Shown: in pieces, positions 1-64,000 of the stretch
Layout of the letters: each line of letters begins with the position of its first letter
How positions within the stretch are numbered: position 1 is the stretch's first letter
NCBI GenBank assembly: GCA_905233425.1
Contig: CAJOEC010000053.1
Coordinates: 27,681 to 91,680, forward strand
DNA length: 64,000 bases
Source of the DNA: an uncultured Prevotella sp.
GTDB taxonomy: Bacteria; Bacteroidota; Bacteroidia; Bacteroidales; Bacteroidaceae
Reading direction: 5' to 3'
The notes under the pieces: generated by a model
Databases searched by the model: none
What the model was told of the DNA's origin: nothing
What the model saw: the letters and a program-made list of their open reading frames with translations, nothing else
Program-made: the position numbers and the translations under genes

Positions 1-335
1 ACTATCTTTGCCTGTGGGTGTTCGGCCTTCAGCTTCTTCAGCAGTGCCAATAGAGCCTTCTTCTGGGCTTTAGTCCTTGTATCGGCTACTTTCCCATGCT
101 CGTCGTAGCCTCCTTCATAGCACACACCCAAGGAGTGGCTGTTGTAGCCTTTGGCATGGGCACCGACAAGTTGTTCATGCCGCGTCTGGTAGGTCTGGCC
201 GTCGCGGGTGATGTAGTAGTGGTAGCCCGTGAATCCGAAGCGGTCGGCATGGCAGCGGATGAGGGCGGTCACAGGGAATGGACGGTTGCAGCGCGTCGCG
301 CTACAGTGGACGACAATTAGATCAATCAGTCTCAT
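1..335 (-). CDS. N-acetylmuramoyl-L-alanine amidase, partial (runs off window start)
   Basis: Reverse-strand reading MRLIDLIVVHCSATRCNRPFPVTALIRCHADRFGFTGYHYYITRDGQTYQTRHEQLVGAHAKGYNSHSLGVCYEGGYDEHG; HCSAT...GYHYYI...GAHAKGYN...SLGVCYEGG matches phage/T7-lysozyme-type amidases. Confidence 0.85.
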   Translation of the reverse strand, partial: MRLIDLIVVHCSATRCNRPFPVTALIRCHADRFGFTGYHYYITRDGQTYQTRHEQLVGAHAKGYNSHSLGVCYEGGYDEHGKVADTRTKAQKKALLALLKKLKAEHPQAKI

Positions 336-397
336 GGTTCCTCCTTTCTACCATGTCTTGCAGCTCTGCACATTTAGAGTCCCTTGATAAGGGACGG

Positions 398-496
398 CTA
401 TAATGCAGGGTTCAGACATGATGTTGTTGTTAAAGTGGTTACGATGGCGGTGAGCACGGTAATGATGAACTGGATGATGGTCTTCCAGCCTGGCAA
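398..496 (-). CDS. Smalltalk-type small protein (about 33 aa, likely TTG start)
   Basis: Reverse frame reads PGWKTIIQFIITVLTAIVTTLTTTSCLNPAL, matching the WKTIIQFIITVLTAIATTL..SC signature recalled for smalltalk proteins next to amidases in Bacteroidales; start codon uncertain. Confidence 0.6.
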   Translation of the reverse strand: MPGWKTIIQFIITVLTAIVTTLTTTSCLNPAL

Positions 497-647
497 CAAA
501 AACCAGCAACCATTCGAGCGTATAATGATAATGGAGTACGACGTACCTTTCATTGGACGCGTAAAGATGACGGTAGGCATCCGGCGCCGTACCCACGAGA
601 AGGTGCAGTACTGCATCACAGCCATACAAAGCCTATAACACCAAGAA

Positions 648-668
648 AGGCATCCTCGTCGGATGCCT
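648..668 (+). terminator. Rho-independent-like hairpin
   Basis: AGGCATCC-tcgtc-GGATGCCT followed by cttgtttt. Confidence 0.45.
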
Positions 669-903
669 CTTGTTTTGCCCCTCATGCGTGGAGGAGGGCT
701 ACACTTTCATGTGACGCTATGCTGGCGGGGACTTCGCACTGCCCATATACATCGTCCTCTCACGACTTACTTTCTGCGTGCAAAGATAAGTCTTTTTTCC
801 GAATCCTCCAAACTTTTCTGCCCAAATCTCGTAAAAACGGTTAAATCTGCATCTCTTTTTGAAGATTTTTGCAAATTAATAAGGTGAATAGCGAAAAATT
901 GTG

Positions 904-911
904 TAATTTTG
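904..911 (+). promoter_or_regulatory. Candidate Bacteroidetes -7 element (TAATTTTG) upstream of the sigma-factor operon
   Basis: Matches TAnnTTTG; no convincing -33 at the expected spacing. Confidence 0.35.
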
Positions 912-940
912 AAGCGTGATTTTGCAATCACACATACATA

Positions 941-1068
941 TTGGCTCTTACATCAGCGAACTTGCACCTCGGAGATAAACGAGCCAAACAAAATCGAACA
1001 TTGGGCGTCGCGCCATAGTGCGCAGACGTTTCTATGGTTCGATTGGGCAGTGCTAGGCCTCGCTGATG
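941..1068 (+). other. Nested inverted-repeat leader (possible structured 5' UTR)
   Basis: CATCAGCGA (951-959)/TCGCTGATG (1060-1068); AATCGAAC (992-999)/GTTCGATT (1037-1044); CGTCGCGC (1006-1013)/GCGC-a-GACG (1020-1028); alternative TTGGCTC (941-947)/GAGCCAA (981-987). Confidence 0.55.
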
Positions 1069-1119
1069 CGTAGATTCGTTCTGCGCATTTTCGATATTGA
1101 TGACCTAATGACAATGTAA

Positions 1120-1686
1120 ATGGACTACGACCTCTACGATGACCAAGCTCTTGTCGATGGCATATTGAACAACGACAGGCGGCTGATAGAGTATTTCTTC
1201 AACAAGAAATGCTCCAAACTATTCGGGTATATCATTATAAACGTCTTTGACAACAACGTTGCCGACATGAAGGAACTGGCAAACGAGCTGTTCCTGTATC
1301 TGGCAAAGGATGACTGGTATAAGGTTCGCCAGTTTCACTTCAGAAGCAGTCTGATGACATGGATCCGTGTCGTTGCCACAAGATTCTTTCAGAAAAAACG
1401 TGAAGAGCTGATGGAAAAATCATCTCCAGTGGCTCTAAGTGATAAAATGTGGCAAGACCAAAGTGCGAGTATCTCCCTTGACAAACGGATTGACATACTT
1501 GCAGCCCTACAAAAGATGCCCAATGCCCGCTACCGTAAGGTCATCGAGGTGTTGGACTTACAGGATGTCCGCCCCGAACTATTAGCAGAAGAAATGAACA
1601 TAACAGTAGATAACTTGTATAACATTCACCGCCGTGCATTGGTGCAGCTTCGCCTCGTAATGGGCAGAAAGGAGGACTGGATATGA
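1120..1686 (+). CDS. ECF-type RNA polymerase sigma factor
   Basis: 188 aa; region 2-like segment (ELFLYLAKDDWYKVRQFHFRSSLMTWIRVVATRFF) and C-terminal HTH-like PELLAEEMNITVDNLYNIHRRALVQLRLVMG. Confidence 0.8.
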   Translation: MDYDLYDDQALVDGILNNDRRLIEYFFNKKCSKLFGYIIINVFDNNVADMKELANELFLYLAKDDWYKVRQFHFRSSLMTWIRVVATRFFQKKREELMEKSSPVALSDKMWQDQSASISLDKRIDILAALQKMPNARYRKVIEVLDLQDVRPELLAEEMNITVDNLYNIHRRALVQLRLVMGRKEDWI

Positions 1687-2129
1687 AAGACTTCAATGAC
1701 CTTTTGAATAGCGGTATCTCCGACGAGCTGTTGGCTGCCTACATAGACGGAAATACGACGGAAAGTGAGAATCAACTGATAGAAAGTTCCCTTAATGGCG
1801 ACTCTATGTTGTCAGAAGCCTACGAGATAGCCAACGACAGCGTTTCCTTCGGGAGCAATTTTGATTGGGAAATTCACAAAGGCGACTTCGGATTTTGGGA
1901 ATTAGGATTGCCACCAGCAGTGACAGAAGCTGATTTAATGGTACCAGCAGACACAAGCTATGGCAATATAACAAATGAAGGTACAGACTTTAGTCTTAAC
2001 CTTGATACTCTTAACCCTCTGAATGATGGCTTTACGCCATTGGATACTTCTACATCAGATGATTTAATGAATACAGATATTTCAGATGGATTGGATGGTG
2101 TAGATGATTTAGGAGATACATTATTATAA
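1683..2129 (+). CDS. Small acidic protein, possible cytosolic anti-sigma-like partner
   Basis: ATGA overlap with sigma gene; N-terminus ISDELLAAYIDGNTTESENQLIESSL resembles anti-sigma N-termini; no transmembrane segment; acidic C-terminus. Confidence 0.6.
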   Translation: MKDFNDLLNSGISDELLAAYIDGNTTESENQLIESSLNGDSMLSEAYEIANDSVSFGSNFDWEIHKGDFGFWELGLPPAVTEADLMVPADTSYGNITNEGTDFSLNLDTLNPLNDGFTPLDTSTSDDLMNTDISDGLDGVDDLGDTLL

Positions 2130-2144
2130 AAAAACTCTCTCAAC

Positions 2145-2702
2145 ATGACAAGTAATGCTAACTTAGGAACCTTAGGAACAGGTAGTTACAATATCTATTG
2201 TGAGGATGTCCTGCAGCAGTATGATGATACTTGTGCCATCAAGTCGCAACAATTAATACTGGAATCCAACGGAATAGACATTTCTGAACAGGAATTGCGT
2301 AATGAGGCCATGAGGTACGGATGGTATGCCCCTGGCTATGGCACACCTATGGAGGACGTTGGTAACCTTCTTGAGAATCATGGTATGGAGGTACACCGTT
2401 ACATGGATGCATCTATCTCAGATATTGCCACCGAGTTGTCGAAAGGACACCAAGTCATAGTTGGTGTTGATTCAGGAGAACTTTGGAATGCAGGCATCAA
2501 CGAAACTTTTGAAGATCTCATTTTTGGCGAACAAGCCGACCACGCTTTGATTGTTAGCGGAATTGTCATCGACCCATTCACGGCTGAACAAAACATCATC
2601 TTGACAGATCCAGGCACAGGAGATTTGTGTATTGAGTATCCTATTGAGCAGTTTGAAGATGCTTGGGATGACTCTGGAGATTATGTGATTGTTGCTGTTT
2701 AA
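2145..2702 (+). CDS. C39-like cysteine peptidase domain protein, no signal peptide
   Basis: QQYDDTCAIKSQQLIL (Cys), EQADHALIVSGI (His), ILTDPGTGD (Asp) in papain-like order. Confidence 0.7.
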   Translation: MTSNANLGTLGTGSYNIYCEDVLQQYDDTCAIKSQQLILESNGIDISEQELRNEAMRYGWYAPGYGTPMEDVGNLLENHGMEVHRYMDASISDIATELSKGHQVIVGVDSGELWNAGINETFEDLIFGEQADHALIVSGIVIDPFTAEQNIILTDPGTGDLCIEYPIEQFEDAWDDSGDYVIVAV

Positions 2703-2784
2703 AATAACTATGGTAGAGATTGAATCAGAGTCAAAACTTATTATAAATTTCAAATAAATCATTAATTTTAAAACTTTTACAATT

Positions 2785-3057
2785 ATGGAACCACTTTCAA
2801 TTCTAGCTTTAGCACTTTATGGAGCATATCAGGCTTCCCAAAGAAAGAAAAACTCAGGTAGTAGCCTTGGTTCGTCCACTCCTTACACGCCTCCGAAGAA
2901 GACAAAATCTGCTTCTCAGCCAGAAATAAAGAAAAAAACTGATACTCCTATGTGTCAACCCAAAAATATGCTTAGTGATAAAAAGAAAAAATCTGATACT
3001 CCCATGTGTCAGCCCAAAAATAAACTTAGTGATAACAACAAAAATAAAGCAGAATGA
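2785..3057 (+). CDS. Small Lys/Ser-rich protein with duplicated TPMCQPKN motif
   Basis: 90 aa ORF; hydrophobic N-terminus and tandem repeat (T/S)DTPMCQPKNxLSD. Confidence 0.55.
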   Translation: MEPLSILALALYGAYQASQRKKNSGSSLGSSTPYTPPKKTKSASQPEIKKKTDTPMCQPKNMLSDKKKKSDTPMCQPKNKLSDNNKNKAE

Positions 3058-3060
3058 ATT

Positions 3061-4710
3061 ATGTCTATTATTGTAGCAGGATTATTGGGTGCTGCAAAAA
3101 TTGCAGCAGGAATAATAGGAGCCAGAGCTGTTGGCAAAGGCATTAGTGCTATTGGAGAAAGAATCACTCCATACAACAAAAGTCGTAGTTATAAGCAAAT
3201 TGAACAACAATCCAATTCGGCAAAAGAAATTGAATTGATGAGAGAGGCATCTAATGAAAAGATGCAAAGGGAAAAGATCATTGCTGACAGAGAAAACATC
3301 ATTCTCAATCAAATGCTTAATCGCCAAAATGGAATGATTCAAGCCGAACAGAATGCATATCATTCTCTCCGTCATTCACTCATACAGGATGCAATTAGAA
3401 ACTTTCCTCTCAATATATCGCCTTTGGTGTTGCTGGAAAATAACGGAATTGATGTTCAGTTCCTTCTTCATGGCCCTGAAGTGAATGGCGAGGAACCAGA
3501 AATTACAAAAAGACGAAGGGAGTTTCATGAAGCCCTAAACGGAGGCAAGAAATATCAAGATTCTAAGTCTTTTATAGAGACTTTATCACATCCCAAACCG
3601 CTAAATGTCTTTATAACTCCGATGCATATTGATACACGTGTTGGGGGAAAGGATATCATTGCAGCCCAGGTCTATGACTCCGTTTATTCTTCATTAGAGT
3701 CTATTTTTGTAAATGAATACAGTCGTAATGGTGAGCGTCCCATTACATTTTATGCCACTGCATGGAATAGAAATGCAAAGGGCGGATTACACGCGGCAGA
3801 AGAATTATATTACTTCTTAAAAGAAATGCCTACGATTGTGATTGAACCAAGATTTGACGGGAAAACAATCAAACTAATGTTTTCGTGTTGGAAAATTGGT
3901 TATGACAGCAGTATACATTCAAGGCAGGAATTGGAAATGCCGTTGGACATAAATTCGATGTTAGCCATTGCAGCTTATGAGCGTTCCAAAAAGGCATTGG
4001 AATCTTTCAATAATATTGAATGCGGTAACAAGGTACTAAATGATCAAAAAACTATATATGAACACAACATAAGCATTTTTGAACAGCTCAATCTTGGTAA
4101 TAGAATCAGAAAACGTCTCGATGAGATTTGTGAGTTTGGATATTCATCCGAATTGGAGGAATTGGGAGATTATTCCAAGTTGTTATATACGAATCAGAAC
4201 GATATTTTTGGAATAGCAGATACCATTAGTGCAATTGCAGGCATGATGATATGTGCACTGGCAGATACCCACCACCTGTTAGCCAATGATATCGCTCCAC
4301 AATTTCCTCGTATCTATCAAAAATATTTTGGGGACTATCTTAAAGATTCTGAGTTGCGAAAAACTTTCAGTAAGATGTATGAAAGAACATATTATAGACT
4401 CAGTCGAGAGTTCCCCGATGCAGAACCTCGCAGGATAATGGAAAAGGAGAATGTTAAGAAACTCCTTGGAACTACCACAGTTGGCGAGTCTTTAGCTTCA
4501 CAGGATGTTTTGTTCTCGTTAAGAGAAAAGTGTGTACAGCTTGGAGCAGACAAGAACTTGTGTTACAAATGGGCAACAGAAAGACTAATAGATTTTTACA
4601 TTGAGAATATCGATGATGACGCTAAATTTCGACAAAGCATTATTCCATTTATGACTGAACAACAGAAGAAAAAATTGAGCAAAATATTAATGAATAGAAA
4701 ATTATTATGA
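3061..4710 (+). CDS. Unknown 549 aa protein, Gly/Ala-rich hydrophobic N-terminus then coiled coil
   Basis: Long ORF; 3' end overlaps next gene (ATGA). Confidence 0.75.
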   Translation: MSIIVAGLLGAAKIAAGIIGARAVGKGISAIGERITPYNKSRSYKQIEQQSNSAKEIELMREASNEKMQREKIIADRENIILNQMLNRQNGMIQAEQNAYHSLRHSLIQDAIRNFPLNISPLVLLENNGIDVQFLLHGPEVNGEEPEITKRRREFHEALNGGKKYQDSKSFIETLSHPKPLNVFITPMHIDTRVGGKDIIAAQVYDSVYSSLESIFVNEYSRNGERPITFYATAWNRNAKGGLHAAEELYYFLKEMPTIVIEPRFDGKTIKLMFSCWKIGYDSSIHSRQELEMPLDINSMLAIAAYERSKKALESFNNIECGNKVLNDQKTIYEHNISIFEQLNLGNRIRKRLDEICEFGYSSELEELGDYSKLLYTNQNDIFGIADTISAIAGMMICALADTHHLLANDIAPQFPRIYQKYFGDYLKDSELRKTFSKMYERTYYRLSREFPDAEPRRIMEKENVKKLLGTTTVGESLASQDVLFSLREKCVQLGADKNLCYKWATERLIDFYIENIDDDAKFRQSIIPFMTEQQKKKLSKILMNRKLL

Positions 4711-6629
4711 TGTACGTAACTTTAGATTTTGGTTCGGCAAACTCAGGAGCACTGTTAAATCCTATAGGAAAAGGGTATAATCGCAGTGACTTAGTACACC
4801 TTCATGAACAAAGAGGATTTACTAAACAACCTACTGTCTTTTGGATTAAAAAGGAACTATTAGAAAAAGATTTAGATACTGCTTCTGATATATTAAGAAT
4901 ATATTCTTGTGTTTTTTTTGAATCTGAATATGCAGAAAATCCAAATTTTATCTGGTGTCATACACAAACCCGAGATAAAATAGCGATAATTGCCAAAGAC
5001 AACAACTGGGTCTGTTTTCGCTATCCTAAAATGGTACTATACAAAAAAGATACAGATCTAAGAATTAAAGGTAGTGATGGCAGGTTTTATGACTTGTCTC
5101 ATATATTGACACTTTTCTTCTTTGTAATAAAGAAAGAATGTTTGCAGAGAATGAGAAATGGGGGCTGGATAGAAGATGAAATAAGTTGGGGGGTTACCGT
5201 TCCTGGGATGGCAATATGGCAAGATAAAGCACGAGAGACAATGCGAAAATGTGCACAAAAAGTTTTTGGAACAAACTTAACATTGTATTCTGAGCCAGAG
5301 TGTGCGTTAATTGGCATCAACATAGGAAAGGCTAATTTTGAACATTTTGTAGATGGTCATTACATATTAGTTACTGATCTTGGTGGAGGTACTGCGGATA
5401 TTTCGGTGCTTCAAGTCATTCAAAACAAAGAAACTAAGAGAATTAAGTTCAAAGAAATAAAGGCAACTTCCAAGGATAAAGATGCCACAATAAGTATTCA
5501 TGCTGGCGGTAATGATATTGATGACTACTTTCACATATTTTTTTGCAATACGATAGCGAAAGGGGTGAACCTTCCAGATGATCCAACTCAGCTGCTATGG
5601 ACAGACTTTCAAAACGATTGTCCTGATGGTGCGATGGACTTTGATTGGGAATGGCATAATAGAATACAGTATGAGCCAGGCGAAATTTGGAACGAAGCTT
5701 CTATTCATTTCAATCCTGGTAGAAAATATATAGCATGGTTAGATGAACATTACCCAAAAGTCGCTGACATAGCATTGTCTAAATATGGAGATTTTACTCT
5801 TGACAAAGGCGAATTATTGGATGAGGTGTTTAAACAAGTTCATGATAAGATTCTTAATGAATTAACAGAAATCTTAGCAAATTTGAAACATAACAATATC
5901 GAATTAGATCAAGTTCTATTTGCTGGTGGCCTTAGTTTGGATTTCCGCCTTAGCAAATCTATAAAGGAACTCGTTCAATCAAATTTCAAATATGCCCAGT
6001 TCTCAGAAACCAGCAAAGGAGCTGTTATTGGAGCTGTTCAGACAGGTGGTAACCATGTGGCGGTGACTGATGGATTAGTTGAAAGGTTGGCGCGAAAGAC
6101 ATATTATACAGATTTTGTTTTGGAATATGATGGAAACGACGAAGATTTCAAAAAGAGGTTATTTGGTCAACAACGGAAATATTACAAGAAATTGGATGAC
6201 AATATTTGGCTAACTGATGACATACTTGAAAAAGCATTCCAAGAGCAGGCTTTAATGATGCGAAATTGTATCAATTACGCTTCCCAATGGATCTCATATA
6301 TAGTTCCGTTTTGCTTGAGATATTCTTCGGCATCGCAAAAACAACACATTAAAATTTTTCCTGTAAATAGAGGTAATCAAACAAGGACATCGGTTAGTGT
6401 TTATTCTTCTGACAAGAATCTCATGCTGTTTCCGGGAGATTCTGAAGACCTTTTTGAGGAAGGAACATTTGACTATGATTTTGGTTATAATTGGGAGGAA
6501 GCAGAGTTAGTGTTTGACCCTATTTCTTCTAACCCTGTAGAAGGTTCTGCATACTTTATTTTGAATGATGCAAATGGCAGAGAATTACACAAATTTCTAA
6601 TTAAAAACGTTACTAAAAAAGGATTATAA
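4707..6629 (+). CDS. Hsp70/actin-fold ATPase-like protein
   Basis: Phosphate-1 (VTLDFGSANSG), phosphate-2 (VTDLGGGTADISVLQ), adenosine-type motif (VLFAGGLSLDFRLSKSIKELV). Confidence 0.75.
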   Translation: MMYVTLDFGSANSGALLNPIGKGYNRSDLVHLHEQRGFTKQPTVFWIKKELLEKDLDTASDILRIYSCVFFESEYAENPNFIWCHTQTRDKIAIIAKDNNWVCFRYPKMVLYKKDTDLRIKGSDGRFYDLSHILTLFFFVIKKECLQRMRNGGWIEDEISWGVTVPGMAIWQDKARETMRKCAQKVFGTNLTLYSEPECALIGINIGKANFEHFVDGHYILVTDLGGGTADISVLQVIQNKETKRIKFKEIKATSKDKDATISIHAGGNDIDDYFHIFFCNTIAKGVNLPDDPTQLLWTDFQNDCPDGAMDFDWEWHNRIQYEPGEIWNEASIHFNPGRKYIAWLDEHYPKVADIALSKYGDFTLDKGELLDEVFKQVHDKILNELTEILANLKHNNIELDQVLFAGGLSLDFRLSKSIKELVQSNFKYAQFSETSKGAVIGAVQTGGNHVAVTDGLVERLARKTYYTDFVLEYDGNDEDFKKRLFGQQRKYYKKLDDNIWLTDDILEKAFQEQALMMRNCINYASQWISYIVPFCLRYSSASQKQHIKIFPVNRGNQTRTSVSVYSSDKNLMLFPGDSEDLFEEGTFDYDFGYNWEEAELVFDPISSNPVEGSAYFILNDANGRELHKFLIKNVTKKGL

Positions 6630-6631
6630 TT

Positions 6632-7417
6632 ATGAGTGAACTTGATAATTTACTGTTCTTGGTAGAGAAAAGAATTACAGACAGCAATAGTGGTATTATT
6701 ACAGATATTCAACAAAAGATACCTATGGGATATATAGAACAAAAAATTAGAGAGTGGCTTTTGCCAGAAATAAAAAGAATCAATGAAACTATTGAATCTC
6801 AATCAAGAAGGATTCAAGAGTTGGAGCGTAGTAACTCACAATTAAATGATTTACTTAAAGAAGAAAAGGAAAAGAATGAAAAGATAAAAAGTAGGTTGGA
6901 TGAACTCACATCTAACGCTAATAGTGAGAGAGTTCGTTTAGAAAAAAATTATAGTCAAGGGGTTACGGAATTTCAAAAGCTTAATCGAAAGATGACAGAT
7001 TATATACGCAAATTCGATGAAGTGGGCTGCTCATATATATTAGAAATGATTACGGAATATTTTTACATTCATTCTCAAAAATTGAAAGATGAAATATTAG
7101 CAGAATTTGAAAAGGAGAAAGTTGAATTACCTGTTATGAATATATTAGATGATATAGACAAATTCGACAAAACGTATAGACCTAATATTGATAGATTCTT
7201 AGGACTCATCAATTCAAGTTTAGACAAATGTTTAATTTTTCCCAAAGAACGCTATTTCATATCCCGAGATATGGAGTCAGTAACAGGACGTAACATCAAG
7301 GATGGAAGTCCTGTATTTATCATAGGATTGGGCTATGATTTCCCAGTAATCGATATTCCCTCTCAAAAGCCTTCTGTATTTCCAAAAGATGCTGATATTG
7401 TGAAGAATGACAATTAG
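6632..7417 (+). CDS. Coiled-coil protein, possibly GrpE-like cofactor of the adjacent Hsp70-like protein
   Basis: 261 aa with long heptad-like segment INETIESQSRRIQELERSNSQLNDLLKEEKEKNEKIKSRLDEL; 2 bp downstream of the Hsp70-like gene. Confidence 0.6.
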   Translation: MSELDNLLFLVEKRITDSNSGIITDIQQKIPMGYIEQKIREWLLPEIKRINETIESQSRRIQELERSNSQLNDLLKEEKEKNEKIKSRLDELTSNANSERVRLEKNYSQGVTEFQKLNRKMTDYIRKFDEVGCSYILEMITEYFYIHSQKLKDEILAEFEKEKVELPVMNILDDIDKFDKTYRPNIDRFLGLINSSLDKCLIFPKERYFISRDMESVTGRNIKDGSPVFIIGLGYDFPVIDIPSQKPSVFPKDADIVKNDN

Positions 7418-7426
7418 TATATAATT

Positions 7427-8266
7427 ATGTTAGATAGCATATATGAGTTAGTACAACATGGTGGGGCGGATGTCCTTAGAGAGACTTTTAATAATGTCTT
7501 GGATTCCTCTTTAGCTGTAGAGGATTATGGAATGATGAGCGATGCTTTGACTGACCATACATTCTCTGTAGACAGCTTATCCACCTCAGATTCTATGTGC
7601 TACTCATTTCAGTATGATAACACTTCAATAGAAGTCCCTCTTGATAATAATATTTCAGCTATATCCTTTGGAAGTAGTATAGATGATTTGTATGACCCTC
7701 AAATTCAATCTGCGCATGACGATGTAATGTACCATCGTCATGCCGCAGACGATGCTCGCACTTATGATGATTTAATTCATCATCGGCACGAAGAAATTTC
7801 AGCAATAGAGAGTGAAGAATATTGGATTGACTCAAAATATGACGCAGAAAATGAGCACATGAAAGTTGAGGCAGAGCGTGAGTATCAGGAATTTCTAAAC
7901 AAACAGTATAGCATTTCCCATGTCGAAAACCTCTATAATGATGTCTATGGTAGAAGTAATGAAATTAGTTTTGGAAGTTCTGATGATCATCTATTAGCTG
8001 ATAATGGAAGTTCCTCCATCTCATTTAAAGGCTGGCAAGAAGATGCTCGTAATGTCGCTGCCTCAGAACTTCAAAGCAAATTGAACACCTTCCACATATA
8101 TTACCCAGGTACTTTGTCATCAGATTCTACTTTTGGGGGATGGGATCGATATACAGGAAAGAAAATACATGATGCCATTCAAAATGCCAGGAACTCAGGA
8201 GCTATTTCAGACACCATATACAAAGAGCTGATGAGGGATTTGAAGAAAGCATGTTACTTTCAATGA
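7427..8266 (+). CDS. Unknown 279 aa protein with repeated ISFGSS motif
   Basis: ORF in tight operon; AISFGSSIDD, EISFGSSDDH, SISFKGW segments. Confidence 0.65.
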   Translation: MLDSIYELVQHGGADVLRETFNNVLDSSLAVEDYGMMSDALTDHTFSVDSLSTSDSMCYSFQYDNTSIEVPLDNNISAISFGSSIDDLYDPQIQSAHDDVMYHRHAADDARTYDDLIHHRHEEISAIESEEYWIDSKYDAENEHMKVEAEREYQEFLNKQYSISHVENLYNDVYGRSNEISFGSSDDHLLADNGSSSISFKGWQEDARNVAASELQSKLNTFHIYYPGTLSSDSTFGGWDRYTGKKIHDAIQNARNSGAISDTIYKELMRDLKKACYFQ

Positions 8267-8298
8267 TTTCAAATTGTCTGATAGATTCAATTACTTAT

Positions 8299-8509
8299 GT
8301 GGCTCTATACAGTAAACAACACTCTGTATGGAGCCATCAGTTTTATCAACATTTGTAATGACATAATCAAAGGAAACAATATGAGTCACAAAAAGTATTA
8401 CGGCTATAAGAAGCCACAAGAGCGGATAAAAAGCCACACGAGCGGTACTCCATCAAGTTCCGTGACGATGCGGAGAATGGTAACGTTGAAGTCGGTACAC
8501 CATGCATAA
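8299..8509 (+). pseudogene. Truncated upstream copy of the 9537 gene with its hairpin leader
   Basis: MSHKKYYGYKKPQER start shared with the gene at 9537 (MTHKKYYGYKKPQER), then internal duplication and frameshift. Confidence 0.6.
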
Positions 8510-8647
8510 TCATGCTATAAACAGGAACAGACTGAACACATTCGCAAGGAAGGCAGAAATAATGGAGGAAATGTTTGGCGGTTTCAAAATAATATCATAA
8601 TTTTTCGGTCGAAAATCTGTGGTAATCCACAAATAAAAGCCTCTAAA

Positions 8648-9402
8648 ATGATAATACCTCGTGAGAAATATCTTCAGCAACTGATAGCAGCGGAAGGAAA
8701 CGGAATGGTCAAGATTGTCACTGGCATACGGCGTTCCGGCAAGTCGTTCCTGCTGATGACACTGTTCCACCGGCACCTCATAGAGCAAGGGGTGCAAGAG
8801 AACCAGATCATCGAAATCTCTTTGGACAACCGTAAAAACAAGCGGCTTCGTGACCCCGATTCATTATTGGACTACATTGACAGCAGAGCGTAGGCCGACG
8901 GGCTGATTCACTATGTCTGCAAGATGCCTTTTTGATAGAAGAGGCATTGAGATATGATGTGAAAGGAAGAAAATATATTGGCACCGAAACAAAATACTAT
9001 TTTGCTGACATGGGTATACGTGCCGCCATCCTGAACCTAAGACAACAAGAGGAAACACATATCATGGAAAACATCATCTACAATGAACTGCGTATGCGTG
9101 GCTATCGTGTTGATGTGGGTATGGTGGAAACATGGACTACCAATGCCGAGAACAAGACTATGCGATTACCGCTGGAGATTGATTTTGTAGTAAATAAAGG
9201 GGCAGAGCGTATCTATATACAATCGGCATACCGTATGCCGAGCGAGGAGAAAGAAAAACAGGAGAAACGCTCTTTGCTGAGCACTAACGACAATTTCCGC
9301 AAAATTATCATCACCTACGACGACATAAAACAAAAAACGGACGAGCAGGGCATTGTCACCATTAGTTTGTTGGATTTCCTTCTAAACCCTCATAGCATAT
9401 AA
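8648..9402 (+). pseudogene. AAA_14/DUF4143-type ATP-binding protein, internally deleted
   Basis: N-part MIIPREKYLQQLIAAEGNGMVKIVTGIRRSGKSFLLMTLF (Walker A), stop near 8891, C-part KGRKYIGTETKYYFADMGIRAAILNLRQ...LPLEIDFVVNKG without the middle. Confidence 0.75.
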
Positions 9403-9536
9403 CTTGAAAGCATTCTTTCTGAACAGACGATGGATGCTGATAGATTCTAACGCTTATGTGGCTCTATACAGGAAACAGCACTCTGTATGGGGCCATAAGT
9501 TTTTTCAACAATCACAAATAATCAAAGGAGAACGGT

Positions 9537-9914
9537 ATGACTCACAAAAAGTATTACGGCTATAAGAAGCCACAAGAACGGTATTCCATCAAGTTCCGCG
9601 ACGATGCAGCAAATAGTAGAGTCGGTACAATGTTTGCCATCGGGTACCAAGATGAGAAGTTTTATATGGTGAAGCTGAACTGGGGCGCAGAAGAGGATTG
9701 GGAGCGTTCCAGAGACGGGGAGGTGGAGATGACGTGGAGCTTCGACGAGGAGAACACGAAGAAAATCATGCTCCGCACGGGAACACACAACGCCAAGGAT
9801 ATGATGCAAGCCATGTATGAGCGTTTCGGTAAGTACAAGGCTTTTGCTCACTTCCATATAGAGAAGTGGTGTAAGGAGAAAGAAATCGAATACAGCTATT
9901 ACGTGCATTATTAA
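9537..9914 (+). CDS. Unknown 125 aa protein (MTHKKYYGYKKPQERYSIKF...)
   Basis: Intact ORF between duplicated leader and PP2C gene. Confidence 0.6.
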   Translation: MTHKKYYGYKKPQERYSIKFRDDAANSRVGTMFAIGYQDEKFYMVKLNWGAEEDWERSRDGEVEMTWSFDEENTKKIMLRTGTHNAKDMMQAMYERFGKYKAFAHFHIEKWCKEKEIEYSYYVHY

Positions 9915-9959
9915 CATTGTCGAAAGAATGAAGATAATGGAAAAAAAGAAGGAGAAAGA

Positions 9960-10634
9960 ATGAGACTGAAATATACGACGTGTTGCATGACTGGCGGAAA
10001 GCAGAGAAACGAGGATGCTATCTTTGCCCGTGTCTATGAAGAAAGCAACAAAGCCCTGTTCGTGGTCTGCGACGGCATGAGTGGCCTTCATATAGGCGAC
10101 GAAGCGAGTAAGGCAATTGTTGAGGTGTTTGAATCCGTATGGAACCAGCACCATGCAGAATGGGACGACAATCGCTTACTGAATGAGGCTGTTGAACAAG
10201 GAAAGACTGCTATTGATGGCCTGTCAAGATACGACGTGGGAACGACCATTGTTTTGGCTGCAGTGGAGGATGAAACGATGCTGATAGGGCATCTTGGTGA
10301 CAGCAGGGCCTATTACATTCGCCCTGGTAGCGGAATTGTCTATCAGACCGAAGACCATATCACCATAGGGCAGGAGGGCTGGCCGTATGTGTCGAAAGGG
10401 TTCTTCAACTTCCGGAAGATTGACGCTCCGACTGTCGGGAGATTCCAACTTCAGAAAGGCGACCGCATCTTGCTTTGCTCTGATGGGGTGTACGGCTGCT
10501 ACCGTGGCAATGCTTTTGTGGATTTGCTGAGTGAGAAAATGGAAATCGACACGATGATGTCCAACATAGTGGGCTATTGCGATGAGTATGCCACAGACAA
10601 CTATTCGGCCATACTCATTGAAGTTGAAAAGTAA
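9960..10634 (+). CDS. PP2C-family Ser/Thr protein phosphatase
   Basis: GGKQRNEDA, LFVVCDGMSGLH, GTTIVLAA, LIGHLGDSRAYYI, DRILLCSDGVYG, DNYSAILIEV. Confidence 0.9.
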   Translation: MRLKYTTCCMTGGKQRNEDAIFARVYEESNKALFVVCDGMSGLHIGDEASKAIVEVFESVWNQHHAEWDDNRLLNEAVEQGKTAIDGLSRYDVGTTIVLAAVEDETMLIGHLGDSRAYYIRPGSGIVYQTEDHITIGQEGWPYVSKGFFNFRKIDAPTVGRFQLQKGDRILLCSDGVYGCYRGNAFVDLLSEKMEIDTMMSNIVGYCDEYATDNYSAILIEVEK

Positions 10635-10707
10635 GGTGATAGGAAAAACCTACTTTGATACTCTATAGAAGAAAGAAACGAATTGACAACATAAAAAAAG
10701 TACTGTT

Positions 10708-11073
10708 ATGGCACAAACGACACTTATCAATTATTCGGTTCTATGGGACAGAATCAGTGAATGGGCAAGAAAAGCCGGAAGGGTGAGCACACGGCCACTC
10801 CTCCTTCTTTTCTATGTGATGAAGAGTAAGGATATACCTTGGTCTGACAAGATGCTGGTACTATCGGCTATCAGCTATCTGGTGTTTCCCATTGACATTC
10901 TCGATGCTAAGCGTCTGCCTATCATAGGATGGTTCGACGAAATAGCATCTATTTCCGTGGCATACCAGAAGGTGAGCAAGCACATCACGCCGGAAATAGA
11001 AGCCAAAGTGGATGCCATCCTTGACAGGTGGTTTCCTGAACATGCTTCATACGTGGAGTTGCCGACGCCTTGA
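10708..11073 (+). CDS. YkvA family (DUF1232) protein
   Basis: DIPWSDKMLVLSAISYLVFPIDILDAKRLPIIGWFDEIASISVAYQKV. Confidence 0.8.
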   Translation: MAQTTLINYSVLWDRISEWARKAGRVSTRPLLLLFYVMKSKDIPWSDKMLVLSAISYLVFPIDILDAKRLPIIGWFDEIASISVAYQKVSKHITPEIEAKVDAILDRWFPEHASYVELPTP

Positions 11074-11117
11074 CGAATTACCTATAAAACCATGAACTAA
11101 AGAAAAGATATAAACAG

Positions 11118-11330
11118 AAGAACACTTGTGGTTTTGCGTATCTTGTAAACACGGAAACGGAAGAGTGCTTCGAATTGATGGACAGACACGGGAAGCTGTC
11201 ATCATTCACCAAGAATGATGTAGATTATAACAATATCTGCCTGTTTTTTTCTTCAAGATTTGGCCATAAGGATGGCCAGACTGTCATCGACAAGCGGACG
11301 GGAGCCAGCTATGCAGCAACTCATTGATTC
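11118..11330 (+). pseudogene. Remnant of unknown coding sequence
   Basis: Open frame without start reads NTCGFAYLVNTETEECFELMDRHGKLSSFTKNDVDYNNICLFFSSRFGHKDGQTVIDKRTGASYAATH. Confidence 0.4.
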
Positions 11331-11570
11331 GAAAGATAATGGGTTGATAAACATTGTGACGGGTTTGAGCACTAATATGCGCTACGACGACTGGCTGGGC
11401 ACAAACGTGGTTCGGCAGTGGTAACTTTGTCTTATTATGCTAAAAAAAGTGAGAGATTTGCAGTCGCAAACGATAAAAAGTCGGTGCGGCTATATTCTTT
11501 TTGCAAAAATAGTAGTAACTTTGCAGATTAAAATGTCATTGATGAAGAATCGAGGAAAAAATAAGCGAGT

Positions 11571-12368
11571 ATGAATAAGAGAAAGTTACTGTGTGTAGCA
11601 GCATTAGCCATGCTGACACTTGCATCTTGCAATAGGGAAAAAGGGATGGATTATGGCGTTGAATGGAACTTTGACCCTGGTACGACTGTGTATGAGTTGA
11701 ACAACGGTTGTACTGCGAGAGACTCCATCGGCGACGGGCCAATGAACGAGGAGATGACCGTTCACGATAAAGATGGGAGGGTGCTTGCCCTTGCTGGGTG
11801 TGCCTCTGAGTGGGGCTGCATGGTGGTGGTACGTTTCTTGTACGATGAGGATGGAAGTGTGAGGGGGCTGATACGCTCAACAGCAGATAGTGAGGATGAT
11901 GACGAACCAGATCAAAATGAGGTATTGCGCCATGTATTTGAAAAAAGTGAAGACGATAAGGAGTTCGAGACATTCCTCTTCCAGAAAGAGAACGGACTTA
12001 TCAGAAAGGTGTATAGCCCTGCTGCAAAGGATTCCATCAAGGCACCTGAGTGGTGTCACATAGAATATGCCGTGAAAGAATCAGGGATATTCTGGGTGAA
12101 TGATATTCAAGGCGGTGAGATTATCCCCCAGTTCTGTGTTGTACCAAATAAGAAAGAAAGAGAATATGCGATAGACGTATATAACGGCTACCAGTTACAG
12201 GTGCGTAAGGGCTATAGCAAAGGGAGTCTTCATAGCATCACCGTATTTGACAGCGATGGCCATGTCTCAGGCTATTTCCCCATGGATACGGGCGAATACA
12301 ACTTGGATGCCGTGAACGGATTCCTGTTTGACACATGGGGAGGTAACTATGCTAACATAGAAAACTAA
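11571..12368 (+). CDS. Lipoprotein of unknown function
   Basis: MNKRKLLCVAALAMLTLASCNRE lipobox; intact 265 aa. Confidence 0.75.
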   Translation: MNKRKLLCVAALAMLTLASCNREKGMDYGVEWNFDPGTTVYELNNGCTARDSIGDGPMNEEMTVHDKDGRVLALAGCASEWGCMVVVRFLYDEDGSVRGLIRSTADSEDDDEPDQNEVLRHVFEKSEDDKEFETFLFQKENGLIRKVYSPAAKDSIKAPEWCHIEYAVKESGIFWVNDIQGGEIIPQFCVVPNKKEREYAIDVYNGYQLQVRKGYSKGSLHSITVFDSDGHVSGYFPMDTGEYNLDAVNGFLFDTWGGNYANIEN

Positions 12369-12469
12369 GGTTTTTATAGAAGCACGTCAGGGATTGTTGG
12401 TTTATACGGCTTAAAATAGACAGACCACCCAAATTTGTCATGTCAGGGGCAGGAAAGCCCACCTCTACC

Positions 12470-13230
12470 CTCTTTTTGGCCTCAAAAAGGTCAAAAATTT
12501 GATTGAGGATCATTATGATGGAGTATCATTGTATGACCTAATGCGAGGGAAAGTGTGCGGAGTAGATGATCAACCCATCGGATTTGCGATTAAGATGTAT
12601 GAGATGTTTCAAAATCGTAAGATTGATTTTGCTAAGATGGTCGCCGAAGAAATCCTGAAAGAGATATAAACACTATACAACGTAATGATATGGCTTTGAG
12701 ATTTATTTGAACTTCCAGAAAATATAATATTTACGGTAAATGGAGAAATCAAAATAAAAATTAGAGGTAGCATACTAAGTATGTGTGAGTTGCCTGGTGC
12801 AATAGTTCCAGAGGTGTTTGATAGATTGTTTCCTTTTGAATACGCACCATCAGCAGATATCGGTTTATATAAAAATAGGTAAAGTCGAAAACTTTGAGAT
12901 TTACGTCGTAGGAATTCTTCTCTACTGCATATTGACAGGCCATCTACCCTATAAGGGCAGCACATCTTTGGAAGATTGTCATTTGGCACATGAGCCATAC
13001 ATTGACCCTCGCGATGACAATTATATAGAAAGACCTTTTGTTAGAAGACCTTCACGTGGGTATGACAAATTGTTACTGACTGATATTCAAGACATACATC
13101 TTAGAAAAGTAATAGAAAAAGCGACGAGAGAAAATCCATCTAAGCGTTTCCAATCAGCTATAGAGTTTATTAATGAGTTAGAAACTCCTAAAGAGGAACC
13201 TTTTGATGGCTGCTATGGGTCAGAAATTTC
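12470..13230 (+). pseudogene. Hanks-type Ser/Thr kinase, frameshifted and eroded
   Basis: Fragments in different frames: LIEDHYDGVSLYDLMRGKV, ELPENIIFTVNGEIKIKI-RGS (catalytic/DFG-like), YVVGILLYCILTGHLPYKG, IHLRKVIEKATRENPSKRFQSAIEFINEL. Confidence 0.75.
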
Positions 13231-14467
13231 CTCTGTACAAAGATTCTAGCTACTTACTCATTCTCTCTACGTTGCTCGGCATGTACGTCATGATGTCCTC
13301 TGGCCACTTCCTCCTGTTCTTCCTCGGACTGGAGATGGCCTCAGTGCCCATGGCCTGCCTTGTCGCCTTCGACAAGTACAAGCAGCAGAGTGCCGAGGCT
13401 GCCGCCAAGTACATCCTCACCGCCACGTTCTCTTCGGGCGTGATGCTCTACGGCATCTCCATGCTCTACGGCGTCTGCGGTACCCTCTACTTTGATGTCA
13501 TGGCTCTCGTTATCGCTGCCAAGGGTAGTGTGTTTTCCGGACAGGGCACGATGCTCATCATGGGCATGGTGTTCTTCTTCAGTGGTCTTGGCTTCAAGAT
13601 TTCGCTCGTTCCCTTCCACTTCTGGACGGCCGACACCTACCAGGGTGCCCCCACTCCCGTCACCGGTTATCTGAGCGTCGTCTCCAAGGGAGCCGCCACG
13701 CTCACCCTGGCCATAATCCTGATGAAGGTCTTCGCCTCGATGGTCGACTACTGGGAGCCGCTACTTTGGATTGTCATCATGCTCACCATCACCGTAGGTA
13801 ACCTCTTCGCCATCCGTCAGAAAGAGTTGAAGCGCTTCATGGCCTTCTCCTCTATCTCCCAGGCCGGTTACATCATGCTCGCCGTCGTTGGCAACAGCAC
13901 CGTGGGCCTCACAGCCCTCACCTTCTACGTCCTCGTCTACGTAGCCGCCAACCTCGCCGTCTTCACGGTCATCACCGCAGTAGAGCATAGACCCACCCCC
14001 CAGCCCCTCCCTGTGAGGGAGGGGAGTGGTTACACTCAAGGTTGTATGGATGGGCAGAAGGTATCTACTCCCCTCCCTCACAGGGAGGGGCAAGGGGGTG
14101 GGTCTACCCAGATGTCCGCCTATAACGGCCTCTACCAGACCAACCCGAAGCTGGCCCTGCTGATGACCCTGGCCCTCTTCTCTCTGGCAGGCATCTCATG
14201 GCCGCTGTCGGAGGTCACGAGGCTGCCCCATTCTGGCCCTACTTCGTGGTCTTCATCGCCCTTATCAACACGGTAGTCTCCCTCTACTACTACCTCTTGA
14301 TTGTCAAGGCCATGTACATCACCAAGGAGGACAATCCTCTGCCCTTCTTCGCCAACGGCCGCGCCATCAACTGGAGCCTTGCCCTCTGCACCGCCGGCAT
14401 CCTCCTCTTCGGTATCTGCTCCTGCATCTACGAGTGGATCGACCGCGCCGCCGTCGCCTCGATGTAA
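13203..14467 (+). pseudogene. nuoN: NADH-quinone oxidoreductase subunit N, 5'-truncated and frameshifted
   Basis: [43 protein letters not shown]...[31 protein letters not shown]; frame breaks at [10 protein letters not shown] and continues in another frame as [19 protein letters not shown]...; N-terminal part absent. Confidence 0.85.
13989..14105. repeat. Palindromic C/G-rich element, copy 1 (in frame in nuoN)
   Basis: AGACCCACCCCCCAGCCCCTCCCTGTGAGGGAGGGGAG...CTCCCCTCCCTCACAGGGAGGGGCAAGGGGGTGGGTCT. Confidence 0.85.
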
Positions 14468-14561
14468 CCCACGTTTCACACGTCATGATAAAAGCCGGAA
14501 GCACACCACTTCCGGCTTTAATCATATTTGGTCACTTTGCCCGATAATCGGTAAATAACAG

Positions 14562-17500
14562 TCAACTGTCTAAATTCTCGTTCCCGTTTCTATATTCAGC
14601 AGCCATTCCATACTGACGCAATGGCAAATCTTGTGCTTTTGGTCTTGCTGCTTCCCTAACCATTGGAGTATAAGCCTCAATGATACGCTTCCACTCCTTA
14701 GGACTCATGTCAGAATACCGTTCGCCGAACTGCTCCATCGCTTCACGTTGAAGTTCATAATCGGTTGTGTCAGGGTATAGTTGCAAGCGGCTGAAGATGA
14801 GATTACGAACTTCCTGGTCATCCTCTACACGTACCAACTTGAAATATAGATAATCCAGGTTTTCTACCATTCTTATCAACAGCCTCTGGAAATTAGATTT
14901 GAATCCCTCGTTCTGCTGATACTCTTTATATAGAGACATGTCGCCTTTGCGTTTCTTCCTGACTATGCCATCGATAATTTTAGCATAGATTTCATCAACA
15001 GCCTGTCGATCTGGGTTTCCTACTATCATCGTCTTATAGTCCTCATCCTCAGCAACGGCCTTGGCCATACTCATCATTTTGGCCTTCTGATCATCTGGGG
15101 TCGCATCCCATCCCTTGAACCAACGCTCGTTGAATTCCTTTAAGATTATCTCCAGTCTGTCTTTAGGTTCATCAACATTTCCTGGCCCTATCATTACAGG
15201 CTTATTGGGGTCAAGTACTGTTTCTCCTGAATCCAGTCCGATGGTCTCATTCAGCGCCGTTCGTCTGAGTCCGTAGGTGTTCAGGTCCACGGAGTCCAAC
15301 AGATCCTTGATATCATCAGCATTCTTTCCTGGTACTATCAGTTGTGGTATGAGGTAGCGCAGATACCAGAACAGCTTTTCCCAGTCTGCCACTTCATAAT
15401 CCATGATAGCTGCCACCCTTGAATACACCTTCACAAACTGCTTACACTTCATCTTGAAGTCAGCCTTTCCGTTCTCAGGCCATTCTATCTCCTGATTGAA
15501 GCGTAATGCCGCTGTATCAACAATGGGTGCCCACTGGTCTGCCTCTGCTCCGTGAATATACATTTCAATAAACTCATTCACCTCATCCATATCGAACACG
15601 CCAAAAGTCAGCAATGTTGTCTTCAACTGGTGCAGGATATTGACATCTGTCGCCTCCGAGAGCGTTGTTGCCGTATAGAACGGGTCGAATGAGTCCTTGA
15701 TATCATCCTTCGTATTATAGAAGTCCAGGATAAAGAGGTCTTCGCTGAGTTTACCTAAGTCTGGGGCGCTTCTGTTCAGACGCGACAAAGCCTGCACAGC
15801 CAGCACCCCTGCCAGTGGCTTATCCACATACATAGCGCAGAGCTTAGGCTGGTCAAAACCTGTCAGATACTTATTGGCGACTACCAATATACGGTAATCG
15901 TCCGAGTCGAAATTCTCTGCCGTCTTGTTCTCTGGGAACCCGTTCAGTTCTGCCTCCGTATATTCCCTGCCGTTCAGTGTCTTCGAACCCGAGAAGGCAA
16001 TCAATATCTTATAGGGCATCTTGTTCTTCACCAACAGTTCCTGCAGGGCTTGATAATACAAGATGGCACATTCAATATCCTTAGTGACTACCATCGCCTT
16101 TGCCTTTCCCTTCAACTTATGATTGCGGAATATCTTGGCATCGAAGTGGTTAAGCATCACCTCTGCCTTAGCCTCAATGGTCTTAGGGTTTCGCTCCACA
16201 TAGCTTCTCAGGATTCTTTGAGCCTTTTTGTTATTATATTCAGGGTCTTCCTCAATACTCTTTGTCAGCTCATAGTAACTACGATAGGTAGTATAGTTGG
16301 TCAGCACGTCCAAAATGAATCCCTCCTCTATGGCCTGTTTCATCGAATACAAGTGGAAAGGATGGAACTTGCCTTCTGCATCCTCTGAGCCGAAACGTTC
16401 TAGAGTCTCTTTCTTCGGAGTGGCAGTAAAGGCGAAATACGAGCTGTTTGAACTCATCTTTCTGTCCTTCATCAGTTTCTCCAGCAATTCGTCTGTGTCA
16501 CCTCCGTTTTGGTCTGCATCCTTCTGTACCGTGGCGTTCAGCTTGTCTGCAGCAATACCGCTTTGACTGCTATGAGCCTCGTCTATGATGATGGCGAAGT
16601 TATGGTCGCTCACGTCGCTGATGGCATCACAGATGAAAGGGAACTTCTGAATCGTAGTGATGATGATACGCTTGTTCTGCTCAATAGCATCCTTCAGGTC
16701 TTTCGACGTATCTGCATGCGCCACAATCTTGTCGCTCTGTCCGAAAGCCTTGATGTTGTCAGTTATCTGTTTATCCAGCAGCCTACGGTCTGTCACCACT
16801 ATCACAGAATTGAACAGAGGTGCATCCAATGACTTTGCTCTTACTGCCGTCATCGACTCCGGGCAGGTCTTTATCAGCTTATAGGCCAGCCACGTCAGCG
16901 AGTTCGACTTTCCCGAACCTGCTGAGTGCTGAATCAGGTAGGTCTTTCCAACACCCACCTTTGCCACGTTCTGTTCCAACTTCGTCACCACGTCCAACTG
17001 GTGGTAACGGGGGAATATCAGTTTCTTGGCGTTCTTCATGATGTGCGGCACCTTCTTCTGCGTCTTGGCCTCGTCGTAGTCGAACAACACATAGTTCATG
17101 ATGATGTCGGCCACGGTGTCCTTCTGCAATACCTGTTCCCACAGATAGCTGGTCTTATAGCCATCCATATTCACAGGGTTGCCGGCTCCCTGACCTTCTG
17201 GCAGTCCTTTGTTGAAGGGCATGAAGAATGTCTTATCCAGATTCAGCTTAGTGGTAAAGAACACCTCATCCTTATCCAATGTGAAGTGAGCTAAGCAGCG
17301 GCCATACTGCAACAGCGTTTCCTTTGGATTTCTTTCCGTACTCTTATATTGCTTCTGTCCATCGTATCGGGCTGTCTGATGAGTCCAGGGATTCTTCAGT
17401 TCAAAGGTGAACAGGGGGATGCCATTCACATACAGCACCATATCTAATTCCAAGCCCGGATTCATCTGCGAGAACGTCTGCTGGCGTGTCAACGAGAATT

Positions 17501-17915
17501 GGTTCTGCTGATATTTCTCGTGCGATGCAGCACTATCAGCAGCACTGGGCTTGGGATAGAATAGCGTCAGTTTGATATTGGCAATCTCAAACTTCTCTCT
17601 CAGGACTTTAATGATACCAAAGGTCTCAATCTCCTTCGACAGAAGTCGAGGCAGTTCCGAGCGCAAATCCCGCCCCTTATACTCTTTCAGCACATCGCCT
17701 TGAGTGGTTTCAAGGAACGACCATAGCCTGCGCATGTCGAAGCCCAACTTCTTGTCAAAGTCTTTAGGCTGGCCCCAATAGAAGTGCTGAACGTCAGGAC
17801 TCTGGGCTTCCACATCGGTCAGTCCTGCCTCTTCACGCTCTTCCTTTGTCGAGCCTACAAGAGCCCGTTCTATCAGCCACTCAAAGGCCTGCTCATTTGT
17901 CTTGCTGAAACTCAT
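14562..17915 (-). CDS. hsdR: Type I restriction endonuclease subunit R
   Basis: 1117 aa; YLIQHSAGSGKSNSLTWLA (Walker A), IIDEAHSSQSG (DEAH), FAFTATPKKETLERFG, LTGFDQPKLCAMYVDKPLAGVLAVQALSRLNR. Confidence 0.95.
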   Translation of the reverse strand: MSFSKTNEQAFEWLIERALVGSTKEEREEAGLTDVEAQSPDVQHFYWGQPKDFDKKLGFDMRRLWSFLETTQGDVLKEYKGRDLRSELPRLLSKEIETFGIIKVLREKFEIANIKLTLFYPKPSAADSAASHEKYQQNQFSLTRQQTFSQMNPGLELDMVLYVNGIPLFTFELKNPWTHQTARYDGQKQYKSTERNPKETLLQYGRCLAHFTLDKDEVFFTTKLNLDKTFFMPFNKGLPEGQGAGNPVNMDGYKTSYLWEQVLQKDTVADIIMNYVLFDYDEAKTQKKVPHIMKNAKKLIFPRYHQLDVVTKLEQNVAKVGVGKTYLIQHSAGSGKSNSLTWLAYKLIKTCPESMTAVRAKSLDAPLFNSVIVVTDRRLLDKQITDNIKAFGQSDKIVAHADTSKDLKDAIEQNKRIIITTIQKFPFICDAISDVSDHNFAIIIDEAHSSQSGIAADKLNATVQKDADQNGGDTDELLEKLMKDRKMSSNSSYFAFTATPKKETLERFGSEDAEGKFHPFHLYSMKQAIEEGFILDVLTNYTTYRSYYELTKSIEEDPEYNNKKAQRILRSYVERNPKTIEAKAEVMLNHFDAKIFRNHKLKGKAKAMVVTKDIECAILYYQALQELLVKNKMPYKILIAFSGSKTLNGREYTEAELNGFPENKTAENFDSDDYRILVVANKYLTGFDQPKLCAMYVDKPLAGVLAVQALSRLNRSAPDLGKLSEDLFILDFYNTKDDIKDSFDPFYTATTLSEATDVNILHQLKTTLLTFGVFDMDEVNEFIEMYIHGAEADQWAPIVDTAALRFNQEIEWPENGKADFKMKCKQFVKVYSRVAAIMDYEVADWEKLFWYLRYLIPQLIVPGKNADDIKDLLDSVDLNTYGLRRTALNETIGLDSGETVLDPNKPVMIGPGNVDEPKDRLEIILKEFNERWFKGWDATPDDQKAKMMSMAKAVAEDEDYKTMIVGNPDRQAVDEIYAKIIDGIVRKKRKGDMSLYKEYQQNEGFKSNFQRLLIRMVENLDYLYFKLVRVEDDQEVRNLIFSRLQLYPDTTDYELQREAMEQFGERYSDMSPKEWKRIIEAYTPMVREAARPKAQDLPLRQYGMAAEYRNGNENLDS

Positions 17916-17918
17916 AGC

Positions 17919-18794
17919 TCAATCCTCCTGCTCATAATAATAAGAATAGTCTATACCTTTCATGAATATCTCGCGGTCGTCAATACGGTCGGTAAGTGCC
18001 TGATGTAGCAGATGTCTTATCGGCTCGGCATCGGTTGTACTCCTGCGCATGGCTTCCAAATAGTCTTTCTTGTTTATCTTACTCCAGTCGACACACATCC
18101 GTAGTTCTTTCTTAAAGATGAGGTCAAGCCAGATACGGGTAGAGCGGCCGTTGCCCTCCATAAAGGGGTGCGCCATATTCATCTCTACATATTTATCTAC
18201 AATCTCATCGAAATTAGTTTGTGGCATCAGCTCAATCAACCTCAGATTCTGCATCAGATATTCTGCACGACAGAAGAGCGTGCCGTCCTTCCAAATCGTT
18301 TTCATGCGTATCTTGCCGGCAAAGTCATATAATCCGCCAAACAGATAGGCATGAATCTGTTGCAGGCATTTCACAGTTCCCGGCCTCATCGTTTCGAGCA
18401 ATCCGCTTTCAATGAGTGTATAAGCTTTCTTTTTGCTCTGCCCGTCAATGCTGTTGTCGCTATAGACGAACCAGTTGAGGAAAGCATTGGCACGGTTGTT
18501 GGGATAGTGCTCGGCTAATGTCCTCACACAATCGCTGTCTAATGCATCGGCTGCACGTTGCTTCCCGTCGGGAGCTTGGAATTTGAAGTCGTGAGTGACA
18601 CTCACGAGTTGAACGCCATCAGCATTGAGTTTCTTTTTCAGCCAACGCCAATAATTGCCCGCCTTGACATAGTCCTCTTCATCATTGATGGCTCGCACGA
18701 TGTCGGTGGCCGAGAACCACCACTTGCTGTTTTCCTCGTCCCATACGGCCCGCACTTCGCGGTCGTTGAAAAAACGTATCGACTTCTTACTCAT
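17919..18794 (-). CDS. Fic-domain protein with BRO-N/DinD-like N-terminus
   Basis: VRAVWDEENSKWWFSATDIVRAINDEEDYVKAGNYWRWLKKKL and Fic motif HPFMEGNGRSTRIW. Confidence 0.85.
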   Translation of the reverse strand: MSKKSIRFFNDREVRAVWDEENSKWWFSATDIVRAINDEEDYVKAGNYWRWLKKKLNADGVQLVSVTHDFKFQAPDGKQRAADALDSDCVRTLAEHYPNNRANAFLNWFVYSDNSIDGQSKKKAYTLIESGLLETMRPGTVKCLQQIHAYLFGGLYDFAGKIRMKTIWKDGTLFCRAEYLMQNLRLIELMPQTNFDEIVDKYVEMNMAHPFMEGNGRSTRIWLDLIFKKELRMCVDWSKINKKDYLEAMRRSTTDAEPIRHLLHQALTDRIDDREIFMKGIDYSYYYEQED

Positions 18795-18795
18795 G

Positions 18796-20001
18796 TTACA
18801 CGACTTTTACTTTTCCCGTCACCACATCGTTGATGATAATCTGCTTGCGCTCCTGAAGGAGGGAGATTTGCTGCTGATAGTTAGTTATAGCCTCATCAAT
18901 AGTTAAGCATTGCTTTTCTATGAATGATACTATTCTTGTTTGTTCTTCTATGGTGGGAAATGGAATAAACACATTCTTCACTTTTGTTCCTGTAATCAAT
19001 GGTTGAGCATTACTTGTGTTTAATACGTTTAAATTAGCAGCCTGCATTGAATACAACAAGAAGATATGATTAACTTGTTGTGTTATATCAAAGATAAGTG
19101 CATTGTCTGTTATAAATGTCGGTGATTTAAGGTAACGTACATTACCACATAGAGCACCGACTCTACCAATTATAATAGCATTCTTTTCTCTATTATATTT
19201 ATCGGTATAACCCATTAATCCATTTCCACCCCAAACGGGATACTCTCCATATTCTTTCAATTCCTCATTTTTTATTCCATCGCCGCTTTTAATCACTCCT
19301 AAATACTTTAGTTTTATCAGAGCCCAATGCTTTGGAATCTCCCCAATCCACTCGACACCACTATCTTTCATGGGGACGTTGGGGTCAAGGCCTTTGGTCA
19401 CGGCATTGTTGATAATAATTTGCTTACGTTCATTCAGCAAGTCTATCATCTTTTGTTGCTGGGCTATCGCTTCGTCTATTTTTGATGTGGCAGCATCGAG
19501 ATAGTTGGCGATTGCTTCTTGTTCTTGAATTGAGGGAACAGCCAACTTTATCATTTTCATTTCATCGTAACGGGTTGTCCATAAATCCGCAACGATACCT
19601 CTTCCATTTCTATAATACTCTTCAATAAATTTATAGCTCTTAAGCAAGTGTAATGTGAATTGAGGAGTAATTGTTTTTCGCGGTTGAAGTACAATGTTTA
19701 TGAGTGAGACAGACCCATCCCTGTCTGCAACACCACTCGAACCTTTTCTATCTGAACGGCTATTAATTACAAAATCTCCTTTCTTTACAAGTTTCCTGTT
19801 ATCACCATCATCTGTTTTTGCAACATTTTCCCATTGAGGGAAAACACCGAGTTTGGTCACAGATAAGGGGGCGTAGTCTTTGTCAGAAACTTTGACTCTT
19901 CGCTCTGTAAAGAAACTTCCGAGTCTTTTCACCTCCCAATGCCCCGGAATCTCCCCAAGCCATTTCACACCACTATCTTTATATTCGCTGTATCGTTCCA
20001 T
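18796..20001 (-). CDS. hsdS: Type I restriction-modification specificity subunit S
   Basis: Two half-repeats YKDSGVKWLGEIPGHWEVKRL and MKDSGVEWIGEIPKHWALIKLK with conserved helices (IDEAIAQQQKMIDLLNERKQIIINNAVTKG). Confidence 0.95.
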   Translation of the reverse strand: MERYSEYKDSGVKWLGEIPGHWEVKRLGSFFTERRVKVSDKDYAPLSVTKLGVFPQWENVAKTDDGDNRKLVKKGDFVINSRSDRKGSSGVADRDGSVSLINIVLQPRKTITPQFTLHLLKSYKFIEEYYRNGRGIVADLWTTRYDEMKMIKLAVPSIQEQEAIANYLDAATSKIDEAIAQQQKMIDLLNERKQIIINNAVTKGLDPNVPMKDSGVEWIGEIPKHWALIKLKYLGVIKSGDGIKNEELKEYGEYPVWGGNGLMGYTDKYNREKNAIIIGRVGALCGNVRYLKSPTFITDNALIFDITQQVNHIFLLYSMQAANLNVLNTSNAQPLITGTKVKNVFIPFPTIEEQTRIVSFIEKQCLTIDEAITNYQQQISLLQERKQIIINDVVTGKVKVV

Positions 20002-20028
20002 AAGCTAATAATAAATATGGTATTGGGA

Positions 20029-20233
20029 ACAACGGCCTGAAAGGCCAAGAAGCTCATAGCCCAGGGCAACGCCCTGGGTAAACATGGTGGCGGTGCTACG
20101 CCCTGAAAGGGCAAAAGCACTATAACGCCAACAATGCTTTTGCCCTTTCAGGGCGATGGCACCGCTCTCTCCATACCCAGGGCGATGCCCTGGGCTGTTT
20201 GATTGTTGGCCTTTCAGGCCGTTTCCCGGACTG
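20029..20233. repeat. REP/BIME-like compound inverted repeat associated with the RAYT gene
   Basis: GGCCTGAAAGGCC, CCCAGGGCAACGCCCTGGG, GCCCTGAAAGGGCAAAAGCA mirrored by TGCTTTTGCCCTTTCAGGGC, CCCAGGGCGATGCCCTGGG, GGCCTTTCAGGCC. Confidence 0.85.
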
Positions 20234-20262
20234 TTGGGTTGCAGGTCTTTCATAACATTATT

Positions 20263-20718
20263 CTAATCAGAAAAGACATATTCTTCATTATAGTTGATAT
20301 TATAAAGATTCAAGAACTTAACATACTCGTCATGGAAACTTACTTTTGTGTGATGCTCCTTTTGCCTGTTCACATACTCGACAGTCCTGTCAACTATCGA
20401 TTGGCTGATGGAGAAAACGGCATACCCGCCTTGCCAGGCGAAAGAGTTGTATTTTGTGTCAAGTGTCTTAATCCATCTGCTACTATTACGTTTCATTTCT
20501 TCAACCAAGTGTGATATGTTCTCATTGCGCGACAGGATACATACCGCATGAATATGGTCTTCTACTTCTCCAACGCGAATGGTCTGGCAATCCGTAGAAT
20601 TAATCAGTTGACCAATATAGCTATGCATCCGTTCCCAGTGACACTCGTCTATCTTGGGGCTGGTTGTCTTCACATGGAAGATGATGTGCAAGTATATTTT
20701 ACTAAGCGATTGCGCCAT
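20263..20718 (-). mobile_element. REP-associated (RAYT/IS200-like) Y1 transposase
   Basis: MAQSLSKIYLHIIFHVKTTSPKI...VEDHIHAVCILSRNENISHLVEEMKRNSSRWIKTLD...FAWQGGYAVFSISQSIVDRTVEYVNRQKEHHTKVSFHDEY. Confidence 0.9.
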
Positions 20719-20731
20719 GTTGATTGTTATA

Positions 20732-21793
20732 TTACTTGTTAACGACCCACAAACCGTTCTTGTCACTACCCTTTCGGATGATGATTTCAAGGTCGCGGAA
20801 TTTTTTGATTTGTTTCTCTATGCCACGCTTGCTAAGCCCCGTCTTTTCGGCTATTTCCGTTGCAGATATTGCCGGATTAGAATCAAGCAGCAACAAGACC
20901 CTCTTTTCGTTTACACCGAACTTTACACCGAATTTTACACCGAACTCTTTGCCGAACTTTGCACCGAACTCTTCATCAATATTAGGAACCTTATCCTGCA
21001 CTTTATTAGGAAGCGGTTCTCCTTGATGGGCTTTCAATGTCTGGTAGATTTCGCCCAACATAAAGTCGATGAAAGGTCCCGACTGCCCAGCGGTGGTGCT
21101 GGCGACGATGGCATCGTAGTAAGCCTGTTGGTTGGCATACACCATATTCTCTACAGGCAGATGCTCAAACAGCGGGTGCAACTTGCCGAGGATGAGCGAC
21201 TGCCACAGTCGCCCTGTGCGGCCATTACCGTCGATGAAAGGGTGGATGAATTCAAACTCATAATGGAACACACAGGAACGGATGAGCAAGTGGTCCTTGG
21301 CATTCTTCAGCCAGTTGAAGAGGTCGCCCATCAGTATAGGCACCCTGTCGGCAGGAGGTGCCAGATGCACCAAGCCCTTTTCGCCAAACACGCCTACGCC
21401 GCCACGGCGGTAACGGCCTGCATCGTCTATCAATGCCTGCATCATCACGCCATGTGCTTTCAGCAGGTCTTTCTCCTTGAAGGCATCAAGCGTGGGATAG
21501 AGTTCGTAGGTCTGGATGGCATTCTTCACCTCCTGAATCTGGCGGATTGGTGCTACGACGGTCTTGCCATCGAGAATATCGCGCACCTCGTCCTCACTCA
21601 GCGTGTTGCCCTCAATGGCCAGCGATGAGTGGATAGTCTTGATGCGGTTGGCCTTGCGTAGGCGCAGACCGTCTTCCTGTTCCAGACGGATGGCGTAGCG
21701 CTCCATCTGTGCGGAGATCTCTGCCACGAGGTTAATGGCTTCGGCACTCACCGTAAACGGCGGGATGTATGTGGGTTCTGTTTTCTTTGCCAT
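20732..21793 (-). CDS. Fic family protein with C-terminal winged-helix domain
   Basis: Fic motif HPFIDGNGRTGRLW, upstream SLAIEGN inhibitory-type motif, C-terminal AISATEIAEKTGLSKRGIEKQIKKFRDLEIIIRKGS. Confidence 0.9.
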   Translation of the reverse strand: MAKKTEPTYIPPFTVSAEAINLVAEISAQMERYAIRLEQEDGLRLRKANRIKTIHSSLAIEGNTLSEDEVRDILDGKTVVAPIRQIQEVKNAIQTYELYPTLDAFKEKDLLKAHGVMMQALIDDAGRYRRGGVGVFGEKGLVHLAPPADRVPILMGDLFNWLKNAKDHLLIRSCVFHYEFEFIHPFIDGNGRTGRLWQSLILGKLHPLFEHLPVENMVYANQQAYYDAIVASTTAGQSGPFIDFMLGEIYQTLKAHQGEPLPNKVQDKVPNIDEEFGAKFGKEFGVKFGVKFGVNEKRVLLLLDSNPAISATEIAEKTGLSKRGIEKQIKKFRDLEIIIRKGSDKNGLWVVNK

Positions 21794-21798
21794 AGTGC

Positions 21799-24129
21799 TT
21801 AAAGGTTTTCAAAGAGTGACTGGATAAACCCCTGGCTCTGGCGGTCGAGTTCGAGGATGTCGCGCTCATTCTCTTCGAGGGAGCGAAGCGGCGCCGGCTT
21901 GTAAAAATACTTGTTGAAGGATATTTCGCAACCTATCATCGTGTTAGGCTTCTTCGCTGTCAGATTGATCCAGGCATCATCCACGTAGGGACGTACCTCA
22001 CGCTGGAAGTATTCATAGATGTCTTCCTTGACGGGAATCTTCTCCGTATCGCGAAGGTCGCTGTCTGACTCGTATTCCACAAACAACTTGCCGGCGGGGA
22101 AATAGCCATAGTCTTTCAATCTGTCCTCTTCAACGCCGTAGGTTGCCTGCAACGATTCAATATCTTTGCTATTTGCCTTGTGCTGCTTCTTGATGACAGG
22201 CTCTGCCGCTGGGTCTGTTTCACTCATTGCACGGGTAATCGTTTTGAGTTGGGCAGCGCTGACGGAGATTTTCAATTTCCTGACTGCCTCGTTAACCTTT
22301 TCAGCGAAGATGTTGTAATCCATAAAGACCTCCGTGCCAACTTCGTGCATCAACTTCTGCGCTGCGCTCCTCAGGTCACGACGGGCCTGCCACTCTTTCG
22401 TACTGATAAGTTTCATGAATTTCTTGTCCGTCAGTTTTATCTCGTTGTCATTCAGATAATCCTTGATGGCAGGCACCTCGCTGTCGAGTCCTGTGAAAAC
22501 TCTTTCGCCGTATGTCTGATAGAGCCATTTCGACAGTTCAAGTTCTCCTTTGTCGTAGAGCAACTCGTCAATCTTCAAGGCATTGAACTGGCTGCGCAGA
22601 CGCAAGGGGCGGTCTATCGTGATGCTATAATAGCGGAAGTCGTCGTTATCGAATATCTTGGAACTGACTTTCTCGCCCTCCTGCTCCACAAAGTCCATAT
22701 AGACCTTTAGTATCTGGTCCTGGAAGTCGGGGGTGATGGTGCAGTTGCGTGAGCCTTGGTTCTTGCGCAGTTTCTCGAAAGCCTGCGAGGCATCGATGAG
22801 CTGCACCCTGCCCTTCCGGTTCTGGGGCTTCTTGTTGGTGAGAATCCAGATGTAGGTGGTGATACCTGTATTATAAAAGATGTTGTTGGGCAATTGGATG
22901 ATGGCATCCACCAGGTCGTTCTCTATCAGGTAGCGACGGATGTTGCTCTCGCCACTTCCTGCATCGCCGGTAAAGAGGCTGCTGCCATTGTGAATGGAAG
23001 CGATGCGAGAGCCTTGGGGCTGTTGCTCCAAGGGTTTCATCTTGTCTATCATCTCCAATATGAACAGCAGCTGTCCGTCGCTGGTCCGGGGGGTACAATC
23101 CTGTACTTCCTGTTCTCCTGCAAAGTTGGTAAGGGGCAGCTCGAAACGACTGTCAAGCAACTGGCCGTCGTGATAGAGTTTCTCCTTATCCGTTTTCCAT
23201 GATTTGCCGTAAGGGGGATTGGTGAGCTGGTAGCCAAAGGTCTGCCCTTGAAAAGCATCATCCGTTATGGTGTTTCCATTGCGCAGACCACTGGGGTCTA
23301 CTCCCTTGATGATGAGGTCAGACTTGGATATGGCGTAGGTCTCAGGGTTGATTTCCATGCCCGATAACAGAATGGCATTTGGCCGCACTCCCTTGTCAAT
23401 GAGAAAATCTCGTCCTTCTGTCAGCATACCACCAGAGCCTTCGGCGGGGTCGCGCAAGGAGATGACTTTTGGAAGGTCGCCAAGAACCGGTTCAAAGACC
23501 AAACGGGCTAACAGCCTGATAGCATCACGCGGCGTGAAGTGTTCACCAGCCTCCTCGTTGTTCTCTTCGTTAAACTTACGAAGCAGTTCCTCAAAGACAG
23601 TACCCATGCCATGATTGGAAAGGGCTGGCAATACCAGCCCGTCAGGGTCACGCTGGTCTTTGTCCGTGAGATTAATGCGAGGGTCTGTAATGCGCTCTAT
23701 CATGGAGAGCAAACGGTCGTTATCTGCCAACTTACGGGCTTTAGCGTAGTACTCAAAGTTTTTCAGCACGTCGCGCACGTTTTCGCTATATCCCTGCAGA
23801 TACTCTGCAAAGTTGTCGTAAAGAAGGTCGTTGTTGTCAGAAGCTTGAGACTTCAGACGGTTAAGCGTCCAACGACTGGTATTGAAGTAGCTCAGCCCTG
23901 TAATATCCTTCAAAGCATCTTCATCGATGTCTTCAAGCCCCATCTCTTTCTGCTCTTTCAGCTCCTGTTCAACCGCATCTTTCGTGGGTTCCAGCAAAGC
24001 ATCCAGACGACGCAGTACTACCATTGGCAGAATGACATCGCGGTATTGGCCACGAAGGAAAACGTCTCTCAGAACATCGTCTGCGATATTCCAAATGAGC
24101 GATACTATCTGATTATGATTCGATTCCAT
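21799..24129 (-). CDS. hsdM: Type I restriction-modification methyltransferase subunit M
   Basis: GEHFTPRDAIRLLARL, DPAEGSGGMLTEG, NPPYGKSW. Confidence 0.95.
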   Translation of the reverse strand: MESNHNQIVSLIWNIADDVLRDVFLRGQYRDVILPMVVLRRLDALLEPTKDAVEQELKEQKEMGLEDIDEDALKDITGLSYFNTSRWTLNRLKSQASDNNDLLYDNFAEYLQGYSENVRDVLKNFEYYAKARKLADNDRLLSMIERITDPRINLTDKDQRDPDGLVLPALSNHGMGTVFEELLRKFNEENNEEAGEHFTPRDAIRLLARLVFEPVLGDLPKVISLRDPAEGSGGMLTEGRDFLIDKGVRPNAILLSGMEINPETYAISKSDLIIKGVDPSGLRNGNTITDDAFQGQTFGYQLTNPPYGKSWKTDKEKLYHDGQLLDSRFELPLTNFAGEQEVQDCTPRTSDGQLLFILEMIDKMKPLEQQPQGSRIASIHNGSSLFTGDAGSGESNIRRYLIENDLVDAIIQLPNNIFYNTGITTYIWILTNKKPQNRKGRVQLIDASQAFEKLRKNQGSRNCTITPDFQDQILKVYMDFVEQEGEKVSSKIFDNDDFRYYSITIDRPLRLRSQFNALKIDELLYDKGELELSKWLYQTYGERVFTGLDSEVPAIKDYLNDNEIKLTDKKFMKLISTKEWQARRDLRSAAQKLMHEVGTEVFMDYNIFAEKVNEAVRKLKISVSAAQLKTITRAMSETDPAAEPVIKKQHKANSKDIESLQATYGVEEDRLKDYGYFPAGKLFVEYESDSDLRDTEKIPVKEDIYEYFQREVRPYVDDAWINLTAKKPNTMIGCEISFNKYFYKPAPLRSLEENERDILELDRQSQGFIQSLFENL

Positions 24130-24197
24130 AGTTATATCTTTTTTGCCATAATCTATTACATAAAGTGCATCCGTCGGCCGACACTTCTATTTGTGTG

Positions 24198-24205
24198 CAA
24201 AAATA
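24198..24205 (-). promoter_or_regulatory. Candidate -7 element (TATTTTTG) of the RM operon
   Basis: Reverse strand TATTTTTG matching TAnnTTTG, about 70 bp upstream of hsdM. Confidence 0.35.
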
Positions 24206-24403
24206 CTAAATTTTTTCCAATCATGCAACATGCGGGCGAGGGAAATCGTGCTTTTTCACATTCTTTCGTATGAAACATGACTTCCATTTACCAAACGCCA
24301 TACTTAAAACCTGAGTTCGGGATAACTTTAGGTAAAGCAAGCACATGCACCCCTATCTGTCTATAGGCATACATACTTTTGTGGAGAAAAGTTTTTAAAA
24401 ACA

Positions 24404-24802
24404 CTATACATTCTTACATTTTTAATGTAATTGACTAAATATAAATGGTTTAGGTAATGTATAGAGCATACACAATTGATGAGCTCTATACACAAATTGA
24501 GAGAAGACGTAGGATAATAGCCACAATAGCGTATCTAAGCATCAGATAGTCAGGCAGTAACCCAACAATTGCTCCGTGGAAGCAAACTGTTTCAAAAACT
24601 GACACAAAGGCCGGTTGTTTTCACCTTTCAGGCCAGTCGTTTTCCATATTCTCCTCCGTTATGTTTGTTGAGTTCCCCCGTTTGTTTGATGATAAAGCCC
24701 GTTCTATTGTCCATGTATAGACGAGACATAAAATGTATAGTCTATACATCATATAACACTCTGTGTATATGTGAGTTATGATAAAAATGTAGGAATGTAT
24801 AG
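24404..24802. repeat. AT-rich segment bracketed by a 20-bp inverted repeat
   Basis: CTATACATTCTTACATTTTT (24404-24423) vs AAAAATGTAGGAATGTATAG (24783-24802), one mismatch. Confidence 0.6.
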
Positions 24803-25079
24803 AGAAATCGAAAAAAATCTGTGAGAAAATTTGCACTATATATAGAAATCTCGTGGCAACTTTGTATATAACGGGGAACTATGAACAGGGTGCAACTGCG
24901 CGACTATATCATCGAGCACAAACTGACCGACGATTTCTGGAGCGGAAAGATTGCGGCAGAGTGCCGGCCTGTTTGCCGCATTATTGTTAGTGGCGTAAAA
25001 TGAAACGAAACGTTATAGTATTAGAGGGACACGATGTATGATGTTATAAGTTAAAAAGTGATAATTATCCTGCAAGATA

Positions 25080-25111
25080 TTCCCGCTTTTGGGAATTTTA
25101 CTTTATATTTG
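25080..25111 (+). promoter_or_regulatory. Candidate higBA promoter/operator
   Basis: TTCCC-gctttt-GGGAA (25080-25095) just upstream of TATATTTG (25104-25111). Confidence 0.45.
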
Positions 25112-25133
25112 CAAGCAAAATCACGACATTAAG

Positions 25134-25454
25134 ATGAAAATAGTCTTTGAGGACACGGACTTAGAAGAGCTGATCACGACGGGGCGTAACAGTAAATACA
25201 AGAAGTACACCCGTAATGCGAAGTTCATGAAGGCACTCGCAACCGCATACAACTACATGCGACTGGTTGATGTGGCAAACGAACTGCGAGCAATCTCTTT
25301 CCTTCACTACGAACAACTGGCAGGGACTAATGGAATGAGTTCCATCCGGGTGGTCAATGGAATGGTGGAGCGAATCCTTTTTAGAGAATTTGACGGTGGA
25401 ATAAGTATAACAGTTTTAAGTTTAGACGATACGCATTATGGCAACAAAAAATGA
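25134..25454 (+). CDS. RelE/HigB-like toxin
   Basis: MKIVFEDTDLEELITTGRNSKYKKYTRNAKFMKALATAYNYMRLVDVANELRAISFLHYEQL...SSIRVVNGMVERILFREFDGG. Confidence 0.85.
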   Translation: MKIVFEDTDLEELITTGRNSKYKKYTRNAKFMKALATAYNYMRLVDVANELRAISFLHYEQLAGTNGMSSIRVVNGMVERILFREFDGGISITVLSLDDTHYGNKK

Positions 25455-25809
25455 GAATCCTGCACCCTTCATGGCAGTGCACCCTGGTATGATGATTAAA
25501 CCAGAACTGGAGGAACGCGGAATCAGTCAGAAGGATTACGCCAAGATGGTTGGCATTCAGGCATCACATCTGAGCGAGGTGCTGAACGGCAAGCGTGCAC
25601 TTACTACTGACTTGGCCGTAAAGATTGAGTCGACCATTGGCTTGCCAGCTAAAATTCTGTTGTCTGCACAAACGCAGTATGAACTTGAGTCTGCTAGTGC
25701 AACAAGTGAGAGCAAAGAGAAAGAGACTGTTGCAATCACCATTCCTATTGGCGATCGCAATCTGCTTCGTGAGATAGTACGAAGATTCGGATGGATAGGT
25801 ATGTTCTAA
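25438..25809 (+). CDS. HigA-like XRE-family antitoxin
   Basis: FMAVHPGMMIKPELEERGISQKDYAKMVGIQASHLSEVLNGKRALTTDLAVKIESTIGLPAKILLSAQTQYEL; overlaps toxin gene. Confidence 0.9.
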   Translation: MATKNENPAPFMAVHPGMMIKPELEERGISQKDYAKMVGIQASHLSEVLNGKRALTTDLAVKIESTIGLPAKILLSAQTQYELESASATSESKEKETVAITIPIGDRNLLREIVRRFGWIGMF

Positions 25810-25955
25810 GTCCCCGCGTTTTACGTGGGTCATTACAGATAGTCATTATCCCTTTGAAGAATTTGTCCCCGCTAACCAATAACGAGGGACTATGAATAGA
25901 TTTATGGTGAGACCATCGTGGCCCGATAACAAAGATTTAATATATTTGTTCTGAT

Positions 25956-26795
25956 ATGGGAAAAATAATTGGAATTGACGTGGGCATATCGACCACGAAG
26001 ATTGTGGGGCTGCGCGACGGCAAGCCGTCGATGCCCCTTCGTATCACCGCCACCGACCCCATCACGTCGCTGTATGGGGCCTTTGGCAAGTATCTGCACG
26101 ACGGGAACATCCCGTTGAACGAGATTGAGCACGTGATGCTCACGGGCGTGGGGGCGGCTTACGTGAAGAACGATGTCTACGGCGTGCCCACAAGCCGCTG
26201 CGACGAGTTCATTGCCGACGCACTGGGCGCCCGCTACGAGTCGCACCTCGACCACGCGCTGGTGGTGTCGATGGGTACGGGCACCTCTTTCGTGCTGTGC
26301 CACGGCGAGGACATACGCCACATAGGCGGCATAGGCATAGGCGGAGGAACACTGCAAGGACTGTCACGCATCATGCTCAACACCAGTGACATAAAGCAGG
26401 TGTCGGCAATGGCCATGCAGGGCGACATCAGCCACATCAACCTGCTCATAGGCGACATCTCGGCACAGCCGTTGCCCGGTCTGCCCATGGAGGCCACAGC
26501 AAGCATTTTCGCCCGCGCACACAACGATGCGTCGAAGGAGGACATCGCCTGCGGAATCATCTCTATGGTGCTGCAGAGCATCGGCTCGGCGGCGGTGCTT
26601 GCCGCGCAGGGAACAGACTGCCGCGACATGGTGCTCATAGGTAACCTCTCCTTGCTTCCTCAGTGCAAGGACATCTTCCCCGCATTGGAGAAGCTATACA
26701 AGGTGCGCTTCCACATTCCAAAATATTCGGAATACTGCACGGCCATAGGGGCTGCACTGGCACATTCTGCCAAGGATACAGCCAGCGTCAGCTAA
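25956..26795 (+). CDS. coaW: Type II pantothenate kinase
   Basis: GIDVGISTTKIVGL, TGVGAAYV, VSMGTGTSFVL, GGIGIGGGTLQGLSRIML. Confidence 0.9.
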   Translation: MGKIIGIDVGISTTKIVGLRDGKPSMPLRITATDPITSLYGAFGKYLHDGNIPLNEIEHVMLTGVGAAYVKNDVYGVPTSRCDEFIADALGARYESHLDHALVVSMGTGTSFVLCHGEDIRHIGGIGIGGGTLQGLSRIMLNTSDIKQVSAMAMQGDISHINLLIGDISAQPLPGLPMEATASIFARAHNDASKEDIACGIISMVLQSIGSAAVLAAQGTDCRDMVLIGNLSLLPQCKDIFPALEKLYKVRFHIPKYSEYCTAIGAALAHSAKDTASVS

Positions 26796-26814
26796 TGCCA
26801 GCCATCGGTGACCT

Positions 26815-27777
26815 TCACAACAGCAGCGTGGCTATCAGCGGGATGGTCAGCATGGAGAGCAGGGTGGTGATGAACGTCACCTCGGTAATCATCGTGGTGT
26901 CACGCCCGTATCGCAGGCAGAGGATAGTGCCGTATGTGGCCACGGGCATGGCAATGACCAGAGTGTTGATATTTACCACATATTCGGAGAATCCCATGGC
27001 CATGGTGAGGGCATAGACGGCTATGGGCAGCAGCACGAGACGGAAGAGCGTAGTGACGTAGACCGTAGTGTTGCCGAGCATGGTGCGCAGCGAGAGGTGC
27101 GACATCGACGAGCCGATGATGAGTAGTGCCGCCGGGACGGTGATGTTGCCGAGCATCGTCAGCGGCTGGCTGACGTAGGCGGGTATGCCGTCAATCTCAA
27201 GTGCCACTATAGCCATGGTAAGGTAGGCGGCAATCATCGGCGTGCTGTAGAGTACTTTTTTCTGGAACCGTCCGCTGTCGTTGTGCAGTGCGGTTGTTTC
27301 TATCGTGGCGGCGGGTATTTGCAGGCCACGCCCGATTATGAGGATGGTACCTACGGTGAACACCGCAAACGTGTTCACGACATTGAGGACGGCGGCATAG
27401 AACACTGCCTCATGGCCGAAGATAGAGTCGACCACGGGATAGCCCATGAACCCCACATTGCCGAACATCAGGGCAAAGCCTATGGCTCCCTCGTCATCGC
27501 GCCGACGTGTCAGCCATCGCGGAACGATAAAAGCCACTGCCGTAAGCACGGCGTAGGTAATGACGCTTATTGCCAGCAAAGGCAGGATGAAACGCCGGTC
27601 GGGCAAGGTGCCCGTCATGGCCGACGAGAGGATGAGCGCCGGGCAGGTGATGTTGATGACGAGACGTGACAGCTGACGGTCGAAGTCGCCACCAAGATAG
27701 CCCAGCTTGCCCGCTACGTAGCCCACAATGACAAGGGCGAACAATGTCAGCATTACTGTTATCATAATGATTCTCAA
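26815..27777 (-). CDS. AEC family (auxin efflux carrier-like) transporter
   Basis: Multiple TM helices; GYVAGKLGYL...NITCPALILSS...FGNVGFMGYPVVDSIFG. Confidence 0.85.
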   Translation of the reverse strand: MRIIMITVMLTLFALVIVGYVAGKLGYLGGDFDRQLSRLVINITCPALILSSAMTGTLPDRRFILPLLAISVITYAVLTAVAFIVPRWLTRRRDDEGAIGFALMFGNVGFMGYPVVDSIFGHEAVFYAAVLNVVNTFAVFTVGTILIIGRGLQIPAATIETTALHNDSGRFQKKVLYSTPMIAAYLTMAIVALEIDGIPAYVSQPLTMLGNITVPAALLIIGSSMSHLSLRTMLGNTTVYVTTLFRLVLLPIAVYALTMAMGFSEYVVNINTLVIAMPVATYGTILCLRYGRDTTMITEVTFITTLLSMLTIPLIATLLL

Positions 27778-27914
27778 TATTAACGAACTTTATATACGTA
27801 TATGACACATTTGTTACCTGTATTTGCCTGGCATTAGGCCGTAGCTATCCGGAAAAATATTCCATGACTAACACAAAAACCCGCTGAAAAATCAACGGGT
27901 TCTATTGTTGGGTG

Positions 27915-28310
27915 TGGAGCTGGAGGGAGTCGAACCCTCGTCCGCACGAGGAAACCATACGCTTTCTACACGCTTATTCCAGACTATGTTTTCGTGCCGT
28001 GGCAAGACCTGGACCACCAACCGCGACCTTATCTCCTAAAACTTCATCACGGCATCGGAGCCTGACGTGACTATTTCCGATTTACCTGCGCCGCCTTGTC
28101 CTCAGATTCGGAACCACACCCTTGGGGCGACGTCTCGTTCCTCTACCTTGTAGTGGAATTAAGCCAGTAGTCTACTGTACTTCGACTAGGCAGCGAGAGC
28201 ATACTCGTTGTTGCCAATTAATTTTTCGACCGAAGAGATTATGGAGCCTACAGTCGCCGCTCCGCGTGCTTACGTACCATCTCATCTCGCCGTCAAATCC
28301 AGTCAACCCC
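27915..28310 (-). ncRNA. ssrA: Transfer-messenger RNA (tag GNNEYALAA)
   Basis: Reverse-strand 5' GGGGTTGACTGGATTTGACGG, 3' GGTTCGACTCCCTCCAGCTCCA, internal ORF GGCAACAACGAGTATGCTCTCGCTGCCTAG. Confidence 0.95.
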
Positions 28311-28491
28311 ATCTTATTCTACGTGTAGTTGCCGGACACCGTGCGTGGTGTCGATGTCTTAGCGTTTGCAAAAGTACTTCTTATTCCTGAAAGCACAAAA
28401 GATTTTAACACAGTTTAATATTCAACCATTAAAAAACATTAAAGTTTTGCTTCTTGAACGTGTTTTCGAAGTGTTTTTCGCAGAAAATGGC

Positions 28492-28499
28492 TACCTTTG
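28492..28499 (+). promoter_or_regulatory. Candidate -7 element of rplU-rpmA
   Basis: TACCTTTG. Confidence 0.4.
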
Positions 28500-28626
28500 C
28501 AGTCCGAAAACGCAAAACCACAAGAAAAAGAGAAAGAATGAGAGTCCGTGGGGGCTGGGTTAAGTGTGTACGGACGTGCACCGCCTCGCGGAAAAACCCC
28601 TAAAAAACAATACAATAAAAAGAACA

Positions 28627-28944
28627 ATGTACGCAATTGTTGAGATTCAGGGTCAGCAGTTCAAGGCCGAGGAAGGCAAGAAGCTCTTCGTTCACCACAT
28701 CAAGGACGTGGAGGTCGGCAAGACTGTTGAATTTGACAAAGTGCTGCTCGTAGATGCCGACGGCACGGTCACGGTAGGCTCACCCACCGTAGAGGGAGCA
28801 AAAGTAGTAGTAGAAGTGTTGAACCCGCTGGTGAAGGGCGACAAGGTCATCGTTTTCAAGATGAAGCGCCGCAAGGACTCCCGCAAGCGCAACGGCCATC
28901 GCGAGCAGTTCACACAGGTTGAAGTTAAACAAGTAATCGCTTAA
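28627..28944 (+). CDS. rplU: 50S ribosomal protein L21
   Basis: [25 protein letters not shown]...[21 protein letters not shown]. Confidence 0.98.
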
Positions 28945-28958
28945 AGGAGGACAGAATT

Positions 28959-29219
28959 ATGGCACATAAAAAAGGTGTAGGTAGTTCGAAGAACGGGCGC
29001 GAGAGCGCAGCCCAGCGACTTGGAGTGAAAATTTGGGGCGGCCAGAAATGCCTTGCCGGCAACATCATCGTTCGCCAGCGCGGCACCAAGCACAACCCGG
29101 GATCGGGCGTGGCCATCGGAAAGGATGACACCCTCTATGCTCTTATCGACGGCACAGTGAATTTCCACAAGGGGAAACGCGACAAGAGCGTCGTTTCAGT
29201 AATTCCAGCTGAGGCTTAA
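28959..29219 (+). CDS. rpmA: 50S ribosomal protein L27
   Basis: [29 protein letters not shown]...[25 protein letters not shown]. Confidence 0.98.
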
Positions 29220-29267
29220 ACACAAACACACTTACAAACAAAAAACTTACTTCCAAACAAACACAGA

Positions 29268-29298
29268 ACCCTGCTTCCCCACGGAGGCAGGGTTTCTG
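29268..29298 (+). terminator. Rho-independent-like terminator after rpmA
   Basis: AACCCTGC-ttccccacgga-GGCAGGGTTTC hairpin. Confidence 0.55.
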
Positions 29299-29399
29299 CT
29301 TATAACGTCACTCAACTCTGAACACTCAACGTTTTAGAAGTAACGTCACTCAACTCTGAACACTAAACTCTCAACATTGTGCAAAAAAAATCAAAAAAC

Positions 29400-29431
29400 T
29401 TTGGAGTTTTCAACACTTATTAGTACCTTTG
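29400..29431 (+). promoter_or_regulatory. Bacteroidetes-type promoter of rfbA
   Basis: TTTG (29400-29403), 20-nt spacer, TACCTTTG (29424-29431). Confidence 0.6.
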
Positions 29432-29460
29432 CACACCAAATATAACGTTATATCATTTTT

Positions 29461-30336
29461 ATGAAAGGAATTGTACTGGCTGGTGGGAGCGGGACACGCC
29501 TCTACCCGATTACCAAAGGAGTGAGCAAACAGCTCATCCCCATTTTCGACAAGCCAATGATTTACTACCCAATCTCAGCCCTTATGCTGGCTGGAATACG
29601 CGAGATACTCATCATCTCGACCCCCTATGACCTGCCCGCATTCAAGCGTCTCCTTGGCGACGGCGCCGAACTGGGCGTGAGGTTCGAATATGCAGAGCAG
29701 CCATCACCCGACGGACTGGCCCAAGCATTTATCATAGGTGAGAAATTCATTGGCGACGACTGCGCCTGCCTCGTGCTGGGCGACAACATCTTCTACGGCT
29801 CAGGATTCACCGGCCTGCTCAAGCAGAGCGTTGAGAATGCCGAGAAACACGGCCTGGCAACAGTGTTCGGTTACTACGTAAACGACCCGGAACGCTACGG
29901 AGTGGCTGAGTTCGACAGCGAGGGCAACTGCCTCAGCATTGAGGAGAAACCCGAAAAGCCCAAGTCGAACTACGCCGTCGTGGGACTCTATTTCTACCCC
30001 AACAGCGTGGTGGAGATAGCGAAGAACATAAAGCCCAGCGCACGCGGTGAACTGGAGATAACCACCGTGAACCAAGAGTATCTGGCCCAGCACAAGCTGA
30101 AAGTGCAGACACTGCAGCGAGGGTTCGCCTGGCTCGACACCGGCACACACGACTCTTTGGCCGAGGCATCGACGTTCATCGAGGTGATAGAGAAAAGGCA
30201 GGGTCTGAAAGTCGCCTGCCTCGAGGAAATTGCGTTCAAGAGAGGGTGGATAAACAAAGAACAGCTCAGACAGCTGGCTCTGCCCATGCAGAAGAACGAC
30301 TATGGGAAATACCTCATTCAGCTGGCAGACAGCTGA
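29461..30336 (+). CDS. rfbA: Glucose-1-phosphate thymidylyltransferase
   Basis: [39 protein letters not shown]. Confidence 0.97.
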
Positions 30337-30403
30337 ACAATCACCACATTATTATATTATATAGAGTATTAACAGAAAAACAAATAAGGCCATTTTAATC
30401 AGT

Positions 30404-32944
30404 ATGGAAGAAAACAAGAGAAATGAGGCTATAGCCGAAGAATTAGAGAGCAGAAACTTGAAAGAGGAGGAGTCCTCATTCGACATCAAAACCATTTTCA
30501 CGCTCGTTGTGCTCAACTGGCAGTGGTTCCTGCTGTCGATGTTCATCTTCGTTTGCGGCTCACTCATCTATCTGCGCTACGCATCGCCCGTCTACCAGGT
30601 GTCGGCGAAGATGCTTATCAAGGACGAGGTGCAGAACCGAGGACGAAGCGGACAGATGCTTGCTAACATGCAAGACCTGGGATTCGTGACCAACTCCACC
30701 GGTATAGACAACGAAATAGAAATCCTCAAGTCGAGGGTGCTGGCTTTAGAGGCAGTGAAAGACTTGAAACTATACGTTGAGTACCACAGTGAGGGAAAAA
30801 TCAAGAAAATGCTCATGTACAAGTACCAGCCTATTAGCGCCGACCTCGACGCGGAGCATCTTGCAGCCCTCGACAAAGCCTACGGCAGCTTCACATTCAA
30901 GCTGAAGAAGTCCGGCGGCAGCTACGAGGTGGACGGGGCTGACTTCAAAGGTTCGTTCAAGACCCTGCCCGCAGCATTGAAGACACCTTACGGCACCATC
31001 ACATTCACGAAGAACATGGCTTACGAACAGGCCATGGCTGAGATAAGGCTGGGAATGTCGAAAGAAAAGGCAGACGAGAAGAAAGACGACCTCAACCAAA
31101 CGCTGATCATCACAATAAAGTCGCCAACATTAGTGGCTACAAAGTATGCCGGGGCTTTGAGCGTCGAGCCGACAACGAAGCTCACATCGATAGCACTGCT
31201 GACGATAAAAGACCAGAGTCCGGAACGTGCGTATGACTACCTGAAGCAGCTGGCTCTGTGCTATAACCGTCAGGCCAACGCCGACAAGAACGAGATAGCC
31301 TACAAGACAGAGGAGTTCATCAACTCACGATTAGAGAAGATTACTGCCGAACTGGGTGCCACCGAGAGCGAGCTGGAGTCGTACAAGCGCAACAACAACC
31401 TGGTGCAGATACGTATTGACGCCACACAGACCATGACCCAGGCCAACCAGTACTACGGACAGCTCATGCAGGCAAACACGCAGTTGCAGATTCTCGACGA
31501 GCTGCGCCGCCACATCGACAACCCGGCAAACAAATACCAGATTATCCCATCCAACGTAGGACTTAGCGATGCCGCATCGTCGTCGCTCATATCCCAGTAC
31601 AACAAGACCGTGCTCGACCGCAACCGCCTACTCGCCTCGGCATCGGAGAACTCACCGTTAGTCATGGCACAGACCAGCATTCTCGACCAGTTGGAGGGAA
31701 GTATCCAGGAAGCCCTGCGACAGGCACGCCGCACTGCCGACATCCAGCAGCAGAGCATACAACGCCAGTACGATGAGTTCCAGGCACGTATTGCCAACAC
31801 ACCGGAACAGGAGCGCATCCTCACCCAGATTGGACGTCAGCAGGAGATTAAGTCGGGACTCTACCTCATGCTGCTCCAGAAACGTGAGGAGAACAGCATA
31901 TCGCTTGCCGCCACTGCCGACAAGGGTAAGCTGATTGACGACCCTGTCATGGGTGGCAAGGTAAGTCCGAAGAGCTCCATCATCATGCTTGCAGCCATAG
32001 TGCTCGGATTCGCATTTCCTCTGCTCATCGCCTATGTCATCCAGTTGCTCAGATATAAGATCGAGGGACACGAAGACGTGGCTAAGCTCACCAACCTGCC
32101 CATCATCGCCGACGTGGCTGTGGCAAGCGAGGCCGTCAAGGATAAAGCGGGCATCGTGGTGCGCGAGAACCAGAACAACCAGATTGACGAGATATTCCGA
32201 TCAATGCGTACAAACATACAGTTCATGATGTCGGAAGGACAGAAAGTCATACTCTTCACATCGGCAACGTCGGGAGAGGGAAAGACGTTCAACGCAGCAA
32301 ACCTCGCCGTCAGCTTCGCACTGTTAGGCAAGAAGGTCATACTGCTGGGTCTCGACATTCGTAAGCCGGCTCTGGGACGCCTGTTCGACATCACCGACCG
32401 ACAGGCCGGTATCACCACACTGCTCGTCAAGGAGCACGTGACCGAAACCGACCTGAACTCACAGATACGCCCGTCGGGAGTGAACGATAACCTCGACCTG
32501 CTCCTCGCCGGTCCGGTTCCGCCAAACCCAACCGAGCTGCTCGCAAAGAAAAACGTCGGCGAAATCATCGACATGCTCACCAAGGAATACGACTATGTCA
32601 TTCTCGACACCGCTCCTATCGGACTTGTCACCGATACGCTGCAGATTGGCAAGTATGCCGACGTGACATGCTTCGTATGCCGCTCAGACTACACCCCGAA
32701 GGCCAGCTTCGGCATCATCAACTCGCTGCACGACGACAAGAAGCTGCCCAACATCTGTGTCGTCATCAACGGTATCGACATGTCGAAGAAGAAATACGGC
32801 TACTACTACGGCTACGGCAAGTATGGCAAGTACGGACGCTACGGCTACGGACGTTATGCCAGCAACTATGGTAACTACGGCTCGTATGGCAACTATGCCA
32901 ACAGCCACTATGGAAAGAAAGAGGATAACTCCATCAAACACTAA
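30404..32944 (+). CDS. Polysaccharide biosynthesis tyrosine autokinase (Wzc-like)
   Basis: Wzz domain; FTSATSGEGKTFNAANLAVSFALLGKKVILLGLDIRKP; DYVILDTAPIG; C-terminal Tyr cluster YGYYYGYGKYGKYGRYGYGRY. Confidence 0.95.
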   Translation: MEENKRNEAIAEELESRNLKEEESSFDIKTIFTLVVLNWQWFLLSMFIFVCGSLIYLRYASPVYQVSAKMLIKDEVQNRGRSGQMLANMQDLGFVTNSTGIDNEIEILKSRVLALEAVKDLKLYVEYHSEGKIKKMLMYKYQPISADLDAEHLAALDKAYGSFTFKLKKSGGSYEVDGADFKGSFKTLPAALKTPYGTITFTKNMAYEQAMAEIRLGMSKEKADEKKDDLNQTLIITIKSPTLVATKYAGALSVEPTTKLTSIALLTIKDQSPERAYDYLKQLALCYNRQANADKNEIAYKTEEFINSRLEKITAELGATESELESYKRNNNLVQIRIDATQTMTQANQYYGQLMQANTQLQILDELRRHIDNPANKYQIIPSNVGLSDAASSSLISQYNKTVLDRNRLLASASENSPLVMAQTSILDQLEGSIQEALRQARRTADIQQQSIQRQYDEFQARIANTPEQERILTQIGRQQEIKSGLYLMLLQKREENSISLAATADKGKLIDDPVMGGKVSPKSSIIMLAAIVLGFAFPLLIAYVIQLLRYKIEGHEDVAKLTNLPIIADVAVASEAVKDKAGIVVRENQNNQIDEIFRSMRTNIQFMMSEGQKVILFTSATSGEGKTFNAANLAVSFALLGKKVILLGLDIRKPALGRLFDITDRQAGITTLLVKEHVTETDLNSQIRPSGVNDNLDLLLAGPVPPNPTELLAKKNVGEIIDMLTKEYDYVILDTAPIGLVTDTLQIGKYADVTCFVCRSDYTPKASFGIINSLHDDKKLPNICVVINGIDMSKKKYGYYYGYGKYGKYGRYGYGRYASNYGNYGSYGNYANSHYGKKEDNSIKH

Positions 32945-32955
32945 GCCAGCCGAAG

Positions 32956-33402
32956 ATGACTATAGCAGTAGATTTCGACGGAACCATCGTAGAGCATCGC
33001 TATCCGGAAATAGGCGAAGAAAAGCCATTCGCCATTGAGACTCTGAAAATGCTTATCAAAGACCGCCACAAACTCATTCTGTGGACGGTTCGCACGGGAA
33101 AGCTGCTTGACGAGGCCGTGGAATGGTGCAGAGAGAGAGGGGTGGAGTTCTATGCCACCAACAAGGACTACCCGGAAGAGAAGCAGGAGAACAACCCAAC
33201 CTACACCCGGAAGCTCAACTCCATTGACTATTTCATCGACGACCGCAACATTGGAGGACTACCCGACTGGGGGACTATCTACCGCATGGTGTCACGCAAA
33301 AAGACATGGTATGACCTCATGGAGGAAGAGTTGCGCAGCGCATCCTTGACACCATACAAGGACGAACGCAACAAGAAGAACAAGCCCTGGTGGAAATTCT
33401 AA
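32956..33402 (+). CDS. HAD-like hydrolase
   Basis: MTIAVDFDGTIVEHRYPEIG...LILWTVRTG...DYFIDDRNIGGLP. Confidence 0.8.
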   Translation: MTIAVDFDGTIVEHRYPEIGEEKPFAIETLKMLIKDRHKLILWTVRTGKLLDEAVEWCRERGVEFYATNKDYPEEKQENNPTYTRKLNSIDYFIDDRNIGGLPDWGTIYRMVSRKKTWYDLMEEELRSASLTPYKDERNKKNKPWWKF

Positions 33403-33488
33403 ACCATTGATTTGGCAACAAGACCAAAAAGGCATCTTCGGATGCCTTTTTCTGTTAAGGCAAAAACGACATTAAGTCTAATAACGAT

Positions 33489-34310
33489 ATGCGCTTTTTC
33501 ATTACTCTCAGCTACGACGGCACACGCTTCCACGGATGGCAGGTGCAGCCCAACGGAATATCTGTGCAGGGCGAGCTACAGCGGGCACTGTCGCTCATAC
33601 TGCGCAAGGACATCCAGGTGACGGGGGCCGGACGTACTGACACTGGTGTCCACGCTCGCATGATGGTGGCACATTTCGACCTGCCCGATGCAACTGCATC
33701 CTCAGGCGGGGCGACACTTGCGATTGCCAAAGCCTGCGCGCAAATGCCAAGCCTTACCGACCTTGCCTACAAGTTGAACCGCTTGCTGCCCTGCGACATC
33801 GCAATACAGAAGATTGAGCATGTTTCCGACAACATGCATGCCCGCTTCTCAGCCACGTCGCGCACATACCGTTATTTCGTGCACACCGGCAAGTCGCCAT
33901 TCTTGCGCCACTATTCATGGCAGACACACTACGCTCTCGACTTCCAGCTGATGAACGAGGCAGCGGCAATGCTGTTGGAATATGAAGATTTCGGGGCTTT
34001 CTGCAAGAGCCATGCCGACGTGAAGACAACGCTCTGCCATGTCACCCATGCCCAGTGGCACCGTGTCGGGGACAGCAAATCCCAGACGACGGATAGCCCC
34101 CCACCGGCAAGCGATGAATGGTATTTCGAGATTACCGCCAACCGTTTCCTCCGCAACATGGTGCGCGCAGTCGTGGGCACCCTTGTCGACGTTGGCCGCC
34201 ACCGCCTCACCACCGACGATTTCCGCCGGGTGATAGAAGGCAGAAAAAGAACAGACGCTGGCGAGTCGATGCCCGCCAACGCCCTGTTCTTGGAAAATAT
34301 CACATATTAA
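33489..34310 (+). CDS. truA: tRNA pseudouridine(38-40) synthase
   Basis: MRFFITLSYDGTRFHGWQVQPNGISVQGELQRAL...GAGRTDTGVHA. Confidence 0.97.
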   Translation: MRFFITLSYDGTRFHGWQVQPNGISVQGELQRALSLILRKDIQVTGAGRTDTGVHARMMVAHFDLPDATASSGGATLAIAKACAQMPSLTDLAYKLNRLLPCDIAIQKIEHVSDNMHARFSATSRTYRYFVHTGKSPFLRHYSWQTHYALDFQLMNEAAAMLLEYEDFGAFCKSHADVKTTLCHVTHAQWHRVGDSKSQTTDSPPPASDEWYFEITANRFLRNMVRAVVGTLVDVGRHRLTTDDFRRVIEGRKRTDAGESMPANALFLENITY

Positions 34311-36526
34311 GCCTGCACGTCTTTCATAGACAACGATATGCGGTGACGCCGCATGTCCACCTCTATCACTTTCACCACGACATGCTGGTGCAGTTTCACC
34401 ACGTCTGTCGGGTGGGCGATGCGCCTGTTGGCCATCTGTGAAATGTGCACCAGTCCGTCCTGATGGACACCAATGTCTACGAATGCTCCGAAATTGGTGA
34501 TGTTTGTCACTATTCCAGGCAGCACCATCCCCTCGTTCAAATCCTCCACGGCATGCACGCGGCTGTCGAAGCTGAACTCCTCGAGCGGCTCACGGGGGTC
34601 ACGGCCAGGTTTCTCCAGTTCTTTCATTATGTCCTGAAGAGTGGGCAGCCCCACGGTGTCAGTGGTGTACCTCTTGAGGTCGATGCCTGTGCGACGCTTG
34701 GAAGCATCGCCTCCCACGCCTATCAGGTCGGCCACTGTGCATTTCTGGTCACGGGCCATCTGTTCCACTATTGCGTAAGACTCAGGGTGCACAGCACTGT
34801 TATCCAACGGATTACGTGCACCTGGTATGCGCAGGAATCCCGCGCACTGCTCGTAAGCCGACGGCCCCAGGCGCGGGACTTTCTTCAGTTGTGCGCGACT
34901 GCTGAAGGGGCCGTTGGCACGGCGGTAGTCCACGATGTTCTTTGCAAGTGCCGGTCCCAGTCCGCTGACATACTGCAGCAGATGGGTGGAGGCAGTGTTG
35001 AGGTTCACGCCGACCAGGTTCACGCAGCTCTCCACGGTCTGGTCCAACTGGTGCTTCAGCTTCGTCTGGTCCACGTCGTGCTGGTACTGTCCCACGCCGA
35101 TGCTCTTGGGGTCGATTTTCACCAGTTCGGCAAGTGGATCCATCAGTCGGCGCCCTATTGAGACGGCACCACGTACGGTGACATCCTCGTCGGGGAACTC
35201 GTCACGCGCCACCTTCGAGGCTGAATATACCGAGGCACCGTCCTCGCTGACGACGAAGAGCTGTGGGCTGGCACTGGGGGCTGTTCCTACCGCAGCTGGC
35301 TTCTGCTTATTGCCGCTGAAATCCGCCCCTACCGTGGTACGTAGGCAGTCCTCGACAAACTGGCGCGTCTCGCGGCTTGCCGTACCGTTGCCAATGGCAA
35401 TGGCCTCAATGTTGTAGTCGGCAATCATCTGCTGAAGGTGTATGTTGGCCTGCATACGCTTGTTCACAGGCGGGTGTGGGAAGATAGCCTCGTGGTGGAG
35501 CAGGTTTCCCTGCTGGTCCAGACACACCACCTTACAGCCAGTGCGGAAACCGGGGTCTATGCCCATGACGCGCTTCTGCCCCAGAGGAGCACCGAGCAGC
35601 AGCTGCCGCAGGTTCTCGGCAAACACGTTGATAGCCTCCTCGTCGGCATCCTGCTTGCTAAGACTGGCAAACTCCGTCTCTATCGACGGTTTGAGCAACC
35701 GCTTGTATCCGTCTTCCACGGCTTCAGCCACAAGTTTTCCGCACGGTGTGTTACCATAGACATTATGGCTTTTCAACCGCTCAATGCACTCCTCATCGTC
35801 GACGGGATCGATGCTCAGTCGCAGTATGCCCTCGCTCTCGCCACGGCGCATTGCCAACAGACGATGACTGGAGCAGCGGCGCAGCGGCTCGCTCCAGTCA
35901 AAGTAGTCACTGTATTTTGCAGCCTCGTCGCTGTCGGCCTTGGCCTTCACCACCTTCGAGCTGATGATGGCCGTGCGGCGGTAGATGCCGCGCAGCAGCT
36001 GTCGTGAGCGCTCGTCTTCGCTGACATTCTCGGCAATGATGTCCTGCGCCCCTTTCAGTGCAGCGGCCGTGTCGGCAACATCACCCTTGACGAAAGGCTC
36101 CGCAGCACGTTCAGGGTCGCGCTCGCGCTGCATCAACAATATTGTGGCCAGCGGTTCCAGTCCCTGCTCGCGGGCTATCTGTGCCCGTGTGCGGCGACGT
36201 GGCTTGAATGGGAGATAGATGTCCTCCAGCACGTTGCTGTCCCAGCATTCGTCGATGCGGCGTTGCAGTTCCGGTGTCATCTTGTCCTGCTCAGTGATGG
36301 CCTTCACTATCGTCTCTTTGCGCTTCGCTATGTCATGCAGGCGCTGGCTCTCCTCGCTTATGGCAGCTATCTGCACCTCGTCGAGGCCGCCGGTGCGCTC
36401 TTTGCGGTAGCGTGAAATGAACGGGATGGTACAGCCCTCGTCGAGCAGTGTCAGCGTGTTGGCCACTGCCTCAAGCTGAAGGCCGAGGCTCTTGGCAATA
36501 AGTGTTGCAAAAATATTATTCTCCAT
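34307..36526 (-). CDS. Tex family RNA-binding protein
   Basis: GIDPGFRTGCKVVCLD; SIGVGQYQHDVDQ; helix-hairpin-helix and C-terminal S1 domain (GMVLPGIVTNITNFGAFVDIGVHQDGLVHISQ). Confidence 0.95.
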   Translation of the reverse strand: MENNIFATLIAKSLGLQLEAVANTLTLLDEGCTIPFISRYRKERTGGLDEVQIAAISEESQRLHDIAKRKETIVKAITEQDKMTPELQRRIDECWDSNVLEDIYLPFKPRRRTRAQIAREQGLEPLATILLMQRERDPERAAEPFVKGDVADTAAALKGAQDIIAENVSEDERSRQLLRGIYRRTAIISSKVVKAKADSDEAAKYSDYFDWSEPLRRCSSHRLLAMRRGESEGILRLSIDPVDDEECIERLKSHNVYGNTPCGKLVAEAVEDGYKRLLKPSIETEFASLSKQDADEEAINVFAENLRQLLLGAPLGQKRVMGIDPGFRTGCKVVCLDQQGNLLHHEAIFPHPPVNKRMQANIHLQQMIADYNIEAIAIGNGTASRETRQFVEDCLRTTVGADFSGNKQKPAAVGTAPSASPQLFVVSEDGASVYSASKVARDEFPDEDVTVRGAVSIGRRLMDPLAELVKIDPKSIGVGQYQHDVDQTKLKHQLDQTVESCVNLVGVNLNTASTHLLQYVSGLGPALAKNIVDYRRANGPFSSRAQLKKVPRLGPSAYEQCAGFLRIPGARNPLDNSAVHPESYAIVEQMARDQKCTVADLIGVGGDASKRRTGIDLKRYTTDTVGLPTLQDIMKELEKPGRDPREPLEEFSFDSRVHAVEDLNEGMVLPGIVTNITNFGAFVDIGVHQDGLVHISQMANRRIAHPTDVVKLHQHVVVKVIEVDMRRHRISLSMKDVQA

Positions 36527-36571
36527 TTCTTACTATTAATTACTATTTTCAAGTTCCGCAAGTTCTATTTT

Positions 36572-36736
36572 ACCACAGATTACGCAGATTGCACAGATTT
36601 TTGCAGTTCATAGTTGTTGCTATTTCACAGATTTCGTCTTAATTTCGCAGATTAGCTGCGCCGCATGGAATCTGTGTAATCCAAATAGAACCGCGGCTTG
36701 GCCGCTGAAATCTGTGTAATCTGTGCAATCTGTGGT
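36572..36736. repeat. Inverted intergenic repeat of ACAGATTACxCAGATT units
   Basis: ACCACAGATTACGCAGATTGCACAGATT (36572-36599) vs AATCTGTGTAATCTGTGCAATCTGTGGT (36709-36736). Confidence 0.7.
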
Positions 36737-36832
36737 CGTTTTCATACTTGCGGAAGTTGAATTACTATTTTGTATTTGCAGCCCTTCTATCTAACCGTCA
36801 GGTTCCGACTTGCCGAAGGGTCGGCTCGGCCT

Positions 36833-39394
36833 CTACTCTTTCTGGTTGCGGAATACGAGACCGTCGCCGAAAGAGTCCACGACGATGGGCTGTCCATTCT
36901 GCACCTCCCCAGCCAGCAACCGGCGTGACAGTTCGTTGAGCAGATGCTGCTGTATGGCCCGCTTCACGGGACGTGCTCCGAAGTCGGGGTCGTAGCCAGC
37001 CTCAGCCAGCCATGCTATGGCGTGTGGCGTCACCTCAAGGCTGAAGCCCTGCGGCTGCAGCATCTTCTGCACACGGTCGAGCTGCAGGCGCACCACCTGG
37101 GCAATCTCTTCTTTCGAGAGCTGCTGGAAAGTGATGATCTCGTCGATACGGTTGAGGAACTCAGGCCTCATAGTCCTTCGCAGCTGCTCCATGGTGGCGT
37201 TTGAGGTCATAATGATTATTGTGTTCTTGAAGTCAGCCGTGCGTCCCTTGTTGTCGGTGAGCCGTCCGTCGTCGAGCACCTGCAGCAGAATGTTGAACAC
37301 GTCGGGGTGGGCTTTCTCAATCTCGTCGAAGAGCACCACACTGTACGGCTTGCGCCTTACCGCCTCCGTGAGCTGTCCGCCCTCGTCGTAGCCCACGTAT
37401 CCCGGAGGTGCTCCGATGAGTCGGCTGACGGTGTGTTTCTCCTGGTATTCCGACATGTCTATTCGTGTCATCATCGTCTCGTCGTTGAAGAGATACTCGG
37501 CCAGAGCCTTTGCCAGCTCTGTCTTGCCTACGCCCGTTGTTCCCATGAAGATGAACGAGGCGATGGGTTTCTTAGGATCCTGCAGTCCGGCTCTACTGCG
37601 GCGCACGGCATCGCTGACGGCGCGGATGGCCTCGTCCTGGCCGATGACGCGCTTGTGCAGCTCCTCTTCGAGGTGCAGCAGTTTCTCGCGCTCGCTCTGC
37701 ATCATGCGGCTCACGGGAATCCCCGTCCATCGTGAGACTACCTCGGCGATGTCGTCGGCAGTCACCTCTTCGCGGACGAGGCGGCTGGCTCCGGCAGGAG
37801 AACCGCCAGACGCGGGCGTTCCCTCCAACTGCTGGTGTATGCGGGCGATGTCGTCCTCCAGTGCTTTCAGCTTCGAGTAGCGTATCTCGGCAACACGGGC
37901 ATAGTCACCCTCACGCTCGGCCCGCTCGGCCTCCAAGCGCAGTTTCTCCATCTCCTGCTTGTCCTGCTGTATCTTGTTTATGAGCTGCCGCTCGCCCTCC
38001 CACTTGGCGCGGAAGTCGCGCTCTTGGTCGCGCAGTTCGGCAATCTCCTTGTCGAGGGCGGCGAGCTTTGTGGGGCCACCGGGGCCGCTGGGGCTACTGG
38101 GCGTTTCGCGGCGGATGCTCTCACGCTCAATTTCCAGCTGGGTGAGGCGGCGCACTATCTCATCGAGCTCCTCAGGCACGCTGTCGCGCTCCATACGTAG
38201 CTTTGCTGCGGCTTCGTCCATGAGGTCGATGGCCTTGTCGGGAAGGAAGCGCTCGGTGATATATCGCTCGGAGAGTTGCACGGCGGCAATACAGGCGTCG
38301 TCCTGAATACGCACCTTATGGTGGTTCTCGTAGCGTTCCTTCAGTCCACGCAGAATGCTGATGGCTGAAAGCTCGTCGGGTTCGTCGACCATGACGGTCT
38401 GGAAACGGCGTTCCAAAGCCTTGTCCTTCTCGAAATACTTCTGGTATTCGTTAAGTGTGGTGGCACCGATGCTGCGCAGTTCGCCACGTGCCAGTGCGGG
38501 CTTGAGGATGTTGGCGGCATCCATGGCACCCTCACTCTTTCCGGCTCCCACAAGTGTGTGTATCTCGTCGATGAAGAGGATGATGCGTCCGTCAGAGCTT
38601 GTTACCTCGTTGACGACGCTCTTCAGTCGCTCCTCAAACTCGCCCTTGTATTTTGCGCCGGCAATGAGTGCGCCCATGTCCAATGAGAAGAGCTGCTTGT
38701 CCTTGAGGTTTTCGGGCACGTCGCCACGCATGATGCGCTGTGCCAGTCCTTCCACGATGGCCGTCTTTCCCGTACCCGGCTCACCGATGAGCACAGGGTT
38801 GTTCTTCGTGCGTCGTGAGAGTATCTGTAGCACACGGCGTATCTCGTCGTCGCGACCGATGACGGGGTCGAGTTTGCCCTGACGGGCCAGGTCTACGAGG
38901 TTCTTGGCGTATTTCTCAAGGCTCTGGTAGTTGTCGTCGGCGCTCTGGCTCTGCACACGCTGTCCGCGCCGCAGTTCAAGTATGGCCTGGCGCATGTCCT
39001 TCTCTGTTGCCCCGGCATCCTTTAGCATACGGCTGACAGTGGTATTGACCACGAGGAGTGCCAGCAGCATAGGCTCTACCGAGACATATTCGTCGCCCAT
39101 CTCCTTCGACAGATCCTCGGCCTTGCGCAAAATCTTCTGGCTGTCGTTGCTGAAATACGGTTCTCCGCCCTGCACACGTGCCAGATGCTGTATCTCCTGC
39201 TGGCAGATAGTGTCAATCTGACGGGGATTTATTCCCAATTTCTGGAAGATGAACATCGTGACGTCCTGTGCCTTCGAAAGCATGGCTTTCATCAGGTGGA
39301 CTGGTTCTATGGACTGCTGTCCGTTCTGTTGCGCCAGTTCGACGGCATTCTGAACCGTCTCCTGCGCTTTGATGGTGAATTTTTCAAGTGTCAT
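36833..39394 (-). CDS. clpB: ATP-dependent chaperone ClpB
   Basis: [62 protein letters not shown]. Confidence 0.97.
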
Positions 39395-39658
39395 GGTAAT
39401 AGTCTCCTTTCTTTAAGTGATGAATGATGAATGATGAGTGATGAGTGTTATTATCACCAACTCTCACTCAAAAGGTATGCCGTAAACTCTGCGGGCGACA
39501 GGATGGCGGGCACACGTGCCAAAATGACAGCTCACTATTGCCAGACAGCACGAGTCCGGGCATACGTTTCACGATGTGAAAGTTATTGAAAAATTTGTCA
39601 GTGTCGATTATTATGTGTACTTTTGCAGTCTGAAAAGTATAACCTTCAAACCGAACCA

Positions 39659-40699
39659 ATGCTGAAAAACATCATCACCGACAAGCAGCGGCAGCTGCTC
39701 GAAGAGACCATAAAAACCAGCGACACCATTGTATGCCTCTGCCACCAGAACCCCGACGGCGACGCCCTGGGGTCATGCCTTGCATGGGCTGACGTGCTCC
39801 GCACAGTCTATAACAAGGAAGCGCAGATAATGGTGCCCGACCAGTACCCCGACTACCTGCAGTGGCTGCCCAACAGCGAAAAGATAATACGCTACGACAA
39901 GCACCGCGAGGGCTGCGACTGGACTCTGGCGCATGCCGACCTCATCTTCTGCCTCGACTTCAACACAGCCAAGCGCACCGCCGACATGGAGACGGCCCTT
40001 TGCGCCTCACCTGCGAAGAAAGTCCTCATTGACCACCACCTCGACCCCGACGTTGAGACGCTTGTCACCATCTCGCGCCCACAGGCCAGCAGCACGTGCG
40101 AGCTGGTGTTCCGGATAGTGTGGCAGCTTGGGTGCCTCGACCAGCTGCGGCGCACATTCGCCGTGCCCGTCTACTGCGGCATGATGACCGACACCGGCGG
40201 TTTCACCTATAACTCCAGCGACCCTGAGATATTCTTCATCATTTCGCAACTGCTGACAAAGCACATCAACAAAGACAAGATCTACCGCAACGTCTACCAT
40301 AACTTCTCGGAGAACCGCCTACGGCTGATGGGCTTCGTGATGTACCAGCGCCTTGTCATCGACAGCCGCCGTCACGCCAGCTATTTCACCCTCTCACGCG
40401 ACGACCTCCGCCGTTTCCATTTCGTCAAGGGCGACGCCGAGGGCCTGGTGAACATGCCGTTGCAGATAAAAGGCCACCGGCTGAGCATATCACTGCGCGA
40501 GGACACTGAGAAGGACAACCTTATATGGGTGAGCCTTCGCAGCGTCGACCAGTTCCCATGCAACGAGGTCGCATCGCAGTTCTTCGGCGGCGGAGGCCAC
40601 CTTAACGCCGCCGGCGGAAAAGTGCTCGGCACCCTGGCCGAGGCAGTGGAGGTGACAAAAAAAGCCATCGAGGCGTTCAAGGACAAACTTGTCGGATAG
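39659..40699 (+). CDS. DHH family phosphoesterase (NrnA-like)
   Basis: CHQNPDGDALGSCLAW, LIDHHLDPD, GGGHLNAAGGK. Confidence 0.92.
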   Translation: MLKNIITDKQRQLLEETIKTSDTIVCLCHQNPDGDALGSCLAWADVLRTVYNKEAQIMVPDQYPDYLQWLPNSEKIIRYDKHREGCDWTLAHADLIFCLDFNTAKRTADMETALCASPAKKVLIDHHLDPDVETLVTISRPQASSTCELVFRIVWQLGCLDQLRRTFAVPVYCGMMTDTGGFTYNSSDPEIFFIISQLLTKHINKDKIYRNVYHNFSENRLRLMGFVMYQRLVIDSRRHASYFTLSRDDLRRFHFVKGDAEGLVNMPLQIKGHRLSISLREDTEKDNLIWVSLRSVDQFPCNEVASQFFGGGGHLNAAGGKVLGTLAEAVEVTKKAIEAFKDKLVG

Positions 40700-40774
40700 A
40701 CAGCCACAACGAATCATACAATAATAATGAAACCGCAAAACACCTTTGGATGTCTTGCGGTTCCTTTTTCTTTG

Positions 40775-40848
40775 AGCCTCTTGTCGGATTCGAACCAACG
40801 ACCCCGAGATTACAAATCACGTGCTCTGGCCAACTGAGCTAAAGAGGC
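40775..40848 (-). tRNA. tRNA-Thr (TGT)
   Basis: Reverse strand GCCTCTTTAGCTCAGTTGGCCAGAGCACGTGATTTGTAATCTCGGGGTCGTTGGTTCGAATCCGACAAGAGGCT. Confidence 0.93.
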
Positions 40849-41135
40849 GGGTGGGCAAGCGGTCTGCATCGCGATTCCCCGGGAGCTGGCCGTACAGGAC
40901 TTGCCCGTATGCCTTTTTTCAAAAGCGGGTGCAAAGGTACAACATTATTCCGAAACAAACGCCCTCATTCTATATAAAAAATGTTAAAGTGGCGCATGAA
41001 AAATCCTTACGCCAGTTTCTCCTGTACCACGAAGAACGTCTCTTAGTACCCTTTTTGAATGAATAAGCATAAAAAAGGTTAGCATTTTTGGCTGGTTGGC
41101 CAAAAATGCGTAATTTTGCATCGCAAAAAGCAAAT

Positions 41136-41663
41136 ATGACAGCACCAGAATACATCCAGCTGAAAGCCTTCGCCCGTATTGACGGAGCACGGCTGTTCTT
41201 ATTGTGGACAGCCGCTTTCGCCCTCTACATAATTGGCCTCACCTCGCCATTATATGGTATTGCGGCATTATTCCTTATAGTGACCACACCATTTTTCGTG
41301 GGCAGCCGACTGCGCCATTTCCGCGATGACAGCCTTGAGGGCAGCATATCGTTCCTTCGCGGGTGGGCATACACCATATATGTCTTCTTCTACGGAAGTC
41401 TGCTTTTCGCCCTGGCCCAATGGGCCTATTTCACATTCATGGACCAGGGCTATCTGCTGTCCACCATAACGAAAGCCATCAACTCCCCTGAGACAACCGA
41501 GACGCTGCGGCAGATGGGGATGACAGAGGCGCTAAGCGAGAGCCTTGCCACGCTGGGGGAGATGAGACCCATAGACCTGTCGCTGAACATGCTCACGACA
41601 AACATCCTTATAGGAATATTCTTAGGACTGCCCATAGCGGCGGTGCTGCAAAAGCAACGATAA
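41136..41663 (+). CDS. DUF4199-like membrane protein
   Basis: Hydrophobic ORF upstream of and overlapping the GT2 gene. Confidence 0.65.
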   Translation: MTAPEYIQLKAFARIDGARLFLLWTAAFALYIIGLTSPLYGIAALFLIVTTPFFVGSRLRHFRDDSLEGSISFLRGWAYTIYVFFYGSLLFALAQWAYFTFMDQGYLLSTITKAINSPETTETLRQMGMTEALSESLATLGEMRPIDLSLNMLTTNILIGIFLGLPIAAVLQKQR

Positions 41664-42598
41664 TGGATATATCAGTAGTAATACCTCTTTATAATGAGGA
41701 AGAGTCTATCACTGAACTTTTCAGTTGGATAGAACGTGTTATGGACGAGAACCATTTCACATACGAGGTGATCTTCATCAGCGACGGCTCTACCGACCGC
41801 TCGTGGGACATCATCGAAGAACTGCACCAGAAGTCTGACCACGTGAGGGGCATCAAGTTCCGTCGCAACTACGGCAAGAGTCCCGCCCTCTACTGCGGTT
41901 TCGCCGAGGCACAGGGCGACGTGGTCATCACCATGGATGCCGACCTGCAGGACTCGCCCGACGAGATTCCCGAACTGTACCGCATGATAAAGGAGGAGAA
42001 GTACGACCTTGTGTCGGGCTACAAGCAGAAGCGCTACGACCCACTGTCGAAGACGCTGCCCACGAAGCTCTTCAACGCCACGGCACGCAAGGTGAGCGGC
42101 ATCGACAACCTCCACGACTTCAACTGCGGACTGAAGGCCTACCGACGCGACGTGGTGAAGAACATCGAGGTCTACGGCGAGATGCACCGCTACATTCCCT
42201 ATCTGGCCAAGCAGGCCGGCTTCAACAAGATTGGCGAGAAGGTGGTGCAGCACCAGGCACGCAAATACGGCGAGTCGAAGTTCATGGGCTGGAACCGTTT
42301 CGTCAACGGCTACCTCGACCTGCTCACGCTGTGGTTCCTCTCCACCTTCGGCAAGAAGCCCATGCACGTGTTCGGCTTCCTCGGCTCGCTGATGTTCTTC
42401 ATCGGATTCCTTGCCACACTTATCCTGGCCATTGGCAAACTGTTCGGTCTGCTGTGGATAACCGACTCCCCCTATTTCTACCTCGCCCTTACGACGATGG
42501 TTATAGGCACACAGTTCTTCCTCACCGGATTCTTAGGCGACCTCATAAGCCGCTCGTCACAAAACCGTAACGACTACCAAGTAGAACAAACATTGTAA
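41663..42598 (+). CDS. Family 2 glycosyltransferase (polyprenyl-phosphate type)
   Basis: ISVVIPLYNEEESITEL...ITMDADLQDSPDEIPEL; C-terminal TM helices. Confidence 0.93.
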   Translation: MDISVVIPLYNEEESITELFSWIERVMDENHFTYEVIFISDGSTDRSWDIIEELHQKSDHVRGIKFRRNYGKSPALYCGFAEAQGDVVITMDADLQDSPDEIPELYRMIKEEKYDLVSGYKQKRYDPLSKTLPTKLFNATARKVSGIDNLHDFNCGLKAYRRDVVKNIEVYGEMHRYIPYLAKQAGFNKIGEKVVQHQARKYGESKFMGWNRFVNGYLDLLTLWFLSTFGKKPMHVFGFLGSLMFFIGFLATLILAIGKLFGLLWITDSPYFYLALTTMVIGTQFFLTGFLGDLISRSSQNRNDYQVEQTL

Positions 42599-42658
42599 CA
42601 ACGAATTTGACGAATTAAACGAATTGTTTTCTACAACGAATTTGACGGATTACACGAG

Positions 42659-43195
42659 ATGAGAGGTTTACTACTATCAAGCATATTATTCTTGTTCGCC
42701 TGTTCAAGCATCGACTGTCCGGTGCAGAACACCGTGGCCGTTTACTATGGCGTGAAGAACTATGACGCTGGGGGCGAGCTGAAGACTGACACTCTGAAGG
42801 ACACGCTGTGGGTGTGGACACGCCGCATCGACGGCAAGGACACGCTGCTGAACAGTCTGGTTGGAAAAACAGCCTTCGCCCTGCCCGTAAGCTACCAGAA
42901 CCCCGAAGACACACTGATCTTCTTCATCGCCGACACATTCTCCGTATGGACGCTCGACACGGTGTGGCTGAAGAAGGACGACATACCGCATTTCGAGTCG
43001 GTGGACTGTCCGGCTAATTATTTCCACAATCTGACAGCCGTGCGCAGCACACATAACGGCATAGACACCATAATACTTCACACCCCATCGGTGACCTACG
43101 ACGAAAGTGTCACCAACCTCAACATCATATTCAAGCCACGCCAACAAGTGGAAAGTGAAGAGGACCAACAAGTGGAAAGTGAAGAGAACCAATAA
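42659..43195 (+). CDS. Hypothetical lipoprotein-like (DUF6452-like)
   Basis: MRGLLLSSILFLFACSSIDCPVQNTVAVYYGV. Confidence 0.65.
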   Translation: MRGLLLSSILFLFACSSIDCPVQNTVAVYYGVKNYDAGGELKTDTLKDTLWVWTRRIDGKDTLLNSLVGKTAFALPVSYQNPEDTLIFFIADTFSVWTLDTVWLKKDDIPHFESVDCPANYFHNLTAVRSTHNGIDTIILHTPSVTYDESVTNLNIIFKPRQQVESEEDQQVESEENQ

Positions 43196-43215
43196 GTGGA
43201 AAGTGAAGAGTGAAA
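43139..43215 (+). repeat. 27-bp tandem repeat CAACAAGTGGAAAGTGAAGAGGAC at the 3' end of the gene
   Basis: Three near-identical units encoding QQVESEED/QQVESEEN then continuing past the stop. Confidence 0.8.
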
Positions 43216-43249
43216 AGTGAAAAATCTGCTACCGCAGTAAGGGTTAAGT

Positions 43250-43972
43250 ATGCTTAGACAATATAAAAGAAAAATGAGACTGCCTGAATGGCATGGTATT
43301 GGACGAAAGGTAGCTATAGTGATAGCCACACTCATCACTTATCACTTATCGCTTGTCACATCCCCGGCCCAGGACATCCTGAACCTGGAGCGCGACACTC
43401 TGCCCTTCTTCCGTGGCTTCGCCGTCTCTGCCGATGTGGTGGGAGCTTTGCAGATGCATCTTGGCGACTACGGACAGTATGAGGCAGCACTGCGCATCAA
43501 CCTCCGCAACCGCTATTTCCCCATCGTGGAGTTGGGCTACGGCAAGGCCGACCACGTAGACGACGCTGTGACGGAGATCACCTACCACACCAAGGCCCCA
43601 TATTTCCGTGTGGGCTGCGACTTCAACATAGCGAAGAACAAACGCTGGCAGAACCGCGTGTTCGTCGGTGTGCGCTATGGCTACACCAACTACAAGGCGG
43701 ACATATCGCGCAAGCCATTCAAGGATCCCGTGTGGAGATGGCCCACGACATACGATGTCAGAGGCAGCAAGTGCTACCAACACTGGGCCGAGGTTCTCTT
43801 CGGCATCGACGCCAAGGTCTACGGGCCGCTGCACTTGGGATGGAGCGCCCGCTACCGCCGCCGCCTGTTCCACGACGACGGCATAACGGGCAAGACATGG
43901 TACGTGCCGGGATATGGCACCCAGGACGACACGAACCTCGGCGTGACCTTCAACGTGATGGTGGACATCTAA
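43250..43972 (+). CDS. Hypothetical outer-membrane-like protein (DUF6048-like)
   Basis: DTLPFFRGFAVSADVVGALQMHLGDYGQYEAALRINLRNRYFPIVELGYGKAD. Confidence 0.65.
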   Translation: MLRQYKRKMRLPEWHGIGRKVAIVIATLITYHLSLVTSPAQDILNLERDTLPFFRGFAVSADVVGALQMHLGDYGQYEAALRINLRNRYFPIVELGYGKADHVDDAVTEITYHTKAPYFRVGCDFNIAKNKRWQNRVFVGVRYGYTNYKADISRKPFKDPVWRWPTTYDVRGSKCYQHWAEVLFGIDAKVYGPLHLGWSARYRRRLFHDDGITGKTWYVPGYGTQDDTNLGVTFNVMVDI

Positions 43973-43999
43973 GGGATTTACGATTTAATTGTCTGGAAA

Positions 44000-44980
44000 A
44001 TGATTCTACCAAAGAAAATAATGCTCTGGCTGCTGCCGCTCCTTGCCATCGCTGTGCTTATCATTGTCATGGCCTTGGGACGGGGAGGGGAAAACGCGAT
44101 GACGTGGCAGCACGACGAAGGGTTTGTGTTCGGCACTGTCTACAGCATCACCTACCAGCATAACGAAGACCTTCAGGAGGACATCGAGGCCGAACTGCAG
44201 AAGGTGGACGACGAGTTCTCGATGTTCAACGAACAGTCCACCGTTGCCCGCATCAACTGTGGCGACAGTAGCGTGGAGCGCAGTCCCATGTTCCGGGAAG
44301 TCTACGACAAGGCCATGGCAGTGAATGCCGACACCTACGGTGCCTTCGACATCACCGTCGCCCCGCTCGTCAATGCATGGGGCTTCGGCTTCAAGCACGA
44401 GCAGATGCCCACAGCGGCGCAGGTGGACAGTCTGCTGAAGATTCGCTCGCAGATGGACTTCGCCGCCATCGCCAAGGGCTACGGCTGCGATGTCGTGGCC
44501 CGTCTGTTGGAGAGCAAGGGCATAGAGAACTACATGGTGGAGATTGGCGGCGAGGTGTGCCTCCGCGGCATGAACAAGAAGCAGGCGCCCTGGCGCATAG
44601 GGGTGAACAAGCCCACCGACGACTCGCTCGACGTGCAGGGCGAACTGCAGACTATTCTCAGCATCACCAACACCGCCATGGCCACCAGCGGCAACTACCG
44701 CAACTTCTACTACCAGGGCGGACGGAAATACGCGCACACCATCGACCCGCGCACCGGCTATCCCGTGCAGCACGAACTGCTCTCGGCGACGGTGCTCGCC
44801 GCCGACTGTGCCACCGCCGACGCCTACGCCACGGCATTCATGGTGCTCGGTCTCGACAGTGCAAAGACAGTTCTCGCCCGCCATCCCGAGATGCAGGGCT
44901 ACCTTATCTACACCACCCAGGACGACGAATACTCCGTGTGGCACTCGCCGGCACTGGACGACAGGATAATAAAGGACTAA
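44000..44980 (+). CDS. apbE: FAD:protein FMN transferase
   Basis: GTVYSITYQ...MDFAAIAKGYGCDVVARLLESKGIENYMVEIGGEVCLRG...YAHTIDPRTGYPV. Confidence 0.93.
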   Translation: MILPKKIMLWLLPLLAIAVLIIVMALGRGGENAMTWQHDEGFVFGTVYSITYQHNEDLQEDIEAELQKVDDEFSMFNEQSTVARINCGDSSVERSPMFREVYDKAMAVNADTYGAFDITVAPLVNAWGFGFKHEQMPTAAQVDSLLKIRSQMDFAAIAKGYGCDVVARLLESKGIENYMVEIGGEVCLRGMNKKQAPWRIGVNKPTDDSLDVQGELQTILSITNTAMATSGNYRNFYYQGGRKYAHTIDPRTGYPVQHELLSATVLAADCATADAYATAFMVLGLDSAKTVLARHPEMQGYLIYTTQDDEYSVWHSPALDDRIIKD

Positions 44981-45100
44981 TTGTTTTTTCACCACGAATT
45001 TCACGAATTACACGAATGCTACGCAACAGTGAACCATATTAATTCGTTAAATTCGTTGTAGAGGAGAAAAAAGGTGATTTCTATTAATCTAATAATTGGT

Positions 45101-45222
45101 GCGCAGCCTTTCCCCTCCCTTGTAGGGGAGGGGTTAGGGGTGGGGTCAGTATATTTTTCACTGCCAATTAGTTACAGACCCCACCCCTGCCCCTCCCCTT
45201 GAAGGGAGGGGAAAGGCTGCGC
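45101..45222. repeat. Palindromic C/G-rich element, copy 2 (intergenic)
   Basis: GCGCAGCCTTTCCCCTCCCTTGTAGGGGAGGGGTTAGGGGTGGGGTC...GACCCCACCCCTGCCCCTCCCCTTGAAGGGAGGGGAAAGGCTGCGC. Confidence 0.9.
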
Positions 45223-45266
45223 GTAGTTTTTGCAATTTATAGAACATACAAAAAGTAATAACATCG

Positions 45267-45944
45267 ATGTACAATCTTCAGCTATACGACCATCTTCTCC
45301 AGTTCCCCCTGTTCCAGGGGCTTAGTCGTGCTGAGCTGTTGCAGATGGCGGGAAACACGAAGTTCGGGTTCCTGAAGATTGACGCCGGGAAATACGTTGT
45401 GCGCGACGGCGACCTGTGCACCCAACTGTACTTCCTCATCGGCGGCACTATAACCCTCACCACCGAGAGCGACGACCACGGCTACAGCATCGTCGAGACG
45501 CTGTCGGCACCGTGGCTGCTCCAACCCGAGGCCCTCTTCGGTCTCTCGCCGCGCTACAGCTGCACCGCCCGTGCCACCACCGCCACACATTTCATCACGC
45601 TGTCGAAGGACGAGGTACTGCGGCTGCTCGACGACTTTCTCATCATCCGCCTCAATCTCCTCAACATCATGGCCACGCTCACCCAACGGCGTACCCGCCA
45701 GGCATGGCACCGTCCGCCAACCACCCTGCGCCACCGCATAGCACGTTTCCTCACCGAGCACTGCGCCTACCCCGCAGGGCAGAAACAGGTGAACATCCTC
45801 ATGAAGCGGCTGGCCCTTGAGATGAACGCCAGCCGTCTCGACGTTTCTGAGGCCCTCAACGACATGCAGGCCGACGGACTCATAGGCCTTCACCGTGGAC
45901 GTATAGAAGTGCCGTCGTTAGAAAGGGTTGCAACCTCCATATAG
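45267..45944 (+). CDS. Crp/Fnr family transcriptional regulator
   Basis: cNMP-like N-terminal domain and C-terminal HTH (LALEMNASRLDVSEALNDMQADGLIGLHRGRIEV). Confidence 0.85.
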   Translation: MYNLQLYDHLLQFPLFQGLSRAELLQMAGNTKFGFLKIDAGKYVVRDGDLCTQLYFLIGGTITLTTESDDHGYSIVETLSAPWLLQPEALFGLSPRYSCTARATTATHFITLSKDEVLRLLDDFLIIRLNLLNIMATLTQRRTRQAWHRPPTTLRHRIARFLTEHCAYPAGQKQVNILMKRLALEMNASRLDVSEALNDMQADGLIGLHRGRIEVPSLERVATSI

Positions 45945-45960
45945 TAATAACACATAAACA

Positions 45961-47322
45961 ATGACGACCATCAACGACTTCTTTACCGTTATCAGCTCCT
46001 GGCTGTGGGGCTGGCCGATGGTGGTGCTCCTCTTAGGCACCCACCTGTTCCTTACCTTCCGCCTTGGCGTGCCGCAGCGGAAGCTGTTCACGGGCATACG
46101 CCTGTCGATGAAACGCGATGCCGGGGCCACCGGTGACGTGAGCCAGTTTGGCGCCCTCGCCACCGCCTTGGCAGCCACCATAGGCACGGGCAACATCGTG
46201 GGCGTGGCGACGGCGGTGACCCTCGGAGGCCCGGGGGCAGTACTGTGGTGCTGGCTGACGGGCATCTTCGGCATGGCCACGAAATATGCCGAGGGGCTGT
46301 TGGCGGTGAGATACCGTGTTAAGGGTCCCGACGGACGGATGTACGGCGGACCGATGTACGCCCTGGAGCGCGGCTTGGGGATGAAATGGCTGGCCGTGGT
46401 CTTCGCCGTGTGCACAGCCTTGGCGTCGTTTGGCATCGGCTGCACCGTCCAGGCCAACAGCATCGCCCTGCTCGCCAACGAGACCTTCGGCATCCCCACA
46501 TGGGTGATGGGCATCTTCGTGTGTCTGCTCACGGCGGTGGTCATCCTCGGCGGCGTGAAGTCCATAGCCCGCGTGTGCATGGTTCTCGTACCTTTCATGG
46601 CCGTGTTCTACGTTGTGGGCTGCATCATCATCCTGTGCATGAATGCCGCCTACGTATGGCCTGCGCTGAAGCTCATCGTCACGGCGGCCTTCAACCCCTC
46701 GGCGGCCGGCGGCGGTTTCGTTGGTGCCACGGTGATGATGGCGGCACGCTATGGCATCGCCCGCGGACTGTTCAGCAACGAGAGCGGCATGGGGTCGGCA
46801 CCCATCGTGGCGGCAGCGGCACAGACACGCAACCCCGTGCGCCAGGCACTGGTATCGTCGACAGGCACTTTCTGGGACACCGTGGTCATCTGCGCCCTGA
46901 CGGGCTTGGTGCTCGTGAGCAGCATCATCGCCTATCCCGACATCAGCTACAGCGACGGCGCGGCACTGACAAAGGTGGCCTTCAGCAAGATTCCCTACGT
47001 GGGTGCTCCGCTGCTCACCTTCGGCATCCTCACCTTCGCCTTCAGCACCATCCTCGGATGGAGCTACTACGGCGAGTGTGCCGTGAACTACGTTGAGCAC
47101 AAGCGTGCCAACCGCTTCTACCGCATCATCTTCATTGTGGCCCTCTTCTTCGGGTGCATCATCAACCTCGACATCATCTGGAACATCGCCGACTGCATGA
47201 ACGCACTCATGGCCATACCCAACCTCTTGGCACTACTGCTGCTCAGTGGTGTCGCTGCCCGCGAGACAAAGAAATACCTGTGGGCAGACCGGCTGGACGA
47301 GGAGATGGCTGAGGATGACTGA
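45961..47322 (+). CDS. Sodium:alanine symporter family protein
   Basis: GTGNIVGVATAVTLGGPGAVLWCWLTGIFGMATKYAEGLLAVRYR...GLFSNESGMGSAPI. Confidence 0.93.
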   Translation: MTTINDFFTVISSWLWGWPMVVLLLGTHLFLTFRLGVPQRKLFTGIRLSMKRDAGATGDVSQFGALATALAATIGTGNIVGVATAVTLGGPGAVLWCWLTGIFGMATKYAEGLLAVRYRVKGPDGRMYGGPMYALERGLGMKWLAVVFAVCTALASFGIGCTVQANSIALLANETFGIPTWVMGIFVCLLTAVVILGGVKSIARVCMVLVPFMAVFYVVGCIIILCMNAAYVWPALKLIVTAAFNPSAAGGGFVGATVMMAARYGIARGLFSNESGMGSAPIVAAAAQTRNPVRQALVSSTGTFWDTVVICALTGLVLVSSIIAYPDISYSDGAALTKVAFSKIPYVGAPLLTFGILTFAFSTILGWSYYGECAVNYVEHKRANRFYRIIFIVALFFGCIINLDIIWNIADCMNALMAIPNLLALLLLSGVAARETKKYLWADRLDEEMAEDD

Positions 47323-47465
47323 CGTCCCGTCTTTTTGCAGCGGACTTAGTCTGACGTAGTCCACCGCTAACAAACATTAAATCTTGGTTAAACTAAGTAA
47401 AAGTCTTGGCTGTGTGCCAAGGCTTTTCTACTTTTGCAGTGTACTATTGTACTAACACACTAAAG

Positions 47466-48290
47466 ATGACGTTTATGATTGACATCAGAGACATTAGTTT
47501 CAGCTATCCGGGCCAGAAGGAACGGGTGTTCGACGGCTTCAGCCTTCGGTTGGAGGAGAACAAGATTTACGGATTGTTAGGGAAGAACGGTACGGGCAAG
47601 TCGACGCTGCTCTACTTGGTGGCGGGACTGCTGCGGCCCACTGCCGGGACTGTTTGTTGCGACTCAGTCGCAACATACAAGCGACAGGCGGAGACACTGG
47701 AGGAGATTTTCCTCGTGCCCGAGGAGTTCGACCTGCCATCGATGACGCTACGGCGCTATGTGGAACTGCACGCGCCGTTCTATCCGCGCTTCAGTAAGGA
47801 GCGTTTAGACACCTGTCTGCGCGACTTCGAACTGACGCCCGACCTCGACCTCGGAGCACTGTCGATGGGACAGAAGAAGAAGGTATTCATGTCGTTCGCC
47901 TTGGCAACCAACACGAGGCTTCTGCTGATGGACGAACCGACAAACGGTCTCGACATCCCCTCGAAGAGCCAGTTCCGCCGCACGGTGGCGCAGAACATGA
48001 GCGACGACCAGACCATCATCATCTCCACCCACCAGGTGCACGACGTGGAGGCGCTTCTCGACCATATACTCATGCTGAACCAGCGCGAGCTGCTGCTCAA
48101 CGCCTCGGTGCAGGAGATTATGGAGAAATACGTTTTCGAGTACCGCCCCGTGGACGACGGTTCCCCCGTCGTCTATGCCGAACCGACGCTACAGGGCAAC
48201 GCCGTGATGGCCCTGCGCCAGGAGGGACAGCCCGAGACGCAGGTAAACCTCGAACTGCTCTTCAACGCTGTGGCGAACAAACGGCTGTAA
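47466..48290 (+). CDS. ABC transporter ATP-binding protein
   Basis: LLGKNGTGKSTLLYLVAGL, LSMGQKKKVFMSFALATNTRLLLMDEPTNGLD. Confidence 0.93.
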   Translation: MTFMIDIRDISFSYPGQKERVFDGFSLRLEENKIYGLLGKNGTGKSTLLYLVAGLLRPTAGTVCCDSVATYKRQAETLEEIFLVPEEFDLPSMTLRRYVELHAPFYPRFSKERLDTCLRDFELTPDLDLGALSMGQKKKVFMSFALATNTRLLLMDEPTNGLDIPSKSQFRRTVAQNMSDDQTIIISTHQVHDVEALLDHILMLNQRELLLNASVQEIMEKYVFEYRPVDDGSPVVYAEPTLQGNAVMALRQEGQPETQVNLELLFNAVANKRL

Positions 48291-48364
48291 GCTATGGAAA
48301 AGGCGGTTCTTTCTCCCACTTTGCCCGTACCAGTCTACCCAAATGAACAGAGCAAGAGTTTATT

Positions 48365-48446
48365 CAACATCGGTGAACGTTAATTCGCCGTCGGCGAACG
48401 TTAAATCAACGTCGGTGAACGTTAATTCAACGTCGGCGAATAAACT
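48365..48446. repeat. 21-bp tandem repeat array (four units)
   Basis: CAACATCGGTGAACGTTAATT / CGCCGTCGGCGAACGTTAAAT / CAACGTCGGTGAACGTTAATT / CAACGTCGGCGAATAAACT. Confidence 0.85.
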
Positions 48447-48494
48447 TTTCAGTTAAACTCATAACATCATATACTTTCACATAAACTAACGATA

Positions 48495-49325
48495 ATGAAA
48501 CAGTTTGATATGAAACGCTTCGGCCAAGTGCTGAAGCTCGACTTTGCCGAAGGCCGTAAGGCCATATTATGGGGCGCACTCGCCATGCTGCTGCTCTACC
48601 TGTTCTTCTTCTGGTTCGCCCATAACATCGTGTTCCTTGATAGTAGAGTTGATTGTATTCAGGACCCTGAGCAACGGATGATTATGAGAGTTAATGGCAT
48701 CTGCGAAGCCGTAGGTGCCTTTGGTGCGATGGCCCTGTTCATCTTCCTGCTCATCGCAGCCAGCACGCTCTATCGCGGTGAGCAGAAGAAGCAGAAGCGT
48801 ATCGCGTGGCTGATGCTGCCTGCCACAAATCTGGAGAAGTTCCTGTCGCGGTGGATATACTTAATGGTGTTCTCGTTGGTGGGCGGACTGCTGCCGTTCT
48901 TCGTGGCCGACGGCATCCACGCAGCCTATCTGTGGATGACGGACTACCCCGTGATGACGGCCATCGACGATTTCTTCCACGTCATACCACATGTGCCGGA
49001 AGGTGGGACGACGGAAACCTGGCTGAGTGTCATAATGATGTACAGCTTCCTTATCGCCATCCATGCCTTCTACCTCTTAGGCGGCGTGTTCTTCAAGAAG
49101 TTCCATTTCATCGCCGTATCCGCCCTCGTGGTCATAGCGTTTACGGGCTTCGTCGGACTGTTTAACATGCTGGTCACGCCCGGACAGCCGATGCCTGTCA
49201 GCAACACGGCCTATTACATCAGCGTGACCGTCTTCTGGATTGTCGCCATCACCCTCTTCACCTGGCTCGCCTACCGTTTGTTCTGCCGCTGGCAGGTTGT
49301 CACACATAAATACGCCAACGTATGA
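48495..49325 (+). CDS. ABC transporter permease-like membrane protein
   Basis: Six-TM-like ORF between ATPase and GntR genes. Confidence 0.75.
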   Translation: MKQFDMKRFGQVLKLDFAEGRKAILWGALAMLLLYLFFFWFAHNIVFLDSRVDCIQDPEQRMIMRVNGICEAVGAFGAMALFIFLLIAASTLYRGEQKKQKRIAWLMLPATNLEKFLSRWIYLMVFSLVGGLLPFFVADGIHAAYLWMTDYPVMTAIDDFFHVIPHVPEGGTTETWLSVIMMYSFLIAIHAFYLLGGVFFKKFHFIAVSALVVIAFTGFVGLFNMLVTPGQPMPVSNTAYYISVTVFWIVAITLFTWLAYRLFCRWQVVTHKYANV

Positions 49326-49681
49326 ACTTCACTAACGACAAACCCATATTCCTACAGATGGCCGACCGCCTATGTGACGAGATCCTGGCCGGCACATACA
49401 AGGACGACGACCGCATACCGTCGGTGCGCGAATATGCCGTGCTGCTCGAGGTGAACACCAACACCGCCGTCAAGGCATACGACGAGCTGGCACGCGCGAA
49501 CATTATATATAATAAAAGGGGGCTGGGCTACTTCGTCACGCCCGGTGCACGCGACGAGATCCTCGCCACGCGACGGAAGGAGTTCTTAGGTGTCCGCCTG
49601 CCCGAAATGTTCCGCCAGATGCAGCTCCTCGGCCTCGGCATCGAGGACGTGGTGGGCACATGGCAGCACCAAAACAGATAA
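49322..49681 (+). CDS. GntR family regulator (YtrA-like)
   Basis: KPIFLQMADRLCDEILAGTYKDDDRIPSVREYAVLLEVNTNTAVKAYDEL. Confidence 0.92.
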   Translation: MNFTNDKPIFLQMADRLCDEILAGTYKDDDRIPSVREYAVLLEVNTNTAVKAYDELARANIIYNKRGLGYFVTPGARDEILATRRKEFLGVRLPEMFRQMQLLGLGIEDVVGTWQHQNR

Positions 49682-49784
49682 TAGATACTATTTAGCAAAA
49701 CATGGAAAAACAAGAAAAACAGGAAAAAACACATTGTCTTGCAACTTTCTGTGTATCTTTGCCGTCAAACTGAAAAAAGAAACG

Positions 49785-50486
49785 ATGATTAAACTACGCG
49801 ACGTCAACAAAACCTATTTCGGGGCACAGCCGCTACACGTGCTGAAAGGCATCAACCTCGACATCGACGAGGGGGAGTTCGTCTCCATTATGGGCGCCTC
49901 AGGTTCGGGGAAGAGCACTCTGCTCAACATCCTCGGCATCCTCGACAACTACGACTCGGGACTCTACGAGCTGGCGGGGGTGAAAATATGGAACCTCTCT
50001 GAGCGCAAGGCTGCCGAGTACCGCAACCGTATGATCGGCTTCATCTTCCAGTCGTTCAACCTCATAAGCTTCAAGAACGCCGTGGAGAACGTCGAACTGC
50101 CACTGTTCTACCAAGGCGTCGGCCGCCGCAAGCGACACCAGTTGGCCCTGGAATACTTAGAGCGTCTCGGACTCTTGGACTGGGCCACCCACTACCCCAA
50201 CGAGCTTTCCGGCGGACAGCGCCAGCGCGTGGCCATCGCCCGCGCCCTCATCACCCGTCCGCAGATCATCCTCGCCGACGAGCCGACGGGCGCCCTCGAC
50301 TCGAAGACCAGCGTAGAGGTGATGCAGCTGCTGAAAACCCTCAACGCCGAGGAGAAGATCACCCAGATTATCGTCACCCACGACCCAGTGGTGGCCGAAC
50401 AGACCAATAGAATTATCAGAATAAAGGACGGCGTGATAGAAGCCCCACCCCCGACCCCTCCCTCGGGGGGGGAGGGGAGTAGATAG
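49785..50486 (+). CDS. ABC transporter ATP-binding protein (LolD/MacB type); last about 14 residues element-derived
   Basis: GASGSGKSTLLNILGILDNYDSG, LSGGQRQRVAIARALITRPQIILADEPTGALDSKT; C-terminus APPPTPPSGGEGSR. Confidence 0.95.
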   Translation: MIKLRDVNKTYFGAQPLHVLKGINLDIDEGEFVSIMGASGSGKSTLLNILGILDNYDSGLYELAGVKIWNLSERKAAEYRNRMIGFIFQSFNLISFKNAVENVELPLFYQGVGRRKRHQLALEYLERLGLLDWATHYPNELSGGQRQRVAIARALITRPQIILADEPTGALDSKTSVEVMQLLKTLNAEEKITQIIVTHDPVVAEQTNRIIRIKDGVIEAPPPTPPSGGEGSR

Positions 50487-50585
50487 TCCTGTAGGCTGAA
50501 AATCCGCTATGATAATTATGGAAAATATGAATAAGTTTAACTATATACTCCCCTCTCCTTTGCGAGAGGGGTTGGAGGTGAGGCT
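50441..50585. repeat. Palindromic C/G-rich element, copy 3 (ATPase C-terminus to 1 bp before permease ATG)
   Basis: AGCCCCACCCCCGACCCCTCCCTCGGGGGGGGAGGGGAGTA...TATACTCCCCTCTCCTTTGCGAGAGGGGTTGGAGGTGAGGCT. Confidence 0.85.
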
Positions 50586-51911
50586 ATGGAGTTATTGAAT
50601 GAGATATGGCAGACGGCGCGGCGTAACAAGCTGAGGACGACGCTTACGGGCTTCGCGGTGGCATGGGGCATCTTCATGCTCATCGTACTGCTCGGCGCGG
50701 GCAACGGCCTCATCAACGCGAACCTGAAGCAGAGCGACCGGTTCCTCTCGTCGTCGATGGTGGTGTACGGCGGTTGGACGTCGAAGCCCTACCAGGGTCT
50801 GAAGGAAGGGCGTGACATCCGACTGCACGACCGCGACATGGAGATCACGGCCACAGAGTTCCGGAAGAACGTCGACGAGGTGGGGGCGCAGTACAACACC
50901 AGCGCGACCATCAGCCTCGGTCAGCAGTACATCAGCGGTAGCATCAGCGGTGTCTATCCCAACCACATAAAGATCAACAAGGTGGAGATGCTCTACGGCC
51001 GCTTCATCAACGACATCGACATCCGCGAGAGCCGCAAAGTGCTCGTGCTCAGCAACAAACAGGCACAGGAACTGTTAGGCAAAGCCCCCCCTTCTGCCCC
51101 CGAGGGGGCTACAATAGCATCTGCCCGCAAAACTAATGAAGCCCCCTCGGGGGCCGTAGGGGGGGCTTTGATAGGCCGCTTCGTAAATGTCGGCTCACTG
51201 GCCTTCAAGGTGGTAGGCATCTATAAGGAGACAGAGAACGGGCGTGGCGACGTGTTCAGCGGCTACACGGCCATCAAGCGCATCTTCGGCGCGAACACCG
51301 ACGATGCCGGGCGCATAGAGTTCACCTTCCACGGACTGACCACAGAGAAGGCCAACGAGGACTTCGAGAAGGACTACCGCCACCGTCTGAACGCCGAGCA
51401 CCAGGCTCACCCCGACGACGAGGATGCCGTGTGGCTGTGGAACCGCTTCACGCAGAACATGCAGATGGAGCAGGGCATAGGCATCATCCGCACAGCCCTA
51501 TGGATAGTGGGTCTCTTCACCCTGCTAAGCGGCATCGTCGGCGTGTCGAACATCATGCTCATAACCGTCAAGGAACGCACCCATGAGTTCGGAATACGCA
51601 AGGCCATCGGCGCGAAGCCCTGGAGCATCCTGCGGCTGATTATCGTCGAGAGTATCATCATCACCACCATCTTCGGCTACATCGGAATGCTCCTCGGCAT
51701 CCTTGCCAACGAATACATGGACGCAACCATCGGCCACGAGACCATCGACACCGGACTGTTCAAGGCCACCATGTTCCTCGACCCCACCGTAGGCCTCGAC
51801 GTATGTATCGAGGCGACCATGGTGATGATCATCGCCGGCACCATCGCCGGACTCATCCCAGCCTACAAGGCCTCGCGCATCAGGCCCATAGAGGCGCTGA
51901 GGGCAGAGTGA
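50586..51911 (+). CDS. MacB-like ABC transporter permease with element-encoded insertion
   Basis: MELLNEIWQTARRNKLRTTLTGFAVAWGIFMLIVLLGAGNG...SGIVGVSNIMLITVKERTHEFGIRKAIGAKP. Confidence 0.93.
   Translation: MELLNEIWQTARRNKLRTTLTGFAVAWGIFMLIVLLGAGNGLINANLKQSDRFLSSSMVVYGGWTSKPYQGLKEGRDIRLHDRDMEITATEFRKNVDEVGAQYNTSATISLGQQYISGSISGVYPNHIKINKVEMLYGRFINDIDIRESRKVLVLSNKQAQELLGKAPPSAPEGATIASARKTNEAPSGAVGGALIGRFVNVGSLAFKVVGIYKETENGRGDVFSGYTAIKRIFGANTDDAGRIEFTFHGLTTEKANEDFEKDYRHRLNAEHQAHPDDEDAVWLWNRFTQNMQMEQGIGIIRTALWIVGLFTLLSGIVGVSNIMLITVKERTHEFGIRKAIGAKPWSILRLIIVESIIITTIFGYIGMLLGILANEYMDATIGHETIDTGLFKATMFLDPTVGLDVCIEATMVMIIAGTIAGLIPAYKASRIRPIEALRAE
51080..51170. repeat. Palindromic C/G-rich element, copy 4 (in frame in permease)
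   Basis: CAAAGCCCCCCCTTCTGCCCCCGAGGGGGCT...AGCCCCCTCGGGGGCCGTAGGGGGGGCTTTG; peptide [30 protein letters not shown]. Confidence 0.9.
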
Positions 51912-51914
51912 CAA

Positions 51915-52029
51915 AGCCCACCCAAGCCCTCCCAAAGGGAGGGATGTTCAATATGATATAGTTTATGAAGAAAAAGAATGACAACCAGGTAACTAAACAT
52001 CCCTCCCTTTGGGAGGGCTTGGGTGGGCT
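51915..52029. repeat. Palindromic C/G-rich element, copy 5 (supplies permease N-terminus)
   Basis: AGCCCACCCAAGCCCTCCCAAAGGGAGGGATG...CATCCCTCCCTTTGGGAGGGCTTGGGTGGGCT. Confidence 0.9.
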
Positions 52030-53278
52030 CCGGTTTATCGACTTAGATTCATACCGCGAGGTGCTCGACACCCTCACCCGCAACAAGAGCCGATCGTTCC
52101 TCACCGGTTTCGGCGTCTTCTGGGGCGTGTTCATGCTCGTGGCCCTCATGGGCGGCGGCAACGGACTGAAAGAGCTGCTCGAACAGAACTTCGCTGGCTT
52201 CGCCACCAACTCGGCAATGGTATGGGCACAGCCCACGAGCAAGCCCTACAAAGGCTTCCGCAAGGGCCGCTACTGGTACATGGACCACAAGGACGTGGAG
52301 CGCATCCGCCGGGCCGTCCCTGAACTCGACGTTGTCACGCCCATGCTCTTCAGCAACGGCGGCACAGCCTATTACGGCGACCGCAAGGCCACCGTCGGCG
52401 TCTCGGGTGCCATGCCTGAGTTCGCACGCATCAACCAGCCGAAGATGTACTACGGCCGCTATATCGACGATGCCGACATACGCGACCACCGCAAGGTGTG
52501 CGTCATCCAGAAGAAGACCTACAAGGAACTGTTCCCCGGCGGCGGAGACCCCTGCGGCAAGCGAATACGCATCGACAACATATACTACCAGATTGTCGGT
52601 GTCGACTACCAGATGGGCGAGGGCATCAACTTCAGCGGCGAGACCGGCACGGGTGTCGTCCTGCCCCTGACGTTCATGCAGCAGGCCTACAACCGTGGCA
52701 ATGCCGTCGACATGATTGCCGTCACGGGCAAGAAGGGAGTGGTGATGTCGACCCTCACCGACCGCATCCGCGAGACCGTAGCCCGCGCACACACCATCGA
52801 CCCGACAGACGAGCAGGGCGCAATGGTGTTCAACACCGAGGTGCTCTTCCAGTTGCTCGACAACCTGTTCAAGGGTGTCAACTTCCTGATATGGCTTGTC
52901 GGACTCGGCACGCTCTTCGCCGGAGCCATCGGCGTGTCGAACATCATGATGGTGACGGTGCGTGAACGTACCACAGAGATTGGCATACGCCGCGCCATAG
53001 GTGCCACGCCCCGCATGATCCTATCGCAGATCATCAGCGAGAGCATCGTCCTGACACTCGTCGCCGGCATGAGCGGCATACTCTTCGCCGTCCTCATCCT
53101 ACAGATGCTGGAGCTGGCAAACACCGAGGACGGCATCCTCGCCGCCCACTTCCAGGTGGGCTTCTGGACTGCCATCTTCTGCGCCCTCGTCATCGCCCTC
53201 ATGGGTGTCCTCGCCGGACTGGCCCCCGCCGCCCGCGCCATGAGCATAAAGCCCGTCGACGCGATGAGGGATGAATAA
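51965..53278 (+). CDS. MacB-like ABC transporter permease
   Basis: DLDSYREVLDTLTRNKSRSFLTGFGVFWGVFMLVALMGGGNGL...GAIGVSNIMMVTVRERTTEIGIRRAIGATP. Confidence 0.93.
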   Translation: MKKKNDNQVTKHPSLWEGLGGLRFIDLDSYREVLDTLTRNKSRSFLTGFGVFWGVFMLVALMGGGNGLKELLEQNFAGFATNSAMVWAQPTSKPYKGFRKGRYWYMDHKDVERIRRAVPELDVVTPMLFSNGGTAYYGDRKATVGVSGAMPEFARINQPKMYYGRYIDDADIRDHRKVCVIQKKTYKELFPGGGDPCGKRIRIDNIYYQIVGVDYQMGEGINFSGETGTGVVLPLTFMQQAYNRGNAVDMIAVTGKKGVVMSTLTDRIRETVARAHTIDPTDEQGAMVFNTEVLFQLLDNLFKGVNFLIWLVGLGTLFAGAIGVSNIMMVTVRERTTEIGIRRAIGATPRMILSQIISESIVLTLVAGMSGILFAVLILQMLELANTEDGILAAHFQVGFWTAIFCALVIALMGVLAGLAPAARAMSIKPVDAMRDE

Positions 53279-53346
53279 GACCCATAAGACCTATAAGACC
53301 CATAAGTCCCATAAGACTCATAAGACCTATAAGTCCCATAAGACCC
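53275..53346 (+). repeat. 9-bp tandem repeat ATAAGACCY x8
   Basis: ataagaccc ataagacct ataagaccc ataagtccc ataagactc ataagacct ataagtccc ataagaccc. Confidence 0.9.
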
Positions 53347-53354
53347 ATAATAAA

Positions 53355-54503
53355 ATGAAAAAGTACAGCAAACTTATCGTCGCCGCCATTATCGCCGCGA
53401 TTTTCATCGGAACATTCGTGTTCCTCTGGCAGAAGAGCCAGAAGAAGCCCGTCGTCTACTCGGAGCTTACCACCCAGGTGCAGGACATCCGCAAGACCAC
53501 CATCATCACCGGCAAGATTGAACCCCGCAACGAGGTGAACGTCAAGCCGCAGATCTCAGGCATCATCAGCGAACTGCTGAAGGAGCCAGGCCAGCACGTG
53601 CAGCAGGGCGAGGTCATCGCCAAGGTGAAGGTCATCCCCGACATGGGACAGCTGTCGGGCGCCGAGAGCCGCGTGCGCCTCGCCGACATCAACCTGCAGC
53701 AGGTGCAGACCGACTACAACCGTCAGAAGACGCTCCACGACCAGAAGGTGGTGAGCGACGAGGACTTCGAGAAGATTCGCCAGCAGCTGCAGCAGGCGCA
53801 GGAGGAGAAGGCTGCCGCCGTCGATGCCCTCCAGGTGGTGCGCGACGGTGTGTCGAAAGCCAACGCCTCGGCATCGTCCACCCTCATCCGCTCTACCATC
53901 AGCGGTATCATCCTCGACATCCCCGTCAAGGTCGGAAACTCCGTCATCAACGTCAATACGATGAACGACGGTACGACCATCGCCACCGTCGCCAACATGA
54001 ACGACCTCATCTTCCGCGGCAACATCGACGAGACGGAGGTAGGGCAGCTCGCCATCGGCGTCCCGTTGAAGATCTCCATCGGCGCCCTGCAGGACCTGCA
54101 GTTCGATGCCAGCTTGGAATATATCTCACCCAAGGCCACCGAGAGCAACGGCGCCAACCAGTTTGAGATCAAGGCCGCCGTGGTCCTCCCCAAGGTCGCG
54201 TCAGGCGGTTCTACCGCAGGAGCCACCCTCCGCTCAGGCTACAGCGCCAACGCCGAGATTGTCCTCAGCGAGGCCCAGCAGGTGCTCACCGTCCCCGAGA
54301 GTGCCATCGAGTTCAGCGGCGACAGCACCTTCGTCTACGTGCTGAAGGGCAAGGCCGACAAGCCCGAAGAGCAGCAGTACGACCGCGTCGCCGTGGAGAC
54401 AGGCCTCAGCGACGGCGTGAACATCGAGATAAAGAAGGGCCTCACCGCCAACCAGAAGGTGCGCGGCCCGCAAATCATCACCGACGAGAACGAAAACGAG
54501 TAA
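53355..54503 (+). CDS. Efflux periplasmic adaptor subunit (MacA-like)
   Basis: MKKYSKLIVAAIIAAIFIGTFVFLWQ...GKIEPRNEVNVKPQISGIISELLKEPGQHVQQGEVIAKV. Confidence 0.92.
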   Translation: MKKYSKLIVAAIIAAIFIGTFVFLWQKSQKKPVVYSELTTQVQDIRKTTIITGKIEPRNEVNVKPQISGIISELLKEPGQHVQQGEVIAKVKVIPDMGQLSGAESRVRLADINLQQVQTDYNRQKTLHDQKVVSDEDFEKIRQQLQQAQEEKAAAVDALQVVRDGVSKANASASSTLIRSTISGIILDIPVKVGNSVINVNTMNDGTTIATVANMNDLIFRGNIDETEVGQLAIGVPLKISIGALQDLQFDASLEYISPKATESNGANQFEIKAAVVLPKVASGGSTAGATLRSGYSANAEIVLSEAQQVLTVPESAIEFSGDSTFVYVLKGKADKPEEQQYDRVAVETGLSDGVNIEIKKGLTANQKVRGPQIITDENENE

Positions 54504-54506
54504 GCC

Positions 54507-55853
54507 ATGAAGAAAAACATCATAAGTCTTATAGGTCTTATAAGTCTTATAGGTCTTATAAGTCATATAATTAGTCCCATGACGGCAAGTGCCCAGCAAC
54601 CATGGAGCCTCCAGCGGTGCTGCGACTACGCCGTGAAGCACAACATCTCCATCCGCCAGCAGCAGAACCGCTGCGAACAGCAGGCCATCCAGCTCTCCAC
54701 CGCGAAGAACCAACGGCTCCCCGACCTCAGCGGCTCAGCCAGCCAGAATTTTTCCTTTGGCCGCGGTCTGACTGCCGAAAACACTTATACCAACACGAAC
54801 ACGAGCAGCACCAGCTTCTCCTTAGGCACCAGCGTCCCCCTGTTCACCGGCTTCCAGATTCCGAACAACATAAAGCTGAACCAGCTGAACCTCGAGGCCG
54901 CCACACAGGACCTTGAGAAGGCGAAGAACGACATACGCGTGCAGGTGGCCCAGCAGTATGTCCAGATTCTCTACGACATGGAACTGCTCGACGTCGCCCG
55001 CCGCCAGATCTCCATCGACTCCGCCCAGGTGGCCCGTCTACAGGCCCTCCTCAGCGTCGGCAAGACCAGCGAGGCCGAGGTAGCCCAACAGAAGGCCACC
55101 CTCGCCCAGAGCCAGCTCACCGTCACTCAGGCCGACAACAACCTCCACCTCGCCCTCCTCGCCCTCTCACAGCTCTTAGAGCTTGAGACACCGGAAGGCT
55201 TCACCATCAAGCGACCCGCCGTTCTCCCCTCCCTTGTTGGGGAAGAGTCGGCCCCCGACGCCATCTTCGCCGAAGCCATCACCTCACGTCCCGAGATTGC
55301 CGCCGAGAACATCCGTCTCCGCGCCACGGAGAACAGCCTCGCCATCGCCCGCGCCGGCTACTACCCCACCCTATCGTTCTCAGCAGGCCTCGGCACCAAC
55401 TACTACACCACCAGCGGTTTCACCTCCGACCCCTTCGGCAAACAGCTGAAGAACAACTTCAGCCAGTACCTCGGCTTCAACCTCAACATACCCATCTTCA
55501 ACCGTTTCCAGACGCGCAACAGCATCCGCTCGGCGAAGATTGACAGGCTGAACCAGCAGCTAACCCTCGACAACACGAAGAAAGCCCTCTACAAGGAGAT
55601 TCAGCAGGCGTGGTACAACACCGTCGCCGCCCAGCAGAAGGTGAAGAGCAGCGCCGAGGCCTGCCGCTCCAGCGAGACCGCCTTCCGCATGGTGCAGACG
55701 AAGTACGAGAATGGCAAGGCCACCATCACCGAGTTCAACGAGGCTAAGAACACCTACCTGAAGACAGAGAGCGACCTGACACAGGCTCGCTACGAGCATC
55801 TGTATCAGGTCGCACTCATCAAGTTCTATCGCGGCGAACCGTTGGTTTTCTAA
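54507..55853 (+). CDS. TolC family outer membrane protein
   Basis: [58 protein letters not shown]. Confidence 0.92.
54522..54566 (-). repeat. 9-bp tandem repeat, same family as 53275-53346 in opposite orientation
   Basis: aagtcttat aggtcttat aagtcttat aggtcttat aagtcatat (reverse complement ATAAGACCT etc.). Confidence 0.85.
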
Positions 55854-56680
55854 GTCATCCTTACGTTTATCCCCTCCTGTCGCAGGTACTGTTTCAGTAC
55901 GGGGATGGGAATCTCACCGAAATGGAACACGCTGGCGGCCAGTGCCGCGTCGGCGTGTCCTATGGTGAAGGCATCGCGGAAATGCTCTTTCGCCCCGGCC
56001 CCTCCGCTGGCAATGATGGGGATGGTAAGGTCTTCGGCCAACCGCGCCAATGCCTCGTTGGCATAGCCCTGCTTCACACCGTCGTGGTCCATCGACGTGA
56101 AGAGTATCTCTCCGGCACCCCGCTCCTGTGCCTCGTGCGCCCACTCGAACAGACCGCGCTCCACACGCTCGCGTCCGCCCTTCAAATAGCAGTACCAAGC
56201 CCCCCCTACGGCCCCCGAGGGGGCTTCTATAGTCTTTGGAGCTATTGTGCCCCCCTCGGGGGGCGAAGGGGGGGCCTCCATACGGGCGTCGATGGCCACC
56301 ACGCACACCTGCGATCCAAAACGCTTGGCAATCTCTTCTATCAGTTCCGGCCGGCGCAGAGCGGCACTATTGATGCTCACCTTGTCGGCCCCGGCATAGA
56401 GCATACGCTCCACGTCGGCAAGTTCGTTGATGCCTCCGCCCACGGTGAACGGAATGTTTATCTCTGTGGCCACGCGAGTCACCATGTCGGTGAACGTCTT
56501 GCGCTCCTCAAACGAGGCGGTGATGTCGAGGAACACCAGTTCGTCGGCCCCCTGCTCGCTGTACGCCTTGCCCAGTTCCACTGGGTCGCCGGCACTACGC
56601 AGACTCACGAAATTGACACCCTTGACAGTCTCGCCGTTCTTCACGTCGAGGCAAGGGATGATACGCTTTGCTAAGTTCAT
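55850..56680 (-). CDS. hisF: Imidazole glycerol phosphate synthase subunit HisF with element-encoded insertion
   Basis: [40 protein letters not shown]; insertion [28 protein letters not shown] after VVAIDARM. Confidence 0.96.
56195..56278. repeat. Palindromic C/G-rich element, copy 6 (in frame in hisF)
   Basis: CCAAGCCCCCCCTACGGCCCCCGAGGGGGCTTCTATAG...CCCCCCTCGGGGGGCGAAGGGGGGGCCTCC. Confidence 0.9.
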
Positions 56681-56696
56681 AGTCCTGTAATTGCTG

Positions 56697-59600
56697 TTAT
56701 CTCACTACGATTTTCTTTCCACCAACGATGTAGATGCCTTCGGGCAGTCCGTCGAGCGAATACTGCATACCGCCTTCACCTGTTCCGGCGCGTTTCACCA
56801 AGCGTCCGTCGACAGAATAGATGTTCCCGTCGGTAGCTGAATGCGAATGGCTTGTTTCGTATGCCACGATACCGTCGACGATGGCTGGCAGCTCGTTGTT
56901 GTTGGTCTGTCCGTAGACATTGGTCTGGTAGAATTTCACCTTGTAGGGCCATTGCTCGGCAGTACTCTCACCGTCCCAGCTGAGCCAGTTGCGGGTCCAG
57001 TAGGACTGGGGGGCGCCGCTCACCACAAACCACAAGTATGAGCAGTTTGCGGGGCAGTCGAAGGCCACTATCTGCTCAGGCTCTGAGTATGTCGCCGTGG
57101 CGATGTCGCCATAGACGCGTGTGCCGTCCTTCTGCATTGCCACGAAGCCCAGCTTCCATCCTGCCCGTGTCTTGTTATAGGTGGTGTAGCCGCTCTTTCC
57201 TGCCTCGCCAACCAGTTCGGCATAGACGGTCTTGCCGCCCGATGGCACATTAAGACGGATGGCATTGTTGCCGAAGTTCTCGATGCAGTTGGCTGCCGTC
57301 GGCGAGAAGAACCCCTCGCTGTCCTTGGTGAGGACAGTCTGTGTGCGCTTGCCTATGCTGCCCTTGCCTCGGTCGCGTATGGGGTCGAGGTCGAAGGTGG
57401 TCATCCTTGCGCCATACTCCCACATCTCATCGTTCAGCTGGTCGAGCTTCTCCGAGGTTGTGCCGGTCATGGTGAGCCTCATGTAGGTCTGCAGAGGGTC
57501 TTCAGGACTCTTGCACTCGTTCCACATCCGTCCGATGAAGTCCATGCCGTGTTGGTGGCAGAAGTAGTCCTGTATGAAATAGTTGTTATAGCGCAGGTCT
57601 ACGCAGAGCGGATGGCGGTGAAGACCGTTGATGGTGTTCGTGAACCACTCGTTGTTGAACTGCATCTGCGGGTAGTACTTGTATGCCTGCCACTGTGCGC
57701 ACATCTCCCAGAACACGTTCAGCGTCGACGTTCCCCAGTTGTACATCCATCCGTTCTGGTCGTTGTTGTCGCAGTGGGTCTGGTACTGGAAGCAGTGGCC
57801 GATCTCGTGTGCCACGGTCTGCCCGTCGCGTGAGGTGTAGGCCCATCGTGAGAGTGTCAGCAGACCAATCTTGTCGTCGATGCCGCTGCCGCTTGCCTCC
57901 CACTCGTCGGTGTAGCGCAGACGGATGATCATCTTGTATGTGTCGGTCTTCGACTTGCCCTGGTTGGTAGTGATGAATCTCAGGCTGTCGGCATAGAACT
58001 CGAAGATCTTGTCGGCGTTGTCGAGGATGTTCTCCACGGCGGGCGGTGTCTGTGTGCCGTAGCCGGCCTCCCAGAACAGAATCCAGTGTTTCGACTGTAG
58101 CGACCGCTCGTAGCACCACTGGCTCGTGCTGTTCTTCAGCTGTTCGTCGGTGCCGCAGGCGTTGGTGCTACAGTATATTTTCTTGTCCACGGCTGAGATA
58201 CGTATGTTCAGCGAGTTTACGGCCGCCGTGAGCTTCGCCTTCGTCAGCGTGTAATCCACCATCTGATTGCGTGCCGTCTCGATGGCTGTCAGCAGGTTTG
58301 CCAGTGCTGCGGCCTTGCTTTCCACGCCTTCCCACCATCCAACAACCTTCACAGCATAGTCGATACGTGCCTTTAGAGCGGTGTAGAGAGCCAGTGAGGC
58401 CTCTCCCTGACTGATAGCGTCGAGCAGCGCAGCCTGTGCCGCCTTCAAGGCATCCATGTCGTAAGTCTTGTTGCCCTCGCCGTCGGTGCCCGTCCCTTGC
58501 AGAGCCGCCGTGGCGTTGTCGATGGCTGCGGAGAGCGTGGCGGCCACGTCCTGCTGTATGCCCTTGGCCAGAATGTCGTTGGCCTTGTCAACGAGCTTTT
58601 GCAGTTCGCTGGCATAGTCGGCCTGTGTCACACGCCCCACATATTGCAGGATGAAGTTGTCGACACAGAGGTAGTTACCCGTAGCGTTCACGGCATCCAG
58701 GCCTATCTCCACGTCGCTCTTCTCGTCGACCACAGCGAAGTCCAGCGTGTATTCTTTCATCGCCATCACCTCGGTCTTGGTAGTTGTTCCGGCGAAGAGG
58801 AAAGCCCCTGTCTGCTCCAATCCTTTGTTCGTGGTGCTGTTTGTGCCGGTCTGCTGTATGTGCAGCGCCGATGCGGTCAGGCGATAGCGACCTTGTGGCA
58901 GACGTTTCAGCGTCTGCGTCACCGATGCGTCGCCGATATGCTGGCCTATGCTCACCCACGACTCCACATAGTAGGTTCCCTTCTTCTTGCTGAACACCGA
59001 GTTGTTCTGCGTGTTCATGTTGTGCACCGTCCAGCCCGTTGTGCCATTGGTCTCAAACGACGGGTTCTGTATCAGACTGGTGCGGTCGAGGGGGTTCTCG
59101 TCGGAAGCATTGTCCAAGCGGTAGTTCTCCATGGCCTCGTTAAGCGAGTAGACAGCCTCCAGCACCTCCGGCATCGTGGCGTCGGCGTTGTCGCATACGG
59201 CCTGGGCAGCGTCGATGACAGCTTTCAGCGCTTCCGCCCCCTTCCCTTCGCCATCGCCATAGAGGCTGTTGGCCGAGCGCAGGGTGCTGAGGAGCTTGAT
59301 CTTGCTAACAGTCATGTCCTGGCCCATAATCTGCACATAGTCTATGAGCAGACAGGCGGAGTTCGCGCTCCCCCCTGCGGCAGCTTTGTAGCCTATCTGC
59401 AGTTTTCCCGTTGTCTGCCTGGCAAGTGTGAACGTTATCTGGTCTATCTGCCAGTCCTTCGCCTTATAGGTGGCCAGCGAGGAGCTTACGGTGGTGCCGC
59501 TGTTGGGAATCCACGCCAACTGCGAGACGCCGCCCGTGGCATTCTTGCCATTGTAGGTTGGCACGTTGATGGTATAGGTGCCGGCGGGCAGGGTGACAGT

Positions 59601-59951
59601 CTGGTAATAGCAGAAGGTCTGCTCCCATCCTGTTGAGAGAGCCAATGCGCCGCCGCCCTCGCCGTCGTAGCCCGTGGCGGGCACTGTGGCGCTGTTGAAC
59701 GTGCCCTTGAAGCCAAACTCGTAGACACCCGTCACGGTGTAGTCGGCACTCAGGTTGGCAGTCCAGCCGTCAATCTCCTTTATCTCCTGCGCCACCTTTG
59801 CGGTGCTGGAAGCAGGATAGTCGAAATCGCTGTCGAAGCCATAGTTATTCAGGAAATACTTCGTAACGTCGGACTGTGCTGCCGAAGGAACGGTGAAGGC
59901 GACGGCCATGAGAGCCGTTGCAAAGACTTTAAGCGTATTCATATATCTCAT
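56697..59951 (-). CDS. Large secreted zinc metalloprotease-like protein with C-terminal sorting-type domain
   Basis: Signal peptide; [16 protein letters not shown] (HExxH) with downstream [11 protein letters not shown]-terminus [37 protein letters not shown]. Confidence 0.85.
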
Positions 59952-59972
59952 TTAAGATTAACAGTTTACGAA

Positions 59973-60692
59973 TCAACAGCGATGGCTTTGTATCAGTCGG
60001 GCGAGGTCTATGCGCCCCTCGTAGATGGCCTTGCCGAACACCACGGCGGGTATGCCGGCGTCGCTAAGAGCCTGGATGTCGGCCTCCGACGACACGCCGC
60101 CGCTGGCAATGAGATGAAGGTCGGGGTAGGCGGCCATCACCTCTTTATATAAATGTATGGCAGGGCCGGAGAGCGTACCGTCCTTCGAGATCTCGGTGCA
60201 GAGCACGTTTGTCACTCCCATGTCGATATATTTCCTGAGGAAGGGCAGCAGTTCCTCGGCGGAGTCCTCCTTCCACCCGTTTATGCTTATCCGTCCTTGG
60301 CGCACGTCGGCACCGAGGATAATCCTTTCGGGGCCGTACTTGCGCAGCCACTGTCCGAACAGTTCGGGCTGGGTTACGGCCACGCTGCCCACCGTTACCA
60401 TGCTTGCGCCGGCCTCGAAGGCACGGCCGATGTCGTCGTCGGTCTTCAGTCCGCCGCCGAAGTCCACCACCAGACTGGTCTCTGATGTTATGGCGCGGAG
60501 CGTATCAACGTTTACTATATGGCGCGACTTTGCCCCGTCGAGATCCACAACGTGGAGACGGCGATAGCCCAGTCGCTCAAACTCGCGGGCCATCTGCAGC
60601 GGTTCGCCGTAAACGGTCTTCTGGTCGTAGTCACCCTTGGTCAGGCGCACGCACTGGCCGTCGATGATGTCAATGGCAGGAATCAGTTGCAT
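59973..60692 (-). CDS. hisA: Phosphoribosylformimino-5-aminoimidazole carboxamide ribotide isomerase
   Basis: MQLIPAIDIIDGQCVRLTKGDYDQKTVYGEPLQMAREFE. Confidence 0.97.
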   Translation of the reverse strand: MQLIPAIDIIDGQCVRLTKGDYDQKTVYGEPLQMAREFERLGYRRLHVVDLDGAKSRHIVNVDTLRAITSETSLVVDFGGGLKTDDDIGRAFEAGASMVTVGSVAVTQPELFGQWLRKYGPERIILGADVRQGRISINGWKEDSAEELLPFLRKYIDMGVTNVLCTEISKDGTLSGPAIHLYKEVMAAYPDLHLIASGGVSSEADIQALSDAGIPAVVFGKAIYEGRIDLARLIQSHRC

Positions 60693-61295
60693 TTACAATT
60701 TACTATTTGTCAGTTTCAAGAAATTCCGAAGTATTCTCTCCCCCACGCTGCCGCTCTTCTCCGGGTGGAACTGCGTGGCGTAGAAATTGTCTTTGCGAAG
60801 GGCAGCGCTGTAAGGCTGGATATAGTCGGCGGTGGCTATGGTCTCCTCGCAGAGGGGCACATAGTAGCTGTGCACGAAATACACATAAGGCTCGTCCAGC
60901 CCCTCGAAGAGTGGCGACCGCAGGTCGTGCAGGGCGTTCCACCCCATACACGGCACCTTGTCCTCATGGCGCGACGGTCTGAAGCGTATCACATCGGCAT
61001 CGAACACGCCGAGACAGTCGGTGTCGCCTTCCTCGGAGTGGCGGCAAAGCAACTGCTGTCCTATACAGATGCCCAGAACGGGCTGGGTCAGCGAGCGTAT
61101 CACCTCGTCGAGGCCCCTTGCGCGCAGGTACTCCATGGCCCCTCGGGCCTCACCCTGTCCGGGGAATATCACGCGGTCGGCACCGCGCAGCTCCCGAGGG
61201 TCGTCGGTGAGCAGCGGCTCCACGCCGAGGCGGCGCAGCGCGCTGAGCACCGAGAACACGTTTCCTGCATTATATTTTACTACTGCTACTTTCAT
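60693..61295 (-). CDS. hisH: Imidazole glycerol phosphate synthase subunit HisH
   Basis: MKVAVVKYNAGNVFSVLSALRRLG...VLGICIGQQLLC...ATQFHPEKSG. Confidence 0.97.
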   Translation of the reverse strand: MKVAVVKYNAGNVFSVLSALRRLGVEPLLTDDPRELRGADRVIFPGQGEARGAMEYLRARGLDEVIRSLTQPVLGICIGQQLLCRHSEEGDTDCLGVFDADVIRFRPSRHEDKVPCMGWNALHDLRSPLFEGLDEPYVYFVHSYYVPLCEETIATADYIQPYSAALRKDNFYATQFHPEKSGSVGERILRNFLKLTNSKL

Positions 61296-61360
61296 AGATA
61301 AGCGGCGGTTATCTCATGGTTACCCGGCGGCTGACTCCCAGGAAAGCGCCGGGTAACTGT

Positions 61361-62224
61361 TTAACTGAATATTATTGTCTTGTTCTTGTAAGTAAGTATC
61401 TTCCGCTGGATGTGCTTTGCAACGGCACGTGAGAGCACAATCTTCTCCAGGTCCTTGCCTTTGAGCACGAGGCTCTCGGGCGTGTCCTTGTGGGTGATGC
61501 GCGTCACGTCCTGCTCGATGATGGGGCCGGCGTCGAGTTCGGCGGTTACATAGTGGCTTGTGGCCCCGATGATCTTCACTCCGCGCTCCCATGCCTGGTG
61601 GTAGGGCTTGGCGCCCACGAATGCCGGCAGGAACGAGTGGTGGATATTAATAATGTGGTGGGGATAGGCGGCAATCATCTCGTCGCTGATAATCTGCATG
61701 TAGCGGGCCAGGACGATGAACGTCACGCCCTTCTCGCGCAGGAGCTGCATCTCAGCCTCCTCCACCTCGGCCTTGTTCGAGTGGTCCTTGTTAATGCTCC
61801 ACACGTAGTAGGGGATGCCGAACTGCTCGGCCACATAGCGCAAGTCCTCGTGGTTCGAGACGATGCACGGGATGTCCACGTCGTACTCGCCGGCCTTCCA
61901 CCGTGCCAGCAGGTCGTAGAGGCAGTGGCTCATCTTCGACACGAAGATGGCCATTCGCGGGCGCTTGTCGCTGAAGTAGAGGCTGAACTCCATCTCGTAG
62001 CGGCGTGAATAGAGCGTATCGACATACTCGCTGATCTTTTCGCGGGGGATGAGGAAACCGTCGAGTTCCCACTGTATGCGCATAAAGAACATACCGTCCT
62101 GACGGTCTACATACTGGTCAAGGTCTACAATGTTACCTTTGTTGTCGGTGATAAATTTGGTCACCTCCGAAATGATGCCCTGCTGGTCGGGGCAATGGAG
62201 GAGAAGAATAGCTGTTGGCTTCAT
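61361..62224 (-). CDS. purU: Formyltetrahydrofolate deformylase
   Basis: LHCPDQQGIISEVTKFI...IVSNHEDLRYVAEQFGIPYYV...INIHHSFLPAFVGAKPYHQAWERGVKIIGATSHYVTAELDAGPIIEQDV. Confidence 0.97.
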   Translation of the reverse strand: MKPTAILLLHCPDQQGIISEVTKFITDNKGNIVDLDQYVDRQDGMFFMRIQWELDGFLIPREKISEYVDTLYSRRYEMEFSLYFSDKRPRMAIFVSKMSHCLYDLLARWKAGEYDVDIPCIVSNHEDLRYVAEQFGIPYYVWSINKDHSNKAEVEEAEMQLLREKGVTFIVLARYMQIISDEMIAAYPHHIINIHHSFLPAFVGAKPYHQAWERGVKIIGATSHYVTAELDAGPIIEQDVTRITHKDTPESLVLKGKDLEKIVLSRAVAKHIQRKILTYKNKTIIFS

Positions 62225-62591
62225 CTTTCTTTACAAATTATTAATAATTGGCCGCAAAGTTACTAAAAAAGCTTGTAAAAGCGAAGCGATTTTGGAAGAT
62301 TAACGCAATTCGGCCTGAAATAAAGGCAAAACGGGGAAAAACGAGGAAGTTCAATTTGGGTCAAAAAGCAAATTGGGGAGGATTGGTGAAGGAGTTAGGT
62401 TGCCAAATCGTAACCCAGAAAACGGGTTTCTGAGGAGGGTAAAACTTCCTAAAACGACAACGCAAATTGGGGCAAAATGGCGCACCTTTCACCGCCCGTT
62501 TCTTATTCCGCAAACTGCTATATTTTGCATAGCGATGAATGCCAAAAGAAATAGTAGTTTTGCAGCCAAAATTAAAAAAGGAGTAAGAAAC

Positions 62592-63812
62592 ATGAGAAGT
62601 ACTTTTAACATTCTGTTCTATGTGAACAAGAGTAAAGAGAAGAATGGTGTGGTGCCTGTGATGGGCAGGGTAACGATTAACGGAACGCAATCGCAGTTCA
62701 GTTGTAAGAAGACAATCCCGCTTGACATGTGGGACGTGAAGGGCAATTGTGCCAAAGGCCGCAGCAAGGAGGCATTGCAGATTAACCGCGAACTGGATAA
62801 TATCAAGGCGCAGATCATCAAGCATTATCAGCACCTTTCGGATCGCGAAGCTTTTGTGACGGCTGAGATGGTGCGCAACTCCTATCAGGGTTTCGGCAGC
62901 GAGTACGAAACGTTGTTGAGTGCTTTTGACAAGGATATTGCCAACCAGAAGAAGCGTGTGGGCAAAGACAGGTCGGCAAGCACGCTTTGGGCTATGGAAC
63001 GTTCGCGGAAGGATGTGGCAGACTTCATCCAGTCGCACTATCGTCGCACTGACATGTCAATGCTGGAACTGACGCCAGAGTTTATCAAGGACTTCGCCGC
63101 CTACCTCAGCACAGACCGAGGACTGGCTAATGGAACAATCTGGCAGCGGTGTATGTGGCTGAAAGGTGTTGTGCTGAGGGCGCACTACAACGGTAAGATT
63201 CCCCGTAACCCGTTCGCCCAGTTCCACATTAGCCCCAACTGCAAGGAAAGAGAGTTTCTGACCGAGGATGAACTGAAGGCTGTCGTAACCCATGAGTTCG
63301 AGGATGACGATCTGGCCTTCGTGCGTGACATTTTTGTGTTCGTGTGCTTCACCGCTCTCTCGTTCATTGACGTGAAAAACCTGACAACAGACAACATCGT
63401 GGATATCAACGGCGACAAGTGGATTATCAGTAAGCGACACAAGACAAACATTCCCTTCCAAGTGAAGCTGATGGAAGTTCCCTTACAGATTATTGACCAC
63501 TACAAATACCTACAGGAAGAAAAACTGGTATTCGGCAAGATGAATTACTGGTCGATGTGCAAGAAGCTGAAAACGGTGATGACTGCCTGCGGCATAGAGA
63601 AAGCCATCTCATACCATTGTGGCCGGCACTCGTTCGCCACGTTGGCGCTTTCAAAGGGAATGCCCATCGAGAGTGTGAGCCGGGTATTGGGACACACGAA
63701 CATTGTGACCACCCAAATCTATGCAAAAATTACGAGCCAAAAACTTGACAACGACCTTACGATGCTTGGCAATAAGCTCAATGCATCATTCAAAGACATT
63801 AAGATGGCATAG
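62592..63812 (+). CDS. Tyrosine-type site-specific integrase
   Basis: MRSTFNILFYVNKSKEKNGVVPVMGRVTING...SYHCGRHSFATLALSKGMPIESVSRVLGHTNIVTTQIYAKITSQKLDNDL. Confidence 0.95.
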   Translation: MRSTFNILFYVNKSKEKNGVVPVMGRVTINGTQSQFSCKKTIPLDMWDVKGNCAKGRSKEALQINRELDNIKAQIIKHYQHLSDREAFVTAEMVRNSYQGFGSEYETLLSAFDKDIANQKKRVGKDRSASTLWAMERSRKDVADFIQSHYRRTDMSMLELTPEFIKDFAAYLSTDRGLANGTIWQRCMWLKGVVLRAHYNGKIPRNPFAQFHISPNCKEREFLTEDELKAVVTHEFEDDDLAFVRDIFVFVCFTALSFIDVKNLTTDNIVDINGDKWIISKRHKTNIPFQVKLMEVPLQIIDHYKYLQEEKLVFGKMNYWSMCKKLKTVMTACGIEKAISYHCGRHSFATLALSKGMPIESVSRVLGHTNIVTTQIYAKITSQKLDNDLTMLGNKLNASFKDIKMA

Positions 63813-63813
63813 A

Positions 63814-63996
63814 TCACAGCGACCCAAAGCCTTCAAAGCAGAAAGACGAATGATTAGCGAAGTCTGTCAAATAGCGTTCACCATCAAGCAATGGGCGATA
63901 ATTGCCTATCACCTTCTTGTATAGAGCAAGCACCTCCTTCATATTCTCCAGTACGTTCTTCACTCCAACGTTATGAGGCATTATCAGTTCGTTCAT
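63814..63996 (-). pseudogene. 5' part of a Bacteroidales helix-turn-helix protein, truncated before the HTH
   Basis: MNELIMPHNVGVKNVLENMKEVLALYKKVIGNYRPLLDGERYLTD then divergent FANHSSFCFEGFGSL stop. Confidence 0.5.
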
Positions 63997-64000
63997 AGAC

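Follow-up and report, generated by a model that had tools for sequence, protein, structure and literature searches.

The leader and its genomic setting

Positions 904-1119 of the window, as the whole 64,000-nt stretch of DNA analysed here is called, lie on a contig (C53) of a 4.9-Mb genome (G000) of an uncultured Prevotella sp. They form a leader in front of an operon (1120-8266) that encodes, in order, an ECF-type sigma factor, a 148-aa protein, a C39-like peptidase, a small protein, a 549-aa protein, an HSP70/actin-like ATPase, a coiled-coil protein and a 279-aa protein, most of which have no Pfam family. The sigma factor matches the NCBIfam model sigma70-ECF at E=4e-8, a match below the curated cut-off of that model, and no other match to this protein was found in its own genome at E<=0.1. 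The features at the start of the leader and the first gene are as follows.

904-911, plus strand: -7 element, sequence TAATTTTG (Bacteroidota consensus TAnnTTTG)
916-931, plus strand: P0, a 5' hairpin GTGATT-ttgc-AATCAC (916-921/926-931), where the transcript is expected to begin
1120-1686, plus strand: first gene, ECF-type sigma-70 factor of 188 aa

An earlier note on this DNA had claimed a -7-like element upstream of a set of inverted repeats, and TAATTTTG is indeed present at 904-911. Of 81 Prevotella-type copies of the leader, 69 have the consensus TAnnTTTG at a distance of 15-90 nt upstream, as against 6 in shuffled sequence, and a hairpin at the P0 position was better than in shuffles (p<=0.05) in 42 of 69 Prevotella-type copies. 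RNA folding, which the note had proposed as a check, bears out a structured leader (z = -2.96), with none of 200 shuffles equally stable.

Three other features of the window were observed. An ORF of 17 codons (beginning ATGCGTAGATTC) at 1066-1119 starts in the 3' strand of helix P2, described below, and its TAA abuts the ATG of the sigma gene; this frame is not conserved in relatives. A tmRNA with the tag GNNEYALAA lies at 27912-28310 and a tRNA-Thr(tgt) at 40774-40848, both on the minus strand.

Covarying helices of the knotted core

The helices of the core, in window coordinates, are listed by strand.

941-947, plus strand: P1 5' strand TTGGCTC, pairs with 981-987
951-959, plus strand: P2 5' strand CATCAGCGA, within the P1 loop, pairs with 1060-1068
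961-967, plus strand: P3 5' strand CTTGCAC, situated within the loop of P1, pairs with 1050-1056 in the P5 loop
981-987, plus strand: P1 3' strand GAGCCAA, pairs with 941-947 (7/7); P1 crosses P2, a pseudoknot
992-999, plus strand: P4a 5' strand AATCGAAC, pairs with 1037-1044
1005-1029, plus strand: P4b, apical stem GCGTCGCGC / GTGCGCAGACGT (1005-1013/1018-1029), candidate antiterminator
1037-1044, plus strand: P4a 3' strand GTTCGATT, pairs with 992-999 (8/8)
1046-1059, plus strand: P5, 3-bp hairpin GGC..GCC (1046-1048/1057-1059), displays the P3 3' strand (kissing loop)
1050-1056, plus strand: P3 3' strand GTGCTAG, part of the P5 loop, pairs with 961-967
1060-1068, plus strand: P2 3' strand TCGCTGATG, pairs with 951-959 (9/9)

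P4a and P4b together make up one long hairpin, P4, and P3 is a loop-loop interaction that joins the P1 loop to the P5 loop. The nested repeats claimed in the earlier note (951-959/1060-1068, 992-999/1037-1044 and 1006-1013/1020-1028) are all present, the last with a bulged A. The pairing 941-947/981-987, which the note had taken for a mutually exclusive alternative resembling a two-state switch, also exists, but it has no base in common with 951-959/1060-1068 and does not exclude it. It is a coexisting pseudoknot helix, and P1 and P2 covary in the same sequences. Elements that had been overlooked are P3 (961-967/1050-1056), P5, P0 and, in the tail, P6 (1017-1026/1080-1089).

BLASTN against the window's own genome returned two more copies, one (L002, 69% identity to the window) upstream of a BspA-type leucine-rich-repeat protein and the other (L003) upstream of a small membrane protein, and searches of 100 same-genus genomes returned about 20 additional copies. 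Two alignments were analysed. The first (A2) is a MAFFT alignment of 22 copies, which was scanned for runs of complementary columns with no structure supplied; the second (A3) holds 94 distinct copies aligned to a covariance model. A3 is fitted to P2, P3 and P4 and hence leans towards them, whereas A2 is not so fitted.

The blind scan of A2 gave as its top runs P2, P6, P3, the P6 extension and P1; because of gaps, P4a and P5 were placed in the structure by eye. For P2, P3 and P4 together, 24 of 31 pairs in A2 change on both sides, with a score of 0.567 against 0.194 in shuffled alignments and at most 0.137 when slid. P1, P6 and its extension scored 0.290 (0.163 shuffled, at most 0.113 slid), with 94% of cells paired, and all core helices including pseudoknots scored 0.488 against 0.174. 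In A3 both sides vary at every one of the 31 scored pairs, and the score is 0.842 against 0.225 shuffled. The shuffle control is inflated by related sequences; the slide control preserves relatedness and was equally clear. An independent set at the order and class levels also shows covariation in the helices.

Individual helices agree with these totals. P1 is paired in 93.9% of cells in 22 homologues, with UA/GC covariation. Among the 94 distinct copies, all nine pairs of P2, all seven of P3 and all ten model pairs of P4a change on both sides, and pairing reaches 96.4% of cells in P2, 99.2% in P3 (where the window copy has one U-U mismatch) and 97.4% in P4b. P5 is paired in 98.4% of cells, with a CG/UA change at one pair.

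Compensatory changes above both the shuffle and the slide controls, taken here as the mark of a conserved structured RNA, are thus present. The repeats are beyond chance, since the same helices were recovered without prior assumption from 22 homologues and covary far above both controls; the absence of covariation in homologous leaders, which the earlier note had named as grounds for refuting it, was not what was found. Comparison of the copies makes it close to certain that the leader represents a distinct family of structured RNA.

Competing pairings in the tail

The strand between P2 and the gene, here called the tail, pairs back to the apex of P4.

1017-1026, plus strand: P6 5' strand AGTGCGCAGA, a strand in common with P4b
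1031-1036, plus strand: P6 extension 5' strand TCTATG, pairs with CGTAGA at 1069-1074
1069-1074, plus strand: P6 extension 3' strand CGTAGA, pairs with 1031-1036
1080-1089, plus strand: P6 3' strand TCTGCGCATT, in the tail, pairs with 1017-1026
1088-1091, plus strand: U-run after P6, weak in the window (TTTT), 5-8 T in most relatives

In the window P6 has an 8-bp core (1019-1026/1080-1087) and reaches 10 bp with two extra pairs. The helix corresponding to its extension is 99.1% paired in 22 homologues and has three covarying pairs. When the P4 apex was compared with the tail in each of the 94 distinct copies, the best helix measured 11 bp at the median, and in 81 it was significant against shuffled tails (p<=0.05). 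At least five T in the eight positions after P6 were found in 87 of these copies, against a background of 16% in upstream sequence, and the P6 5' strand overlaps the P4b 3' strand in 91. The same was seen in 35 class- and order-level copies that were detected without P6 in the model, 31 of which have the U-run (at least five T) and 29 a helix at p<=0.05. Thus, at the level of sequence, a GC-rich helix is followed by a U-run and competes with an upstream helix, as in an attenuator with an intrinsic terminator. The two-state switch that the earlier note had suspected has a counterpart in these conserved, mutually exclusive pairings, P4b and P6, although the note had named the wrong pair.

The energies of the two states were calculated by nested folding, with the pseudoknot helices left out. 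When the P4a 5' strand was omitted, P6 was locally more stable than P4b by a median of 5.7 kcal/mol; when the whole of P4 was included, the P4 state was favoured by a median of 12.9 kcal/mol. For the window copy the two nested states (-63.9 and -63.7) lie within 0.2 kcal/mol of each other. Taken together, these energies are as expected of a switch. As nested folding predicts the P4 state to prevail at equilibrium in most copies, P6 may need kinetics to form or may coexist with P4a as a further pseudoknot.

The exclusive pairings in the window's subtype (the window, L002, L011, L012 and L013) also include a local 3' hairpin, in which both P6 3' strands are complementary to one another. In the window this hairpin, GATGCGTAGA-ttcgt-TCTGCGCATT at 1065-1089, ends in the U-run and overlaps the P2 3' strand. 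Separately, a subset of Prevotella-type copies (L050, L053, L057, L067, L069, L081, L090 and others) has a further hairpin (GTTAGTGCTA...TAGTATTAAC) after the U-run and ahead of the start codon, and an inverted repeat just past the U-run was found at p<=0.05 in 21 of 94 copies, of all types.

As the earlier note had held, no coding sequence accounts for the leader: the ATGG present in most Prevotella-type tails enters the P6 strand in all three frames across copies. A leader peptide was accordingly rejected, as no frame is conserved and, in the alignments read by eye, the spacing from ATGG to the tail varies and all three frames are occupied. By the same reading, ATGG is absent in much of the distant clade. 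The leader is a structured, multi-helix, non-coding and probably regulatory element.

In distant copies the letters differ, but P2, P3, P4b, P6 and the U-run are all kept. For example, P6 is GCGCAGAC/GTCTGCGC in Prevotella and CGTGGGC/GTCCCACG elsewhere. In the distant clade, read by eye, the P4a 5' strand stands before and not after the P1 3' strand, and this changed position indicates that the strand order was rearranged while the helices persisted. The tail of this clade has a second covarying partner, P7, a short way ahead of the start codon, and their pairing reaches p<=0.05 in 25 of 68 copies (for example AAGTCCCA/TGGGACTT, CAGTTCCA/TGGAACTG and GGTTCCA/TGGAACC). A terminator does not need this pairing, which counts against a pure terminator and would fit a switch that acts on translation or mRNA stability instead, its tail exchanging between P6 and P7 and its U-run serving as a linker or as a landing stretch for the ribosome or S1. 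We consider this unlikely, because the tail pairs with P7 in just 10 of the 82 copies of Prevotella type, the window copy not among them, and because a U-run placed exactly past the GC-rich P6 helix would be left unexplained.

Distribution, target genes and proposed mechanism

By sequence comparison, positions 904-1119 are one copy of an RNA family of Bacteroidia that forms the 5' leader of many genes. A covariance model (R1) found it in 97 of 200 same-genus genomes, with seven copies in the window's own genome, in 69 of 201 genomes of the family (13 of 30 genera), in 21 of 295 of the order and in 2 of 295 of the class. A second model (R2), built from A3, found it in 76 of 247 genomes of the order (61 of 174 genera), several of which have at least ten copies, in 45 of 295 of the class and in 15 of 198 of the phylum, with one weak match only outside the class; the E-values of both models are rough. 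Named hosts, with copies confirmed by R2, are Segatella copri iAQ1173, Xylanibacter ruminicola and Prevotella sp. ne3005. As a control of specificity, contigs were collected with a loose sequence pattern, and the model matched only those of Prevotella or Bacteroidales; it had no match in the chance pattern contigs of Arthrobacter, Rhodanobacter, Gemmatimonadaceae and Bacilli. Viral contigs gave one loose pattern match, rejected by the model, and none of the distant type.

Several loci had peculiarities of their own. L014 (G006:C76 714-802) is incomplete: beyond the P4 apex, up to which it is intact, the sequence is unrelated, as though recombination had cut the element. L301 has near-identical leaders at 559-722 and 1684-1847, 1.1 kb apart and each before a paralogue of one exported protein; the pair is a duplication of leader plus gene. 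Many copies in G413, G569 and G475 are no more than a few hundred bases from the start of a contig, which suggests that repeats near the element break the assembly. L108 and L111, from different families of the order, have in common a segment GCCCGACACGAAT(T/C)AGGG just before the start codon.

Multiple copies, copies near contig ends, the fusion to foreign sequence in L014 and the tandem duplication in L301 would also be expected of a DNA feature, such as an attC-like recombination hairpin or a MITE, that spreads genes or itself. This explanation is scarcely credible. Selection acts on one strand, with G-U pairs, and the element has a promoter, a U-run and an orientation to the gene; copies within a genome diverge (69% identity between the window and L002, 69-87% within G475), and the element is nearly absent from viral contigs. 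An integron attC site in particular was dropped, as the resemblance to GCGTTA is confined to a P1 strand in the distant clade.

In 135 of 150 distinct copies an ORF of at least 60 aa on the same strand begins no further than 200 nt downstream, at a median distance of 60 nt; a divergent ORF begins within 200 nt upstream in 26. A signal-peptide-like start was found in 82 of the 103 ORFs of at least 150 aa (80%) as against 120 of 469 in the background (26%); the rule is simple and home-made and the background includes some spurious ORFs, so the contrast is meaningful and the exact figures are not. Pfam searches of 79 downstream proteins identified BspA-type leucine-rich repeats in nine and diverse families in others, with no common family beyond those repeats. 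A promoter upstream, a close gene on the same strand and unrelated genes behind different copies are the features of a cis-regulatory leader. The earlier note had assigned the leader to the sigma-factor operon, which it does precede; that claim is too narrow, as the family stands mostly before genes for exported proteins. The sigma-factor gene is an atypical target, and a sigma-factor-specific role was rejected because the genome's six remaining copies lie in front of other genes.

These positions also bear on whether the element is a free-standing small RNA with its own promoter, P6 as its terminator and an incidental downstream gene. Its promoter, terminator-like end and multiple copies suit that description, but the close same-strand ORFs, the few divergent ones, the bias to exported proteins and, in the window, a spacing of only 30 nt from P6 to the ATG at 1120 make it very improbable.

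We favour a transcription-attenuating, riboswitch-like leader, with a probability of roughly 0.6 on the sequence evidence. First, homologues occur in the same genome and genus and every helix covaries. Secondly, P6 and its U-run follow a core with which P6 shares a strand of P4b. Lastly, a promoter lies upstream and an ORF downstream. Counted against attenuation are the loop of P6, which at about 40-60 nt is unusually long for a terminator, though the P6 extension and P5 bridge part of it; a U-run of only four U in the window itself; the equilibrium advantage of the P4 state predicted by nested folding; and target genes without a common metabolic theme to name a ligand.

The proposed order of elements is promoter, P0, P1 (whose loop holds the 5' strands of P2 and P3), P4, P5, P2 closing the knot, tail, U-run and gene. 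In the ON state the compact P1-P5 fold would hold P4b together and RNA polymerase would read through. In the OFF state, with the fold unstabilised, the tail would invade P4b and P6 would form before the U-run as an intrinsic terminator. The aptamer-like core and the terminator need the same strand, so that any signal stabilising the core, be it a metabolite, an ion, a protein or an RNA, would switch the gene in the manner of a riboswitch, presumably on; the direction is inferred. In the window's subtype the local hairpin at 1065-1089, overlapping P2, could act as the terminator or aid it.

The lack of a ligand theme and the strong association with exported proteins could instead point to a fixed structural leader that protects or localises the mRNA and does not switch. 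P4a and P6 are topologically compatible and could form together as an extra pseudoknot. However, P4b and P6 lie on the same strand and both are kept by covariation, which a single fixed structure does not require, and this explanation appears rather improbable. For the attenuator, diverse targets argue for a general signal and not a pathway metabolite. More tentatively, and at somewhat under even odds, the leaders may constitute a new, Bacteroidia-specific class of RNA sensors or riboswitches, through which a single common signal inside the cell acts by multi-strand terminator exchange on a scattered regulon of largely surface and secreted proteins.

If the attenuator reading is true, the element would be a common, previously unlisted regulatory RNA of bacteria of the gut and rumen; roughly half of the same-genus genomes searched have it, many of them in several copies. 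Most genes behind it encode uncharacterised exported proteins, so it would offer a handle on surface control in these bacteria, and as a defined orphan RNA it would allow its trigger to be sought directly.

No family of Rfam 15 matched the element at the gathering threshold in the window and 40 other loci, and at E up to 10, including window positions 700-1300, only chance-level matches to the 4227 families were found. Comparative genomics has identified Flavo-1, Bacteroidales-1 and other structured RNA motifs in Bacteroidetes (PMC2864571), and Flavo-1 was observed in flavobacterial 5' regions (PMC9723704). The main texts of these papers and of PMC8040213 and PMC7366714 contain nothing recognisable as the element. 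It could conceivably have been described before, among the 224 RNAs of Weinberg et al. 2017 or as an unnamed candidate of PMC8040213.

The element is like Flavo-1 and Bacteroidales-1 in being a structured RNA of Bacteroidetes and unlike them in matching none of the Rfam families. It has a superficial likeness to HDV-like ribozymes in its strand order (P1-P2-P1'-P4-P2'), which had suggested such a ribozyme. This was rejected because P3 joins the P1 loop to the P5 loop and does not lie inside the P1 loop; in addition, no Rfam model matches and a terminator-like tail follows. The cobalamin riboswitch (RF00174) has a loop-loop kissing interaction in Bacteroidota leaders as well, but its helix order and conserved nucleotides differ, and Rfam places RF00174 elsewhere in L103 (990-1192, minus strand), near, yet separate from, a copy of the element. 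Trp-type attenuators resemble the distant clade, in which P4b and P7 against P6 form a four-strand exchange (strands a-b and c-d against b-c); they differ in that the element has a large pseudoknot core and no conserved leader peptide. Attenuating riboswitches (purine, SAM-I and cobalamin) share with the element a 5' leader, a compact knotted core, an antiterminator and terminator on a common strand, a U-run and multiple copies per genome, whereas its fold is in no Rfam family and its targets, mostly unrelated exported proteins, suggest no ligand. The kind of system appears to be that of a riboswitch-like attenuator, and its fold, distribution and target set appear to be new.
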